From: a virus
Length of the DNA stretch: 43,695 nt
Reading direction: 5' to 3' (one strand)
Virus record (IMG/VR): IMGVR_UViG_3300044946_000049
Location: 1 to 43,695 of that record
The first letter of the stretch is position 1; the number at the start of each line of letters is the position of its first letter. The translations under genes were made by a program, and so were the position numbers. Under the pieces are notes generated by a model that was not told the origin of the DNA, made no database searches, and was given only the letters and a program-made list of their open reading frames with translations. Of this stretch, positions 1 through 43,695 are shown in pieces.

Positions 1-87
1 CTATACTTAATCTATACTATAAAACTATACTCTACTTATAATACTCTGTCTATACTTACTACTCTATAGGATGATTATACAGTATAG
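1..87. repeat. AT-rich CTATACT heptamer repeats (iteron-like)
   Basis: CTATACT occurs at 1-7, 12-18, 25-31 and 50-56, and its inverse AGTATAG at 81-87, in an AT-rich tract unlike the GC-rich remainder. The first two copies are 11 bp apart, one helical turn. The same heptamer lies beside the 42-bp inverted repeat at 7014-7031 and near the right end at 43622-43628. Iterons bound by a replication or terminus protein are a plausible reading, but no binding protein can be assigned. Confidence 0.55.
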
Positions 88-105
88 CTACACTACCGTT
101 TGAGA

Positions 106-119
106 TTTGATTTGTCAAG
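106..119. promoter_or_regulatory. TTGATTTGTCAA operator-like palindrome
   Basis: TTGATTTGTCAA at 107-118 is a near-copy of the perfect palindrome TTGACTTGTCAA seen at 7084, 28007 and 39590, and is identical to the inverse of 14866-14877. It lies 27 bp upstream of the first + gene and may be a control site. Confidence 0.35.
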
Positions 120-145
120 CCCTACTGTCGCGCTGCGAGGTTGAC

Positions 146-391
146 ATGAGATGCCCTCAATGCCACGGTTCCCTCTGGGTGAATGGACAGCCCTGTCTTG
201 GATGTTTGGGCGGGGAGGCCAATTGCTGCGACGGGGAGACGTGCGATGTACGGCCAGACGGCGCGCAAGGCGATCTTGCGGGTTTTGAAGGAGGCTCCCG
301 AACTGGCGGACCTCCAGACGAAGGCGGAGGCGACGGAGCAAGCCAAGCCGTGGAGCAAGGTCCGCGATCACCGCAGCCGCAAGCTCGCTGA
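146..391 (+). CDS. Small zinc-ribbon protein
   Basis: The first 33 residues carry a CPQC-x14-C-x2-C zinc-ribbon pattern (Cys3, Cys6, Cys17, Cys20) that resembles DnaJ-type or rubredoxin-like knuckles. The ATG at 146 is preceded by a GAGG ribosome site. The frame then runs about 145 nt inside the next gene, and that tail is Gly/Pro-rich and looks like an out-of-frame reading. Only the N-terminal knuckle is convincing. Function unknown; an RNA- or protein-binding role is possible. Confidence 0.45.
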   Translation: MRCPQCHGSLWVNGQPCLGCLGGEANCCDGETCDVRPDGAQGDLAGFEGGSRTGGPPDEGGGDGASQAVEQGPRSPQPQAR

Positions 392-584
392 CCGGCTGAT
401 TGCCGAGCTTTGGATGATGGGCTTCGCCGTCTCCGCCCGCAAACCGTCCGATCACGAACCCGTGAAGGGAGGCCGGGACCCCGAGGTCCACAAGGCTTGG
501 CGCAACTCCAAGCTGAAGCCCCCTCCGGAGCGCAACCAGAGCGACGTGGAGACTCAGGCTCAGAAATCCCCGGAGACGGCTTAG
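246..584 (+). CDS. Hypothetical basic protein
   Basis: This 112-residue frame starts at an ATG behind GGGGAG at a good distance. It is rich in Lys, Arg and Glu, with an amphipathic N-terminal half and a charged, disordered C-terminus. It begins inside the zinc-ribbon gene and its stop lies only 5 bp from the stop of the convergent minus operon, so no room is left for a classical terminator apart from a short GGGG/CCCC hairpin at 586-598. If the genome is circular, it would continue the rightward operon that ends at 43623. No family recognised. Confidence 0.55.
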   Translation: MYGQTARKAILRVLKEAPELADLQTKAEATEQAKPWSKVRDHRSRKLADRLIAELWMMGFAVSARKPSDHEPVKGGRDPEVHKAWRNSKLKPPPERNQSDVETQAQKSPETA

Positions 585-589
585 AGGGG

Positions 590-949
590 CTAGTCCCCGT
601 CCGGACCGCCCTTCGGCGGTTCTGGCGGCTGAACGGGCCGGTTAGAGCCGGAGGCTCCCCGCCCCAGCCAGTAGGCGATGACCGCGCCGAACCCGGCGGT
701 CAGCCCGCCCACCACCCCCGGCGTGATGTCGTCGTTGGGCACGGTGAAGACGAGGCAATAGGCGGTCGCCCCGAGCATCCCCAAGACGATCAGGATCGAG
801 ATGGTGAGCGGGCCGCCGGTCGGATCGAACTTGCCCGCGATGTAGAGCAGCAGGGAGGAAAACACGACGGCGAACACGCCGGTCGTCAGGCCGGGATAGT
901 TGAGCAGCGCGACCGAGGGCGGCGGGTTGACGACCTCAGCGGGGGTCAT
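590..949 (-). CDS. Three-segment membrane protein, holin candidate
   Basis: This 119-residue protein has three probable membrane segments (about residues 24-41, 48-69 and 77-96) and a short hydrophilic, proline-rich C-terminal tail, the size and layout of many holins. It is the last gene of the fibre operon, overlapping the gene before it by 14 nt. The muramidase is far away at 7092, so the holin role is inferred from topology alone. Two other membrane proteins (8261-8410 and 11515-11826) are alternative holin candidates. Confidence 0.55.
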   Translation of the reverse strand: MTPAEVVNPPPSVALLNYPGLTTGVFAVVFSSLLLYIAGKFDPTGGPLTISILIVLGMLGATAYCLVFTVPNDDITPGVVGGLTAGFGAVIAYWLGRGASGSNRPVQPPEPPKGGPDGD

Positions 950-1127
950 GGGCGGCCTCCGCGTCCGCGCCGTTGCCGGTGCGGCGCGCGACCGCCGCGC
1001 TCTCCGTCCGGGCGCGAAGCTGTTCGCCCAGCGCCATGATCAGCGGGTTGGCGGTGGACCACGGCGCGGTGGCGAGGATGGCCAAAACCTGTTGCCACTG
1101 CTCGATTGGCAGCCGGACCTCAATCAT
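936..1127 (-). CDS. Small hypothetical protein
   Basis: A 63-residue protein starts at ATG 1127 behind a strong GGGGAGGG site and overlaps the preceding glycine-rich gene by 8 nt, which indicates coupled translation. Its N-terminal half (IEVRLPIEQWQQVLAILA) forms a likely amphipathic helix and its C-terminal part is Ala/Arg-rich. It may be a small fibre assembly factor, judged only by position between fibre genes and the holin-like gene. Confidence 0.5.
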   Translation of the reverse strand: MIEVRLPIEQWQQVLAILATAPWSTANPLIMALGEQLRARTESAAVARRTGNGADAEAAHDPR

Positions 1128-1971
1128 CGAACCCTCCCCACGGCCCTTGGAAGCGGGCCACCCGCGCCTGACCGCACGGCTCGCCGCCGCCGCAATCGCC
1201 GTCCGCGCCCGCGAGCCAGCAATATTCGTCCACCCAGCACAGTCCGGTGCCGCCGGTCCCGCCCGAGGTGATCGCCCCGTTCTGGTTGATGACGCCGCCG
1301 CCGCCGCCCGCGCCCGAGCCGCTGTCGCCGCTGATCCCCGCCGCCTCGAAACCCGTTCCCGCCGAGGCCGCGATGCTGCCGCCGAACAGCGCGCCGCCGA
1401 CGCCGCCGGTCGCCTCGTACTCAATCGCCGCCGCGAACACCTGAATGATGCCCGCCGTGCCGGAAGGCCCGCGCCAAGTCAGGTCGCCTACGCCCGGCGC
1501 GCCGCCGTTGCCCGGCTGGCCGCCGCCGCCGTTGCCAGCGCCGACGCCGCCCGCGCCGCCGTTGGAGATGCAGAACGCGCCAAAGCTGGTGATCCCGCCG
1601 GTCCCCGCCGCCGCCGACACGCCCGACCAGACGCCGCCAAGGCCGCCCTCGCCAATCGTCACCGCCACCCCGCCCAAGACCAAGGACGCCGGAAGGGTCT
1701 TGCGCGAGTAGGAGCCGCAGCCGCCGCCGCCGCCCGCCCACACCCCGGTGTCGTCCGCGCCCTGCGCCGCCCCGCCGCCGCCGCCGCCCGCGAGCGTGTA
1801 GGCAATCGCCGTCACCAGACCGGGCGAGGGGGTGTAGACCGCATTCGCCCGGAACACCTGCGTCATCACCACCATGCCGCCCGGCGAGCAGACCCAGCGC
1901 GAGCCGTTCCAGACCCAGTTCAGGTAGCGCGCCCCGACTTGCGGATTGGTCGGGAAGGGCAGGGCGTTCAT
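1120..1971 (-). CDS. Glycine-rich fibre tip or appendage protein
   Basis: A 283-residue protein with a short conserved-looking head (PFPTNPQVGARY, then a NWVWNGSRWVC segment) followed by dense polyglycine stretches and isolated beta-strand-like segments. Such glycine-rich folds occur in phage fibre tips, where polyglycine helices present variable loops. It directly follows the repeat-built tail fibre (4-nt gap) and precedes two small genes with overlaps, so it likely forms the distal adhesin or a fibre cap. Receptor binding is inferred from composition and context. Confidence 0.65.
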   Translation of the reverse strand: MNALPFPTNPQVGARYLNWVWNGSRWVCSPGGMVVMTQVFRANAVYTPSPGLVTAIAYTLAGGGGGGAAQGADDTGVWAGGGGGCGSYSRKTLPASLVLGGVAVTIGEGGLGGVWSGVSAAAGTGGITSFGAFCISNGGAGGVGAGNGGGGQPGNGGAPGVGDLTWRGPSGTAGIIQVFAAAIEYEATGGVGGALFGGSIAASAGTGFEAAGISGDSGSGAGGGGGVINQNGAITSGGTGGTGLCWVDEYCWLAGADGDCGGGEPCGQARVARFQGPWGGFDD

Positions 1972-1975
1972 CGGC

Positions 1976-3955
1976 TCATCTCCTGCGTCGTGCGAATAGG
2001 TTGACCGTGACCGTCAGCGTGGTTCCGGTGCCGCCATAGGAGGCGTTGCAATAGACCGTCGCCCCGGTCGAGACGAAGCGGAAGGGGTTCAAGGCCAGAC
2101 ACAGTTGCGCCGCCGCCGGATAGCCCGGCGTGTAGAGGACGACCGGGAAGCCGCTCAACGCCGCCGCCGTGGTGGCCAGCGTGACGATGGCGGAAGTGAT
2201 CGCAGCGCCCGCGCCGGGGATCGCCTGAATGGTCCCCCACACGTCCCAATCGCCAGCCGGAAGCGCCCACGAAGCATAAGTCGAGACGACGTTCCAAGAG
2301 CCGGGAACCCCGGATGAGACTGTGGTCAGGTATTCGCCAACCTGCCCGGTCGCCGCGTTCGAGCCATTGACGGAGCCGACGATCCCGCCGCCCGCGTTGA
2401 AGCCGAGCGTGGTCCCGATCAGCGCCGTGGTGCCGACCGAAAGGCTCCCGGTCAGGTTGACGTTGGGGCCGGTCAGCGAGCCGGTGAAGGCCGGGTTGGC
2501 GGCGGGCAGGAAGCCCGCAATCGCCGCCATGACGAAGGCGCATGTGGCCAGTTGGGTGGTGTTGGTCGCCGCCGCCGCCGTCGGGGCGGAAGGCGTGCCG
2601 GTGAGCGCGGGCGAAGCCAACAGCGCCCCGCCAGCCGACGAGAGGTCGTTGGCGAGCAGCGTGACCGCCCCGGTGCGGCTGTTGAAGCTGGCCACTCCGG
2701 CGGTCGAGCCCGTCACCGCCGCCTCGACGAAGGCGGTGGTCGCCAGTTGCGTCGAGTTGGTCCCATAAGCCGCTGTCGGCGCAGTCGGAATGCCGGTGAA
2801 GGATGGCGAAGCCAGCGGCGCGAAGCCGGTCATCGTGGCGACAAAGGCGGTGGTGGCGAGCCGGGTCGAGCTATCCCCGGCGGTCGGCGTCGGCGCGGTC
2901 GGGGTCCCGGTGAAGGCGGGGCTGGCCAGCAATGCGCCGCTCGCTCCGGAGATGTCGTTGGCGATCAGGTTGACCACGCCCGAGCGCCCGTTGAAGCTGG
3001 CCACGGTGGCGGCGGCGAGCGCGCCCCCGGCTCCGGTCAGGTCGGCGGTGGTCAAAGTGACCGCGCCGGTCCGGCTGTTGAAGCTCGACACCCCCGAAAC
3101 CACGCCGCTCAGGGCGTTCATGACGAACGCGGTGGTGGCGAGTTGAGTGGTCGAGGTCCCCGAGGCGGCGGTGGCGGCGGCGGGAATGCCGGTGAAAGTC
3201 GGGCTGGCCAAGGGCGCGCCGCCCGCGCCCGCGATGTCCGCCGCAGTCAGGACCACCGCCCCGGTGCGGCTGTTGAACGAGGCGACGCCCGCGACGCCGC
3301 TGGCGATGGCGTTCTGGACGAAGGCGGTGGTGGCGAGTTGGCCGTCGGACGCGCCGAGCGCGGCGGTCGGGGCGGTCGGAACTCCGGTGAAGTTCGGGCT
3401 TTCGAGCGGGGCGAACTCAAGCGTTTGGGTGGCGAGCGCGGACTGCACCCACGCGGTGGTGGCGATGGAATTGGAGTTGCTGTCCGGGGCGGGCGTCGGG
3501 GCGCGCGGGTCGCCCCAAAAACAGGGGGACGCAATCGGCGCGCCGCCCGCGCAGATGACGTCGCCAAGCTCCAGCATGACCGCGCCAGTGCGGAAGTTGA
3601 ACGAGGTGACGGTGGCCGCGACGTCGGCCACGGTGGCGATGGGGACGCCGCTGATCGAGCCGAGGGCGGCGTTGAAGTCGCGGAAGCACCCCATCTGCGC
3701 GTCGAGGTCGCCAAACGAGCCGTTGGAGAACTGGGCCGAGCCGCCCGCCACCGAGGCCGCCGTCAGGCCGCCGCCAATCGCCATGTCGCCGCCGTTGGCG
3801 AGCGCGGTGGCGACCAAGGCTTGCGGGCTGATCCACGCATAGGGGCTGCCGAGGCCCGCGATCTGGACCAACAGCGCCATGGTCTGCGACGCTTGCGCGA
3901 CCGCGCCGTAGCCAGCGATCTGGCGGACGTTGAGGATCAGGTCGTCGCTCGGCAT
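1976..3955 (-). CDS. Repeat-built tail fibre protein
   Basis: A 659-residue fibre protein. From about residue 110 to 475 it is built from alternating short motifs: FNSRTGAV-like segments occur five times and QLATTAFV-like segments six times, linked by ASPxFTGxPTAPT strands. These patterns are typical of triple-beta-helical phage fibre shafts. The first 100 residues form the likely attachment region and the last 160, without repeats, the likely receptor-binding head. It lies between the adaptor at 3957-4427 and the glycine-rich tip gene, in one operon. Confidence 0.8.
   Translation of the reverse strand: MPSDDLILNVRQIAGYGAVAQASQTMALLVQIAGLGSPYAWISPQALVATALANGGDMAIGGGLTAASVAGGSAQFSNGSFGDLDAQMGCFRDFNAALGSISGVPIATVADVAATVTSFNFRTGAVMLELGDVICAGGAPIASPCFWGDPRAPTPAPDSNSNSIATTAWVQSALATQTLEFAPLESPNFTGVPTAPTAALGASDGQLATTAFVQNAIASGVAGVASFNSRTGAVVLTAADIAGAGGAPLASPTFTGIPAAATAASGTSTTQLATTAFVMNALSGVVSGVSSFNSRTGAVTLTTADLTGAGGALAAATVASFNGRSGVVNLIANDISGASGALLASPAFTGTPTAPTPTAGDSSTRLATTAFVATMTGFAPLASPSFTGIPTAPTAAYGTNSTQLATTAFVEAAVTGSTAGVASFNSRTGAVTLLANDLSSAGGALLASPALTGTPSAPTAAAATNTTQLATCAFVMAAIAGFLPAANPAFTGSLTGPNVNLTGSLSVGTTALIGTTLGFNAGGGIVGSVNGSNAATGQVGEYLTTVSSGVPGSWNVVSTYASWALPAGDWDVWGTIQAIPGAGAAITSAIVTLATTAAALSGFPVVLYTPGYPAAAQLCLALNPFRFVSTGATVYCNASYGGTGTTLTVTVNLFARRRR
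2525..3620 (-). repeat. Internal fibre repeats
   Basis: This stretch of the fibre gene encodes tandem diverged modules of about 65 codons, each with an FN-R-GAV motif, an ASPxFTG motif and an LATTAFV motif. The module spacing is irregular and one copy is truncated, which suggests repeat gain and loss by recombination. Confidence 0.7.
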
Positions 3956-3956
3956 G

Positions 3957-4427
3957 TCAGCTTGTCTCGGCGCACAGGATCAGCGCGGTCCGAGGCCAGA
4001 CGCTCCCCATGCTGTCGGTCGCGGTGAACCTCAGTTGATAATCGGTCCCGGTCACGCCGCCGGTCAGTAGAGCATAGATCGCGCGCCCCTGCACCTCGAC
4101 CGGCTGCGCCGTCCAGTCGGCGTCGGCGGCGACGGGAGGATTGGCGTTGGTGAAGATGGACAGCGCGCCGGACGCGATCCCCACCCCGTAGGGGACGACG
4201 AACGAGAAGTCCATGCCGAAGTAACACAATTCGGTTGACGGATGGTCGGGATGGTAGCGCTTGGCTGGAGCGGCGACGCCGTTCAAGGGCAGCGCCCACG
4301 CCACCCGGTCGCGGCTCATCGGACGCGGCTTGCCGACAAGCGTTTGAGTTGACGGATCGCCAACCGCGCCCGCCGCCGGATCAACGACGACCGTCGTCCA
4401 AGAGTTAGCGGGTCCGAGGGCGGTCAT
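3957..4427 (-). CDS. Fibre adaptor-like structural protein
   Basis: A 156-residue protein whose first gene position, immediately ahead of the tail fibre (1-nt spacing), and beta-rich sequence with WTAQPV and YQLRFTATDS strands fit the phage fibre-tail adaptor proteins, which carry an Ig-like or fibronectin-like fold. The ATG at 4427 was chosen because upstream in-frame codons run into a region holding a hairpin. It is the promoter-proximal gene of the fibre operon and is divergent from the helicase operon. The adaptor role is inferred. Confidence 0.6.
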   Translation of the reverse strand: MTALGPANSWTTVVVDPAAGAVGDPSTQTLVGKPRPMSRDRVAWALPLNGVAAPAKRYHPDHPSTELCYFGMDFSFVVPYGVGIASGALSIFTNANPPVAADADWTAQPVEVQGRAIYALLTGGVTGTDYQLRFTATDSMGSVWPRTALILCAETS

Positions 4428-4477
4428 GTCTATCGCTCGTAGCGTTGCGCGACGCGCAAAATCGAGCCTAACATGAC

Positions 4478-4504
4478 GGAGCCCCGGCGGCGAACCGGGG
4501 CTCC
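4478..4504. terminator. Perfect 10-bp hairpin between divergent operons
   Basis: GGAGCCCCGG (4478-4487) pairs with CCGGGGCTCC (4495-4504) across a 7-nt loop and is followed by AAATTT. The stem looks like an intrinsic terminator, but it lies between two divergently transcribed genes, where termination would not normally be needed. It could be a 5' leader attenuator or a regulatory stem. Confidence 0.5.
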
Positions 4505-4555
4505 AAATTTGGCTGACGAGGCCCACACGAACCAAACTGGAGAGATTGGCCCAAT

Positions 4556-4981
4556 GTGAAAAAGAAACCCAAATCAAGGCTCCCCTTCGTAGGGGACCCC
4601 CATGAGGGGTTCTTCATGCCGCCAGCCTTAGCGGAAATCCCCACACAGTTCAAGCTCGTAGAACACGCCTGTTGCGTGTGTGGAAATCCGTGCGCCCCGT
4701 TCGCCATCGGCTATCCCGAAGCCACGCGATGGTTCTGCCGAAAACACGTAGGAGAGGTCATGCCCGAAGTCACAGAAAACTCAGACCGCGCCAAGCTCAA
4801 CGAGGTCCGGCGGCGCACGGTCAAGGCGGCCAAGCTGTGGCTGGACTTGTACACCGCGTGCGCCAACGGCGACGCCGACGGGGCGCGCTCGATCTGGCCG
4901 CGCATCCGCGACGTGTCAGTCGAAGCAAGCGACATCCTGAAATCGGTCAACGGAGGTCAGGCGGGAGGCCCCCGTGGCTGA
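4556..4981 (+). CDS. Zinc-finger protein preceding the helicase
   Basis: A 141-residue protein with a CCVCG-x2-C then FCRKH cluster (about residues 39-63) that looks like a treble-clef zinc site, followed by a helical C-terminal half. I chose GTG 4556, which has GGAGAG about 11 nt upstream; ATG 4616 and ATG 4760 are alternatives, but 4760 would remove the cysteines. The gene overlaps the helicase start by 8 nt. A helicase loader or partner role is possible from context only. Confidence 0.6.
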   Translation: MKKKPKSRLPFVGDPHEGFFMPPALAEIPTQFKLVEHACCVCGNPCAPFAIGYPEATRWFCRKHVGEVMPEVTENSDRAKLNEVRRRTVKAAKLWLDLYTACANGDADGARSIWPRIRDVSVEASDILKSVNGGQAGGPRG

Positions 4982-6347
4982 TCCGCCGGACGACAACGTT
5001 CACCCGTTCCCGAAGCAGAAACGAGCGCGGAAGACCCCGCCTTCGCCGCCAGCGCAAGCGCCGCACGGGTTGACCGAGCAAGGGGTGATGCGCCTGTTCA
5101 CGGAGGCCAACAAGGACCGCTTCCGCTACAATAACACCAGCAAGACGTGGTACATATGGCGGGAGCATCGCTGGCGCGAAGACACGCGCTCGCGGGCGTT
5201 TGAGGCGGTTCTCGCCTTGTGCCGCTCGCTGGGCGACGGGGCGACGCTGAACAAGGTCCGGTTCGCCCGCGCGGTCGAGGAAGGGGCGCGGGTGCAGCCG
5301 GAGTTCTCCACCGCCGCCGAGGATTGGGACCGCGACCCGTGGCTTCTCGGCACGCCCGGAGGGGTGGTCGATCTGAAGACCGGCGTCCTCCGCGAGGGGA
5401 GGCCGGAGGACCTGATTTCCAAGATCGCCGCCGTCGCCCCAGCGGAGCGCGAGGACTGCCAGCGGTGGCGAAAATTCTTGGACGAAGCGTTTGAGGGCAA
5501 GGCCGACAACATTGCGTTTTTCAAAAGGATGATCGGCTACTTCCTGACCGGGCTGACCAGCGAAGAAAGCCTGTTGTTCATTTGCGGCAAGCCGGGGACC
5601 GGCAAGGGGACGGCGACCAAGACGCTGACCACGATGATGCGCGACTACGCGCTGACGGTGCCGATTTCGATGTTCATGGACAGCGGTTGGCGGGCGCTCG
5701 AATACTATCGCGCCAAGCTGCAAGGCCGCCGCCTGATCGTCGCCGCCGAGCCCGAGAAGGGCTCGATGTGGAACGACGCCTTCGTCAACGAACTGACCGG
5801 CGGCGACCGGGTGAGCGCCCGCCACCCCGCCGGACGCCCGTTCGACTTCGACCCCTCGCACAAGGTCTGCATCCACGGCGAACAGGTCCCCGAGCTTAAA
5901 AGTGTCCACACCGGGCTGAAGCGGCGGCTGCGCATCATGCCGGTCAACCACACCCCGGCGGCTCCCGACACCAACCTTAAAGTCGCTTTGCAAGCCGAAT
6001 ACGGAGGGATTTTGAGGTGGGCGATAAACGGTTGTCTTGATTGGCAAAAAGACGGAATGAGGCCGACCGCCGACGTGACCGCCGCCGTGGACGATTATTT
6101 CGCCAGACAAGACACATTGGCGCGGTGGATTGGCGAGTGCTGCGACCTCTACACCACCTATCGCACACCCCCCGGCCGCCTCCTGCAAAGCTATAACACT
6201 TGGGCTAAGAACAATAACGAAAGGCTCATTCGTTCCAACGACTTGCATGAAATACTGAACAAAAAAGGCTTCCCGACGAAAGCCCTCAACGGGAAAAATT
6301 ACGTGCATGGGATCACCATCGTGCTGGCGAGAGGCGACGGCGATTAG
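4974..6347 (+). CDS. D5/P4-type SF3 replicative helicase
   Basis: A 457-residue protein of the phage/plasmid D5/P4 family. It has a D5_N-like region (about residues 40-190), Walker A GKPGTGKG at 205-212, Walker B LIVAAEPEKG at 254-263, and a sensor region CIHGEQVPELK followed by an arginine-rich RRLRIMP finger near 317-323. It should unwind DNA as a hexamer at the phage origin. Unlike the large P4 alpha-type proteins it has no visible prim-pol domain, so priming must come from elsewhere. GTG 4974 follows GGGAGG by 5 nt. In motif C the usual Asn appears replaced by Glu (GEQVP). Confidence 0.85.
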   Translation: MADPPDDNVHPFPKQKRARKTPPSPPAQAPHGLTEQGVMRLFTEANKDRFRYNNTSKTWYIWREHRWREDTRSRAFEAVLALCRSLGDGATLNKVRFARAVEEGARVQPEFSTAAEDWDRDPWLLGTPGGVVDLKTGVLREGRPEDLISKIAAVAPAEREDCQRWRKFLDEAFEGKADNIAFFKRMIGYFLTGLTSEESLLFICGKPGTGKGTATKTLTTMMRDYALTVPISMFMDSGWRALEYYRAKLQGRRLIVAAEPEKGSMWNDAFVNELTGGDRVSARHPAGRPFDFDPSHKVCIHGEQVPELKSVHTGLKRRLRIMPVNHTPAAPDTNLKVALQAEYGGILRWAINGCLDWQKDGMRPTADVTAAVDDYFARQDTLARWIGECCDLYTTYRTPPGRLLQSYNTWAKNNNERLIRSNDLHEILNKKGFPTKALNGKNYVHGITIVLARGDGD

Positions 6348-6458
6348 GTGGAGCCTAGTTGACCCTCCCCACGGTGTGTCCCATACATGCGCGCGCCCGC
6401 GCGTAGGAGAGCCACGGAGCGCAGGGTCCACTTGGGTCCACCTCAATTGGAGATTTCG

Positions 6459-6677
6459 ATGATCTTACAAGCCAACCCAGGTTTTTATCTGATCTACAAG
6501 GGCAAGCGGTCCGACATCATCGGCTGGCAGATCGATGAGGACGAGGACGGCGCGATCAGCCAGCCGGTCCCGATCACGGTGTTCGGCATGAGCCCCGGCT
6601 CCGTCGTCCAAGGGCCGACGCCTCTCAGCCTCGAATACGTCATACAAAAGACGGATGTAAAAGACCCGCTCGCGTAA
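6459..6677 (+). CDS. Small hypothetical protein
   Basis: A 72-residue acidic protein, starting at ATG 6459 behind TTGGAGA. The sequence (FYLIYKGKRSDIIGWQID, then a PVPITVFG strand) reads like a small beta-barrel or SH3-like fold. It closes the helicase operon and is separated from the helicase by 111 bp that contain a GGTCCAC direct repeat and a GC-only inverted repeat. Function not recognised. Confidence 0.6.
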   Translation: MILQANPGFYLIYKGKRSDIIGWQIDEDEDGAISQPVPITVFGMSPGSVVQGPTPLSLEYVIQKTDVKDPLA

Positions 6678-6751
6678 CCGAAGGTTCGGCCCCGCCGGAG
6701 GCAACCGAGCGTCCCGGCCACGCAGTGGAAACACCGAGCCCGAGCGAGCCG

Positions 6752-6795
6752 GTCAAGGCCGAGCGAAGCGAGCCCGCGTAGCGGGTCGCCTTGAC
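6752..6795. other. Long bipartite hairpin
   Basis: GTCAAGGC (6752-6759) pairs with GCCTTGAC (6788-6795), enclosing a second stem CCCGC/GCGGG (6773-6777 with 6781-6785). There is no T-run, so an intrinsic terminator is unlikely; an origin or RNA structural role fits better. Confidence 0.5.
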
Positions 6796-6869
6796 GGGCG
6801 AGTGGGCGAGGTATCCTGACCTTGCCGGGGCGTAGGCCAGAACGCCGTGGGGCGGCCAAACGGGCAGGA

Positions 6870-6912
6870 TTTTCCAGAAAGGAAATCAGGCAATTTTTCC
6901 AAAAAAGAAATC
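6870..6912. repeat. 18-bp direct repeat in AT-rich tract
   Basis: TTTTCCAGAAAGGAAATC (6870-6887) and TTTTCCAAAAAAGAAATC (6895-6912) differ at two positions and have a 25-bp period. They lie in the most AT-rich part of the intergenic block. Confidence 0.55.
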
Positions 6913-7013
6913 GGGGTTTTTGGCTTTGGAAACTTTTGCGACCTGCTCCGCAAGCGTGCCCCACTGCCGACCATAGAGACGTTGCCCGTGGGGAGTTCCA
7001 CCATCCCGCGCCA

Positions 7014-7031
7014 AGTATAGCGCAAGTATAG
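7014..7031. repeat. Two AGTATAG heptamers, 11-bp period
   Basis: AGTATAG at 7014-7020 and 7025-7031, inside an 11-bp tandem pattern beginning CAAGTATAG, repeated with drift as CAAGTAAAG next to the inverted-repeat arm. They are the inverse of the left-end CTATACT heptamers and show the same 11-bp phasing. Confidence 0.55.
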
Positions 7032-7036
7032 GGCAA

Positions 7037-7078
7037 GTAAAGCTGGGAGGCGATGCTTGCCGTTACTTTGTGGGTGGT
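7037..7078. repeat. 42-bp inverted repeat, internal arm
   Basis: This arm is identical, in reverse complement, to 43654-43695, the last 42 bases of the window. Both arms are followed, reading outward, by CTATACT heptamers if the window ends are joined. It may mark a replication or packaging element, or the place where an assembly broke on a repeat. Confidence 0.85.
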
Positions 7079-7081
7079 GGT

Positions 7082-7097
7082 GTTTGACTTGTCAAAC
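7082..7097. promoter_or_regulatory. Perfect GTTTGAC-TT-GTCAAAC palindrome
   Basis: GTTTGACTTGTCAAAC has two perfect 7-bp arms with a 2-bp centre and overlaps the stop codon of the muramidase gene. The short centre argues against a transcription terminator and for protein binding. The core TTGACTTGTCAA recurs at 28007 and 39590. Confidence 0.5.
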
Positions 7098-7679
7098 CTT
7101 CGTGCATCTCTTATAGGCCGCCGCCATCTTGCTGTCGTACTGGTTCGCCGCATAGGCGGGGCCATTGTAGCCCTTGGCGAACGCCCGCCAGTCCTTGGCC
7201 CTCAGAGGCCCATCCAACTTATTGGTCTTGATGAAATTGACGAAGGCGTCGAGGTGAGCGCCAGCCCCGCCGTTCCACATGGCGTCCACGAACTCCTGAC
7301 TGTTGTCGAACCCGCAAGCCCGGAAGTTGTCGCCCAAAATCTGGAACGTCCCCCACGAGCAAGCCCGGTTGGCGGCGTCGGCGTCGAGGGCGCGAGCGGC
7401 CTCGTAGCGGGTGTGCTGCCACCCGCCGGTCGCGCCGTAGAGCGAGCGGTTCCATGTCGGGCTGGACAGCGCCTTGCCCTTGCTGTCGGTCTTGCCCGCG
7501 TGCTTGCCGCCAGTAGCCCGATGGAAGATATGGGCTTCGTAGAGGATCGCGGGTCTGCCGTCCGGTAGGAAGCCGCTGCCTCCGCTTTCCACCTCCGCCA
7601 CCGCCTTGACTGCGCAAACCTCCGCGTTGAGTTCCTTCGCCGCGCGTGCGAAGTCCTCGTCAGTCAATTGGGTTGACAT
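7092..7679 (-). CDS. Endolysin, DUF3380-type N-acetylmuramidase
   Basis: A 195-residue muramidase that cleaves peptidoglycan at lysis. The N-terminal block has a catalytic-type glutamate in VAEVESGGSGF (Glu31), followed by the family signature GRPAILYEAHIFHR near residues 41-54, SWGTFQILGDNF in the middle, and FAKGYNGPAYAANQYDSKMAAAY at the C-terminus. Length fits a single-domain enzyme without a wall-binding domain, and no signal peptide is seen, so a holin is needed for export. The start ATG 7679 lies inside a GTCA-N10-TTGAC operator-like site. Confidence 0.9.
   Translation of the reverse strand: MSTQLTDEDFARAAKELNAEVCAVKAVAEVESGGSGFLPDGRPAILYEAHIFHRATGGKHAGKTDSKGKALSSPTWNRSLYGATGGWQHTRYEAARALDADAANRACSWGTFQILGDNFRACGFDNSQEFVDAMWNGGAGAHLDAFVNFIKTNKLDGPLRAKDWRAFAKGYNGPAYAANQYDSKMAAAYKRCTKV
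7659..7677. promoter_or_regulatory. Operator-like 19-mer at endolysin start
   Basis: GTCAGTCAATTGGGTTGAC matches the window-wide 19-bp consensus GTCA-N10-TTGAC and touches the first base of the endolysin start codon, where a bound protein could block transcription or initiation. Confidence 0.5.
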
Positions 7680-7688
7680 TCGTTCCTC

Positions 7689-7892
7689 CTAGTGATGGTT
7701 CTTCCGGTTGTCGTTGCGCGCCGCTAAGTCCGCCGCCAAGTCGGCAATGCACTGCCTAAGCGTCGCTAGCTCTTTTTCGAGCGGCGGGCTTGCCTCGTCG
7801 CCGGGGCTGAACGACGCCAGCACCTCTTGCAGCTTTCTTCCGCGAACTTGCCACTCGCGCAGCCTTTTTACGAGCCGGTCTTCCAACGTCAT
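7689..7892 (-). CDS. Small coiled-coil protein upstream of endolysin
   Basis: A 67-residue charged helical protein (DRLVKRLREWQVRGRKLQE, then EKELATLRQCIADLAADL) that ends 9 nt before the endolysin. The start ATG 7892 follows GGTGGG. The first 137 nt overlap the 3' end of the HTH gene in another frame. A lysis accessory role is possible by position, but no signal peptide or membrane segment is seen, so a spanin is not supported. Confidence 0.5.
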   Translation of the reverse strand: MTLEDRLVKRLREWQVRGRKLQEVLASFSPGDEASPPLEKELATLRQCIADLAADLAARNDNRKNHH

Positions 7893-8193
7893 CGCCCACC
7901 TCAAATCCATCATCGAGAATGTGTTCAATGGGAACGCCGGTCACTTTGGCGATGCGCTTCGCTTGCACGCGCGTCGGGCGGAACTTCTCGCTCGCCCACA
8001 CGTACATCGTTTGACGCGACACCTTGAGTTTCTTGGCGCGGTCGGTCAGGCTGTCGCCGGGGACCTTGGCCAGAATGTCACGCATCCGATAAGTCGCCTT
8101 GTGGATGACCATGCGCAAGTCGCGTTGCAGCGGCGGCGGCAGGTCAGCCGACAGGGCGTTGAGCGTCGTGATCAATTCAGAGTTCGTTTCCAT
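7756..8193 (-). CDS. HTH transcriptional regulator, candidate repressor
   Basis: A 145-residue DNA-binding protein with a helix-turn-helix at about residues 47-72 (SLTDRAKKLKVSRQTMYVWAS) and a region GVPIEHILDDG typical of phage repressor-like proteins. Residues 105-145 form a Lys/Arg/Ala tail encoded entirely within the overlap with the downstream gene. Its start region carries the 19-mer GTCATATAAGTCAGTTGAC, so it may bind its own promoter and the other copies of that site. It is divergent from the recombination operon. Confidence 0.75.
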   Translation of the reverse strand: METNSELITTLNALSADLPPPLQRDLRMVIHKATYRMRDILAKVPGDSLTDRAKKLKVSRQTMYVWASEKFRPTRVQAKRIAKVTGVPIEHILDDGFEVGDDVGRPARKKAARVASSRKKAARGAGVVQPRRRGKPAARKRASDA

Positions 8194-8207
8194 CGTTCAC
8201 ACCTACC

Positions 8208-8226
8208 GTCATATAAGTCAGTTGAC
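8208..8226. promoter_or_regulatory. Operator-like 19-mer and divergent promoter region
   Basis: GTCATATAAGTCAGTTGAC lies between the HTH gene and the divergent + operon. On the minus strand TTGACG and TATATG are separated by 16 bp and point at the HTH gene, so this site would overlap its -10. On the plus strand TATAAG (8212-8217) could be a -10 for 8261. A second half-site pair, TTGAC and GTCAA, follows at 8222-8237. Confidence 0.6.
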
Positions 8227-8260
8227 AAGTCCGTCAAGGGGATCGTATGATACGCCGGTC

Positions 8261-8410
8261 ATGGCCGCCCTACAACTTATAGCTGTTTGCGCCATCGCGT
8301 GCTTCGGAACCGCCGCCATCATGAGGGGTGCGAGCTTCATGACGTTGGCGGTAGTGATGCTGTTGGCGGTCTGGATTGGTTTTATCATGAGGTCTTTCTA
8401 TGGATACTAG
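8261..8410 (+). CDS. Small two-segment membrane protein
   Basis: A 49-residue protein consisting almost wholly of two hydrophobic segments (LQLIAVCAIACFGTAAI and TLAVVMLLAVWIGFIM) with a short positively charged turn. It is the first gene of the recombination operon and overlaps the next by 11 nt. The ribosome site is weak. Holin-like or superinfection-related roles are possible; topology alone does not decide. Confidence 0.6.
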   Translation: MAALQLIAVCAIACFGTAAIMRGASFMTLAVVMLLAVWIGFIMRSFYGY

Positions 8411-8597
8411 GGTTGATCCGCTGGACGAGACGACGCACCACGAGCTTGTGGACCTGTTTCGCCGTTCCGATTTCACTGACGCGGTGGCTTTGTTCGGGCG
8501 GTTGGTCAAGCTGGCTTACACGCAGGGACAGATCGACGCTTTCACCACTTCGATCCAGCGGGTGGCGGCGACTTACGAGGATCGGAGCGAGCAATGA
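8400..8597 (+). CDS. Small hypothetical acidic protein
   Basis: A 65-residue helical acidic protein (HHELVDLFRRSDFTDAVALF). It overlaps the membrane gene at its start and the ERF gene at its end by an ATGA junction, so it is translated as part of this operon. No family recognised; association with the annealing protein is only positional. Confidence 0.6.
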   Translation: MDTRVDPLDETTHHELVDLFRRSDFTDAVALFGRLVKLAYTQGQIDAFTTSIQRVAATYEDRSEQ

Positions 8598-9337
8598 CCA
8601 ACGCTGAAATCATCGAGCGCCCCGCGCCAGCGCATGACTTTGGCGAACTGATGATGAGCCTGTTGCGCGATCCTGCGATCCCCGCCGACAAGCTTGAGGT
8701 GGTGATGAAGATGCGCCGCGAGGCGTTGGAGGTTGAGGCCAAGGAAGCCTACCAGCATCATTTCGCGCTGTTCACCGCCGAGATGCCAGCGGTCGAGCGC
8801 GACGGCATGGTGGACCTTGGGTCAAAGGGTAAGTACCCGTTCACCACCTACGAACAGATGGATTTGATCCTCCGGCCCTTGCTCGTCAAGCACGGGTTCA
8901 GCCTCCAATATTGGTCGAGCAACGCGGAGAAGATCGATGTCATCATCGTTCATGGGGCCTTGGCAGGATGGGGATGGCAGCGCGAGAGCGTGTACCCTGT
9001 TCCACCAGACAGTGGCCCCGGTCGGAACGCCTTACAGGCGCGTGGCTCTTCGCAAACGTATGCCAAACGATACATTGCAGATTTACTATGTAATATTGTC
9101 CGCAAAGGGGCGGACAACGATGGTCGAGGCGCTGTTGACGCTTTCATCGACGCGAGGCAAGCAAAAGAGTTGACAGACTTGCTCAAGGCGACCGACACTA
9201 AGCAAGCGGCGTTCCTCAATACGATGCTGACCGATGTCAAGGACATCGCGGACATTCGGGTTCGCGACTTCTCCCGGCTCTTGCTTGCATTGCAGGAACG
9301 GCAGCGGCGGCTGGTGCGAAAGGAATTGTCGAAGTGA
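8594..9337 (+). CDS. ERF-family single-strand annealing protein
   Basis: A 247-residue protein of the ERF recombinase family. The diagnostic region runs from KGKYPFTTYEQM through LILRPLLVKHGFSLQYW to SSQTYAKRYIADLLCNIV, as in P22 Erf-like proteins that anneal single strands and promote genome circularisation or recombination. It starts in an ATGA overlap and is followed, after a coiled-coil gene, by a YqaJ exonuclease: the classic pair of 5'-3' exonuclease plus annealing protein. Confidence 0.85.
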   Translation: MTNAEIIERPAPAHDFGELMMSLLRDPAIPADKLEVVMKMRREALEVEAKEAYQHHFALFTAEMPAVERDGMVDLGSKGKYPFTTYEQMDLILRPLLVKHGFSLQYWSSNAEKIDVIIVHGALAGWGWQRESVYPVPPDSGPGRNALQARGSSQTYAKRYIADLLCNIVRKGADNDGRGAVDAFIDARQAKELTDLLKATDTKQAAFLNTMLTDVKDIADIRVRDFSRLLLALQERQRRLVRKELSK

Positions 9338-9630
9338 AGAGCCGTCCGCTAAGCGAGACTGAGGCCAAGCTCGCGTTTCTTGAAGGCTTCGCGCGAGGCG
9401 CTGGCCGTCGCATGGAGGCGTTGGAGAAACGAGTTTACAAGCTGGAGGATGTCGTTCGTGAAATTCTACAACGTAGTGCAGGGTTCGGACGAGTGGTATC
9501 GCCTTCGCATCGGACGCCCGACGTCAAGCAACTTCCATCGGATCGTGACCGCAAAGGGGGAGCCAAGCAAGCAAGCGCTGGCGTACCTGTACCGCCTCGT
9601 GGCCGAAAGACTGTTAAACGAAACGCTTGA
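9334..9630 (+). CDS. Coiled-coil protein between ERF and exonuclease
   Basis: Starting at a GTGA overlap, the first 41 residues form a clear amphipathic helix (AKLAFLEGFARGAGRRMEAL, then EKRVYKLEDVV). The remaining 57 residues are read inside the exonuclease gene in another frame and are Arg/Pro-rich. Only the first part is convincing. It could act as a small adaptor linking the two recombination proteins. Confidence 0.5.
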   Translation: MKSRPLSETEAKLAFLEGFARGAGRRMEALEKRVYKLEDVVREILQRSAGFGRVVSPSHRTPDVKQLPSDRDRKGGAKQASAGVPVPPRGRKTVKRNA

Positions 9631-10180
9631 TGATGACATAGGGTTTGTGTCATACGTCCGCGACGGCAAGGAACGGGAGCCGCAAGCGGTGGCGCTGTTC
9701 AACTTCACCAACGAGGTCCAGCTTGAGCCGGGCGGTTTCATCACCACCGACGACGGGAGGCTTGGAGCTTCGCCGGATCGGATGTTGAAGGGGATGCGAG
9801 AAGGGGTCGAGGTCAAGTGTCCAGCGCCGCAAACGCAGATCAAATATCTGTTGGATGGTCCGGGCGACGACTACCGGGCGCAGGTGCAGGGGCATTTGCT
9901 GGTCGCGGACCGCTTTCAGGCTGTCCACTTCTGGACGTTTCATCCTCAGATGCCGCCGTTCCACCGGGTCACGTTGCCGGACCGGCATTATCAATCGGCT
10001 TTGCGATCCGCCTTGGGGGCTTTCTGTGACGCGCTGGACATCATGCACGAACGCGCGAAGAGCCTTGGCGCTTACGCTGTCACGCGCCGCGCGGTCACTC
10101 CGGCGGAGTTGGCCTATGGCGAGAAGCCGGTCGCGATTGTCAATCCAGAAGGCGGAGAGCTTGGCGATGCCCCCGGATGA
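9458..10180 (+). CDS. YqaJ-family recombination exonuclease
   Basis: A 240-residue exonuclease of the lambda Exo/YqaJ fold. Motifs in order: QGSDEWYRLRIGRPTSSNF at the N-terminus, KEREPQAVALF with the conserved Glu, GASPDRML then GVEVKCP giving the catalytic Asp and Glu-x-Lys, and YRAQVQGHLLV. GTG 9458 was chosen because GGAGG lies 9 nt upstream and the product then begins KFYNVVQGSDEW like family members; ATG 9449 abuts the ribosome site and is less likely. It should resect ends for the ERF protein. Confidence 0.9.
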   Translation: MKFYNVVQGSDEWYRLRIGRPTSSNFHRIVTAKGEPSKQALAYLYRLVAERLLNETLDDDIGFVSYVRDGKEREPQAVALFNFTNEVQLEPGGFITTDDGRLGASPDRMLKGMREGVEVKCPAPQTQIKYLLDGPGDDYRAQVQGHLLVADRFQAVHFWTFHPQMPPFHRVTLPDRHYQSALRSALGAFCDALDIMHERAKSLGAYAVTRRAVTPAELAYGEKPVAIVNPEGGELGDAPG

Positions 10181-10370
10181 GTTCATCTGCATCGATTGCA
10201 ACGCGCATGTGTTCGTCTATAGCGGCGACGGCGGCGTGATGCGCGAGCGCTGCTACAATTGCGTTTTCATTCGTCGTGTTGCGGATACCCCGGAGCAGGA
10301 GGCGGAGTTGCGCAAGGTGCTGGGTTGCGAGCGGCAGGAGCGAGAGGCGGAAGATGATCCGGGTGTTTGA
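10167..10370 (+). CDS. Small zinc-ribbon protein
   Basis: A 67-residue protein with two cysteine pairs, CIDC (residues 8-11) and CYNC (residues 29-32), a compact zinc ribbon followed by an acidic helical tail. It overlaps the exonuclease by 14 nt and the next HTH gene by 17 nt. It may bind nucleic acid or regulate recombination; function not assigned. Confidence 0.65.
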   Translation: MPPDEFICIDCNAHVFVYSGDGGVMRERCYNCVFIRRVADTPEQEAELRKVLGCERQEREAEDDPGV

Positions 10371-10665
10371 CGAGTTGAAGGCTTCGGTGAGGCAGTCGGG
10401 TCTGCCGCTGGGCTACATCGCTTATCGGTCCGGGGTCTGTCGCCCCACCATCGCCAAGTGGTTGCTGGGCTACACCATGTTTCCGCGCATCGACACCATG
10501 CTGCGGGTGGCGGCGGTGCTGGGCCAGCATATCGAGTTGACCGAGCAGGTGCGGAAGATGGTCAACTATTATCCCAAGCCGACGATCAAGCCGCCGCCGC
10601 CTCCGTCCGTCAAGATCGGCTTGTCGCGTCACGACGTCCGCATGACGATGTTGAAGCTGCAATGA
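10354..10665 (+). CDS. HTH DNA-binding protein
   Basis: A 103-residue protein with a helix-turn-helix (LGYIAYRSGVCRPTIAKWL, about residues 19-37) and a helix resembling Xre-type proteins, followed by a proline-rich linker and a short basic tail. ATG 10354 lies in the sequence GGCGGAAG-ATG. It resembles a small Cro-like regulator and may act on the surrounding operators. Confidence 0.7.
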   Translation: MIRVFDELKASVRQSGLPLGYIAYRSGVCRPTIAKWLLGYTMFPRIDTMLRVAAVLGQHIELTEQVRKMVNYYPKPTIKPPPPPSVKIGLSRHDVRMTMLKLQ

Positions 10666-11057
10666 ACGACACGCCGTGGGATGCTCTCAAGGCGGCGAGG
10701 GAAGCCGGTCTTCGGGCGCAGAAGAGCCATCCGGGCGATAGCGACAAGGCGAAGGCGCATCGATCCGTTGCGGCTTACGAGTGGTTCGTGGTTCTTGGTC
10801 GGCACTACAAGCGGGCGGAAGCGCTTTTAATTTTGGACCCCAACAAGAACGGCGGGGCGAAGCAGACGACGGTGTTCGGCGTGTCGGAGCGTCACATTCG
10901 CCGCGTCGAGACAATTCGCAGGGAGCGGCCCAAGCAGTGCGCCCGGCTGGAGGAAATCGCCAAGCAGGGAACGGTGTCGCTGGAGACGATTGAACATCTC
11001 ACGCTGCATCCGTCAACCGAATTGGTTGAAGTCGTGTGGTTGGTTCTGGACAAATGA
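10662..11057 (+). CDS. Hypothetical HTH-containing protein
   Basis: A 131-residue basic protein. The middle (KQTTVFGVSERHIRRVETI) looks like a helix-turn-helix with a recognition helix, flanked by helices (AYEWFVVLGRHYKRAEALL). It starts in an ATGA overlap and ends in another, so it is tightly coupled to both neighbours. A DNA-binding or replication accessory role is inferred. Confidence 0.6.
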   Translation: MNDTPWDALKAAREAGLRAQKSHPGDSDKAKAHRSVAAYEWFVVLGRHYKRAEALLILDPNKNGGAKQTTVFGVSERHIRRVETIRRERPKQCARLEEIAKQGTVSLETIEHLTLHPSTELVEVVWLVLDK

Positions 11058-11440
11058 GCGACTTCGATCTGGACGATCTGGTCAAGGCGCTGGGTTGCTG
11101 GGATCGCGCCTATCGCCGCGACGAGTGTGGGGATTGGATGATCGAGGGCAAGCAGGGCCATATTTACGCCCATCCGGAGGGATTTTATCTGTATTGCAGT
11201 CCGGGTTCGGTCAGGGCGTGGGGGTTCGCCAAAAAGGCGCTGGCCTTTTGCGTCGTGACGCAGGACGGCGACGACGAGGGGTTTTTCCGGTTGGCCCGGT
11301 TGCCGACCGTGGCGGAGGCTGAGATTATCCGCGACAAGCTGGGGATACGCAAGAAAAAGGAGCTTTCGGAGGATCACCTGAAGGCTCTTCGCGCCGCCGG
11401 TTCTACGCACGCCTTTCAGCCGCGTAGACGGCCATTCTAG
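11054..11440 (+). CDS. Hypothetical protein ending the recombination operon
   Basis: A 128-residue protein with an acidic head (DFDLDDLVKAL), an aromatic beta-rich centre (GHIYAHPEGFYLYCSPGS) and a basic tail. It is the last gene before the convergent late operon, whose stop is 75 bp away. No terminator with a T-run is evident in that gap, only a 4-bp CCCA/TGGG stem. Function not recognised. Confidence 0.6.
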   Translation: MSDFDLDDLVKALGCWDRAYRRDECGDWMIEGKQGHIYAHPEGFYLYCSPGSVRAWGFAKKALAFCVVTQDGDDEGFFRLARLPTVAEAEIIRDKLGIRKKKELSEDHLKALRAAGSTHAFQPRRRPF

Positions 11441-11514
11441 GAGGGGCAGCTATACCCATGCCACCCAACTTGAAGTGGGCGAAAATCACGCTGAAGTCGT
11501 TCGCAGAGCTTGGG

Positions 11515-11826
11515 CTACTTCCGCGCGGCGAGCCACGTGAGGGGCACGACAACGATAACCGCGTAGACCGCCACCGCGCCCATGCGCCACGGGTCCGGGG
11601 TGGTCGTGGCGATGATCGTGAGATAGATCGCGCCGATGACCGCGACCAAGAGGATCGCCCGGACGGCGAGGATGACGAATAGGACGTTGAGGCTGCCAAG
11701 CACTGCCGCTTTCCACGCGGCGCGGTGCTGAAACTCGGCGCTAGTCGCGGTCGTCGTCGGCGTCGAACTCGTCGGGCTCTGGCCCGCGATCAAACTGGAC
11801 AATGACGCGGGGTCCGCCGTCTTCAT
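11515..11826 (-). CDS. Membrane protein at the end of the late operon
   Basis: The C-terminal 60 residues carry three hydrophobic segments (LGSLNVLFVILAVRAILLV, AVIGAIYLTIIA and AVAVYAVIVVVPLTWL) separated by a DPWRMG turn. ATG 11826 follows GGTGGGGGAA but lies 86 nt inside the previous gene; a GTG at 11703 behind GGAAA would give a 62-residue protein without that overlap. Last gene of the late operon, so a holin or virion membrane role is conceivable. Confidence 0.6.
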   Translation of the reverse strand: MKTADPASLSSLIAGQSPTSSTPTTTATSAEFQHRAAWKAAVLGSLNVLFVILAVRAILLVAVIGAIYLTIIATTTPDPWRMGAVAVYAVIVVVPLTWLAARK

Positions 11827-12154
11827 TTCCCCCACCAACTGCATGGGGCGTCTGGAAGGCGGCGGCGTATCGATTGATGGCTGAACCCCCTCCGGCACTG
11901 AACTCTCCCTTGCGCAGATCGACAAACATTTTCTGAACGCGGGCGACAGCGATGAGCGCTTGGATGCGCTGGGGCATGGTCATGCGTTCGTCGCGATCAG
12001 CGGCTTCCATGTCGTCTATCAGCTTTCCGAGTTGGAGGTACAGCCGCCGGTTGACGCCAAGCGGATCGCCTTCCACGATTGTCTTCTCGGCCTTCGGAGC
12101 TTCGTCTTCGTCAGGCTTGCGGCCAAGCGGTTTCTTTTTGGCGGCGGCGGTCAT
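11741..12154 (-). CDS. Hypothetical helical protein with acidic tail
   Basis: A 137-residue protein: Lys/Glu-rich head, a helical core (NRRLYLQLGKLIDDMEAADR then PQRIQALIAVARVQKMFVDL), and an aspartate-rich tail. The small size and helical core are reminiscent of small terminase subunits, for which no other candidate exists in the window, but it lies about 20 kb from TerL and the similarity is weak. It overlaps the upstream virion gene by 4 nt. Confidence 0.5.
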   Translation of the reverse strand: MTAAAKKKPLGRKPDEDEAPKAEKTIVEGDPLGVNRRLYLQLGKLIDDMEAADRDERMTMPQRIQALIAVARVQKMFVDLRKGEFSAGGGSAINRYAAAFQTPHAVGGGNEDGGPRVIVQFDRGPEPDEFDADDDRD

Positions 12155-12840
12155 TGGCTGGTTTTTCCAAGCTGATCGCCAACGAAGCTGCCCGCCTGTT
12201 CGACGCCGGGGGCGGCCTTGATCCCGATATAGGAAGCAAGGCCCGGATTGTTGGCGATGGCGGCGATAAGATCGCCAAGGCCCCTGCCGCCTGTCAATCC
12301 TCCTAATCTGTGTAGTATGCTTGGACCGGCGAGCGCTCCGCTGAGTGTTCCCCAATTTCCAAATTGGTGTCCGACCGTTCCGCCAATTCCCATTTCCGCC
12401 AGCGTGTCCAAGGCGGTCTTCACGCCGCGCGGCATTTTGCCGATCATTCCTCCGGTCATGGCGCTGCCGCCGCCGATGGCGGCGTTTTCGGCTCTGCCTG
12501 TCCAACTATCCGCCGGTTGCAGCGCTCCCAAGCCAGCCCCGATTGCGCCCTTCGCGACCATGCCGCCGGGGATCATTCCGGCTGCCATGCTGGTGCCGAC
12601 GTCGCCAATCTCTTCGCCCGCCGTGCGCCAGCCGCTTGCGTCCTTGGCCGGAGGCTCGCCCGCCATTCCCATCGTCGCGCCATGCAGGAGGCCGCGCGCG
12701 AGGTCGCCGCCGCGCGTGTTGCCGGATTGGTCTTTGAGTTGCTGTTGCAGGATGTCGTAAGCCTGTTCCGGCGTCGCGCCTTCCGGGCCTTCGACCTGAT
12801 ACTTTTTGCCGTCTGGCGAGGTTAGCTCGAATTTTGGCAT
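12151..12840 (-). CDS. Internal virion / DNA-ejection-like protein
   Basis: A 229-residue protein. The opening FELTSPDGKKYQVEGPEGAT followed by a PEQAYDILQQQL helix is a motif I associate with phage ejection and internal virion proteins. The rest is Gly/Ala/Met-rich with several weakly hydrophobic, glycine-zipper-like segments suited to membrane insertion. It follows the 669-residue internal virion protein by 1 nt. It probably helps DNA cross the envelope. Confidence 0.55.
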   Translation of the reverse strand: MPKFELTSPDGKKYQVEGPEGATPEQAYDILQQQLKDQSGNTRGGDLARGLLHGATMGMAGEPPAKDASGWRTAGEEIGDVGTSMAAGMIPGGMVAKGAIGAGLGALQPADSWTGRAENAAIGGGSAMTGGMIGKMPRGVKTALDTLAEMGIGGTVGHQFGNWGTLSGALAGPSILHRLGGLTGGRGLGDLIAAIANNPGLASYIGIKAAPGVEQAGSFVGDQLGKTSQ

Positions 12841-12841
12841 G

Positions 12842-14851
12842 TCATTGAACCGGCGTTACAGTCCACCCGGAGGGAATTTTTGTCGTTGGCCCGCCGCCGC
12901 CCTGTCCGGTGTCGCCCAAGCCGAGGCCGCGCAACTCTTCCGGCAATTTGTCTTCGGGAATGTCCCTGAAGCCGGTTTGCGGGTTGAGCGCGGTGATCGC
13001 CCTCAACAGGCTGGTGCGATGGTCGTCATAGGTTGGCGGATCGTCTTGCCGCCGTGATCCCCGGTGATAGTTGTCGCGGATTTGGTCGATCAGTTGGGTC
13101 GAGTTCTCCGCGTCCTGTTGCAGAACGGTCCGGATCGCTTGCGGGCCGGTCGTCTTTTGCAATTCCCGCTTGATGCTTTCGACTTCGGTCACGTAAAACC
13201 GCCCGGTCTGCGTGTTCAAGCTCTGCGCCTCTTGGATGTAGGTGTTGAGCGCGTTGAACAGACCGACATATTTCGGATCGCCGGTCCATTTTCCGGAAAT
13301 GAGCGCGTCGGCCATGTAGTAGGGGATCGGCTCGCCCTCCGGAATTTTCTTCAGCGCCTCCAAGACGGTCTTCGCCGCTGGTCCCATGCGCGCCCCAGCC
13401 GCGAGGCGCATCGCGTCCTTGCCGCCGGGAGCGAAGTCCTTGAGGGTCGCCGCTTGAACGAGCGGGTCCGGCGCGGCGAGCGTCCCCAGCGCTTGCCAGT
13501 AGGGGCTTCGGCCAAGCGCTCCGGTGGCCATGGGCGCGCCGCTGTAGACCCGGTTGTAGTCGTCGCCCATGCCGGGAATGATCTTGTTCAGCGCGGCGGG
13601 GATTTGGTCGCCAGTGAGCTTCCCGGCGTCCTTGTCCGCTTTGACCTGATCGACTTCCGATCCCAACTGTCGCGAGACGATGGAGGCGTGTTCGCGCGGT
13701 CTGCCCTTGGCCACGTCGTTGAGGCTCTTGCCTTCGCGGTAATTGTCGAGGCCCGCTTGCTGGTAGGGCTGGAGGCCGCTCGCCGGGTCTTGCGTCGTCG
13801 GGTCGCCGGTTCTGGCCAGCGCCCCGCCCGCGCCGCTCACCGGGGTTGGCGCGGCGACGCCTCCCGGCGCGGCTGCGGGTTGGGTTGGTTGCGATGCTCG
13901 CGGTTGTGGACGGTAATTGTCAGCCGGATTGCCGCCCTGCCCGCCGCCCGCTTCCGGCGGCACGCCCCACTCTTTGTCGTTGTCGGCGTCGGTCTGTTTC
14001 TGCGCCGACTTGTTGGTCGATCTGAGGGTTTGCCAATTGTCGTTGCGCTGATGAAGGAACTCCATCGCCTTTTCAACGCTGCCGGTTCCCAAAACCGCCA
14101 GAAACTTGTCGTCGCCAAGCCTCATCGCCTCTTGTCCCAAGGCGTCAAGCACGGTCTGGCCTCTGATCGAATAGCTGCCGATTTCGCCCGCGCTGCCTAC
14201 TCCCTTGGCGCTCGCATATTCGTCAACCGTATCCTTATACACGTACATTTGCTGCTGCTGCTTGAGTTCAAGCTCCTGCGCGTCGTCAAGCATTTTTTCG
14301 CGGCGCATCTTGGCCGCGAATTGCTGCCCCTGCATCACTCCGTTGACGAACGCGCCCGCGTTCTTGCCCATGCTCAGTGCGATGGGAATGATTGCGGCGG
14401 AGCCATTCTGGCCAAAATATTTCGCCACGTTTTGATAGAGAGCGGGGTTTTCAAACGGTTGCGGGATTTGATTGTAGTCGCCCATCTGGCCCCATTGCGT
14501 GTGGCTGGTGGTCGGCGGGCCGCGCATGAAGGGCGTGAACTTGGCGGGCGGCTGCGGCGCTCCCCTCGGCAGGAACAGGCTCGCGGTCGATCCCTTCCAT
14601 CGCTGGTCAGGCGGGACCGGAATTTGCGACCGTCCGGGCGCTTGCCACGGCGATTGTCCGGCGGGCAGCGGTTGCGGCGGACGCTGGCCGCCCATCATGC
14701 GCTGAAAGGATTGCGCGAGGCCGCCAAGCGCCGATGGCGATCGGGGACCGCTAGGCGGCGACACCGGCAGTCCCGGCATGTCGTTGGTCAGCCCGCCGCT
14801 CGCCGTTTCGGCTTGGTCGTCTATGCTTTGGTTTTCGTCCAGATCGGCCAT
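12842..14851 (-). CDS. Large internal virion protein
   Basis: A 669-residue protein with a long Pro/Gln/Gly-rich disordered first third, then helical segments (KYFGQNGSAAIIPIALSMGK; helical glutamine-rich ELELKQQQQMYVYKD) and a helical C-terminus. Position and size match the core proteins ejected by podoviruses. ATG 14851 was preferred to an in-frame TTG at 14872. The GTCAAC-N7-TTTGAC 19-mer lies immediately upstream of the start. Confidence 0.6.
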   Translation of the reverse strand: MADLDENQSIDDQAETASGGLTNDMPGLPVSPPSGPRSPSALGGLAQSFQRMMGGQRPPQPLPAGQSPWQAPGRSQIPVPPDQRWKGSTASLFLPRGAPQPPAKFTPFMRGPPTTSHTQWGQMGDYNQIPQPFENPALYQNVAKYFGQNGSAAIIPIALSMGKNAGAFVNGVMQGQQFAAKMRREKMLDDAQELELKQQQQMYVYKDTVDEYASAKGVGSAGEIGSYSIRGQTVLDALGQEAMRLGDDKFLAVLGTGSVEKAMEFLHQRNDNWQTLRSTNKSAQKQTDADNDKEWGVPPEAGGGQGGNPADNYRPQPRASQPTQPAAAPGGVAAPTPVSGAGGALARTGDPTTQDPASGLQPYQQAGLDNYREGKSLNDVAKGRPREHASIVSRQLGSEVDQVKADKDAGKLTGDQIPAALNKIIPGMGDDYNRVYSGAPMATGALGRSPYWQALGTLAAPDPLVQAATLKDFAPGGKDAMRLAAGARMGPAAKTVLEALKKIPEGEPIPYYMADALISGKWTGDPKYVGLFNALNTYIQEAQSLNTQTGRFYVTEVESIKRELQKTTGPQAIRTVLQQDAENSTQLIDQIRDNYHRGSRRQDDPPTYDDHRTSLLRAITALNPQTGFRDIPEDKLPEELRGLGLGDTGQGGGGPTTKIPSGWTVTPVQ

Positions 14852-14870
14852 GTCAACCGAACCCTTTGAC
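14852..14870. promoter_or_regulatory. Operator-like 19-mer inside late operon
   Basis: GTCAACCGAACCCTTTGAC is an exact GTCAA-N9-TTGAC palindrome adjoining the start of the internal virion gene. Overlapping it, TTGACAAATCAA at 14866-14877 is the inverse of the site at 107-118. It may be an internal control point. Confidence 0.45.
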
Positions 14871-14873
14871 AAA

Positions 14874-17045
14874 TCAACTTGCCGCCGCTACCGCCTCCGG
14901 GTCCTGTTGCGTGATCGCGGGCGCGGGATTGCCGTCAGGATTAGGCGCTTTTGAGCCGCCTGTCGCGATTGCTCCGGGAGGCGTCGGCTTGTTGGCGGCC
15001 CAATCTTTGCCGCCGAATTGATCGGCAAGTTGCCCCAAGGTCATGCGTTCGTCAAAGTTGCCGAATTGCCGGTGGAGGATGGCGCGTGTCCGGTCGCCAA
15101 ATCGAGCCGCCGGAATGGTCATGGCGACTTGCGTCTGGATTTCTGGCGGCGCTTGATCGGCGGTCGTATATTGGGCCGCGCCCGGGACGCCTTTCGCAAA
15201 CTCGCCCCATGTCGGTGTCTGGATGTTGTAATAGCCGCGAGCGATGCCGCCGTCCCCGCCCGGTCCTTGGCCGGGAGCGCCGCTGTTCCTGCCGGAACTT
15301 TCCGCGCCAACGATGGTATTCAAGAACGGGTTGGCGGACCATGGTCCTTGCGTCTGTGGCTGGGACCAATTGAGCCCGCCGCCTTGGGGCCGTCCGAAGC
15401 CGCTCTGACCTTGGTTGCCGCCGCCTTGCTGGCCGCCAAGTCCTTGCAAGAGCGCGTCGAGTTGCGGATTGCCGGTCCCGCCCTGCCCGCCGCCCGCGTA
15501 GCTCATCGGTCCGCCGCCGCCCATGTCGCGGAAGTGGACCGGGTGCATCGGACGCCAGCCGCCGCCGGGGTGGAAGCCGTGCATCCCCCACCCGAACGAT
15601 GGATGATGATAGGGCCACATGCCGCGCCCGCCGGGGTGGCCCATGCCGCCGAACCCGCGTCCGCCGTGGCGGCCTCTGCCGCCGCCCATGCCGCCCATCG
15701 CCATCATCAAGAGCGGCATGGCCATCTGCGCCAGTTGCCCAAGCGCGGGCGGGACGCCGTGCGAGACGCCGTGAATGTCGCGCTGGATCGAACCGGGTTG
15801 GTCTTGGCCGGTCGGGATTTCGTCGGTCTTGGTCGGAAGCGGCCCTTTCTTTGTCGGCAGGGGATCGCCGGTCTTGGGATTGACTGGCTTTTTGGTCTTG
15901 GGATCGACCGTCTCGACTTTCTTGCCGGTGGCGGGCGCGGAGGTGATAGGCGTTCGTGGCGTGTAGGTATCGGTCCCGGCTGGCGGGATGGTTCCGGCTG
16001 GTTGCGATCCGGCGGGACCAAATGCGCTGCCTGAGAAGGGGTCGCTCGGATCGAGGGTTGGCTCGCTTGGCCCGCTGGGCGAGCGGCCAAGGGTGCGCGT
16101 CGTTTCAACGCCGGTCGCCGCCGCCGTGGGGGTGGTGGAGGCGACGAGGGGAACGGCGGACGCCGCCATCGGGCCGATCCCCAACATGCGCGCGAGGCTC
16201 GCGAGGCCGCCAAGACCGTCGCTTCCATCTGGCGTTTGTGGAACAATCGCCCCGCCGCCGCCCGGAACTAGTCCACCCCCGCCGCCTTGCACTGCCGGAA
16301 CGCCGGGCTGGGTCGCCGGGAGGCCGCCTTGCGGCGGATTGTTCTCGTTTGCCGGACCGGGAATTTGGAACTGCCCGCTGGTGTCCGGCGCATTGGAGCG
16401 CAAGCCCGCGCGCACCGCGTCCGCCGGATCGATGGCGTTCGACGGCGGCGGCGGTTGATTGTCGTTATCCGCCTCCATGGCGCTGGCGTATTGAGACGGC
16501 GCGTCGGGGTCGTCCGCGCCGGAGACCTGATCGGTCGGGATGCGCGAGGCGCGATTGAGCATCGGGCTGTTCTGTCCCGCCTCCGCGTTGCCGGGTCCGC
16601 CGGGGAAGGCGTAGGGGTTCTGCCGCTGCTGCTGGCGGAGGCCGGTGAGCGCTTTCTTGAGCGCGTCCACGGCGCTCGGCGGCGCGAATTGATCGCCTCC
16701 GCCCTGCCCGCCGCCTTGCGGGCCTTGCGGGTTCTGATTTTGCGTCGGTTGCGGCGCGTTCGCCCCGCCTTGGCCTCCGGTGATCGCGGTCTGCGCGCCA
16801 ATCGAGCCGGTGGGGTCGGTGGCTTGCGTGATCGCGTCAACCGTTCCGGCTGGCGTTGACGCCGGGTTTGCGCCGCCGCCCGCGAAGGCTTGCCCGATGG
16901 ACGAGAACATCGAGCCAAGGTCGCTGCCGCCGGTCGAGCCGAATAAGCTGCTGCCGCCCGTGATCGCGTCGCCAAGCGCGGCGTCGTCCAAAGTGCTTGC
17001 GCTGCCGCTCGATCCGCCTCCGAACAGGTCGGTGATGCCGCTCAT
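14874..17045 (-). CDS. Giant low-complexity virion protein with transglycosylase-like domain
   Basis: A 723-residue protein. Residues 1-420 are Gly/Ser/Pro/Gln-rich; about 420-500 are rich in Gly, Met, His and Trp; the C-terminus holds a lytic-transglycosylase-like core with LNTIVGAESSGR (candidate catalytic Glu582) and GYYNIQTPTWGEF (about 604-616). This would let the ejected protein open peptidoglycan during infection. It starts MSGITDLFGGGSS, similar to the two genes upstream. The enzymatic assignment rests on the Glu-Ser-Ser-Gly and aromatic motifs only. Confidence 0.6.
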   Translation of the reverse strand: MSGITDLFGGGSSGSASTLDDAALGDAITGGSSLFGSTGGSDLGSMFSSIGQAFAGGGANPASTPAGTVDAITQATDPTGSIGAQTAITGGQGGANAPQPTQNQNPQGPQGGGQGGGDQFAPPSAVDALKKALTGLRQQQRQNPYAFPGGPGNAEAGQNSPMLNRASRIPTDQVSGADDPDAPSQYASAMEADNDNQPPPPSNAIDPADAVRAGLRSNAPDTSGQFQIPGPANENNPPQGGLPATQPGVPAVQGGGGGLVPGGGGAIVPQTPDGSDGLGGLASLARMLGIGPMAASAVPLVASTTPTAAATGVETTRTLGRSPSGPSEPTLDPSDPFSGSAFGPAGSQPAGTIPPAGTDTYTPRTPITSAPATGKKVETVDPKTKKPVNPKTGDPLPTKKGPLPTKTDEIPTGQDQPGSIQRDIHGVSHGVPPALGQLAQMAMPLLMMAMGGMGGGRGRHGGRGFGGMGHPGGRGMWPYHHPSFGWGMHGFHPGGGWRPMHPVHFRDMGGGGPMSYAGGGQGGTGNPQLDALLQGLGGQQGGGNQGQSGFGRPQGGGLNWSQPQTQGPWSANPFLNTIVGAESSGRNSGAPGQGPGGDGGIARGYYNIQTPTWGEFAKGVPGAAQYTTADQAPPEIQTQVAMTIPAARFGDRTRAILHRQFGNFDERMTLGQLADQFGGKDWAANKPTPPGAIATGGSKAPNPDGNPAPAITQQDPEAVAAAS

Positions 17046-17048
17046 GGC

Positions 17049-17519
17049 CTAAGCTCCCAAGGCGATGCCCTCAAGCGCGTCGCTGGCGGTGGCGTCGCTG
17101 ATCCCGGCTCCCGCCGTGCTGGTTCCCAATCCGCCGCCCAAGGCTTTGCCCGCCAGTCCGGCCAGTTGCGAGCTTTGCTGTTGTCCTTGCGGATTGCCGA
17201 TGAGGTCGTTGATGGTCGGCTGCAAGGCCGGGTTGAGGGCGGCATTGCCGACATTGGAGGTCTGCTCCTGCCCGGTCAGCGCCGTTCCCATCTCGCCCGC
17301 TTGGGCGACGTCCTGCCCTTCCATGGTCGAGCCGCCAAGCCCAAGCTGGTTGTAACGGTTTTGGGTTGACTGGACGTTCGATCCGGTGGCGCTGTCAATC
17401 GCGCCTTGGTCGAACGGCGACACGCCCCAATTCCATGGCGCTTCGGCTCCGCCGCCGGTCAGTTGGAACCCGCCTTGGGGCAAGCCGTTCTTGCTCGATC
17501 CGCCGAACAGGCCGCTCAT
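17049..17519 (-). CDS. MSGLFGG-type small virion protein
   Basis: A 156-residue Gly/Gln/Ala-rich protein starting MSGLFGGSSKNG. It shares this opening with the neighbouring gene at 17516-17941, whose stop it overlaps by 4 nt, and more distantly with the 723-residue protein that follows. Probably a virion component that arose by local duplication. Confidence 0.6.
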   Translation of the reverse strand: MSGLFGGSSKNGLPQGGFQLTGGGAEAPWNWGVSPFDQGAIDSATGSNVQSTQNRYNQLGLGGSTMEGQDVAQAGEMGTALTGQEQTSNVGNAALNPALQPTINDLIGNPQGQQQSSQLAGLAGKALGGGLGTSTAGAGISDATASDALEGIALGA

Positions 17520-17941
17520 GTCGTGGCTCCGCTCAAGCTGGAAGTGGTGCCGCTGCCGAACAGGTTGCCCGCCGCGCCCGCGAGACTGCTGAGGCTTGAA
17601 CTGTTCTGATTGCCAAGCGTGATGTCGTTTTGCAGCCCTTGCGCTTCCGCTTGGACCTGATTTTGATAGTCGGTGTACATCGCCCCTTGATCGATGTCGG
17701 ACATGCCTCCGGCGGTTTGCGCTCCGGTGTTCGCCGCTCCCTCCGCCGCTTGGGTGGCCCCGGTGGACATGCCCATCCCTTCGCCGCCGAACGCCGTCGC
17801 CTGTCCGGTGAGGTCCTGACCTTGGGTGAATTGGGCCAAGGTTTGCTGTTCCGGGGTGATCCCGCCGCTGGACAGGAAGGGCGGGACGTTGATTTGCTCC
17901 GGGCTGTCCTTGCCGGACGATCCGCCGAACAGGCCGCTCAT
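17516..17941 (-). CDS. MSGLFGG-type small virion protein, paralogue
   Basis: A 141-residue Gly/Gln/Ser-rich protein opening MSGLFGGSSGKD, with a helical middle (ITPEQQTLAQFTQGQDLTGQ). It pairs with the next gene in start motif and composition, and overlaps both neighbours by 4 nt. Likely an internal virion or assembly protein. Confidence 0.6.
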   Translation of the reverse strand: MSGLFGGSSGKDSPEQINVPPFLSSGGITPEQQTLAQFTQGQDLTGQATAFGGEGMGMSTGATQAAEGAANTGAQTAGGMSDIDQGAMYTDYQNQVQAEAQGLQNDITLGNQNSSSLSSLAGAAGNLFGSGTTSSLSGATT

Positions 17942-18411
17942 TTGAGCATCGCCACATAGCGCGGACAACGTTCGATCAGGCCCATCCGCTTGGCGATAGG
18001 CCCGATGTCGAAATCAGTGTCCGAATTGAAGCCCCAACGGGCGCAATTTCGTCTGACAGCCCAATCGAATGACGCTCGGGCCAGCCTCACGCTGTCCCAT
18101 AGGTGGTTTTCTTCGGCGCAAAGCATGACGACGGAGGCTTCCGGCTCGCCGGGGAGCCATGGCAAGAGGGAAATGAGCGTCACCATGAACGCATGATCGG
18201 TCCGAATGGGGTAAAACACCATGGGCTGGCGCAAGACGATGTTGCGCATCCACATTTCAGCGGCTTCGATGTCGTAGTTGCGCGGGTAGCGGGCTTGCGC
18301 GAGATTTACCATCCAAGGAATATCGCTTTCCACGACAATCCGATGGTATTTGACCGCTACGAGGCTTGCGCCGCCGTGTAGTGGAGTTGGAAGTTTGAGA
18401 ACTGCCACCAT
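17938..18411 (-). CDS. Acetyltransferase-fold-like late protein, copy A
   Basis: A 157-residue protein similar to the product of 20369-20809: both have a DIPW/DLPW start, an AEMWMRN/TEMWFRN helix, an FYPIRTDHAF/FFPARTERAF strand, and a C-terminal helix ending in WAVRRNCARWGFNSDTD or WARKRQCAEYRIWSDTE. The length and strand-helix order fit a GNAT fold as found in some podovirus virion operons, but the acetyl-CoA loop R/Q-x2-G-x-G/A is not evident, so catalysis is doubtful. The ATG 18411 lies 55 nt inside the upstream gene. Confidence 0.5.
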   Translation of the reverse strand: MVAVLKLPTPLHGGASLVAVKYHRIVVESDIPWMVNLAQARYPRNYDIEAAEMWMRNIVLRQPMVFYPIRTDHAFMVTLISLLPWLPGEPEASVVMLCAEENHLWDSVRLARASFDWAVRRNCARWGFNSDTDFDIGPIAKRMGLIERCPRYVAMLK

Positions 18412-18680
18412 TGGTCCTGCACGTCGTACAACGAAATGTCGTTGAGGGCTGAAATTCCACTACCGCCATAGAGGCTGGGGAACAAGCTGATGAAGTCGTC
18501 ATGCGCTTGCGCGTGCATGGAGTTGGCCCACCCTGCGGGGATGGCAGTGTCGCCGTAAGAGGGGTCGATCCAATATGGTACAGAAGAAAAAAAGTTTGAA
18601 CCGGGGCCGCTCGCGATCAGCATTGTCGTGTGGATCATGCGATGGTCGAAATTGAACGCCGGATCGTTGGCGTTGAGCAT
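18357..18680 (-). CDS. Hypothetical late protein
   Basis: A 107-residue protein with aromatic- and Ser-rich segments (SNFFSSVPYWIDPSYGDTAI; YDVQDQWWQFSNFQLHY). It sits between a glycine-rich protein and GNAT-like copy A and overlaps the latter. The ribosome site before ATG 18680 is weak. Virion association is inferred from position. Confidence 0.55.
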   Translation of the reverse strand: MLNANDPAFNFDHRMIHTTMLIASGPGSNFFSSVPYWIDPSYGDTAIPAGWANSMHAQAHDDFISLFPSLYGGSGISALNDISLYDVQDQWWQFSNFQLHYTAAQAS

Positions 18681-18691
18681 GGTGGCGGCGC

Positions 18692-18967
18692 TCACCGCTT
18701 CACGCGCTCGCTTGGCGTCTGCCCGCCAGTGCGGTCGAGGTCGGTTCCAATCGGATCGAACCCGCGCGGCGAAATCCGGTCCATGCCGAAGTCCGAACCG
18801 CCATTGCCGCCGCCGCCCTTCGGTCCGACGCCGGGAGCGGTCCCCATGCGCAGCGCCGCCAGCGAGCGGTCGGACTTGAGATAGCCGTCCGGGGTTACGA
18901 AAGTCGCGGGCGGGTCCCCCTTGGCTCCGCCGCCGGGCTTGTACTTCGGCCATCCTTCGTTCGCCAT
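18692..18967 (-). CDS. Small glycine-rich hypothetical protein
   Basis: A 91-residue basic, Gly/Pro-rich protein beginning ANEGWPKYKPGGGAKGDPP, followed by FVTPDGYLKSDRSLAALR. The start ATG 18967 follows GAGGAA. The upstream gene runs 73 nt into it. Likely a disordered linker or scaffold component. Confidence 0.55.
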   Translation of the reverse strand: MANEGWPKYKPGGGAKGDPPATFVTPDGYLKSDRSLAALRMGTAPGVGPKGGGGNGGSDFGMDRISPRGFDPIGTDLDRTGGQTPSERVKR

Positions 18968-19146
18968 CGCGCGTTCCTCATGAAAGTGTAGGCGTCGGTT
19001 CCGTTCCACGGGGCGTTGAAGGCCGCCTCGCGGTGGTAGGCGAACTGCCTATCTTCGCTTCGAGTTTTGGCGTCGCTTGGACCGCCCTTTGCGGAGATTG
19101 CGTCGTCGCGCTTTCTTTTGCGCTCGCGAGCCTCTTGCCATGTCAT
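18895..19146 (-). CDS. Small basic hypothetical protein
   Basis: An 83-residue basic protein (TWQEARERKRKRDDAISAKG) with an aromatic centre (EAAFNAPWNGTDAYTFMRNA). Its ATG overlaps the stop of the preceding gene, and its last 23 codons are within the next gene in another frame. No family recognised. Confidence 0.5.
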   Translation of the reverse strand: MTWQEARERKRKRDDAISAKGGPSDAKTRSEDRQFAYHREAAFNAPWNGTDAYTFMRNARWRTKDGRSTSPAAEPRGTRPRLS

Positions 19147-20372
19147 CCTAACCCCATTGCGGAGTTCTGAGCGAGCCCGGTAAGCGTCGGATTGGCGTTC
19201 ATCGCGCCCACAAGCGCTTGCAGAATACCGCTGATTTCGCCCGGCGACAAACCGGCGGGCGAAGTGGGCGGGGCGGCGGGGTTGGGGCTGGGCGCGGCTT
19301 GGCTTGTCTGCGTCGCCGTCTGCGCGGCGGAGGCGAGGCCCGTTGTCGGGCTTGGCGCAGCCGCCGGGGCCGCCGCCGGGCTCCCTATGGCCGTTGGCGA
19401 GGTTGGTGAAGCGGCTGCAACCGTGGCCGGGCTTCCCGCGACGGCTGGGGACGGGGCTGGCGATGGAGCGGGCGCGCCAGTGACAGCCGATGTCGAGACG
19501 TCGCCCATCGCGCCGCGCGCGGGGCCGAAATCTGTCGGGCCGGGCGTCCCCCCGGCGACCGCCGCTCCGCCGACGCCCGGAGCGTTGCCGCCGAACCCGA
19601 ACCCTGCCGAGGCCGCCAGCGCGTTGAGCCCGCTTCGCATCTGCGCCAGCGCAGCCGGGTTGCCGAACAGGGCCGATGGCGAGTTCATCGGAGAAACAGT
19701 GACGTTGCCGACCGGGGCCGCGCCGGGGCCGCCTACGCCAGCGGGAACGCCCAAGCTGGGAACGCCGACTTGGCCAAATCCGATCTGGCCTAGATTGACC
19801 GCGCCTCTGAGCGCGTCCATGGCGCTCGCGCTGACCCCCGATCCGCCCGCCGCAGTTCCGGCTCCACCGCCAGTCGCCGCCCCTCCCGCGCCGCCATCTC
19901 CGCCCGCAGCGCCGCTCGCCGTGCCCGTCCCGCTGCCGGGACCGCCCGTGCCGCCAGCCGCGCCGCCCGATGTTGCGCCGGGGCCAGCCGCCGTTGCGCC
20001 CGAAGCCCCTGCCGCTGGGCCGGGAGCGTTCGCGCTGACGCTTGACGCGACGCCATCCGAGACGCCGCTCGGGCCGGTGTTGGACGAGGTGCTATCTGCG
20101 CCGTCGTTGCTGGTGCTGCCGCCTACGCCCGCCGCCGTGGCTGAGTTTGCCGCGCTGCCGCCGGGAGCGCCCGTGCCAGCCGGAGCGCCGGACGTTCCGG
20201 CGGTCGTGGACGTGCCGCCGGGACCAGAGCTATTCGTGCCGGTCGCCGCGCCCGGTCCGCTGTCGGCTGCGCCCGATCCGCTGCTATCGCCGCCGTCTCC
20301 GCCGCCGCCGCCCCCTCCGCCTCCGCCGCCACCGCCGCTGCAAAAGACGTTGAACAGGAAATCGATTTTCAC
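19143..20372 (-). CDS. Gly/Ala/Ser-rich low-complexity virion protein
   Basis: A 409-residue protein with a short hydrophobic N-terminus (KIDFLFNVFCS), then 13 consecutive glycines and more than 300 residues of Gly, Ala, Ser, Thr and Pro. Its C-terminus (GEISGILQALVGAMNANPTL) is helical. The complementary strand is also open over 1.2 kb, a by-product of biased codon use. Position among virion genes and the ATGA overlaps support this strand. It may be a flexible internal or surface protein. Confidence 0.6.
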   Translation of the reverse strand: MKIDFLFNVFCSGGGGGGGGGGGGGDGGDSSGSGAADSGPGAATGTNSSGPGGTSTTAGTSGAPAGTGAPGGSAANSATAAGVGGSTSNDGADSTSSNTGPSGVSDGVASSVSANAPGPAAGASGATAAGPGATSGGAAGGTGGPGSGTGTASGAAGGDGGAGGAATGGGAGTAAGGSGVSASAMDALRGAVNLGQIGFGQVGVPSLGVPAGVGGPGAAPVGNVTVSPMNSPSALFGNPAALAQMRSGLNALAASAGFGFGGNAPGVGGAAVAGGTPGPTDFGPARGAMGDVSTSAVTGAPAPSPAPSPAVAGSPATVAAASPTSPTAIGSPAAAPAAAPSPTTGLASAAQTATQTSQAAPSPNPAAPPTSPAGLSPGEISGILQALVGAMNANPTLTGLAQNSAMGLG

Positions 20373-20809
20373 AGCTTCACCGTGTGTCTGACAGCGGTCG
20401 GCTGGCCGCCAACTCTGGTCGCCGCCGCCGTGAGGTCAACTTCCGTATCGGACCAAATCCGGTACTCTGCGCATTGTCGCTTGCGCGCCCATTCGACCGC
20501 CGCCCGCATGAGCGTGACTTCCTCCCAAACCGCGCCTTTCTCCGAGGTCAGCAACAGATTGTTGCAGATGCGCAGCCCCGGCAGCCAAGCGTCGGTGATG
20601 ATCATGCAGATGGTGAACGCGCGCTCGGTGCGAGCCGGGAAAAAGATCAGCGGCGATTTGAGGACGTTGTTGCGGAACCACATTTCGGTCGAGAAGGCGT
20701 CGAACGCAATCGAGTAGCGGCGCTGGCCCAAGCCGACGAGCCAAGGCAGATCGTCTTCGGTCAACAGCCTGACGGGGTGCGTTTCAGGCGACTTGGGATC
20801 GTGCAACAT
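20369..20809 (-). CDS. Acetyltransferase-fold-like late protein, copy B
   Basis: A 146-residue paralogue of the protein from 17938-18411 (shared DLPWLVGLGQRRY-type start, TEMWFRN, FFPARTERAF and WARKRQC segments). It overlaps the resolvase gene by 26 nt upstream and the glycine-rich gene by 4 nt downstream. As in copy A, the usual acetyl-CoA pyrophosphate loop is not clear. A structural role in the internal core is as likely as enzymatic acetylation. Confidence 0.5.
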   Translation of the reverse strand: MLHDPKSPETHPVRLLTEDDLPWLVGLGQRRYSIAFDAFSTEMWFRNNVLKSPLIFFPARTERAFTICMIITDAWLPGLRICNNLLLTSEKGAVWEEVTLMRAAVEWARKRQCAEYRIWSDTEVDLTAAATRVGGQPTAVRHTVKL

Positions 20810-21290
20810 GGATGTCGAAGCTCTTCAGGCCCGCGATCCCGATCAAGGCCGCCTCCGCTAGACCGTCGTCGTTCTTGTGGCGGAATAACTCGGCCTTGTC
20901 AGGCCAGCGGGCAATCGCTTGCGCTCGCGCCGCGTCTTTCGCGCCCTCTTTGCCGGGAGCAATGTTGACCGCTCGCTTCCACGAGGCGGGAGTGATCCAG
21001 ATGACCGGGATGGCGGCTCCCGCAAGCACCCCTCTGATACAGCCCTTGCTGTCCCCGAAGGCAAACGCTCCGACAACGCCCTCATTCGGTCGAGGACCGA
21101 CAAGCTCAACAAAGGCTCGGGTGGCGTGGGAGTTGAAGATGATGGAGGCAAGGAGGGGCGCATTGATCGTCCGCCGCTTTTTCGGCCCGTCGTGCAGACA
21201 GGGCATTTCGTGGACGCTAATCAAGTCTCCAGCGTCAGTCAAAATCGCGACGCCGCCGCTGACCCCGATATCAATTCCTAACACGGACAT
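20784..21290 (-). CDS. RuvC-like Holliday junction resolvase
   Basis: A 168-residue RNase H-fold nuclease. MSVLGIDIGVSGG supplies the first Asp (Asp6), FVELV a Glu (Glu62), and HKNDDGLAEAALIG the terminal Asp pair (141-142), the order used by RuvC and phage resolvases. It should cleave branched replication intermediates before packaging. ATG 21290 was preferred because GGTGG lies upstream and the product starts like family members; it overlaps the HNH gene by 20 nt. Confidence 0.85.
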   Translation of the reverse strand: MSVLGIDIGVSGGVAILTDAGDLISVHEMPCLHDGPKKRRTINAPLLASIIFNSHATRAFVELVGPRPNEGVVGAFAFGDSKGCIRGVLAGAAIPVIWITPASWKRAVNIAPGKEGAKDAARAQAIARWPDKAELFRHKNDDGLAEAALIGIAGLKSFDIHVARSQVA

Positions 21291-21720
21291 CATTGCCACC
21301 ATTTCTGTGAACGAAACCGTGACAAGTGGTGCAAAGCCAACGAACATCGAACGGTTTGGAGTAATCGTCGTGGTGGCCGTGAATTTGTCCACCGCCCCCG
21401 CAACATTCACAGGTGTTAGGTTTTATGATTGTCCCTCTGCGAATGGCCATGCGTAATCGGCCTCTTGCTCTAGTCTCGGCAGTGCTGCCCCGCTTGTCCG
21501 GGTGGGTGACGTTGTACAGCCGTGATTTCGCGTTGTCAACCTCTTTGTTTGACGCATGTTTTTCGCGGCGATTTTCTCGGTGTTTGAGTGGATCGAGGCG
21601 ATAACGCGCCCTACTCGCTGCGTTGTTACATTCCTTACAATCAAGCCGTGGCTGTCCATTGCTACGAACGTAAAACTCGGTTTCCGGTTTGTCCTTTCCA
21701 CACTTAACACATACGCTCAT
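21271..21720 (-). CDS. Free-standing HNH endonuclease
   Basis: A 149-residue nuclease. Two N-terminal cysteine pairs (Cys4/Cys7, Cys28/Cys31) form a zinc site; a basic helical linker follows; the C-terminus has CECCG, HGHHDDYSKPFDVRWLC and CHGFVHR, the HNH/zinc fold of homing-type nucleases. ATG 21720 follows GGAGG by 5 nt. Its less GC-rich sequence and single insertion between the arginine-rich peptide genes and the resolvase suggest acquisition as a mobile nuclease gene. Confidence 0.85.
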   Translation of the reverse strand: MSVCVKCGKDKPETEFYVRSNGQPRLDCKECNNAASRARYRLDPLKHRENRREKHASNKEVDNAKSRLYNVTHPDKRGSTAETRARGRLRMAIRRGTIIKPNTCECCGGGGQIHGHHDDYSKPFDVRWLCTTCHGFVHRNGGNDVRVRN

Positions 21721-21761
21721 GGGGTCCTCCATGAGCGCTTGTAACACATTTCAGCTTACAG

Positions 21762-21827
21762 TCAACGGCGACCGCTTCGCCTGACCGGCCCGGTGCGACC
21801 GCCGGGGCGGGGTGAGCGACAAGCCAT
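21762..21827 (-). CDS. Arg-rich mini-protein 6 (21 aa)
   Basis: Starts at an ATG sharing one base with the TGA of the preceding mini-ORF, behind CAGGAGACGG. The 21-residue product (begins ACRSPRPGGRTG, ends RRSGRR) has seven arginines and no acidic residue. Last member of the cassette; the HNH gene starts 42 nt further on. Tiny and unrecognised, so expression is unproven. Confidence 0.5.
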   Translation of the reverse strand: MACRSPRPGGRTGPVRRSGRR

Positions 21828-21868
21828 CACCGTCTCCTGATAGAACGCGCCATGCGTCTGCGTCTCAC
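21827..21868 (-). CDS. Arg-rich mini-protein 5 (13 aa)
   Basis: GTG start overlapping the TGA of mini-protein 4 (GTGA). The product MRRRRMARSIRRR is 8/13 arginine. It may be only a coupling leader between 4 and 6, because its 3' end contains the ribosome site AGGAGACGG of mini-protein 6. Confidence 0.35.
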   Translation of the reverse strand: MRRRRMARSIRRR

Positions 21869-22011
21869 GGGGTTCTCCCGCCTCGACGGCCTCGCCCGGT
21901 GCCTTGGCGATGCCCTCTGTGGCGCTTGATGCGCGTGGTCGGTCGTTTGGTGGGTAGTTTCCCGGCTGGGTCAACGCGAGAGCGTGGCCCAAGGTAAGTT
22001 CCGCGAGCCAT
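21865..22011 (-). CDS. Arg-rich mini-protein 4 (48 aa)
   Basis: Starts at ATG 22011, coupled by TGATG to mini-protein 3, behind an excellent AGGAGATTG ribosome site. Twelve Arg and three Lys in 48 residues with one acidic residue; begins ARGTYLGPRSRVDPAGK and ends GTGRGRRGGRTP, an RG-rich nucleic-acid-binding style. The best-supported member of the cassette. Confidence 0.55.
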   Translation of the reverse strand: MARGTYLGPRSRVDPAGKLPTKRPTTRIKRHRGHRQGTGRGRRGGRTP

Positions 22012-22139
22012 CACAATCTCCTGCCCTTGCGATAGGAGAAGAGCCGGGGGCGAAACGAGGGAAGCCGCCAACTCTTCTGCTTCAACTGGCGCTGCGCGTT
22101 TTGCGTGTTGCGAAGGCCAGTGCGTCCGCCGGTTTTCAC
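22011..22139 (-). CDS. Arg/Lys-rich mini-protein 3 (42 aa)
   Basis: GTG start overlapping the TGA of mini-protein 2 (GTGA) and stop overlapping the ATG of mini-protein 4 (TGATG). Nine Arg and four Lys, no acidic residues; middle KSWRLPSFRPRLFSYRKGRR mixes aromatic and basic residues. Expected to bind nucleic acid or an acidic surface. Confidence 0.5.
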   Translation of the reverse strand: MKTGGRTGLRNTQNAQRQLKQKSWRLPSFRPRLFSYRKGRRL

Positions 22140-22201
22140 CGACGGCGCTTCCGGGCGCGGATGCGACGGGCGCGGCGGGTCTGTCTGAGCCGCTTCGCCA
22201 C
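22136..22201 (-). CDS. Protamine-like mini-protein 2 (21 aa)
   Basis: GTG start 4 nt behind a strong GGAGGG site. Eleven Arg and two Lys in 21 residues (begins AKRLRQTRRARRIRARK, ends in three Arg), no acidic residue. Composition is that of protamines and DNA-condensing capsid peptides. Arg codons of both CGN and AGR types are used. Confidence 0.5.
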   Translation of the reverse strand: MAKRLRQTRRARRIRARKRRR

Positions 22202-22210
22202 GGAACCCTC

Positions 22211-22291
22211 CTACCTCCGGCGACCTCTCCGGCCTCGACGCCGACCGCGCCTGTCCTCAGTGAAGTCGTCCCAATGCGTGCTAGGTCCCAT
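22211..22291 (-). CDS. Arg-rich mini-protein 1 (26 aa)
   Basis: ATG start 8 nt behind GGAG. The first half is acidic-aromatic (GPSTHWDDFTED), the second is ten arginines with glycines (RRGRRRGRRGRRR). The charge-split layout differs from the other five. Stop is 9 nt from the next start. Confidence 0.5.
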   Translation of the reverse strand: MGPSTHWDDFTEDRRGRRRGRRGRRR

Positions 22292-22349
22292 GACGATTAC
22301 TCCATTGTTGAGCAAGGCCACGCGGCGGGCTGACGCGACGTGGCGTCAC
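22281..22349 (-). CDS. Possible leader mini-protein 0 (22 aa)
   Basis: A GTG-started frame 7 nt after the tail-hub stop codes TPRRVSPPRGLAQQWSNRHG plus one residue and overlaps the start of mini-protein 1. The ribosome site abuts the start codon, so translation is doubtful; it could couple the tail-hub gene to the cassette. Confidence 0.25.
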   Translation of the reverse strand: MTPRRVSPPRGLAQQWSNRHGT

Positions 22350-22355
22350 CTCTTT

Positions 22356-23981
22356 CTACGCTCCAAAGAGCGTGTTCAAACGAGCGGCGATGGTCAGCCG
22401 CTCCAAGGAAAAGTCCGGCGATTTCGATTGAATGTCAAGCGCGCCCCAAATCCCAGCCCCATCAAGCGGTTGGGGGACGATCCGGTCCTTCTGACCGGGC
22501 TGTAGCTCGAAACTGACCCCTTGCGAGCCGCCGGGGACCCCGCCGTCGCCGCTTTGCAGCGCCCCGGTGATCGAAACCCCCTGCTTGCTGTTATCCGTGA
22601 CCGAGAGGTAGGCGCGGGTCCAGTTTTTGATCGTCAGAAGGGCTTCGCCCTGCCCCTTCAGCCGCTTGGTGACAAGTCTTTTGACTAACAGAGGGTCCGG
22701 CTGCGCGAACAGCCGATAGAGCGACGTTCCGTCCGTCCCATAGGCGCGGCACTCGCTGTCCTGCTCGTAAGTGCCGACGTTTGACAACTCAAAACGCTGC
22801 GAGGCGACCGACCAGAACTCTTTGCCTCGTAGCGGGTGCCACATGAGCAAAAGGTTGCGGGTGACGCCGAAAATGTCGGTGAAACGCCCGTTGCAGAGCA
22901 AGACCCGGAAGCCAAAGAGGTCAAGCGAGGCGAAAGTCGGATAATAGAGCGAGGTGTCAAGGGTATTCCAGATATTGAGGACTTTATCGCCCATCGGCTG
23001 CGCGTCGCCGCCCTGCATCTGCCAAAACCCGGCGCGGTTGAAAAGCACCATGTTTCGGCCCACGACGCCAATTGGACGGGGGAAACGCTGCCCGGTTTGC
23101 GGATCGATGTTCTCAAAGTTGAAATTGGTGGTGAACGGCGCTTCTGGGGTGCCGGAGCCGGTCAGTTGCACGTTCGAGACGAGCCAAGTGGAGCTATCCC
23201 CATAGACGAACAGGTAGCCCGCCACGGAGTGCAAATCCATGTAGGAATAGATCAGATTGTCGCCAAAGAACCCGAACGATCCGCCGCCGTCGGCGGTCGA
23301 GAAGTCAGCCCCGTTCGACGGCGCGGAGAACGAGATGACGTCTTTCCCCGCCACCCATAGCCGGGAGTTGTACACCTCAAGGCTATAGATGCCGGGAAGG
23401 CCCGAGGGCATGGGCGGCGGCGTTGCGCCGGGGTCCGTCTCTTGCAGGTCGGTCAGCCAGTCCGGGGCTGGCGAACCGGGCGGGGAGAGGGTCGCGCCGT
23501 CCCACGCATAGAGGCCCATGGGCGAGCCGAACAGGACGCCGCCCTGCTGCCCTGCGGTCGAACCGACGAACTGAGGCCGCCAGACCACCGCGCTGGCCCA
23601 ATATTGCGGCGCAATCGGCTGCCAGATCGGACCGTTGGCGCGCAGCCCGGTGATCGCCCCGGTGTCGAGGTCCACTTCGTCAACCGTTCCATCCGACAAG
23701 AACATCCAGCCCATCGCGCCGGGCGGCGGGGCGGCGAATTGGGGCGTCAGATTTCCGTAGAAGCCAAAGAACATCCGGAGGATCGTGGTCCCTGCCGGGG
23801 CGGTGTAGATCGAGCCGCTGGGACCCCAACAGGTGCGCAAATTGCCAATATCTACCCGGAAAAAATTCTCATTCCACACTTCTTCTTGGTCATCTATGCT
23901 CCCCGGCAAGCTCTGTTGGTTCAGCCCTTTCCATTGGTCGATGGTGATGAGTTCCGGGGGGTTTTCGCTTTGGATCGCCAC
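22356..23981 (-). CDS. Tail hub / tubular-B-like beta-propeller protein
   Basis: A 541-residue protein with the style of podovirus tail-tube B proteins: a short N-terminal arm, then repeated blades such as YSLEVYNSRLWVAGKDVISF, FSTADGGGSFGFFGDNLIYS and LFVYGDSSTWLVSNVQL, and a compact beta-domain at the C-terminus. Such proteins form the short tail nozzle below the adaptor ring. It directly follows the adaptor (3-nt gap). Confidence rests on context and blade-like repeats. Confidence 0.7.
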   Translation of the reverse strand: MAIQSENPPELITIDQWKGLNQQSLPGSIDDQEEVWNENFFRVDIGNLRTCWGPSGSIYTAPAGTTILRMFFGFYGNLTPQFAAPPPGAMGWMFLSDGTVDEVDLDTGAITGLRANGPIWQPIAPQYWASAVVWRPQFVGSTAGQQGGVLFGSPMGLYAWDGATLSPPGSPAPDWLTDLQETDPGATPPPMPSGLPGIYSLEVYNSRLWVAGKDVISFSAPSNGADFSTADGGGSFGFFGDNLIYSYMDLHSVAGYLFVYGDSSTWLVSNVQLTGSGTPEAPFTTNFNFENIDPQTGQRFPRPIGVVGRNMVLFNRAGFWQMQGGDAQPMGDKVLNIWNTLDTSLYYPTFASLDLFGFRVLLCNGRFTDIFGVTRNLLLMWHPLRGKEFWSVASQRFELSNVGTYEQDSECRAYGTDGTSLYRLFAQPDPLLVKRLVTKRLKGQGEALLTIKNWTRAYLSVTDNSKQGVSITGALQSGDGGVPGGSQGVSFELQPGQKDRIVPQPLDGAGIWGALDIQSKSPDFSLERLTIAARLNTLFGA

Positions 23982-23984
23982 GGC

Positions 23985-24722
23985 CTAAGCACTCCGTAGC
24001 GTCGCCCCATAGGCGTTCATCACCAGTTGCGGGCAGACCACGGCGGCGCACATGGGGAGGTCGTTGGCGAACAGTTCCGCCATGCCTTGCGCGTCCTCTT
24101 TGCGCTGTTGCTGCCAGAGCGCCAGCACCGTCGCCCAATAGCTCACCGCGTCCACCCAAGGGTAGGGGATCGGCTCGCTGTCGTTGTCGTTCTGGAGGGG
24201 CTTGGGGATGAGCGTGAGGTCAACCTCCATGGGCGAGGCGATGGAGGGAATTGGGGCGAGGTAGAGCGAGCCCAATGGACCTTCGCCGTATTGCGCGTAC
24301 CAACCGGGCTGGCTGATCGTGCCATAGAAGGTTCCGCCGTAAATCCGGAAGCGGGCTTGGAAGTCGGTCCACACCAGTCGCTTCCACATGGGCTTCCACG
24401 TGCCCTTCTGGATCGACCATTGGCCGCTTGTCGGGTCCTGCGTCCACGCGCCGCCGATGCCGATGGAGAGCGAACGGCACGCGAGGATGCCTTGCGCTTG
24501 CGGCACGATCTGCATCGCCAGCGAGTTCCACGCCGCGAACGGATAGACCTCCTGCCCCGGCACGGTCTGAGTTCCCGGCGGGATGATGCGCAAGCACCCG
24601 CTGACCGCCGCGATGCGTCGTCGGGATCGATTGATGTAGCCGGTCAGGCGCGGGATCGTGAAAAATTGGCCGCCGCTGTCGTTCAGGTGGCCTTGAACCT
24701 CGTCAATGTATTGCGCCAGCAT
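23985..24722 (-). CDS. Tail tubular-A-like adaptor protein
   Basis: A 245-residue protein. An N-terminal helix-rich part (LAQYIDEVQGHLNDSGGQFF; RLTGYINRSRRRIAAVSG) and the C-terminal helices ending near the last third are typical of the ring-forming adaptor between portal and tail hub in podoviruses. A central beta insertion holds LYLAPIPSIASPMEVDLTLI. It lies upstream of the hub gene, the usual order. Confidence 0.7.
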   Translation of the reverse strand: MLAQYIDEVQGHLNDSGGQFFTIPRLTGYINRSRRRIAAVSGCLRIIPPGTQTVPGQEVYPFAAWNSLAMQIVPQAQGILACRSLSIGIGGAWTQDPTSGQWSIQKGTWKPMWKRLVWTDFQARFRIYGGTFYGTISQPGWYAQYGEGPLGSLYLAPIPSIASPMEVDLTLIPKPLQNDNDSEPIPYPWVDAVSYWATVLALWQQQRKEDAQGMAELFANDLPMCAAVVCPQLVMNAYGATLRSA

Positions 24723-24728
24723 GAGCCA

Positions 24729-25259
24729 TCAATACCGCCTTTTGGGCGGCTTGGCATGTGGCTTATGGCGCGAGCGAGGCGGAGCGGCCCGCGAAGGCAG
24801 GAGGGTGGGCGGCTCTTGGGTGGGCTGTTGCTCGGGGTCGAGCGGAGGGGCGGCGAGGATGGGTCCGACCGCCGGAGCGGTCGCGCTCGCGGAGCCGTCT
24901 TGGTTCTCCACTGAGACGACGCCGCCAATCATGGTTCCGACGTCGGCGGCGGCGAGCGTGTAGCCGGGGGCGGTCGCCCCGGCGATGTTGGTTCCGCCGC
25001 GCGTCCATTGCCGGGTGATGGTTCCGCTTGGGTTCCATGTTCCGGTGGTCAGCGCAAGTTGCGAGCCGACAACGAGGTCGGTGAGAATTTGGATGTCTGG
25101 CGGAACGGTGTTTACGGGCGGCATAGGCGTGACCGGCGCTTCAAGCTCGACCATGCCGCCGGGGGACGGGGGGTGGTAGAGCCAGATCGAGCCGTCGCTG
25201 GCTATGGCGACGCCGTTCGTGCTGAAGGGCAGGAAGTCTTCAATCGAGCCGGGGGTCAT
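24729..25259 (-). CDS. Ig-like domain protein
   Basis: A 176-residue protein: an N-terminal segment with SDGSIWLYHPPSPGGM, an Ig-like domain at about residues 60-130 (VVGSQLALTTGTWNPSGTIT, QWTRGGTNIAGATAPGY, TLAAADVGTMIGG) with the characteristic Trp and Tyr core, and a Pro/Arg/Lys tail. Such domains decorate phage capsids or fibres and bind weakly to cell surfaces. It lies between the capsid cluster and tail adaptor, with a 4-nt overlap upstream. Confidence 0.65.
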   Translation of the reverse strand: MTPGSIEDFLPFSTNGVAIASDGSIWLYHPPSPGGMVELEAPVTPMPPVNTVPPDIQILTDLVVGSQLALTTGTWNPSGTITRQWTRGGTNIAGATAPGYTLAAADVGTMIGGVVSVENQDGSASATAPAVGPILAAPPLDPEQQPTQEPPTLLPSRAAPPRSRHKPHAKPPKRRY

Positions 25260-25732
25260 GCCGCCTCCGCGAACTCGGCGGTTTTTGGCCAGCCAACGGG
25301 CGGATTAGGACCGGCGTAGCGTCCCCAACCGTCAAGCACGATAGGCGCGGTCCCCGGCGTGGTCGGGAGCGGCAGAGGGATCGGCGGCGGCGGCGCGCTC
25401 GTCACCATGACGACCGGCGGGCTCGGCCCCGCCGCCGTGAAGGCCGGGAACATCGAGGCGGCGGTCGGGACGGTGGCGCTGCCGGGTGGGATGAAGACCG
25501 GCTGCGGTATCCCCGCCACGCTAGGGGGGCTTTGCGCGGCGGGGACCACCAGCGTCGGGAAGGGGAGGTTTTCCCCATAGCCGACTTCGGGCGGCGGGAG
25601 CCATGACCCGGCGGTTCCCAGCGGGAAGCTCGGGGGGAGGCTTTGCCCGCCAGCGACGATGACGGGTTGCGCGATGCCCGCGATTGAGGGCGGGACCGGC
25701 GCGGAGACGATGGGAGGCGTCCCGTTGCTCAT
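25256..25732 (-). CDS. Proline-rich virion-associated protein
   Basis: A 158-residue protein with Pro/Ser/Ala-rich repeats such as SPPSVAGIPQPVFIPPGSA, and a final GWGRYAGPNPPVGWPK. It overlaps both neighbours by 4 nt. Low complexity makes family assignment impossible. A decoration or linker role near the capsid is suggested by position. Confidence 0.55.
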   Translation of the reverse strand: MSNGTPPIVSAPVPPSIAGIAQPVIVAGGQSLPPSFPLGTAGSWLPPPEVGYGENLPFPTLVVPAAQSPPSVAGIPQPVFIPPGSATVPTAASMFPAFTAAGPSPPVVMVTSAPPPPIPLPLPTTPGTAPIVLDGWGRYAGPNPPVGWPKTAEFAEAA

Positions 25733-26214
25733 ACCGAGAACGCCTGTGTGACGGTGGCGAAGCCGCCGCCAGTGATGACCGTGTTCTGGCCGTCGGCCAG
25801 CACCAGCCCGGATTGTCCGGACGCCAGCAGGACCGAGAACGGCGCGTTGACGAAGGTCCAGCCGAACCAGTTGGGCGGACGGGACCCCGGCTTCGGCGCG
25901 ATCCGGCCATGCGCCCGATACCACTCGACTTGATCGTTGAACTTGGGCCATTCCCGCGTTGGCGGGCAACCGCATCGCGATGGCGGCTGGCGCGGCGCTT
26001 GACCCGGCAAGACGCCGGTTCCCGGCACGCGCGCCGGATTGTAGGCGACGACCGGCGGGCGATACATGACCACCTGATTGCCGCCGGTCTGCACCACCCA
26101 AGCGCCCTTGGGCAGCACGTAGCCCATGGACGGAACGCAGATGTCTTTCGGCGTCCCGAAGGGCGAGAGGGATGAGCCGGGAGGTCCCGGCGGCCATGCC
26201 GAGACTGGCAACAT
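25729..26214 (-). CDS. Hypothetical protein downstream of capsid
   Basis: A 161-residue proline- and glycine-rich protein with a Trp-rich middle (EWPKFNDQVEWYRAHGRIA, then NWFGWTFVNAPFSV) and a glycine-rich beta end (GQNTVITGGGFATVTQAFSV). It begins at TGATG after the capsid gene and may be a head decoration or completion protein. Confidence 0.55.
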   Translation of the reverse strand: MLPVSAWPPGPPGSSLSPFGTPKDICVPSMGYVLPKGAWVVQTGGNQVVMYRPPVVAYNPARVPGTGVLPGQAPRQPPSRCGCPPTREWPKFNDQVEWYRAHGRIAPKPGSRPPNWFGWTFVNAPFSVLLASGQSGLVLADGQNTVITGGGFATVTQAFSV

Positions 26215-27230
26215 CAGAAGGGCGCTCCCCCCGTGATGCCGCTTATCGTGACCCCGGTCGATGGCTTAGAGCAGACCAGATTGAGCGCAGTAAGCGATAG
26301 GCCCACGCTGGCAATCTGCCCTTGCGGGATGGTGGAGTACCAGCCGGTCCACGCAAAATTGGCGTCTTCATGCACCACCAGAGTGATGTATTTGCTGTTG
26401 AAGCCGATAGCCGTCCCTTGCGGGCAATTCAAGTCAAAGAACAGCGGCGTATCGCCCAACAGCAAGCCACGGAAGCCGGAATTGACCGGATCGTCCTTGC
26501 CCCACCGGCTCGACGGATCGTTGTTGTAGCGCTCGACGGCCATGAAGTCGGTCAGGAGGGTGGTCCAGTCCTCGACGCTCATGACGACGAAATCGAGCGC
26601 TTCGCCGCCGGAGTTCTTCACCGCCGCCAGCATGTTGGGGATGAAGGCGGAGCGGGTCAGGATGTCGCCCGCCGCCGGGATCGCGAGGCCCGCCCAGTCG
26701 GGGTAGCCAGTCGCGCCGGTCCGGGCCAAGCCGCCGTAGGCGGTGGTGGTGCCGTAGGCGTCGGCCAGAGAGTACATTTGCAGCACGTTGGCCGTGGGCG
26801 GGCCAAACAGGGAGCCGGACAGGGCTTGCAGCGCCGAGTTCTTGAGGTCGTTGAGCTTGAGCATCAAGCGGCTCGCCACCGCGATGGCGTCCTGCGTCAC
26901 AAGCTGTTCCAAGCCCAAGCTGGAGACGGGGGTCGCCAAGCAGCACATGTTGAACTCGGCGTTGACCGTCGCGGCCACGTCCTGCGGCAGATTGAACTGG
27001 CCCGCCGGGCCAATCCATGAGCTTTGGACGTATTGCCCGGTCTGCACCGGCTGGGTGTAGGGCGAGACGCCGCCGCTGGCGCGGATCGCGTTCCGTAACA
27101 ACAGAGCCAACAAGGGGTTCTGTTTGTAGATCAAAATCACGACCATTTGGGCAAAAACACGCCGAACAGTCGCCTCAAGCTCCAGCCCGATGGGGCCAGA
27201 CGGGATGATGCCCGCGCCCAATTGCGGCAT
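26214..27230 (-). CDS. Major capsid protein
   Basis: A 338-residue protein with the features of an HK97-type coat: an N-terminal arm, a stretch NLPQDVAATVNAEFNMCCLA, a helix-rich P-domain region (EQLVTQDAIAVASRLMLKLN), an A-domain-like middle (FIPNMLAAVKNSGGEALDFV) and a beta-rich C-terminus. The charged scaffold-like gene lies directly upstream, the usual order. It is the only good coat candidate in the late operon. The family match is by context and size, not by a clear motif. Confidence 0.7.
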   Translation of the reverse strand: MPQLGAGIIPSGPIGLELEATVRRVFAQMVVILIYKQNPLLALLLRNAIRASGGVSPYTQPVQTGQYVQSSWIGPAGQFNLPQDVAATVNAEFNMCCLATPVSSLGLEQLVTQDAIAVASRLMLKLNDLKNSALQALSGSLFGPPTANVLQMYSLADAYGTTTAYGGLARTGATGYPDWAGLAIPAAGDILTRSAFIPNMLAAVKNSGGEALDFVVMSVEDWTTLLTDFMAVERYNNDPSSRWGKDDPVNSGFRGLLLGDTPLFFDLNCPQGTAIGFNSKYITLVVHEDANFAWTGWYSTIPQGQIASVGLSLTALNLVCSKPSTGVTISGITGGAPF

Positions 27231-27258
27231 TTCAGAACCCCATCAGTTGGCTACGGAA

Positions 27259-27798
27259 TTACCTAATTCCGCGTGCGCGTTCCGTGTCCTTATGGATTGC
27301 GCCAAGGATTTCCCGTCTGGCCCACGCTTCAGGGTCGGCAGAGATTTCTTTGAAATTTTCGGCTTTGTCGTGATGCCAGTAGATGTCATCCGCCGGTTCG
27401 GTCGTTTTCGGGTCTTTGGAGTGCCGGTAGCTGGCCGCCACTTCGTGATCGGCCACGGCGTGTTCCTCCATCCACTTTTCGAGGTCGGTCAGCCCTTCGT
27501 CGGTCAGGCCATACTGCTTTTTGGCGTTGGAGCGCGAGGCGTTCCAAGCCTCTTGGTCCTTGCGCTGCTTCTCTTGCGCCGCTTCCTTGCGCTTGGCCTC
27601 TTCGGCTGCGCTAAGACGGGTTTCGACCTTCTCTTCAAGGTCGTAATCGGGGATGGCGAGGTTCGGATATTTCTTTTTGATGAGGCGCTTGGCCTCTTTA
27701 TTCAATTGTGGATCGTTATAAATGCTTTCCACGAAATCCGCCGTCATGCGGCGATTTTGCAGGTAGGAATATTCCTCGTCGCTGATCTGGCGCGGCAT
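27259..27798 (-). CDS. Scaffold-like protein
   Basis: A 179-residue, highly charged helical protein with a coiled-coil core (EKVETRLSAAEEAKRKEAAQ, EKQRKDQEAWNASR) and a C-terminal helical end. Immediate position upstream of the capsid gene, size and composition match phage scaffolding proteins, which form a temporary core for capsid assembly. No protease domain is visible. Confidence 0.65.
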   Translation of the reverse strand: MPRQISDEEYSYLQNRRMTADFVESIYNDPQLNKEAKRLIKKKYPNLAIPDYDLEEKVETRLSAAEEAKRKEAAQEKQRKDQEAWNASRSNAKKQYGLTDEGLTDLEKWMEEHAVADHEVAASYRHSKDPKTTEPADDIYWHHDKAENFKEISADPEAWARREILGAIHKDTERARGIR

Positions 27799-27801
27799 GG
27801 A

Positions 27802-27987
27802 CTAGCTCCGGTTTTCCTTACCCGTGATGCTGGGTTGCAGCGGCACCCCGCCCTCCGGCTTGGGCACGACCTTGGGGATCGCGCCCCATTCGGAAGTCTC
27901 CGACTGCGTGTCCACTTGAAGGATGGTCCGGGGCGGGGTTTCCGGCGGCGCAGTGATCGGTGGGTCGTATGACCTGTTCTGAGCCAT
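27802..27987 (-). CDS. Small hypothetical proline-rich protein
   Basis: A 61-residue protein behind a strong GGAGGAA site. Pro/Thr-rich (PPITAPPETPPRTILQVDTQ) with a short beta-like C-terminus. It follows an operator-like palindrome and precedes the scaffold gene, so it may be the first gene of a capsid transcription unit. Confidence 0.55.
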   Translation of the reverse strand: MAQNRSYDPPITAPPETPPRTILQVDTQSETSEWGAIPKVVPKPEGGVPLQPSITGKENRS

Positions 27988-28010
27988 GATTTCCTCCAAA
28001 CGAGTTTTGA

Positions 28011-28035
28011 CTTGTCAACGCTTTCAGTTGACAAG
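28011..28035. promoter_or_regulatory. 25-bp perfect palindromic operator
   Basis: CTTGTCAAC (28011-28019) and GTTGACAAG (28027-28035) are perfect inverse arms around 7 bp and contain the window-wide 19-mer GTCAACGCTTTCAGTTGAC at 28014-28032. The left arm also forms TTGACTTGTCAA with the bases before it (28007-28018). No -10 element is evident. It lies in the longest gap of the capsid gene block. Confidence 0.65.
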
Positions 28036-28045
28036 CCAAAGGTGG

Positions 28046-28501
28046 TTAGCGCTTGGGCTCGCGCGGCGGGATCGGCTGGCCCGGCGCGATGGGATGCTCC
28101 GGGTGATAGTCGCCGTTCTCGGGCGGTTGCGGCCAAGCGTCAGGATCGATCACGATGTATTTCCAGCCGTGATCGGGAATGTGGGCGAGGACGATGAACA
28201 AGCCCTCGACCGGGCTGGTCACGGGCGGCCAGATCGCGCCCGGAGGCGGCGACGGCAGATGTCCGGGATGCTCGCCGCTTGGCGGGACAATCGGATGGAC
28301 CGGATGGCCGATGGTGGGCGGCGGCCAGATGCCCGGAGGCGGTTCGATGTCCGGCGGCTCGACTTCCGGACCCTCGCCTTCCGGAACGCCGTAGTCGGGG
28401 TCAATCGGGTCTTCCGTTCCGGGCAAGCCCTGATCCGGATGCCTTCCCGGTCGGCGTCTGCCGATGTTGAGGAAACCTCCCGTAATTCTAACTCTTGTCA
28501 T
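28046..28501 (-). CDS. Proline-rich IWPP protein
   Basis: A 151-residue protein: a Pro/Glu-rich N-terminal two-thirds with WPP repeats, and a folded C-terminal module GLFIVLAHIPDHGWKYIVID. This architecture, a WPP linker followed by a beta module with a YIVID or similar strand, is one I have seen in alphaproteobacterial podovirus virion operons. It precedes the 25-bp operator. Role unknown. Confidence 0.6.
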   Translation of the reverse strand: MTRVRITGGFLNIGRRRPGRHPDQGLPGTEDPIDPDYGVPEGEGPEVEPPDIEPPPGIWPPPTIGHPVHPIVPPSGEHPGHLPSPPPGAIWPPVTSPVEGLFIVLAHIPDHGWKYIVIDPDAWPQPPENGDYHPEHPIAPGQPIPPREPKR

Positions 28502-28510
28502 GTAAACCTC

Positions 28511-29077
28511 TTAAATTGTCGAAAGACGGACGCTATTGAACTTTTTACGCGACCATGCGCCCCAAGCCATGAAGCCCGCGCCGACGACAAGCATGGCCCA
28601 AGTTGAAATTTCGGGGGTTGAGACGGCGGTGACGGTGCCGTCAACCGCAAGGTGGATGGGAGACGAGCCGCTGACGCCGCTGAGTTCAGCGAAGTAGCTG
28701 CCCGCGCTGAGAATATCAGGACTGACCGTAGCCTCCTGTCCGCCAACCACGTTGTTAAGCGCGGAACTCTCGATCAGCGAGCCAGCCGGGATAAACAGGG
28801 GTCCGGGGCCGGTGCTGGTTTGGGTGTCGAGGGCGAGAACGCCGCTGGTGATCTGCTCGCTGCCGATGCCGCTGTCGCTCATGGAAAGGGTCACGGTTTC
28901 CGTAGTCGGCAGCGTGAACTCGAAAAACTCGGAAAAACCGATGCCGGAGCCGGGGGTGTCCTCCGCCGGAAGGGCCAAGCTCTCGTTGAGGATCGAGCCG
29001 ATGTTCTCGACGCTGACCAAAGCCGCGCTCGCCGGGGTTGCGGCAAGCAAGGCAGCGGCAAATAACAATCGTTTCAT
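28511..29077 (-). CDS. PEP-CTERM-like secreted protein
   Basis: A 188-residue protein with a Sec signal peptide (KRLLFAAALLAATPASA, cleavage after about residue 18), a beta-rich body with FSEFFEFTLP, and a C-terminal sorting tripartite signal: PEISTWAM at 155-162, a hydrophobic segment to about 174, and SRKK at 176-179. PEP-CTERM tails are processed by bacterial exosortases. A phage copy in the virion block, between portal and capsid genes, is unusual and could be a host-acquired surface or exclusion protein. Confidence 0.8.
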   Translation of the reverse strand: MKRLLFAAALLAATPASAALVSVENIGSILNESLALPAEDTPGSGIGFSEFFEFTLPTTETVTLSMSDSGIGSEQITSGVLALDTQTSTGPGPLFIPAGSLIESSALNNVVGGQEATVSPDILSAGSYFAELSGVSGSSPIHLAVDGTVTAVSTPEISTWAMLVVGAGFMAWGAWSRKKFNSVRLSTI

Positions 29078-29118
29078 ATTACGCCCTCCTAAGCCAGTAT
29101 CGGCTTGGGAAAGTCATA

Positions 29119-29634
29119 TCACGTCCCCGGCAATGGCGTCGAGGGCATGGGAGGGCTTGCGCCTTGCGGTCCCGGTCCCCCACCTCCGGCCCCTCCGGGT
29201 CCCTGTTGCCCGCCCATGATCCGCGCCAAGAGCATGTTCTTGACCGTATCCTTCATCTGGTCGCCCAGCATGGTCTTCTGCACGCCAGCGGCGGGAGCCA
29301 TGCCCGCGACGCCTCCAAGGTGTCGTGAGAGGCGGTTGATGGTCTGGTAGACGTCGGTGTGCAGCTTGTCGCCCGGTTGCAGCCCCAAGCCCGCCATCTT
29401 GAGCAAATTGATCGCCTGAATGACCTTGGCCATGCTGTCGGCTTGATTGCCGGGGCCGGGGGCCGAGACTTGCGGCCCCATGCGCGAGCGCGCGGCGGAA
29501 ATCAGGCCGGGGCCGGGGCCTTGGGGAGCTTGGGGAGGCGCGCCGCCGGGTGGACCGCCAGCGCCGCCCGTGGGGTCTGGCGGAGGTCCGCCTTGGCCTA
29601 TGGTGGGGTCGTCTTCGGTCGGGTCGAGCGCCAT
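29119..29634 (-). CDS. Hypothetical protein downstream of portal
   Basis: A 171-residue protein with Gly/Pro-rich ends and a helical centre (ADSMAKVIQAINLLKMAGL; HTDVYQTINRLSRHLGG). It lies 9 nt downstream of the portal gene. Position and composition suggest a head completion, portal-associated or scaffold accessory protein. No family recognised. Confidence 0.55.
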   Translation of the reverse strand: MALDPTEDDPTIGQGGPPPDPTGGAGGPPGGAPPQAPQGPGPGLISAARSRMGPQVSAPGPGNQADSMAKVIQAINLLKMAGLGLQPGDKLHTDVYQTINRLSRHLGGVAGMAPAAGVQKTMLGDQMKDTVKNMLLARIMGGQQGPGGAGGGGPGPQGASPPMPSTPLPGT

Positions 29635-29643
29635 GATTGCCCT

Positions 29644-31383
29644 CTAGTGTACCGATTGTCCCTTCGGTTTTGCAAGTTTCCGCGATCCGCCGCCGCCCGG
29701 CTTGCCGCCAAGGATCGTCTTGAGCAAGTCTTCCTGCTTGTCTTCGGACGCCTGTTTGGCTTGCGCCTTCTGCCGCTGCCGCAGCCGCGCCAGCAAGAGT
29801 TCCGCTCCCGGCGGATGCAGCATGTGGATCAGGTCTTCGGCGTCAATCGCTCCGGCTCTGGCGAGCGCAATCGCGACTTGGCGGTTGTCTTCCGCGAACG
29901 CTGGCGACGCCGAATGGCTGTCCACTTGGACTTGGAAATTCTCCGGCAATTGGGAAAGCAAAAACTCAATTTTACTGTCCGCCGTGGTATAGATGAGGGC
30001 GTCCATCGCTTGCATGACGCGGAGCGCAAGGTAGCCGGTGTCGGCTAGCTGGCGCTCGATCCGCGCCGCTTGGTCGATGAGGTTGGGCGACGAGGTGCGG
30101 ACGAGCGTTTGGGCGTGAACTCCCGCCCTAACGCCGCTTTCGCCTTGTCCTGACATGATCGGAGAAAATCCGCTGGCTTCATCGAAGAGCTTGAAGATGA
30201 ACTCAAGCTCGTCAAGGTAGCCTTCAGGCGGCGGCTCCAATAGCTTCGTAGCTTTGGCGTTGGGGTTCGGGTCATTGATAAAACCGCCCTCATTGACGAT
30301 CTTGAAATATTGCTCTTCCGACACAGACGTGAAACCGGAAAATACCTGCGGGGCATTGACGTTCCTATCCCACATGACCTTGATGTCGCGCAGCCGCTTG
30401 TTCAGCATGTCCTGCAACATCTGCACGTCGGCAATGATCGAACGGCCCCAGAAGTACCCCGGCGTCGGCTGCCCTTGGACCTTGACGAACGGCGTCTTGC
30501 CGGGAACCCGGCTCAGGTTCCTTCGGGTTTTGTCGCCTTCGATGATGATCGGCTCCGCGCCGTAAATCGCTTGGATTGTCGTCCAGTCGTCTTGCCGGTC
30601 GCGGTCCTTGATCCATACTTCACAAAGTTTGACGGTGGGCGCAAATCGCCTTTGGGGACGCCATGGGGTCGGAACAGGGAAGACATTGACGATACCGGCG
30701 GCGGAGCTTGGGGCGTCTCCGACGTCTCCCAAGGGCTGGAGCCCTCCAACAACCATCTGATGGAAATATGTCGGTTCTTCCTCATCGCGATCCGGCCCCG
30801 GATGTTCGTCCAATTGCTTCATGATCGCCTCATATTGAGGATGATCGCTCAGCATCGAACGGAGCTTGCTCTTTGTCGGATAGCTCACATGACAGATGGC
30901 TTCCTGTTCGTCAATCGATAAGGTTGTCTCGCTCATCACGCCGAAGTTTTGCGGATGCACGTGACCCATGCGAAAGGTGCCGGTGTCGCCGTCCGGAAAC
31001 ACTTTCAGGATTTGGCAGCCGTTGACCAGTCCCCACATGACGCTTTCCGCAAACATGATGTCGCAGTCGGCTTGGCGGTAGTCGGCGCTGAGTTTTTCGC
31101 TGACAAGCTGGGTCCGCTCAAGCACGTCCTCTTCCTCGCCGCTGTCATAGACGATCTGGAAGCGAACGTCGGTCGGCTGCATGAGAAAGCCGCTGAGTTT
31201 GCGGACGAAGGGGCCGATCTTGTTGTAGAGCGAGGCCCGCGTGTCCATCGCCCCGGTGTAATAATATTGCGCCGCGCGGGTGTAGACCATGCCGCGTTCC
31301 GTCGCGCTCGCCATGCACTCGTCAATGACTTCCTTGATCCACAATTCAAGGAAGCCCGCTCTGTCAGGGATTTTGAGCGACAT
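29644..31383 (-). CDS. Portal (head-tail connector) protein
   Basis: A 579-residue protein. Features include a helical N-terminus, MWGLVNGCQILKVFP, long central helices (DVQMLQDMLNKRLRDIKVMW), a segment SGQGESGVRAGVHAQTLVRT, and a C-terminal Gln/Lys-rich tail. Size and position downstream of terminase match a portal, the dodecameric ring for DNA packaging and tail attachment. No other gene fits that role. Confidence 0.75.
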   Translation of the reverse strand: MSLKIPDRAGFLELWIKEVIDECMASATERGMVYTRAAQYYYTGAMDTRASLYNKIGPFVRKLSGFLMQPTDVRFQIVYDSGEEEDVLERTQLVSEKLSADYRQADCDIMFAESVMWGLVNGCQILKVFPDGDTGTFRMGHVHPQNFGVMSETTLSIDEQEAICHVSYPTKSKLRSMLSDHPQYEAIMKQLDEHPGPDRDEEEPTYFHQMVVGGLQPLGDVGDAPSSAAGIVNVFPVPTPWRPQRRFAPTVKLCEVWIKDRDRQDDWTTIQAIYGAEPIIIEGDKTRRNLSRVPGKTPFVKVQGQPTPGYFWGRSIIADVQMLQDMLNKRLRDIKVMWDRNVNAPQVFSGFTSVSEEQYFKIVNEGGFINDPNPNAKATKLLEPPPEGYLDELEFIFKLFDEASGFSPIMSGQGESGVRAGVHAQTLVRTSSPNLIDQAARIERQLADTGYLALRVMQAMDALIYTTADSKIEFLLSQLPENFQVQVDSHSASPAFAEDNRQVAIALARAGAIDAEDLIHMLHPPGAELLLARLRQRQKAQAKQASEDKQEDLLKTILGGKPGGGGSRKLAKPKGQSVH

Positions 31384-31385
31384 TT

Positions 31386-31559
31386 TTAGTCAGCCCACTT
31401 TCGGCGGAACGTGGACGGCTCATAGTGGCGCACCACGCCGCAGTCGTCGCATTGCCAGCCGATCCACAGGATGCCGTCATGCCAGCCGGAAACGATGTGG
31501 CCGCCGCACCAGCCGTAGCGGCATTGAAGCCAGCGCACAAGCTGCCGAAGCGCCATCAT
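31386..31559 (-). CDS. Small cysteine-pair protein
   Basis: A 57-residue protein missed by length limits: MMALRQLVRWLQCRYGWCGG at the start, then CDDCG, with many Trp, His and Cys residues. Four cysteines (13, 18, 37, 40) could hold zinc. ATG 31559 or 31556; it begins directly after the membrane gene and ends 2 nt before the portal start. Confidence 0.6.
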   Translation of the reverse strand: MMALRQLVRWLQCRYGWCGGHIVSGWHDGILWIGWQCDDCGVVRHYEPSTFRRKWAD

Positions 31560-31560
31560 T

Positions 31561-31743
31561 TCAAGCGTACCCCATCAACCAAAGGATGAGGATGACGATG
31601 AGGACCACGCCAAGCACGCCAATGCCGCCATTGCCGAAGCCATAGCCGTATTGCCAGTTGGGATTGAAGCGCGGCCCGCCGAGGCCGCCAAGCAGAAGCA
31701 AGACGAGGATGACGATGAGGACGACGGTCAGGGGCGAGCGCAT
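31561..31743 (-). CDS. DUF3309-like small membrane protein
   Basis: A 60-residue protein with two hydrophobic segments (SPLTVVLIVILVLLLLGGLG; GIGVLGVVLIVILILWLMGY) separated by a short Asn/Tyr/Gly loop. The GGIGVLGVVLIVILILWLMG pattern resembles DUF3309. The start shares TGATG with the preceding gene. Function unknown; in a virion operon it may affect the membrane during entry or lysis. Confidence 0.65.
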   Translation of the reverse strand: MRSPLTVVLIVILVLLLLGGLGGPRFNPNWQYGYGFGNGGIGVLGVVLIVILILWLMGYA

Positions 31744-32201
31744 CACCACACCTTTATGCTGCGCCGTTTCGATTGCTCGATCAGGTCGGGCTGCACGCCG
31801 CTGGCGAGGTTCTTTTGCAGGATGTTGAGCCCGTCGCGGCCCCGGTTGGCCTTGCCGATGCTGATCGCCGTCTCCAGCATCGAGCGATGACCATCGGTCG
31901 CTTGCCAGTTGGCGGTCGGCAGGTTGGGCGTCTCATCCTTGTAGCGGACCTTGCCGACGCCGCCGACGCGATGGTCGGAATGAAAGTTGGCGACGTTGTA
32001 GTCGTTGGCAACGATGTCCTCTGCAATGCGTGACGCTCTAGCGCGAACGCTTCCGCCTATCGCTGGCGGCTTGAACTCTTGGCTCATCTGCCTTGCGTCG
32101 CACCTCTCGCACGACGGCGGCGGGCTGTTCCATTCCTCCGTCGTCAAGATCACTTCCATCCGGTGGGCGCACTCCGGACACATGAACGTCCGCCTGATCA
32201 T
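31743..32201 (-). CDS. FmdB-like zinc-ribbon protein
   Basis: A 152-residue protein. The first 35 residues hold two cysteine pairs (TFMCPECAHRME and CERCDARQM), a zinc ribbon like FmdB proteins; the C-terminal part is basic and helical (LETAISIGKANRGRDGLNI). Start ATG 32201 follows GGTGGAGG. Its start lies 128 nt inside the gene before it. Such ribbons are common upstream of phage portals. Confidence 0.7.
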   Translation of the reverse strand: MIRRTFMCPECAHRMEVILTTEEWNSPPPSCERCDARQMSQEFKPPAIGGSVRARASRIAEDIVANDYNVANFHSDHRVGGVGKVRYKDETPNLPTANWQATDGHRSMLETAISIGKANRGRDGLNILQKNLASGVQPDLIEQSKRRSIKVW

Positions 32202-32328
32202 GTTTCGCCTCCACCTCAATGTTTGCGCGTTCAAGGGCTTCGATGACGAGCGCCATCTGCTTTTCCAGCGCCCCGACGCGCTCTTCGGTCAGCGCCGTGC
32301 GCAGGAAGCCCTTGCGTTGGTCGTCCAT
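32038..32328 (-). CDS. Small helical protein with long 3' overlap
   Basis: The first 42 residues (DDQRKGFLRTALTEERVGAL and a following EALERANIEVEA helix) look real; the remaining 54 are encoded inside the zinc-ribbon gene and are Asp/Arg-rich. It starts in a TGATG junction with the Acb2-like gene. Either a long same-strand overlap or a gene whose true end is altered. Confidence 0.5.
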   Translation of the reverse strand: MDDQRKGFLRTALTEERVGALEKQMALVIEALERANIEVEAKHDQADVHVSGVRPPDGSDLDDGGMEQPAAVVREVRRKADEPRVQAASDRRKRSR

Positions 32329-32564
32329 CACTTTTTCCACGTCGCGCCTTTGACGGCCCACATTTGGGCCGTCTGCGCTTCGGTGATGGCGACCGAGTAC
32401 ATGCGTTTGACTTCGGCGTCGGTCGCTTGATCGCGGTGCATGTTGCATCTGTCGATGAAGGCCGCGATCATTTCCTTTAAAACTGCAACGTCGGGGTCCC
32501 CGCTAGGATTGAAGGTCAGTCCTACAGCGCGTTCGCCAAAGGTCATCTGTCGTTCGTCGCTCAA
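32328..32564 (-). CDS. Acb2/Tad1-hairpin-like protein, anti-CBASS candidate
   Basis: A 78-residue all-helical protein with the motif set FNPSGDPDVAVLKEMIAAFI, a middle turn, and SVAITEAQTAQMWAVKGATW. This matches the short helical-hairpin family in Acb2/Tad1-type proteins, which sponge cyclic nucleotides made by CBASS or Thoeris defences. It lies between TerL and the zinc-ribbon genes, coupled on both sides, so would be expressed late unless another promoter exists. Family assignment is from remembered pattern similarity. Confidence 0.65.
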   Translation of the reverse strand: MSDERQMTFGERAVGLTFNPSGDPDVAVLKEMIAAFIDRCNMHRDQATDAEVKRMYSVAITEAQTAQMWAVKGATWKK

Positions 32565-34360
32565 AACACGTCCCTCCGTCGCGCTGATTTTGAGTTAATC
32601 TTGCGGATATGCTCGGAAAACGCAAACGACAGCACCGTCCCCGCGTTTTGCGGCGGCGGCGCGCCCTTCACGCTGTCCCACGTCAAGCCACGCTCGATCA
32701 GGCCCGCGCGCCGCCATTCGATGTAGGTATGGTGGGCAAGCACCGTCGCTGAAACGAGGTCGTCGTTCTCTCCGGTGTCGGGGCCAGCGCCGATGTAGCC
32801 GTCGTCCTCGACCACGGCTTGAAGCTCGCGCACAAGCCGTATCGAACGTAACTCAATCCGCCGCAGCATGAGGCTGTCGCGCAATGCGCTGTACACGTGC
32901 ATCTTATTATCGGCATTGGTCTTCCATGCGATGACGTTGCCCGCGCCGCCGAGGGTGTCGGCCCGCCGGTAGAGGAACCACCGCACCGCGCCGATCATGT
33001 TGAGGATGTTGTTGCTGTCCGGTTCCGCTTGGATGATCCCGCGCTCCGCCAGTTGACGCAGGTTGCGGACTTCCGGCAGCACCGCCGCTCCCACCCCGCT
33101 CACTTCCATGTTGGCGAGGTGATCCTTGTACGCGCCACACAAGTGCGCAAGGACCCACGCGAATTGATATGTCAAAGGTCGATTGCTCTGAAACTCCGCC
33201 ACCTGCACCAATCGATCCGCATAACATCGGAACACCTCAATCGCGTGGTCGTTAGCGTCGCCCCCGCCCCCGCCGCTTGGATCGCCGCCGATGACGTACA
33301 TGCCCTTTGGCTCCGGCGGCTCCCACACCCTTAGCATCACCTCTTCGCGGTTGGTCGTCTGCTCGATCCGTGAGCCAAGGAAGGCGTCCTCGAAGATGTA
33401 CCGATAGCCTTGGTACGGCGGGCCATCCGCTAACGTCTCGCTCAGTTCCAAGGTCCGCGCCGCTGGGAAGAAAGACGAACCCGAGGCGATGAAGCACTCG
33501 CGCTCGTTCCAAGGATAATGGCGGAGCATGTACTCTTCCGCCGAAAATTCCGCCTCCCTTCTCCACCATGCGATTTGCTCCGGCTGCACTGTAACGCCAT
33601 AAGCGCGACGGACCGACCGCGCCCGCTCGACTTCATCCTCCGTCAGCTTGCCGTCCCAATAGGTCTTGTAATCCGGATCGCCTTTCGGGATGGCGTAAGT
33701 CGGATTGGCCCAAAACCCCACGAAGATGAACTTCATGTGACGGTCTTGCTTCGCTTGCTGGCAGAAATTGTAGTACCAGTTGAAGCCGTTGGCGATGCTT
33801 TCCCAAATGTAGAGCCGTCGCGGATTGATGCGAGCGAGCGAGGCTTTCAGGCTTTCCACCCCCGCCAAGCTCTTCCATTGACCGCATTCGGTCGCGTGCA
33901 TCATGTTGAGCGCCCGCGATGCGCCGAGGTCCGGATTTGACGCCGCCGCCATTAGATCAATCACCGACTTGTTTGCAAATACCATGCCGTTTCTGTTATT
34001 GGCAACTAACCGACTATCGCCACTTCGCCATTCGGGCGGAAGAGTTTCAAGCAATGCCGCAAAAATGCGCCGTAGGCGCTCCAGATTGTCCGTTCTATCG
34101 GCTATTATCGCGCCCTGCACGCCGGGGTTCGCGAGCGCCCAAAAAAGCTCGATCACCGAGCAAACCGTCGTTATCGCCACCTGACGACACTTCAAAACGA
34201 CGAACTCGTGTACCCCCTCTTCCAAACCCTTGGCCACCGCGTCGATGACCAGCCGTTGACTGAGCCACGGGTCAACGTGGCAACGGCCCGTTTCCTTGGT
34301 GTCAATCTCGACCGCTGACAGGAGGTCATAGATGCCGTTGCGGATCGAAGGGCGAGCCAT
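32561..34360 (-). CDS. terL: Terminase large subunit
   Basis: A 599-residue packaging motor. The ATPase part has KCRQVAITT (57-65) as Walker A, and MMHATECGQW (153-162) as Walker B with Glu158. The nuclease part shows GGDPSGGGGGDAN (Asp360), NMEVSGVGAAVL (Glu419) and ENDDLVSATV (Asp533/534), the RNase H-like three-acid set. The Walker A lacks the usual second Gly or Ser before the Thr pair (VAITT in place of VGIST). Its start shares TGATG with the fibre gene. No small subunit is evident beside it. Confidence 0.9.
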   Translation of the reverse strand: MARPSIRNGIYDLLSAVEIDTKETGRCHVDPWLSQRLVIDAVAKGLEEGVHEFVVLKCRQVAITTVCSVIELFWALANPGVQGAIIADRTDNLERLRRIFAALLETLPPEWRSGDSRLVANNRNGMVFANKSVIDLMAAASNPDLGASRALNMMHATECGQWKSLAGVESLKASLARINPRRLYIWESIANGFNWYYNFCQQAKQDRHMKFIFVGFWANPTYAIPKGDPDYKTYWDGKLTEDEVERARSVRRAYGVTVQPEQIAWWRREAEFSAEEYMLRHYPWNERECFIASGSSFFPAARTLELSETLADGPPYQGYRYIFEDAFLGSRIEQTTNREEVMLRVWEPPEPKGMYVIGGDPSGGGGGDANDHAIEVFRCYADRLVQVAEFQSNRPLTYQFAWVLAHLCGAYKDHLANMEVSGVGAAVLPEVRNLRQLAERGIIQAEPDSNNILNMIGAVRWFLYRRADTLGGAGNVIAWKTNADNKMHVYSALRDSLMLRRIELRSIRLVRELQAVVEDDGYIGAGPDTGENDDLVSATVLAHHTYIEWRRAGLIERGLTWDSVKGAPPPQNAGTVLSFAFSEHIRKINSKSARRRDVF

Positions 34361-35739
34361 CAGAACATGGGTCCAAGGTCAACGACGACGACTTGGGAGC
34401 GGTCTACCATAAGGATGTTGCCGCCCGCGAGCGTGTAAGCTTGCGCTCCGGTTCCGATGTCGAAGGCGTTCAATTGGACCGGGAGATTGACCGTCGTCGC
34501 GCCAGCGGCGGGGGTGACGAAGAAATTGACCGAGAAACCGGCGCTGGGGCCGGTCGCGTTGGGGCCGAAGCCGAAGATGCGCTGTTCGGGCGTGGGCGAG
34601 ATGGCGACGCGAGCGCCAATCCCAGCGACGTTGCTTATGCCCTTCAAGTTGGCGTTGACGCTGACCATGACCAGCGAAGTGACGCTGGGACGCGGCGGCA
34701 GAGTGAAGGGGATGTTGGCGATTTGCGTCCAAACGCCGCTGGCCGGAATGGCGACATCGGCGGGGATGTCGTAAACGACCGGCTTGGCGCGAAGGTTGTC
34801 AACTTGAGAGATTTGCACATAGCGGGCGTCGCCTTGCGTCTGATCGAGGATCGGTTGCGGATTGCTGCCGTCGTTGGCCTTGATGACGAGCGGATAATTG
34901 CCGGTTCCTTTGGTGAACACGATGGCGTTGTCGGTTTCGCTCCAAGCGAGGCTGGCTCCGCGCGTGTAGAGGTTGATCTTGGCCATGACCGGCGGGCCGG
35001 TGGTCCCGATCATCCAGATGTCGCCGGTCATCTGCCCGCCGGTCAGGGGCAGGAAGTCCCCGCCGCCGCCTCTTGGCGCATAGCGCAAGTCCGCCGTGCG
35101 CAAGTTGAGCGCGTCCCCCGGTTGGGCGGCGTCGGCCAAACTGGTGATCCGATTGTTGGCCATGTCGAGTTGAACGAAGATCGCCGCGATGGTCGGCTGT
35201 AGCTGCATCACGATCTGGCCGCTCACCGTCGTCACCAAGAGGCCGGGTCCGCCGCCGCCCGTGCGATAGAAGCCGGTCGAGTTCTCGCCAACGGCGACGC
35301 CCGGATTGGCGGCGCTGCCGCCGTCGCGGGTGATCAGCGTTCCGGTCATCTGCCCGCCCGTGCGCGGCAAATAGGCGTCAAGCGCATCGAGCGGCGCGTA
35401 GTTGATCAGCACGTCGTCAAGCGAAATCCACGGGATGTCCGATCCGGCGCTCGCCCGCGCCCAACCATTTTGGGATCGGCGCAAGGTCAGCGCTGGCGCT
35501 TCCTCCACCACCGGAGCCCATGTGTAATTATACCGCCCATAGTAGTTATTATCGGCGGGCGCTTCGGGAATGTTGGCCAGCGGTTGCTGATAGCTGTCGC
35601 CGTCGCGGCGCTGAAATCGTCCGGCCAGAAAGCCTTGCAGCAGCGTGGCGGGGGTCGGCCATCCGGCCATGAGCGCGTCGATTTCCGCCATCCGCGCTTC
35701 AAGTTCGGCTATTCTACGTTCTTGTTCGGTGAGGTCCAC
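34360..35739 (-). CDS. Second tail fibre / appendage protein
   Basis: A 459-residue fibre-like protein: N-terminal coiled coil (LTEQERRIAELEARMAEIDA), repeats YLPRTGGQMTGTL and FLPLTGGQMTGDI that are hallmarks of phage fibre shafts, and a beta-rich C-terminal domain. GTG 35739 was chosen because it follows GGAGGGAGG; the in-frame codons upstream run through a terminator hairpin. It is the first gene of the late operon, ahead of TerL, and unlinked to the main fibre operon. Confidence 0.75.
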   Translation of the reverse strand: MDLTEQERRIAELEARMAEIDALMAGWPTPATLLQGFLAGRFQRRDGDSYQQPLANIPEAPADNNYYGRYNYTWAPVVEEAPALTLRRSQNGWARASAGSDIPWISLDDVLINYAPLDALDAYLPRTGGQMTGTLITRDGGSAANPGVAVGENSTGFYRTGGGGPGLLVTTVSGQIVMQLQPTIAAIFVQLDMANNRITSLADAAQPGDALNLRTADLRYAPRGGGGDFLPLTGGQMTGDIWMIGTTGPPVMAKINLYTRGASLAWSETDNAIVFTKGTGNYPLVIKANDGSNPQPILDQTQGDARYVQISQVDNLRAKPVVYDIPADVAIPASGVWTQIANIPFTLPPRPSVTSLVMVSVNANLKGISNVAGIGARVAISPTPEQRIFGFGPNATGPSAGFSVNFFVTPAAGATTVNLPVQLNAFDIGTGAQAYTLAGGNILMVDRSQVVVVDLGPMF

Positions 35740-35770
35740 AACCTCCCTCCATTGTGCTAAACGCGAAAAC

Positions 35771-35799
35771 GCCGCCCCCATTGTAGCGGTGGGAGCGGC
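35771..35799 (-). terminator. Hairpin with T-rich tail upstream of late operon
   Basis: GCCGC-CCCC (from 35771) pairs with GGGA-GCGGC (to 35799) with one mismatch; on the minus strand it is followed by GTTTTCG. It likely stops most transcripts from the regulator operon before the late operon, or attenuates them. Confidence 0.5.
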
Positions 35800-35826
35800 G
35801 TCTGACACGCTTCATGTCGGGAAGAT

Positions 35827-35855
35827 CGCCGCCGGGGAGTTCGGCCCCGGCGGCG
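35827..35855 (-). terminator. Strong 11-bp hairpin after regulator operon
   Basis: CGCCGCCGGGG (35827-35837) pairs perfectly with CCCCGGCGGCG (35845-35855). It directly follows the stop codon of the last regulator-operon gene (35858-35860). The minus-strand tail is not a long T-run, so it may be a Rho-independent terminator of moderate strength acting with the next hairpin. Confidence 0.6.
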
Positions 35856-35857
35856 GT

Positions 35858-36046
35858 TTAGTCTGCCTTGGTGACGGTCTTTTCGTCATCGAGCCAATTG
35901 GCGAGTTCGTCGCGCTCGTCGCCGTCGAACGCCTTGAGGACCGCTTGCACGCGGTTGTCGAGGGTCAATTCGATCAGCGCCTCAATCGCAAGCTCCGCTG
36001 TTTCATCCTGCGTCAATCGGCCAAAATCCACATTCGGTTTGCTCAC
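35858..36046 (-). CDS. Small acidic hypothetical protein
   Basis: A 62-residue acidic helical protein (DETAELAIEALIELTLDNRV; FDGDERDELANWLDDE). It overlaps the MarR-like gene by 4 nt and ends at the terminator hairpin. Acidic small phage proteins often inhibit host enzymes or mimic DNA; nothing specific can be assigned. Confidence 0.6.
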   Translation of the reverse strand: MSKPNVDFGRLTQDETAELAIEALIELTLDNRVQAVLKAFDGDERDELANWLDDEKTVTKAD

Positions 36047-36414
36047 TTCGCCGCTCCCTTGGTGATTGAGGCCAGCAACGCCCGCCCCTTGTGCGTGAGG
36101 CTGTAAAGCCGCTCGCGCCGGTTGAGAGGATTGTCCTCGCCCACGACCAAGCCAGCCCCTTCTTCAAAGTAGCGATTGCGGTCGCCCATGTCCAGCAAAT
36201 TGCGTGACATGGTGGTGACAGGCATATCCGCTTGCTTCGCCAATTCCGTGACCGTCTGTCCTTCCTTCCGAGCCACCAGAAGATAGGCTTGAACGTGGCG
36301 CAGCGGCATGGTGCCCCGGATGCGAAAGAACGGATCGAGCGTCCAGAGCAATTGCGTGATCGCCGCGATCTGCGCCTCGCTGCGGTTGGCGCTAGTCACT
36401 GTTCGGACGGCCAT
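36043..36414 (-). CDS. MarR-like winged-helix regulator
   Basis: A 123-residue DNA-binding protein. The winged helix is marked by MPLRHVQAYLLVARKEGQTV, TELAKQADMPVTTMSRNLLD and a wing ERLYSLTHKGRALL, all in MarR order. Start ATG 36414 follows GGAGGG. It may be a repressor or activator of the divergent early operon. The three tandem DNA-binding genes of this operon suggest a regulatory switch. Confidence 0.75.
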   Translation of the reverse strand: MAVRTVTSANRSEAQIAAITQLLWTLDPFFRIRGTMPLRHVQAYLLVARKEGQTVTELAKQADMPVTTMSRNLLDMGDRNRYFEEGAGLVVGEDNPLNRRERLYSLTHKGRALLASITKGAAK

Positions 36415-36874
36415 GCTTTTCCCTCCAATCTCTGACAAATTCCGCCCCCTTGGGAGACAGCGCATACTTGCCGCCGCCAAGCATGGCGATGTAGCCGCGC
36501 TTGGACAGCTTGGACAAAAGCGGGCTGATCCCGTTCGGATTGACGCCATGCGCCTTGAACATCTCTCTGAGGCCGTCGCGGTTTTTGTCTTGCGCCAATC
36601 CGGTGAGCGTGAGAACCACGCCGTTAGGCTTGCCGCTCTTGTTCGCCCTCATGCCAAGCCCATAGCCCTTGCGTGGCTTTTTTGCCTTGGGCTTGGGCGC
36701 TTCCTTGGCGACAACGGACTGCTTGATGGCGCGAAGGCCGACATCCATCGGCTGGGCGCGTTCGATCCGAATGTCGCCAAGCCCAAGTTCGCCCCGACTG
36801 TAGGCTTTCGCCAACAGCGCGATCAGTTCGCCGCCATGTTCGGGATCAATGACGAGCGTTACTTTCAGGGTCAT
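36392..36874 (-). CDS. Winged-helix-like DNA-binding protein
   Basis: A 160-residue protein: an N-terminal beta-rich segment (TLKVTLVIDPEHGGELIALL), a basic linker (KEAPKPKAKKPRKGYGLGM), and a C-terminal winged helix (LREMFKAHGVNPNGISPLLS then KRGYIAMLGGGKYALSPKGA). It overlaps the MarR-like gene by 23 nt and the HTH gene upstream by 4 nt. Confidence 0.65.
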   Translation of the reverse strand: MTLKVTLVIDPEHGGELIALLAKAYSRGELGLGDIRIERAQPMDVGLRAIKQSVVAKEAPKPKAKKPRKGYGLGMRANKSGKPNGVVLTLTGLAQDKNRDGLREMFKAHGVNPNGISPLLSKLSKRGYIAMLGGGKYALSPKGAEFVRDWREKHGRPNSD

Positions 36875-37110
36875 AGGTCCACCACTCCAAGGCGCTTGCC
36901 GTAGCGCGCCAGCACTTTGTTGACGGTGATTGTTCGGGGCGAAATCGTCTTGCCCGAAAACCAGTTGCGCAATGTCGTCCGCGACACGCCCGTGTCGTAG
37001 GCGACGGTGCGATATTCGGCGTGATCGATCAGCGTTCGCATCTCATCGATCACGGGTTTTTTCTCCACGAAATTGTAGGATTTCGCGAGGTTTAACGCGC
37101 CTCTTGCCAC
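36871..37110 (-). CDS. HTH regulator, first gene of minus regulator operon
   Basis: A 79-residue protein with a helix-turn-helix (YRTVAYDTGVSRTTLRNWFS) and a basic tail (PRTITVNKVLARYGKRL), resembling small phage Cro/CI-type regulators. GTG 37110 follows AGGGAA. Its promoter overlaps the promoter of the divergent early operon, so it is well placed to control the early decision. Confidence 0.7.
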   Translation of the reverse strand: MARGALNLAKSYNFVEKKPVIDEMRTLIDHAEYRTVAYDTGVSRTTLRNWFSGKTISPRTITVNKVLARYGKRLGVVDL

Positions 37111-37145
37111 ATTCTGTTCCCTTGTTTTGCCAGTTAACAGAATAT

Positions 37146-37196
37146 CCCATAAAGGCGATTGTCCCTCTTGTCAACCGCTTTGATTTGCGCTATGTA
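37146..37196. promoter_or_regulatory. Overlapping divergent promoters
   Basis: Minus strand: TTGACA (37169-37174, reverse) and TATGGG (37146-37151), 17-bp spacer. Plus strand: TTGTCA (37168-37173) and TATGTA (37191-37196), 17-bp spacer. Both -35 boxes share the same TTGTCAA bases, so only one polymerase could bind at a time. The plus start is followed by AAGGAG and ATG 37221. Confidence 0.6.
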
Positions 37197-37220
37197 GGGA
37201 CCGTCAACAAGGAGACCGCA

Positions 37221-37445
37221 ATGAGCGAAGACACAATTCTTGAAACCGAGATGTCAGCGACCGAGGTGACAATCTCGGCGGACCCGCAGCACAAGGTCGT
37301 CGTCATTCACGTCAACGGCGATGATCTGTACGTTTTCACGCCCGCCATCGCCCGCCTGTATGGCGAAGCGTTAATCCGGGCGGCTGACAAGGCTGAACCG
37401 GCAGTCAAGCTGAAAGCCGTCGCCAATGCCAATCAACAGCCTTGA
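37221..37445 (+). CDS. Small hypothetical protein, first early gene
   Basis: A 74-residue protein with a beta-strand block (EVTISADPQHKVVVIHVNGD) and a helix (AIARLYGEALIRAADKAE). Good AAGGAG site. First gene after the divergent promoter, so early expression is likely. No family recognised; host-takeover functions are typical of this position. Confidence 0.65.
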   Translation: MSEDTILETEMSATEVTISADPQHKVVVIHVNGDDLYVFTPAIARLYGEALIRAADKAEPAVKLKAVANANQQP

Positions 37446-37695
37446 CGAGTTCATGGACGTAGCGGCGGCGAACGAGGTCACGTTCAGGCTGGACGCCGAC
37501 AAGCAGGGGGTCGCGTACATGGTCGGCTATCCCCACGGCTTGGACGCGAAGATCAAGGAAGACCTCAAGACGTGGGCGGACGCCAATCGCGAGCAACTGT
37601 CAACCTTCCTGTTGAACATGGCGGAAGACATTAGACGCGGGGAGACGGGGATCACGATTATCACCGTCAACCACGAAGACGACACCAAACATTGA
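37426..37695 (+). CDS. Hypothetical early protein
   Basis: An 89-residue acidic protein (NSLDEFMDVAAANEVTFRLD; KEDLKTWADANREQLSTFLL). Overlaps the previous gene by 20 nt and the next by 4 nt. Mixed alpha-beta pattern. No family recognised. Confidence 0.6.
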   Translation: MPINSLDEFMDVAAANEVTFRLDADKQGVAYMVGYPHGLDAKIKEDLKTWADANREQLSTFLLNMAEDIRRGETGITIITVNHEDDTKH

Positions 37696-38048
37696 ACCGC
37701 CTCGCGCCTTGGCAGCGTAACGTGATCGCCTTGGCGCGAGGCATAACCTTGAAAGCGAGCGGCAAAATGAAATGGGTAGCGAACATCGAGGTCCACGGCG
37801 TGAGGCCGGAGGACAGCAGCGTCTATAGCCTCTGCCCGATCCCGGCGGACAGCGAAAGCGACGCGGCGCGCTATGCGGCGCTCACTGTCGCTCAGGCCAT
37901 GTTTGGGACCGACGGCGACGCCAGCTACGTCAACCAGACCGCCAAGCCGGGGGTCTACATGGCGACGGTCGGCGTCTATGTCGGACATGGCGTGACGCAC
38001 GGACAGAGCGCTGAAATCCTCGTTCGCGAATATCACGGCGTCCACTGA
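37692..38048 (+). CDS. Hypothetical early protein
   Basis: A 118-residue protein that starts at a TTG overlapping the previous TGA; an internal ATG 37767 is the alternative. Beta-rich with ASGKMKWVANIEVHGVRPED and GVYMATVGVYVGHGVTHGQS. No family recognised. Confidence 0.55.
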   Translation: MNRLAPWQRNVIALARGITLKASGKMKWVANIEVHGVRPEDSSVYSLCPIPADSESDAARYAALTVAQAMFGTDGDASYVNQTAKPGVYMATVGVYVGHGVTHGQSAEILVREYHGVH

Positions 38049-38431
38049 TGCGCCCGATGTTCGCGCAACTAGAGGTCGGTCGCATCCGCTCCGGCAAGTG
38101 GGGATCGGACCCGCAAGACGGCGCAAATGGCGCGTTCGTCATCACCGGCCCTCATGGCGTGTCGTTGCGCATCATCGCCAGCGACGGCTGGGACCCGATG
38201 GCGCAGGGCTGGGAACACGTCAGTGTCTCCGTGGCGTCAATGAACCGCTGCCCCAACTGGCCTGAAATGTGCTTCGTCAAGGGACTGTTTTGGGACGAAG
38301 AGGAAACCGTCATCCAGTTCCATCCGCCGCGAAGCGAGTACGTCAACTACCATCCAACCACGCTGCACCTATGGCGCAGCCGGACAAACGCAATCGCAAC
38401 CCCGCCCGCCATCTTGATCGGGCCAAGATGA
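38048..38431 (+). CDS. DUF7694-family protein
   Basis: A 127-residue protein of the DUF7694 type: GVSLRIIASDGWDP, GWEHVSVSVASMNRCPNWPE, MCFVKGLFWDEEETVIQFHP and VNYHPTTLHLWR, the ordered signature of that family, widespread in phages of alphaproteobacteria. It begins at TGATG. Function unknown; located among early genes. Confidence 0.8.
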   Translation: MRPMFAQLEVGRIRSGKWGSDPQDGANGAFVITGPHGVSLRIIASDGWDPMAQGWEHVSVSVASMNRCPNWPEMCFVKGLFWDEEETVIQFHPPRSEYVNYHPTTLHLWRSRTNAIATPPAILIGPR

Positions 38432-38443
38432 AAGCCAAGGACC

Positions 38444-38668
38444 ATGCAAAAACGGGACGCGATCATGATCGAGACAACGCGCGAGATAGAGCGGCTGGGC
38501 GGGGTGATCGAAGAAATCCGCCACGCCAAGGGTAGTCATCGCGTGTTATATTGGGTGATTGACGGGACCAAGATCATGTTAACCATTCCGGCTTACTCCG
38601 GCAACTGGCGCAGCGTGCGTCACGCTCGCTCCAATGTCCGCCGACTGATAAGGGAGGCTAGGCCATGA
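38444..38668 (+). CDS. HicA-like small RNA-binding protein
   Basis: A 74-residue protein with the pattern ERLGGVIEEIRHAKGSHRVL, YWVIDGTKIMLTIPAYSG, and a basic helix SNVRRLIREARP. KGSH corresponds to the GSH active site of HicA mRNA interferases, which have a dsRBD-like fold. No adjacent HicB antitoxin is visible, so it may be a solitary host-interaction factor. Confidence 0.6.
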   Translation: MQKRDAIMIETTREIERLGGVIEEIRHAKGSHRVLYWVIDGTKIMLTIPAYSGNWRSVRHARSNVRRLIREARP

Positions 38669-38943
38669 ACCTGCATCCGTTTGATGATGTCGTCGCCAAC
38701 GCGACCGCGAAGATAGAGGAAGGCTGGACGGTCTACCAGCAATGGAATTGCGCTCATTGCGGCGAGAAGCAGACCATGCCGGACCCCAACAAGTTCTTCC
38801 TCTCGGGGCGCTGCGAAGAATGCGGCAAGATCACCAACATCAAAAAGCGCGGCATGAACTTCATGGCCACGTTCTCGCGCGGCCCGGACGCGGAAGCGGA
38901 GATGAAGGACATCTTGGACAAGCTCCGGAGGAAGCAGAAATGA
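38665..38943 (+). CDS. Zinc-ribbon protein
   Basis: A 92-residue protein with a clear zinc ribbon: CAHC (29-32) and CEEC (50-53), flanked by helices. ATGA overlaps at both ends. Possibly nucleic-acid binding or an RNA polymerase modifier; not identified. Confidence 0.65.
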   Translation: MNLHPFDDVVANATAKIEEGWTVYQQWNCAHCGEKQTMPDPNKFFLSGRCEECGKITNIKKRGMNFMATFSRGPDAEAEMKDILDKLRRKQK

Positions 38944-39296
38944 GCGAGCCACGCAGCGAGCTTGCTCGCTACGCTTTCGGCTACTCGGATCGAAAGCCCG
39001 GTTGGCTGTTCTGGCTCATCCATCTGGCCATGCTCGCCTTCATAGCGTGGGCCGTATTCAACGGCAACGCTTTCGCCTGTCATCGATTTTCTGTGTGGAA
39101 ATATCCGTGGGCGCAGCGCTGCGCCGTCGCCCCGGACAAGACGTGGTTTGTCGAGGTGGTGCTGCCGCCGGAACCGGACATCGACATTCCGCTGCCGAGC
39201 CTTGACGGCATGGAGTTCCCGCCTGACGCGACCGGCGACGATGGCGACCGGCTCAAGGGCATTGGTCTGTTGCGCCAGCTACGGGGGACCAATTGA
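38940..39296 (+). CDS. Single-pass membrane protein
   Basis: A 118-residue protein with one membrane segment (PGWLFWLIHLAMLAFIAWAV, about residues 20-40) and an acidic C-terminal half containing PEPDIDIPLPSLDGMEFPPD. Coupled by ATGA on both sides. A phage membrane protein acting on the host envelope is plausible; it may be an exclusion or lysis-timing factor. Confidence 0.6.
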   Translation: MSEPRSELARYAFGYSDRKPGWLFWLIHLAMLAFIAWAVFNGNAFACHRFSVWKYPWAQRCAVAPDKTWFVEVVLPPEPDIDIPLPSLDGMEFPPDATGDDGDRLKGIGLLRQLRGTN

Positions 39297-39640
39297 TGGA
39301 AATCATCGTTATACTTTTGGTAATTATTGGGTTTGATATTTTAGCGATCCGCGACGAAATGGCGAAGACCGACGCCCAACGCATGGCGGACGCGCTTGCA
39401 AAGGAAGAGCGTCAACTGAAACGAGAGATGCGCAAACTTCGGCGTGAGGCATGGGTACGCAAGCACAAGCTCCATTACCTTCTCATTGGCGGACTTGCCC
39501 TTATGGTCGTCCAAGCCTTCAAGCACGACATCGAAAAGGACGCGCTCACCTGCAATCGGTTAACCAGCGTTCCTCTTTTGGCTAGTCATTTGACTTGTCA
39601 AAAGTTGTACCACTATCAACCAGATCCGTTTACAGGTTGA
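39296..39640 (+). CDS. Two-segment membrane protein
   Basis: A 114-residue protein with an N-terminal segment (EIIVILLVIIGFDILAI), a charged helical loop (RQLKREMRKLRREAWVRKHK) and a second segment (YLLIGGLALMVVQAF). ATG 39296 overlaps the previous TGA. The 3' end holds a TTGACTTGTCAA palindrome. Spanin- or holin-like topology is possible, but nothing decisive is seen. Confidence 0.6.
   Translation: MEIIVILLVIIGFDILAIRDEMAKTDAQRMADALAKEERQLKREMRKLRREAWVRKHKLHYLLIGGLALMVVQAFKHDIEKDALTCNRLTSVPLLASHLTCQKLYHYQPDPFTG
39589..39602. promoter_or_regulatory. TTGACTTGTCAA palindrome in gene end
   Basis: TTGACTTGTCAA at 39590-39601 is identical to sites at 7084 and 28007. It lies in the final codons of the membrane gene, about 60 bp before a tandem operator pair. 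Confidence 0.4.
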
Positions 39641-39662
39641 CCTAATTTTTTTTTGGAATTTT

Positions 39663-39714
39663 GTCAACGTGGGCGCTTGACGTTTCACTGCGCCTGTCAT
39701 ACATATCGGTTGAC
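39663..39714 (+). promoter_or_regulatory. Tandem operators with sigma70-like promoter
   Basis: Two 19-mers, GTCAACGTGGGCGCTTGAC (39663-39681) and GTCATACATATCGGTTGAC (39696-39714), are 33 bp apart. TTGACG (39677-39682) and TACATA (39700-39705) with a 17-bp spacer form the promoter, so the -35 lies in the first operator and the -10 in the second. It drives the gene at 39736. Confidence 0.7.
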
Positions 39715-39735
39715 ACTAACCAATAGGAGTTGTCA

Positions 39736-40461
39736 ATGCGTGATCTAACTGAAAGCCCGGATAAGCGGGAAGAACCCAAGTTCAAGATCGGCTCTATCGA
39801 GTACGAACTTGACGTCATCAAGCGCGCTCGCAAGGCCGCCGCCAACGTCGGCAAGACCCTTGAGAATTACAAGCTCATGGGCGAAGCGCTGTCGATCATG
39901 CGCAAGCGGGCGATGAAAGCCGCTGGCCTAACCGGACAGAACAAGCAACCGTCCGGCCCCAAGTACACCAAAGCCTTGAACGAGGAATTGGACAAGGCCC
40001 CGGAGTTCATGGACCCGTCAGTGTTTGAGAGCGGCAGCGCTCGCACGCACTGCCTATGGATGCACGAAAGCAAGGCCGACTTGGAATGGACGTTGCAAGT
40101 GGCGGAGCGGGCGAAGCCCGGATCAACCCGCCGCTGGAACAATCCAACCTACATCTGGAAGCAATGGCGGCGGCTGACCAAGGAACCGACAAAGGCGTCG
40201 CTTGACGCCAAGGCGGCCAAGGAACGCAAGGCGGAAGAGCAAGCGCGCGAGGTTGAAGACTATCGCGAGCATTGGAAGCGCAAATACGAGGAAGTTCAAG
40301 CCAAGCTTGACGCGCTTGAGTTCAGCGGACCGGCCTTCCAGCACTCGACCTATCCGGCGCAAGCGACCGAAGCGCCAAAACCAAAGCGCAAGCGCAAGCT
40401 CCACGATCTAGCGGAGCAGGTGGAAAAACTCGGTCAGGATAGTTTGCTGCCGCCCTCTTGA
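39736..40461 (+). CDS. Hypothetical coiled-coil protein
   Basis: A 241-residue charged protein: an N-terminal helical part (DVIKRARKAAANVGKTLENY), a central region with HCLWMHESKADLEWTL, and a long coiled coil (KAAKERKAEEQAREVEDYRE), ending in a basic tail. ATG 39736 behind AGGAG; the AGGAG lies in the loop of a TTGACA/TGTCAA pairing in the mRNA. Transcribed from its own operator-linked promoter. Confidence 0.65.
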   Translation: MRDLTESPDKREEPKFKIGSIEYELDVIKRARKAAANVGKTLENYKLMGEALSIMRKRAMKAAGLTGQNKQPSGPKYTKALNEELDKAPEFMDPSVFESGSARTHCLWMHESKADLEWTLQVAERAKPGSTRRWNNPTYIWKQWRRLTKEPTKASLDAKAAKERKAEEQAREVEDYREHWKRKYEEVQAKLDALEFSGPAFQHSTYPAQATEAPKPKRKRKLHDLAEQVEKLGQDSLLPPS

Positions 40462-40492
40462 CAATCCCCGCCCGTCAATTAAATCGGTTGAC
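40458..40492 (+). promoter_or_regulatory. Operator-linked promoter
   Basis: TTGACA (40458-40463) with TAAATC (40480-40485) at 16 bp overlaps the 19-mer GTCAATTAAATCGGTTGAC (40474-40492). A GGGCG/CGCCC hairpin follows in the leader before the gene at 40525. Confidence 0.6.
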
Positions 40493-40524
40493 GGGCGGCC
40501 TTCGCCCAAGGAAAGGAAATCCCA

Positions 40525-41022
40525 ATGGGTACACGTTCAACGATTATCGCCAAACTGTCCAATGGCCAGACCAAGCGCATCTATTGCCATTGGGATGGCT
40601 ATCCGGAAAACAACGGCGCATTGCTCTTGAACCACTATCAGGAGCAAGCCAAAATCGACGCGCTGATCGAGCTTGGCGACCTGTCTTCGCTTGGCCAAGA
40701 GATTGGCGAGCAGCACGCCTTTGACGACCGCTCGCACGAGAATTGGACGACCGCCTATGGTCGTGATCGTGGCGAGACGGGGATCGAGGCGCGGCGCGTT
40801 AAAAGCCTCCCGCACGCAATCAAAGCGAGCGCCGAATGCGGGGCCGAGTTCGTCTATCTTTGGGACGGCGACAAATGGAGCATCACCACGCCAGAGGGCG
40901 GCGTGATCCACCCCTTGCGCGAGTTCATGGCTATCCATAGCGGCCTAGCGCTCACTCAAACCGTGAAGGCGTTTGGCGGCAATTTCAAGATCGGCACAAA
41001 AACCGCGACCGCGACCGAGTAA
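40525..41022 (+). CDS. MGTRSTI-type phage/plasmid protein
   Basis: A 165-residue protein starting GTRSTIIAKLSNGQTKRIYC, followed by HWDGYPENNGALLLNHYQEQ and an AYGRDRGETG segment. This opening recurs in phage and plasmid proteins of unknown function. AAGGAAAGGAAA provides the ribosome site. Single-gene unit with its own promoter. Confidence 0.65.
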   Translation: MGTRSTIIAKLSNGQTKRIYCHWDGYPENNGALLLNHYQEQAKIDALIELGDLSSLGQEIGEQHAFDDRSHENWTTAYGRDRGETGIEARRVKSLPHAIKASAECGAEFVYLWDGDKWSITTPEGGVIHPLREFMAIHSGLALTQTVKAFGGNFKIGTKTATATE

Positions 41023-41028
41023 AGACCC

Positions 41029-41064
41029 TTGTAATAGACCGCCTGTCAACTGATATGGTTGACG
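41029..41064 (+). promoter_or_regulatory. Operator-linked promoter
   Basis: TTGTAA (41029-41034) and a weak TGATAT (41052-41057) at 17 bp, overlapping GTCAACTGATATGGTTGAC (41046-41064). The leader has a GGGC/GCCC hairpin. Drives the gene at 41104. Confidence 0.5.
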
Positions 41065-41103
41065 GGCGGTTCTTGCCCTGATACTACACAAAAGGGTAAT
41101 GTG

Positions 41104-41304
41104 ATGCAAGAATATCGGTTTACGTTTGTGCGTGGCGCTCCCGAGCGCGAAACGAAAAGCGAGAGCTTCCAAGCTTCCAGCATGGAGGATGCGGCGGCGC
41201 AAGCCGGACGCTTCTGCAAGCGCCACGATTGTATGATTTGCGGCGTGGAGTGGTTTGACGAAGAAGCCAAGCGATGGCGGCAATCTGACGTTTGCTACGC
41301 TTGA
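41104..41304 (+). CDS. Small hypothetical protein
   Basis: A 66-residue protein (QEYRFTFVRGAPERETKSES, then EDAAAQAGRFCKRHDCMICG), with three cysteines and a helical centre. It has its own operator-linked promoter. Function unknown. Confidence 0.6.
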   Translation: MQEYRFTFVRGAPERETKSESFQASSMEDAAAQAGRFCKRHDCMICGVEWFDEEAKRWRQSDVCYA

Positions 41305-41334
41305 CATTCGCCAGCGTCAATCCATATAGTTGAC
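41301..41334 (+). promoter_or_regulatory. Operator-linked promoter
   Basis: TTGACA (41301-41306) and TATAGT (41325-41330) at 18 bp, overlapping GTCAATCCATATAGTTGAC (41316-41334). One of the strongest promoters in the window; its -10 is the centre of the operator. Confidence 0.7.
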
Positions 41335-41335
41335 A

Positions 41336-41411
41336 GTCGGGCGGTCCCGCCAGCGCCAAGGTAAGAGCGTTAGGCTGGCGGAACAATCCCTAAACCAGAA
41401 GGCCGCCCGAC
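41336..41411 (+). ncRNA. Structured 5' leader RNA
   Basis: GTCGGGCGG (41336-41344) pairs with CCGCCCGAC (41403-41411), and CCGCCAGC (41347-41354) with GCTGGCGG (41374-41381), all perfect. It begins just after the operator-linked promoter and ends 28 nt before ATG 41440. It may be a leader controlling translation or an independent small RNA. Confidence 0.5.
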
Positions 41412-41439
41412 ACACGCCTCTAACTCTGAAGGAATGGAA

Positions 41440-41676
41440 ATGTCAATCGATACCACTGAAAGCATCCGGCGCGAAATGCTTGCCACCGGACAACCGCAAC
41501 GCGATCTGGCGAAAGCCAAGGATCGTTGGACGACCGAGGAATTGACCCGCGATTTCGTTGTCCTTGGCTTCGCTGCGCCATTCGTGGTCGCTCGACGCCG
41601 TGACACTGGCGTCAAGGGCTCGCTTGAGTTCACTCATAGCCCGCGCGTTTATTTCAACTGGCAACCAGACACTTGA
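41440..41676 (+). CDS. Small hypothetical protein with structured leader
   Basis: A 78-residue protein (REMLATGQPQRDLAKAKDRW; FVVLGFAAPFVVARRRDTGV; EFTHSPRVYFNW). ATG 41440 is 6 nt behind GAAGGA; ATG 41434 abuts the site. A GFxAPFVxVxRRxxGxxGSLxFxHSPRxYF pattern occurs in other phage and plasmid proteins of unknown function. Confidence 0.6.
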   Translation: MSIDTTESIRREMLATGQPQRDLAKAKDRWTTEELTRDFVVLGFAAPFVVARRRDTGVKGSLEFTHSPRVYFNWQPDT

Positions 41677-41707
41677 CAATCGGAAGGCGTCAACCTATCT
41701 AGTTGAC
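41673..41707 (+). promoter_or_regulatory. Operator-linked promoter for DUF932 gene
   Basis: TTGACA (41673-41678) and TATCTA (41696-41701) at 17 bp, overlapping GTCAACCTATCTAGTTGAC (41689-41707). The 88-nt leader has a CGGGGC/GCCCCG long-range stem (41711-41716 with 41761-41766). Confidence 0.65.
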
Positions 41708-41795
41708 AGGCGGGGCGGTCGTAAGGCTCTGACGCCAGCGGTTTGAAGGCACCCGCGATTGCCCCGTCCCCACCATCTCAAACGAGGAAACTCAA

Positions 41796-42647
41796 ATGCG
41801 ACTAGCGTCAACACTTCAAAACGGCATTACCCTGCAAGCGCCGCGTGGCGAGTGGTTGAGCGAAGACGAAATGAAGGCGCGTTTGCCTTCGATCTTCGCT
41901 GAAGAACCACACACGTCACGCTCGGATCGTTACACCTACGTGTCAACGATGGAAATCTTGCGCGGGCTGGCGAAGGAAGGCTTCAAGCCGACGTTCGCCA
42001 CACAGGCGAAGACACGCAAGGAAGACATGCGAGGGCATACTAAGCATCTCATTCGCTTGCGCCGCGACTTCCAGATAGACAAGCCGGACGTGGCGGAGAT
42101 TGTCATGCTAAACTCGCATGGCGGTCAATCGAGCGCGCAACTTTTCGGCGGCTGGTTCCGGTTCATGTGCATGAACGGAATGGTCGTTGGCGAGACGATT
42201 GACGAGGTTCGCGTACAGCACAAAGGCAACATCGTTGACGACATCATCGAAGGATCGTTCAAGATCGTTGACGATCTGAAAGAGGTTGGCGACAGCGTGA
42301 CCGAATGGAAGCGATTGCAACTGACCGGCCCGGAACAAACCGCGCTGGCGGAAAGCGCCGCAACCGTCCGGTTCAATCTGAAGGAAGGCGAAGCCTCGCC
42401 GGTTCAACCGTCGCAAATGCTGCGTCCCCGTCGCGCTGGCGACGATGGCGCGGACCTTTGGACGACCTTCAATCGCGTGCAGGAAAATAGCTTGCGCGGC
42501 GGATTGCACGGTCGGCGGATTGACGCCAACGGGCGGCGGCGCAACGTGACAACGCGAAACGTTAACGGTATCGATCAAAACGTGTCGCTCAATCGGGCCT
42601 TGTGGACCTTGGCGCAATCGATGGCGGCAATCAAAGCCGCCGCCTAA
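41796..42647 (+). CDS. DUF932 protein
   Basis: A 283-residue protein of the DUF932 family common on plasmids, phages and integrative elements. Recognisable segments: TSRSDRYTYVSTMEILRGLA, TKHLIRLRRDF, VAEIVMLNSHGGQSSAQLFG, GWFRFMCMNGMVVG, and a C-terminal block NVNGIDQNVSLNRALWTLAQ. Its role is not known; anti-defence or replication-linked roles have been proposed for relatives. It has its own operator-linked promoter and GAGGAAA ribosome site and is followed by an RNA hairpin array. Confidence 0.85.
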   Translation: MRLASTLQNGITLQAPRGEWLSEDEMKARLPSIFAEEPHTSRSDRYTYVSTMEILRGLAKEGFKPTFATQAKTRKEDMRGHTKHLIRLRRDFQIDKPDVAEIVMLNSHGGQSSAQLFGGWFRFMCMNGMVVGETIDEVRVQHKGNIVDDIIEGSFKIVDDLKEVGDSVTEWKRLQLTGPEQTALAESAATVRFNLKEGEASPVQPSQMLRPRRAGDDGADLWTTFNRVQENSLRGGLHGRRIDANGRRRNVTTRNVNGIDQNVSLNRALWTLAQSMAAIKAAA

Positions 42648-42706
42648 AGGGCGGACAGGCCCTACAGAAAGGGCGGACAGAGCCCACAGAAAGCGCCGAC
42701 AGGCGC
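42648..42706 (+). ncRNA. Array of three GGACAG-loop hairpins
   Basis: Directly after the DUF932 stop: AGGGC-GGACAG-GCCCT (42648-42663), GGGC-GGACAGA-GCCC (42671-42685) and GCGCC-GACA-GGCGC (42693-42706), with ACAGAAA linkers. The shared loop and changing stems suggest selection for RNA structure, perhaps protection of the 3' end, a protein-binding array or a processed RNA. Confidence 0.5.
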
Positions 42707-42749
42707 GAGCCGCGCGACTAGCGATCCCCCCGATGCTGCGCACGGCGAG

Positions 42750-42785
42750 GGCGGGAGGTGTCCAAGCATCTCCCGCCTTTTTCTT
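42750..42785 (+). terminator. Rho-independent terminator
   Basis: GGCGGGAG (42750-42757) pairs with CTCCCGCC (42770-42777) and is followed by TTTTTCTT. It should end the DUF932 transcript. GATGCT (42732-42737) can pair with AGCATC (42765-42770) in the loop, a possible alternative fold. Confidence 0.85.
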
Positions 42786-42795
42786 GTGATAGGGC

Positions 42796-42845
42796 TTCGA
42801 CAAATCAGAACCGAAACTTAGCCCTTCGGCTTCGGTTTTGTCGAA
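42796..42845. repeat. Large interrupted inverted repeat
   Basis: TTCGACAA (42796-42803) pairs with TTGTCGAA (42838-42845), and AACCGAA (42809-42815) with TTCGGTT (42831-42837). On the minus strand the stem lacks a T-run. It may be a protein-binding site or a terminator for opposite transcripts. Confidence 0.5.
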
Positions 42846-42967
42846 TTTCGCTCCACGCGGCCAAGTCGCCCTGCCTTGGGGCAACCCTAGCCCAAACGCT
42901 AGACCCTAGTCAGCGAGCTTCTCTGGCCATCCTATCGCCTATCGCCCCGCGCGACCATGGATCGGTT

Positions 42968-42986
42968 GTCAATCGTTTCCATTAAC
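42968..42986. promoter_or_regulatory. Degenerate operator-like 19-mer
   Basis: GTCAATCGTTTCCATTAAC differs from GTCAA-N9-TTGAC at one arm position. It precedes the small-peptide operon that starts at 43088. Confidence 0.4.
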
Positions 42987-43044
42987 AATTCGTGATCATA
43001 TGGCGACTAGACACATACGATACAATATGGGAATGTCGCCGTGT

Positions 43045-43066
43045 CAGGGGGCAATTTCGCCCCCTG
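43045..43066 (+). other. CAGGGGGC/GCCCCCTG hairpin in leader
   Basis: Perfect 8-bp stem (43045-43052 with 43059-43066), 6-nt loop, followed by CCCTTTGGAG. The stem ends just before the GGAG of the next gene, so it may attenuate transcription or affect ribosome access. Confidence 0.5.
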
Positions 43067-43087
43067 CCCTTTGGAGCTTGGAACCCA

Positions 43088-43252
43088 ATGCGCAACCATA
43101 TTCGCCACTTCGCCCATGTCGTTTACGCAACCATCGCCATTCACGCCAGCGTTTTGGTGTCAGACCGTTTCAAGGATGCTTACGCCGACGTCGGCTTCGA
43201 TCATGGGCTGCAATTGATCGAGACGCATTTTTCTCGCCATGGGGATCAGTGA
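43088..43252 (+). CDS. Small hypothetical protein
   Basis: A 54-residue protein (RNHIRHFAHVVYATIAIHAS, then DRFKDAYADVGFDHGLQLIE), mostly helical and histidine-rich. GGAG about 11 nt upstream. Followed within 1 nt by a tiny membrane peptide gene. Confidence 0.5.
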   Translation: MRNHIRHFAHVVYATIAIHASVLVSDRFKDAYADVGFDHGLQLIETHFSRHGDQ

Positions 43253-43253
43253 A

Positions 43254-43346
43254 ATGCGCCGTCCCCTGCTTTCGAACCGCGCTTGCACAATCATCACAAT
43301 CCTTGCGTGGATTGCTTTCTTTTCCCTTCCTTTGATTGGAGCTTAG
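43254..43346 (+). CDS. 30-residue membrane peptide
   Basis: ATG 43254, one base after the previous stop and behind GGGGAT. The product has a single hydrophobic segment (CTIITILAWIAFFSLPLIGA) after a basic start RRPLLSNR. Looks like a small phage membrane peptide. Its frame is missed by length thresholds. Confidence 0.45.
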   Translation: MRRPLLSNRACTIITILAWIAFFSLPLIGA

Positions 43347-43348
43347 AT

Positions 43349-43537
43349 ATGTCAACAAACGCCGCAACCGTCGCCAACGCTGCGCCCGTGTCCGATGCGC
43401 CCGTTATCATCCACCTACCGCCTGACCTATTGGCCGCCCTTCAGAAAGAGGATAGCAATCCAGCCAATTGGGAAGGCGTTTTTCCCGACGCTTTCGATGG
43501 CTTCGACGATAGCTCGCCAGAGGGAGGACTAAAGTAA
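43349..43537 (+). CDS. Small acidic protein
   Basis: A 62-residue protein with an Ala/Val-rich start, a helix (APVIIHLPPDLLAALQKEDS) and an acidic end (FPDAFDGFDDSSPEGG). Ribosome site TTGGAG. Its stop overlaps the next ATG (TAATG). Confidence 0.55.
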   Translation: MSTNAATVANAAPVSDAPVIIHLPPDLLAALQKEDSNPANWEGVFPDAFDGFDDSSPEGGLK

Positions 43538-43623
43538 TGAGCGCCTTTACTTGGTTAACCTTGGCGTTATCTTACGGCGCGGCGCTAGTTGCTGTTCTCG
43601 CCTATGCGATATACGCTCCATAG
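43537..43623 (+). CDS. 28-residue single-pass membrane peptide
   Basis: Starts at a TAATG overlap behind GGAGG; the sequence SAFTWLTLALSYGAALVAVL followed by AYAIYAP is one membrane helix. Last gene before the right end; the stop at 43621-43623 touches an AGTATAG heptamer. Confidence 0.5.
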   Translation: MSAFTWLTLALSYGAALVAVLAYAIYAP

Positions 43624-43651
43624 TATAGCGTGAGGCGTTGCAAGCAACGCC
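43622..43651. repeat. AGTATAG heptamer and 8-bp palindrome near right end
   Basis: AGTATAG at 43622-43628, then GGCGTTGC-AA-GCAACGCC (43634-43651), a perfect palindrome with a 2-bp centre, immediately before the 42-bp repeat arm. Protein-binding geometry rather than a terminator. Confidence 0.5.
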
Positions 43652-43653
43652 GA

Positions 43654-43695
43654 ACCACCCACAAAGTAACGGCAAGCATCGCCTCCCAGCTTTAC
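43654..43695. repeat. 42-bp inverted repeat, terminal arm
   Basis: Reverse complement of 7037-7078 with no mismatch; the window stops inside or at the end of the repeat. If the two window ends are joined, this arm is followed by the left-end CTATACT heptamers, reproducing the arrangement at 7014-7078 in the opposite orientation. Confidence 0.85.

Follow-up and report, generated by a model that had tools for sequence, protein, structure and literature searches.

Tailed phages, the most abundant of all viruses, are believed to do without protamines or histones when they pack their DNA. In P22 and T7, the ejection proteins (gp7/16/20 and gp14-16, respectively) are encoded downstream of the nozzle/hub gene. 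The T7 proteins gp15 and gp16 bind DNA (PMC8954989), and T4 carries the small proteins IPI, IPII and IPIII with the DNA inside its tailed-phage head (PMC7697877). Another bacterial virus, the microvirus phiX174, has in its virion a tiny basic protein, J, that binds DNA (PMC13386984). In eukaryotic viruses, baculovirus P6.9, a small protein with 40% arginine, condenses the dsDNA genome, and several basic proteins lie on one dsDNA genome in the adenovirus capsid (PMC12159748). We found no precedent in the open-access literature for arginine-rich or protamine-like proteins in tailed phages.

Here we analyzed a single IMG/VR virus record of 43,695 bases (the window), which contains a row of arginine-rich mini-ORFs. 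We group their products with the small basic nucleic-acid-binding viral proteins; by the function we infer for them, P6.9, the adenovirus core, microvirus J and the T4 internal proteins would be the closest.

Layout and composition of the cassette

An earlier sequence-only reading had described six mini-ORFs on the minus strand, coupled by GTGA and TGATG overlaps, and the ORF coordinates and gaps confirmed both their sizes and their coupling.

22291-21762, minus strand: cassette of six mini-ORFs (26, 21, 42, 48, 13 and 21 aa)
22211..22291, minus strand: ORF1, family A, 26 aa, ATG start, MGPSTHWDDFTEDRRGRRRGRRGRRR
22136..22201, minus strand: ORF2, family B, 21 aa, GTG start, VAKRLRQTRRARRIRARKRRR, AGGAGG Shine-Dalgarno (SD) site
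22011..22139, minus strand: ORF3, family C, 42 aa, GTG start, ...TGLRNTQNAQRQLKQKSWRLPSFRPRLFSYRKGRRL, GTGA overlap with ORF2
21865..22011, minus strand: ORF4, family D, 48 aa, ATG start, MARGTYLGPRSRVDPAGKLPTKRPTTRIKRHRGHRQGTGRGRRGGRTP, TGATG overlap with ORF3
21827..21868, minus strand: ORF5, 13 aa, GTG start, VRRRRMARSIRRR
21762..21827, minus strand: ORF6, short form of family F, 21 aa, ATG start, MACRSPRPGGRTGPVRRSGRR

The junctions, in order, are +9, -4, -1, -4 and -1 nt. SD-like sites (4-6 nt) are present as had been proposed, although they precede five of the six starts and not four. Dense phage operons typically show start/stop coupling of this regularity, which in itself is no evidence for function. 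Arginine accounts for 33% of the cassette residues, compared with 5.6% in the other late proteins. Our recount of the 171 residues gave 57 R, 9 K, 4 D and 1 E, in agreement with the 57 arginines and very few acidic residues counted before, and both types of arginine codon are indeed used (44 CGN and 13 AGR). With 5 D/E in all, these small and very arginine-rich products share the features by which P6.9-type proteins are recognized.

Position of the cassette in the genome

22356..23981, minus strand: podovirus tail nozzle/hub gene, 541 aa, upstream of the cassette (AlphaFold and Foldseek)
21271..21747, minus strand: HNH/endonuclease-type gene between cassette and resolvase (phrog_2340)
20784..21410, minus strand: RuvC-like Holliday junction resolvase (phrog_1770)

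The 541-aa upstream protein has no match in Pfam or PHROG. Its AlphaFold (AF2) model, built with an alignment of 51 relatives, reached a pLDDT of 87, and the best PDB matches in Foldseek were Pa223, VP1, GP4, PhiM1, P22 gp10, Sf6 and T7 gp12 (E values from 5e-18 to about 1e-10). The upstream gene, previously called a tail hub, was thus named correctly in substance, since the model matches podovirus tail nozzles of the gp10/gp12 type. Farther upstream on the same strand lie a terminase (PHROG), a weak match to an SU10-type portal and the major head protein. Because the nozzle, terminase, portal-like and major head protein genes are all upstream, the cassette lies inside the virion block of a short-tailed phage, with the nozzle on one side.

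The large ORFs 3' of the resolvase gave no match. P22 and T7 ejection proteins are large and folded, unlike the cassette mini-proteins, and separate large ORFs of the window further downstream (302, 723 and 676 aa) could take their role. Elsewhere in the window, Pfam matches at 4974-6347 (plus strand), 8594-9337 (plus strand), 41796-42647 (plus strand) and 3957-4577 (minus strand) were to a D5_N primase-helicase type, an ERF recombinase, DUF932 and, weakly and below the cut-off, the GP4 gp77 fibre-tail adaptor.

Conservation of the cassette in related viruses

Relatives were collected by IMG/VR scans in which the nozzle protein and an alignment of it served as queries; these yielded 80 loci. 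Mini-ORF chains were read in each locus, and families were sorted by small HMMs with seeds picked by eye. Nearly all of the 80 nozzle relatives with enough downstream sequence contain the cassette in constant order. Family D occurs in 66, C/C2 in 67, and B and F in 60 each of about 76 loci. The order B-C-D-F is constant, while A, B2, E, G and H are optional and are placed either ahead of B or in the intervals C-D and D-F. The median cassette has 6 ORFs and 204 aa with 63 R, 10 K and 6 D/E, and the arginine content reaches 45-51% in families B, B2 and G.

Each core family has a recognizable pattern: ...TRRARRIRARKRR in B, ...WRLPxWRPRLxSYRKGRRL and variants in C, MARGxxLGPRSRVDPAG... in D (the core LGPRSRVDPAG, also in ORF4, is near-invariant), and ...PRPGGRTGPVR..RR in F, usually with RMPWSDDAWPSDW; the optional B2 reads MARRRMVLVPASRKAARARRRGRRR. 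The long form of F, found in most relatives, differs from ORF6 by an extra segment of the RMPWSDDAWPSDW type. In D and F, the non-basic motifs are better conserved than the basic tails. The second residue is small (A, P, G, S or T) in about 80% of 358 distinct mini-proteins, which fits Met removal. ORF1 combines a short acidic/aromatic head with a poly-arginine tail and has near-identical copies in six loci (L003, L015, L020, L022, L031 and L073). ORF5 is the weakest member of the cassette, with no clear one-to-one homologue. In two close relatives (L003 and L019), a single short F-type ORF corresponds to ORF5 plus ORF6, and in four other loci (L006, L008, L039 and L058) the slot is filled by a short arginine-rich ORF; ORF5 has perhaps split off from F.

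When D and F themselves served as queries, they recovered this lineage and 12 further contigs, all 12 with a nozzle gene just upstream. A mobile cassette spread among unrelated viruses was accordingly not seen, as the D and F scans gave only the nozzle-bearing lineage. Bacterial and archaeal genomes gave no match. Against 50,697 phage records, the nozzle, D, B/B2 and family I (see below) gave no match, and family F gave only one short chance-level match (E = 2). The cassette representatives searched matched no Pfam or PHROG family at E < 0.1, microvirus J included, and for ten of them there was no meaningful Pfam match, homology to P6.9 or protamine included.

In L056, a chimeric mini-gene joins an A-type acidic head (MNPNLGWLDFTED) to a B2 body (RRRMVLVPASRKAARARRRGRRR), a case of shuffling between cassette members. 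The cassettes of L046 and L051 have an insertion behind D, a less basic KTSC-like ORF of 67-83 aa (...YWNSNVKG.Y); F follows it in L046, and in L051 it lies where the locus ends.

Arginine-rich mini-genes also occur outside the cassette.

19049..19141, minus strand: seventh arginine-rich mini-gene, family I, 30 aa, MARGSRAQKKARRRNLRKGRSKRRQNSKRR, motif ...ARRRNLRKGRSKRR...
L150:4758-4919, plus strand, and L152:25752-25912, minus strand: mini-ORF pairs of the Manatee Spring phages, with SD sites

Family I starts 1 nt past the stop of a 409-aa gene, and a related ORF was found in 23-25 loci (pS 0.58, pN 0.10). The two Manatee Spring phages (MW202753 and MW202825) are distant, with about 35% identity in terminase and head protein, and both lack the cassette. 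Between their portal and head-protein genes lie two 13-aa Lys/Arg-rich mini-ORFs with good SD sites, which are unannotated; the records show opposite-strand ORFs there.

Selection on the reading frames

Pairwise Nei-Gojobori counts gave dN/dS values of 0.07 for A (14 loci), 0.10 for B, 0.12 for B2, 0.13 for C, 0.11 for D and 0.21 for F; the pairs are non-independent and the values therefore descriptive, though the effect is large. Third-position changes dominate in the six families, and pN/pS in the +1 and +2 frames ranges from 1.2 to 4.6. Among the 60-67 sequences of B, C, D and F, none has a stop in the sense frame, whereas the other five frames contain stops in some relatives, and most of these frames in many. 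The antisense frame a1 has a low pN/pS of 0.27-0.40, as expected, since third codon positions coincide. Stops or frameshifts in relatives, with no basic peptide conserved, had been named beforehand as what would speak against the cassette; instead, the frames are kept and are under purifying selection. The cassette ORFs are therefore real genes of conserved order, with the main families under strong purifying selection, and about 80 related uncultured viruses keep them as a row.

Arginine codons are GC-rich and every ORF is tiny, so short ORFs could in principle arise by chance in a GC-rich, degraded or non-coding stretch. This explanation is extremely improbable for the cassette, in view of the dN/dS range of 0.07-0.21, the 60-67 sequences free of in-frame stops and the preserved gene order. 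Moreover, the longest chain is six ORFs in the window and at most three in 2000 dinucleotide-preserving shuffles (0/2000 exceeded three), and the same chain scan found no second chain of at least four mini-ORFs elsewhere in the window. On the shuffles and the codon-level selection together, we reject chance ORFs. Genes in antisense or other frames were rejected as well, on account of stops in relatives and pN/pS above 1 in all such frames but a1. The idea that the ORFs are fragments of one broken long gene is unsupported, because the frames are separate and have their own starts across relatives, with occasional fusions (L056).

A shared slot for nucleases downstream

In 50 of 60 loci, the ORF that follows family F shares exactly 4 nt with it. 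By a simple motif search, the nearest downstream nuclease motif belongs to the VRR-NUC-like type in 38 loci, to the RuvC-like type in 20 and to the Hjc/PDDEXK-like type in 7; Pfam found VRR_NUC in representatives, and PDDEXK_15 below its cut-off. One slot after the cassette thus holds non-homologous DNA-processing enzymes across relatives, and this exchange of unrelated nucleases points to a shared need, perhaps the debranching of DNA ahead of packaging. The tight overlap with a nuclease gene, which can be of any of three unrelated types, would also suit assembly or packaging factors that stay out of the virion and act on replicating DNA in the cell, with the adjacent Holliday-junction-type nuclease. 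We consider this role quite unlikely, because the HNH gene breaks the link to the resolvase in the window (it is missing from the cassette/nuclease junction in most relatives) and, to our knowledge, other phages debranch DNA without such proteins.

Possible functions of the mini-proteins

By their chemistry, the cassette proteins almost certainly bind nucleic acid; enzymes or typical membrane peptides would be less basic and richer in hydrophobic residues. Their probable role is to cover or package the viral DNA in the manner of sperm protamines. The late position, number, conservation and use of Arg over Lys lead us to favor bulk DNA binding as a multi-part protamine, and it seems about an even chance that this cassette of the late operon, whose arginine-rich mini-proteins are translated separately, acts as a multi-component protamine in an uncultured podovirus lineage. 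The mini-proteins would be produced alongside the virion proteins, attach to phage DNA through charge and, once bound, neutralize and condense the DNA, or shield it, in the head or on its way in or out. The short non-basic motifs of D (LGPRSRVDPAG) and F (MPWSDDAWPSDW and PRPGGRTGP) look like docking sites and might tether members to capsid or portal parts. The sequence-only reading of a protamine-like basic set in the virion block is well supported by the frames, the selection and the fixed order beside the nozzle gene; its head location, DNA condensation and ejection, like our own view that the proteins are in the virion, target DNA rather than RNA and serve condensation, are what we infer.

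Tailed phages usually pack bare DNA by a motor with small cations, which counts against a protamine. The amount of charge is a further point. With one set per capsid subunit of an assumed T=7 head (about 415) and a net charge of +61 per set, our own arithmetic gives neutralization of about 29% of 87,000 phosphates; the corresponding protein load of about 8 MDa is large for a 44-kb phage and also counts against a protamine, as does the lack of a recognizable capsid-targeting sequence. With about 230 sets, i.e., 16% of the DNA mass, the proportion estimated for T4 internal proteins (PMC7697877), about 16% would be neutralized. Partial condensation or capsid lining is thus more plausible than full protamine packing.

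Compared with the described systems, the cassette proteins resemble P6.9 in being small and arginine-rich, with a condensing role that we propose; P6.9 is the phosphorylation-controlled product of one gene in a eukaryotic virus, whereas here several unlike proteins belong to a tailed phage. As we propose for the cassette, the adenovirus core combines several basic proteins with a single dsDNA genome. Adenovirus core proteins are larger and are processed by a protease, the virus is eukaryotic, and we found no homology to the cassette. Microvirus J differs in its ssDNA genome, its T=1 capsid and its being a single protein. The T4 internal proteins are far less arginine-rich.

The late position by itself also fits other roles. 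Internal head proteins ejected with the DNA, like T4 IPI-III or P1 Dar, could shield it from host nucleases or disarm host defence and condense nothing. Gene position and chemistry are equally suitable for such cargo, the unlike members and the variable presence of B2, E, G, H and family I have the look of an arms race or of accessory genes, and heads can hold many internal proteins, as shown by the roughly 1370 subunits (about 18 MDa) of T4 (PMC7697877). However, the core members B, C, D and F are near-universal and highly conserved, unlike typical counter-defence cargo. T4 internal proteins have a cleavable N-terminal capsid targeting sequence of about 10 residues; we recognized no capsid-targeting sequence, of the T4 kind or another, in the cassette proteins, whose N-termini showed us no shared signal beyond MAR-type starts. 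We regard this alternative as unlikely.

Family B (TRRARRIRARKRR) and the F tail (PRPGGRTGP), judged by eye, resemble arginine-rich motifs, so that RNA-binding peptides of the lambda N or Rev/Tat-like kind, acting in late antitermination, translation or RNA packaging, are a further candidate. However, five to nine different arginine-rich products per genome are too many for a regulator, the genes are at the end of the virion block and outside the early region, and a promoter/terminator scan of the cassette region gave nothing above shuffles. We consider a role of this kind quite unlikely.

Implications for tailed phages

A bolder proposal, somewhat less likely than not, is that an entire tailed-phage lineage relies, for the packing of its dsDNA, on five to nine protamine-like mini-proteins that form a dedicated and modular set. 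Whatever their role, a whole conserved operon of genes of less than 60 codons can stay unnoticed, here in about 80 viral contigs and with no PHROG or Pfam family for the tested representatives. A conserved protamine-like multi-gene set would offer a bacterial system in which arginine-rich proteins work alongside a packaging motor. If our proposal is true, the rule that tailed-phage DNA is essentially bare and motor-packed would be broken, and the cassette would be a prokaryotic counterpart to the adenovirus or baculovirus core.
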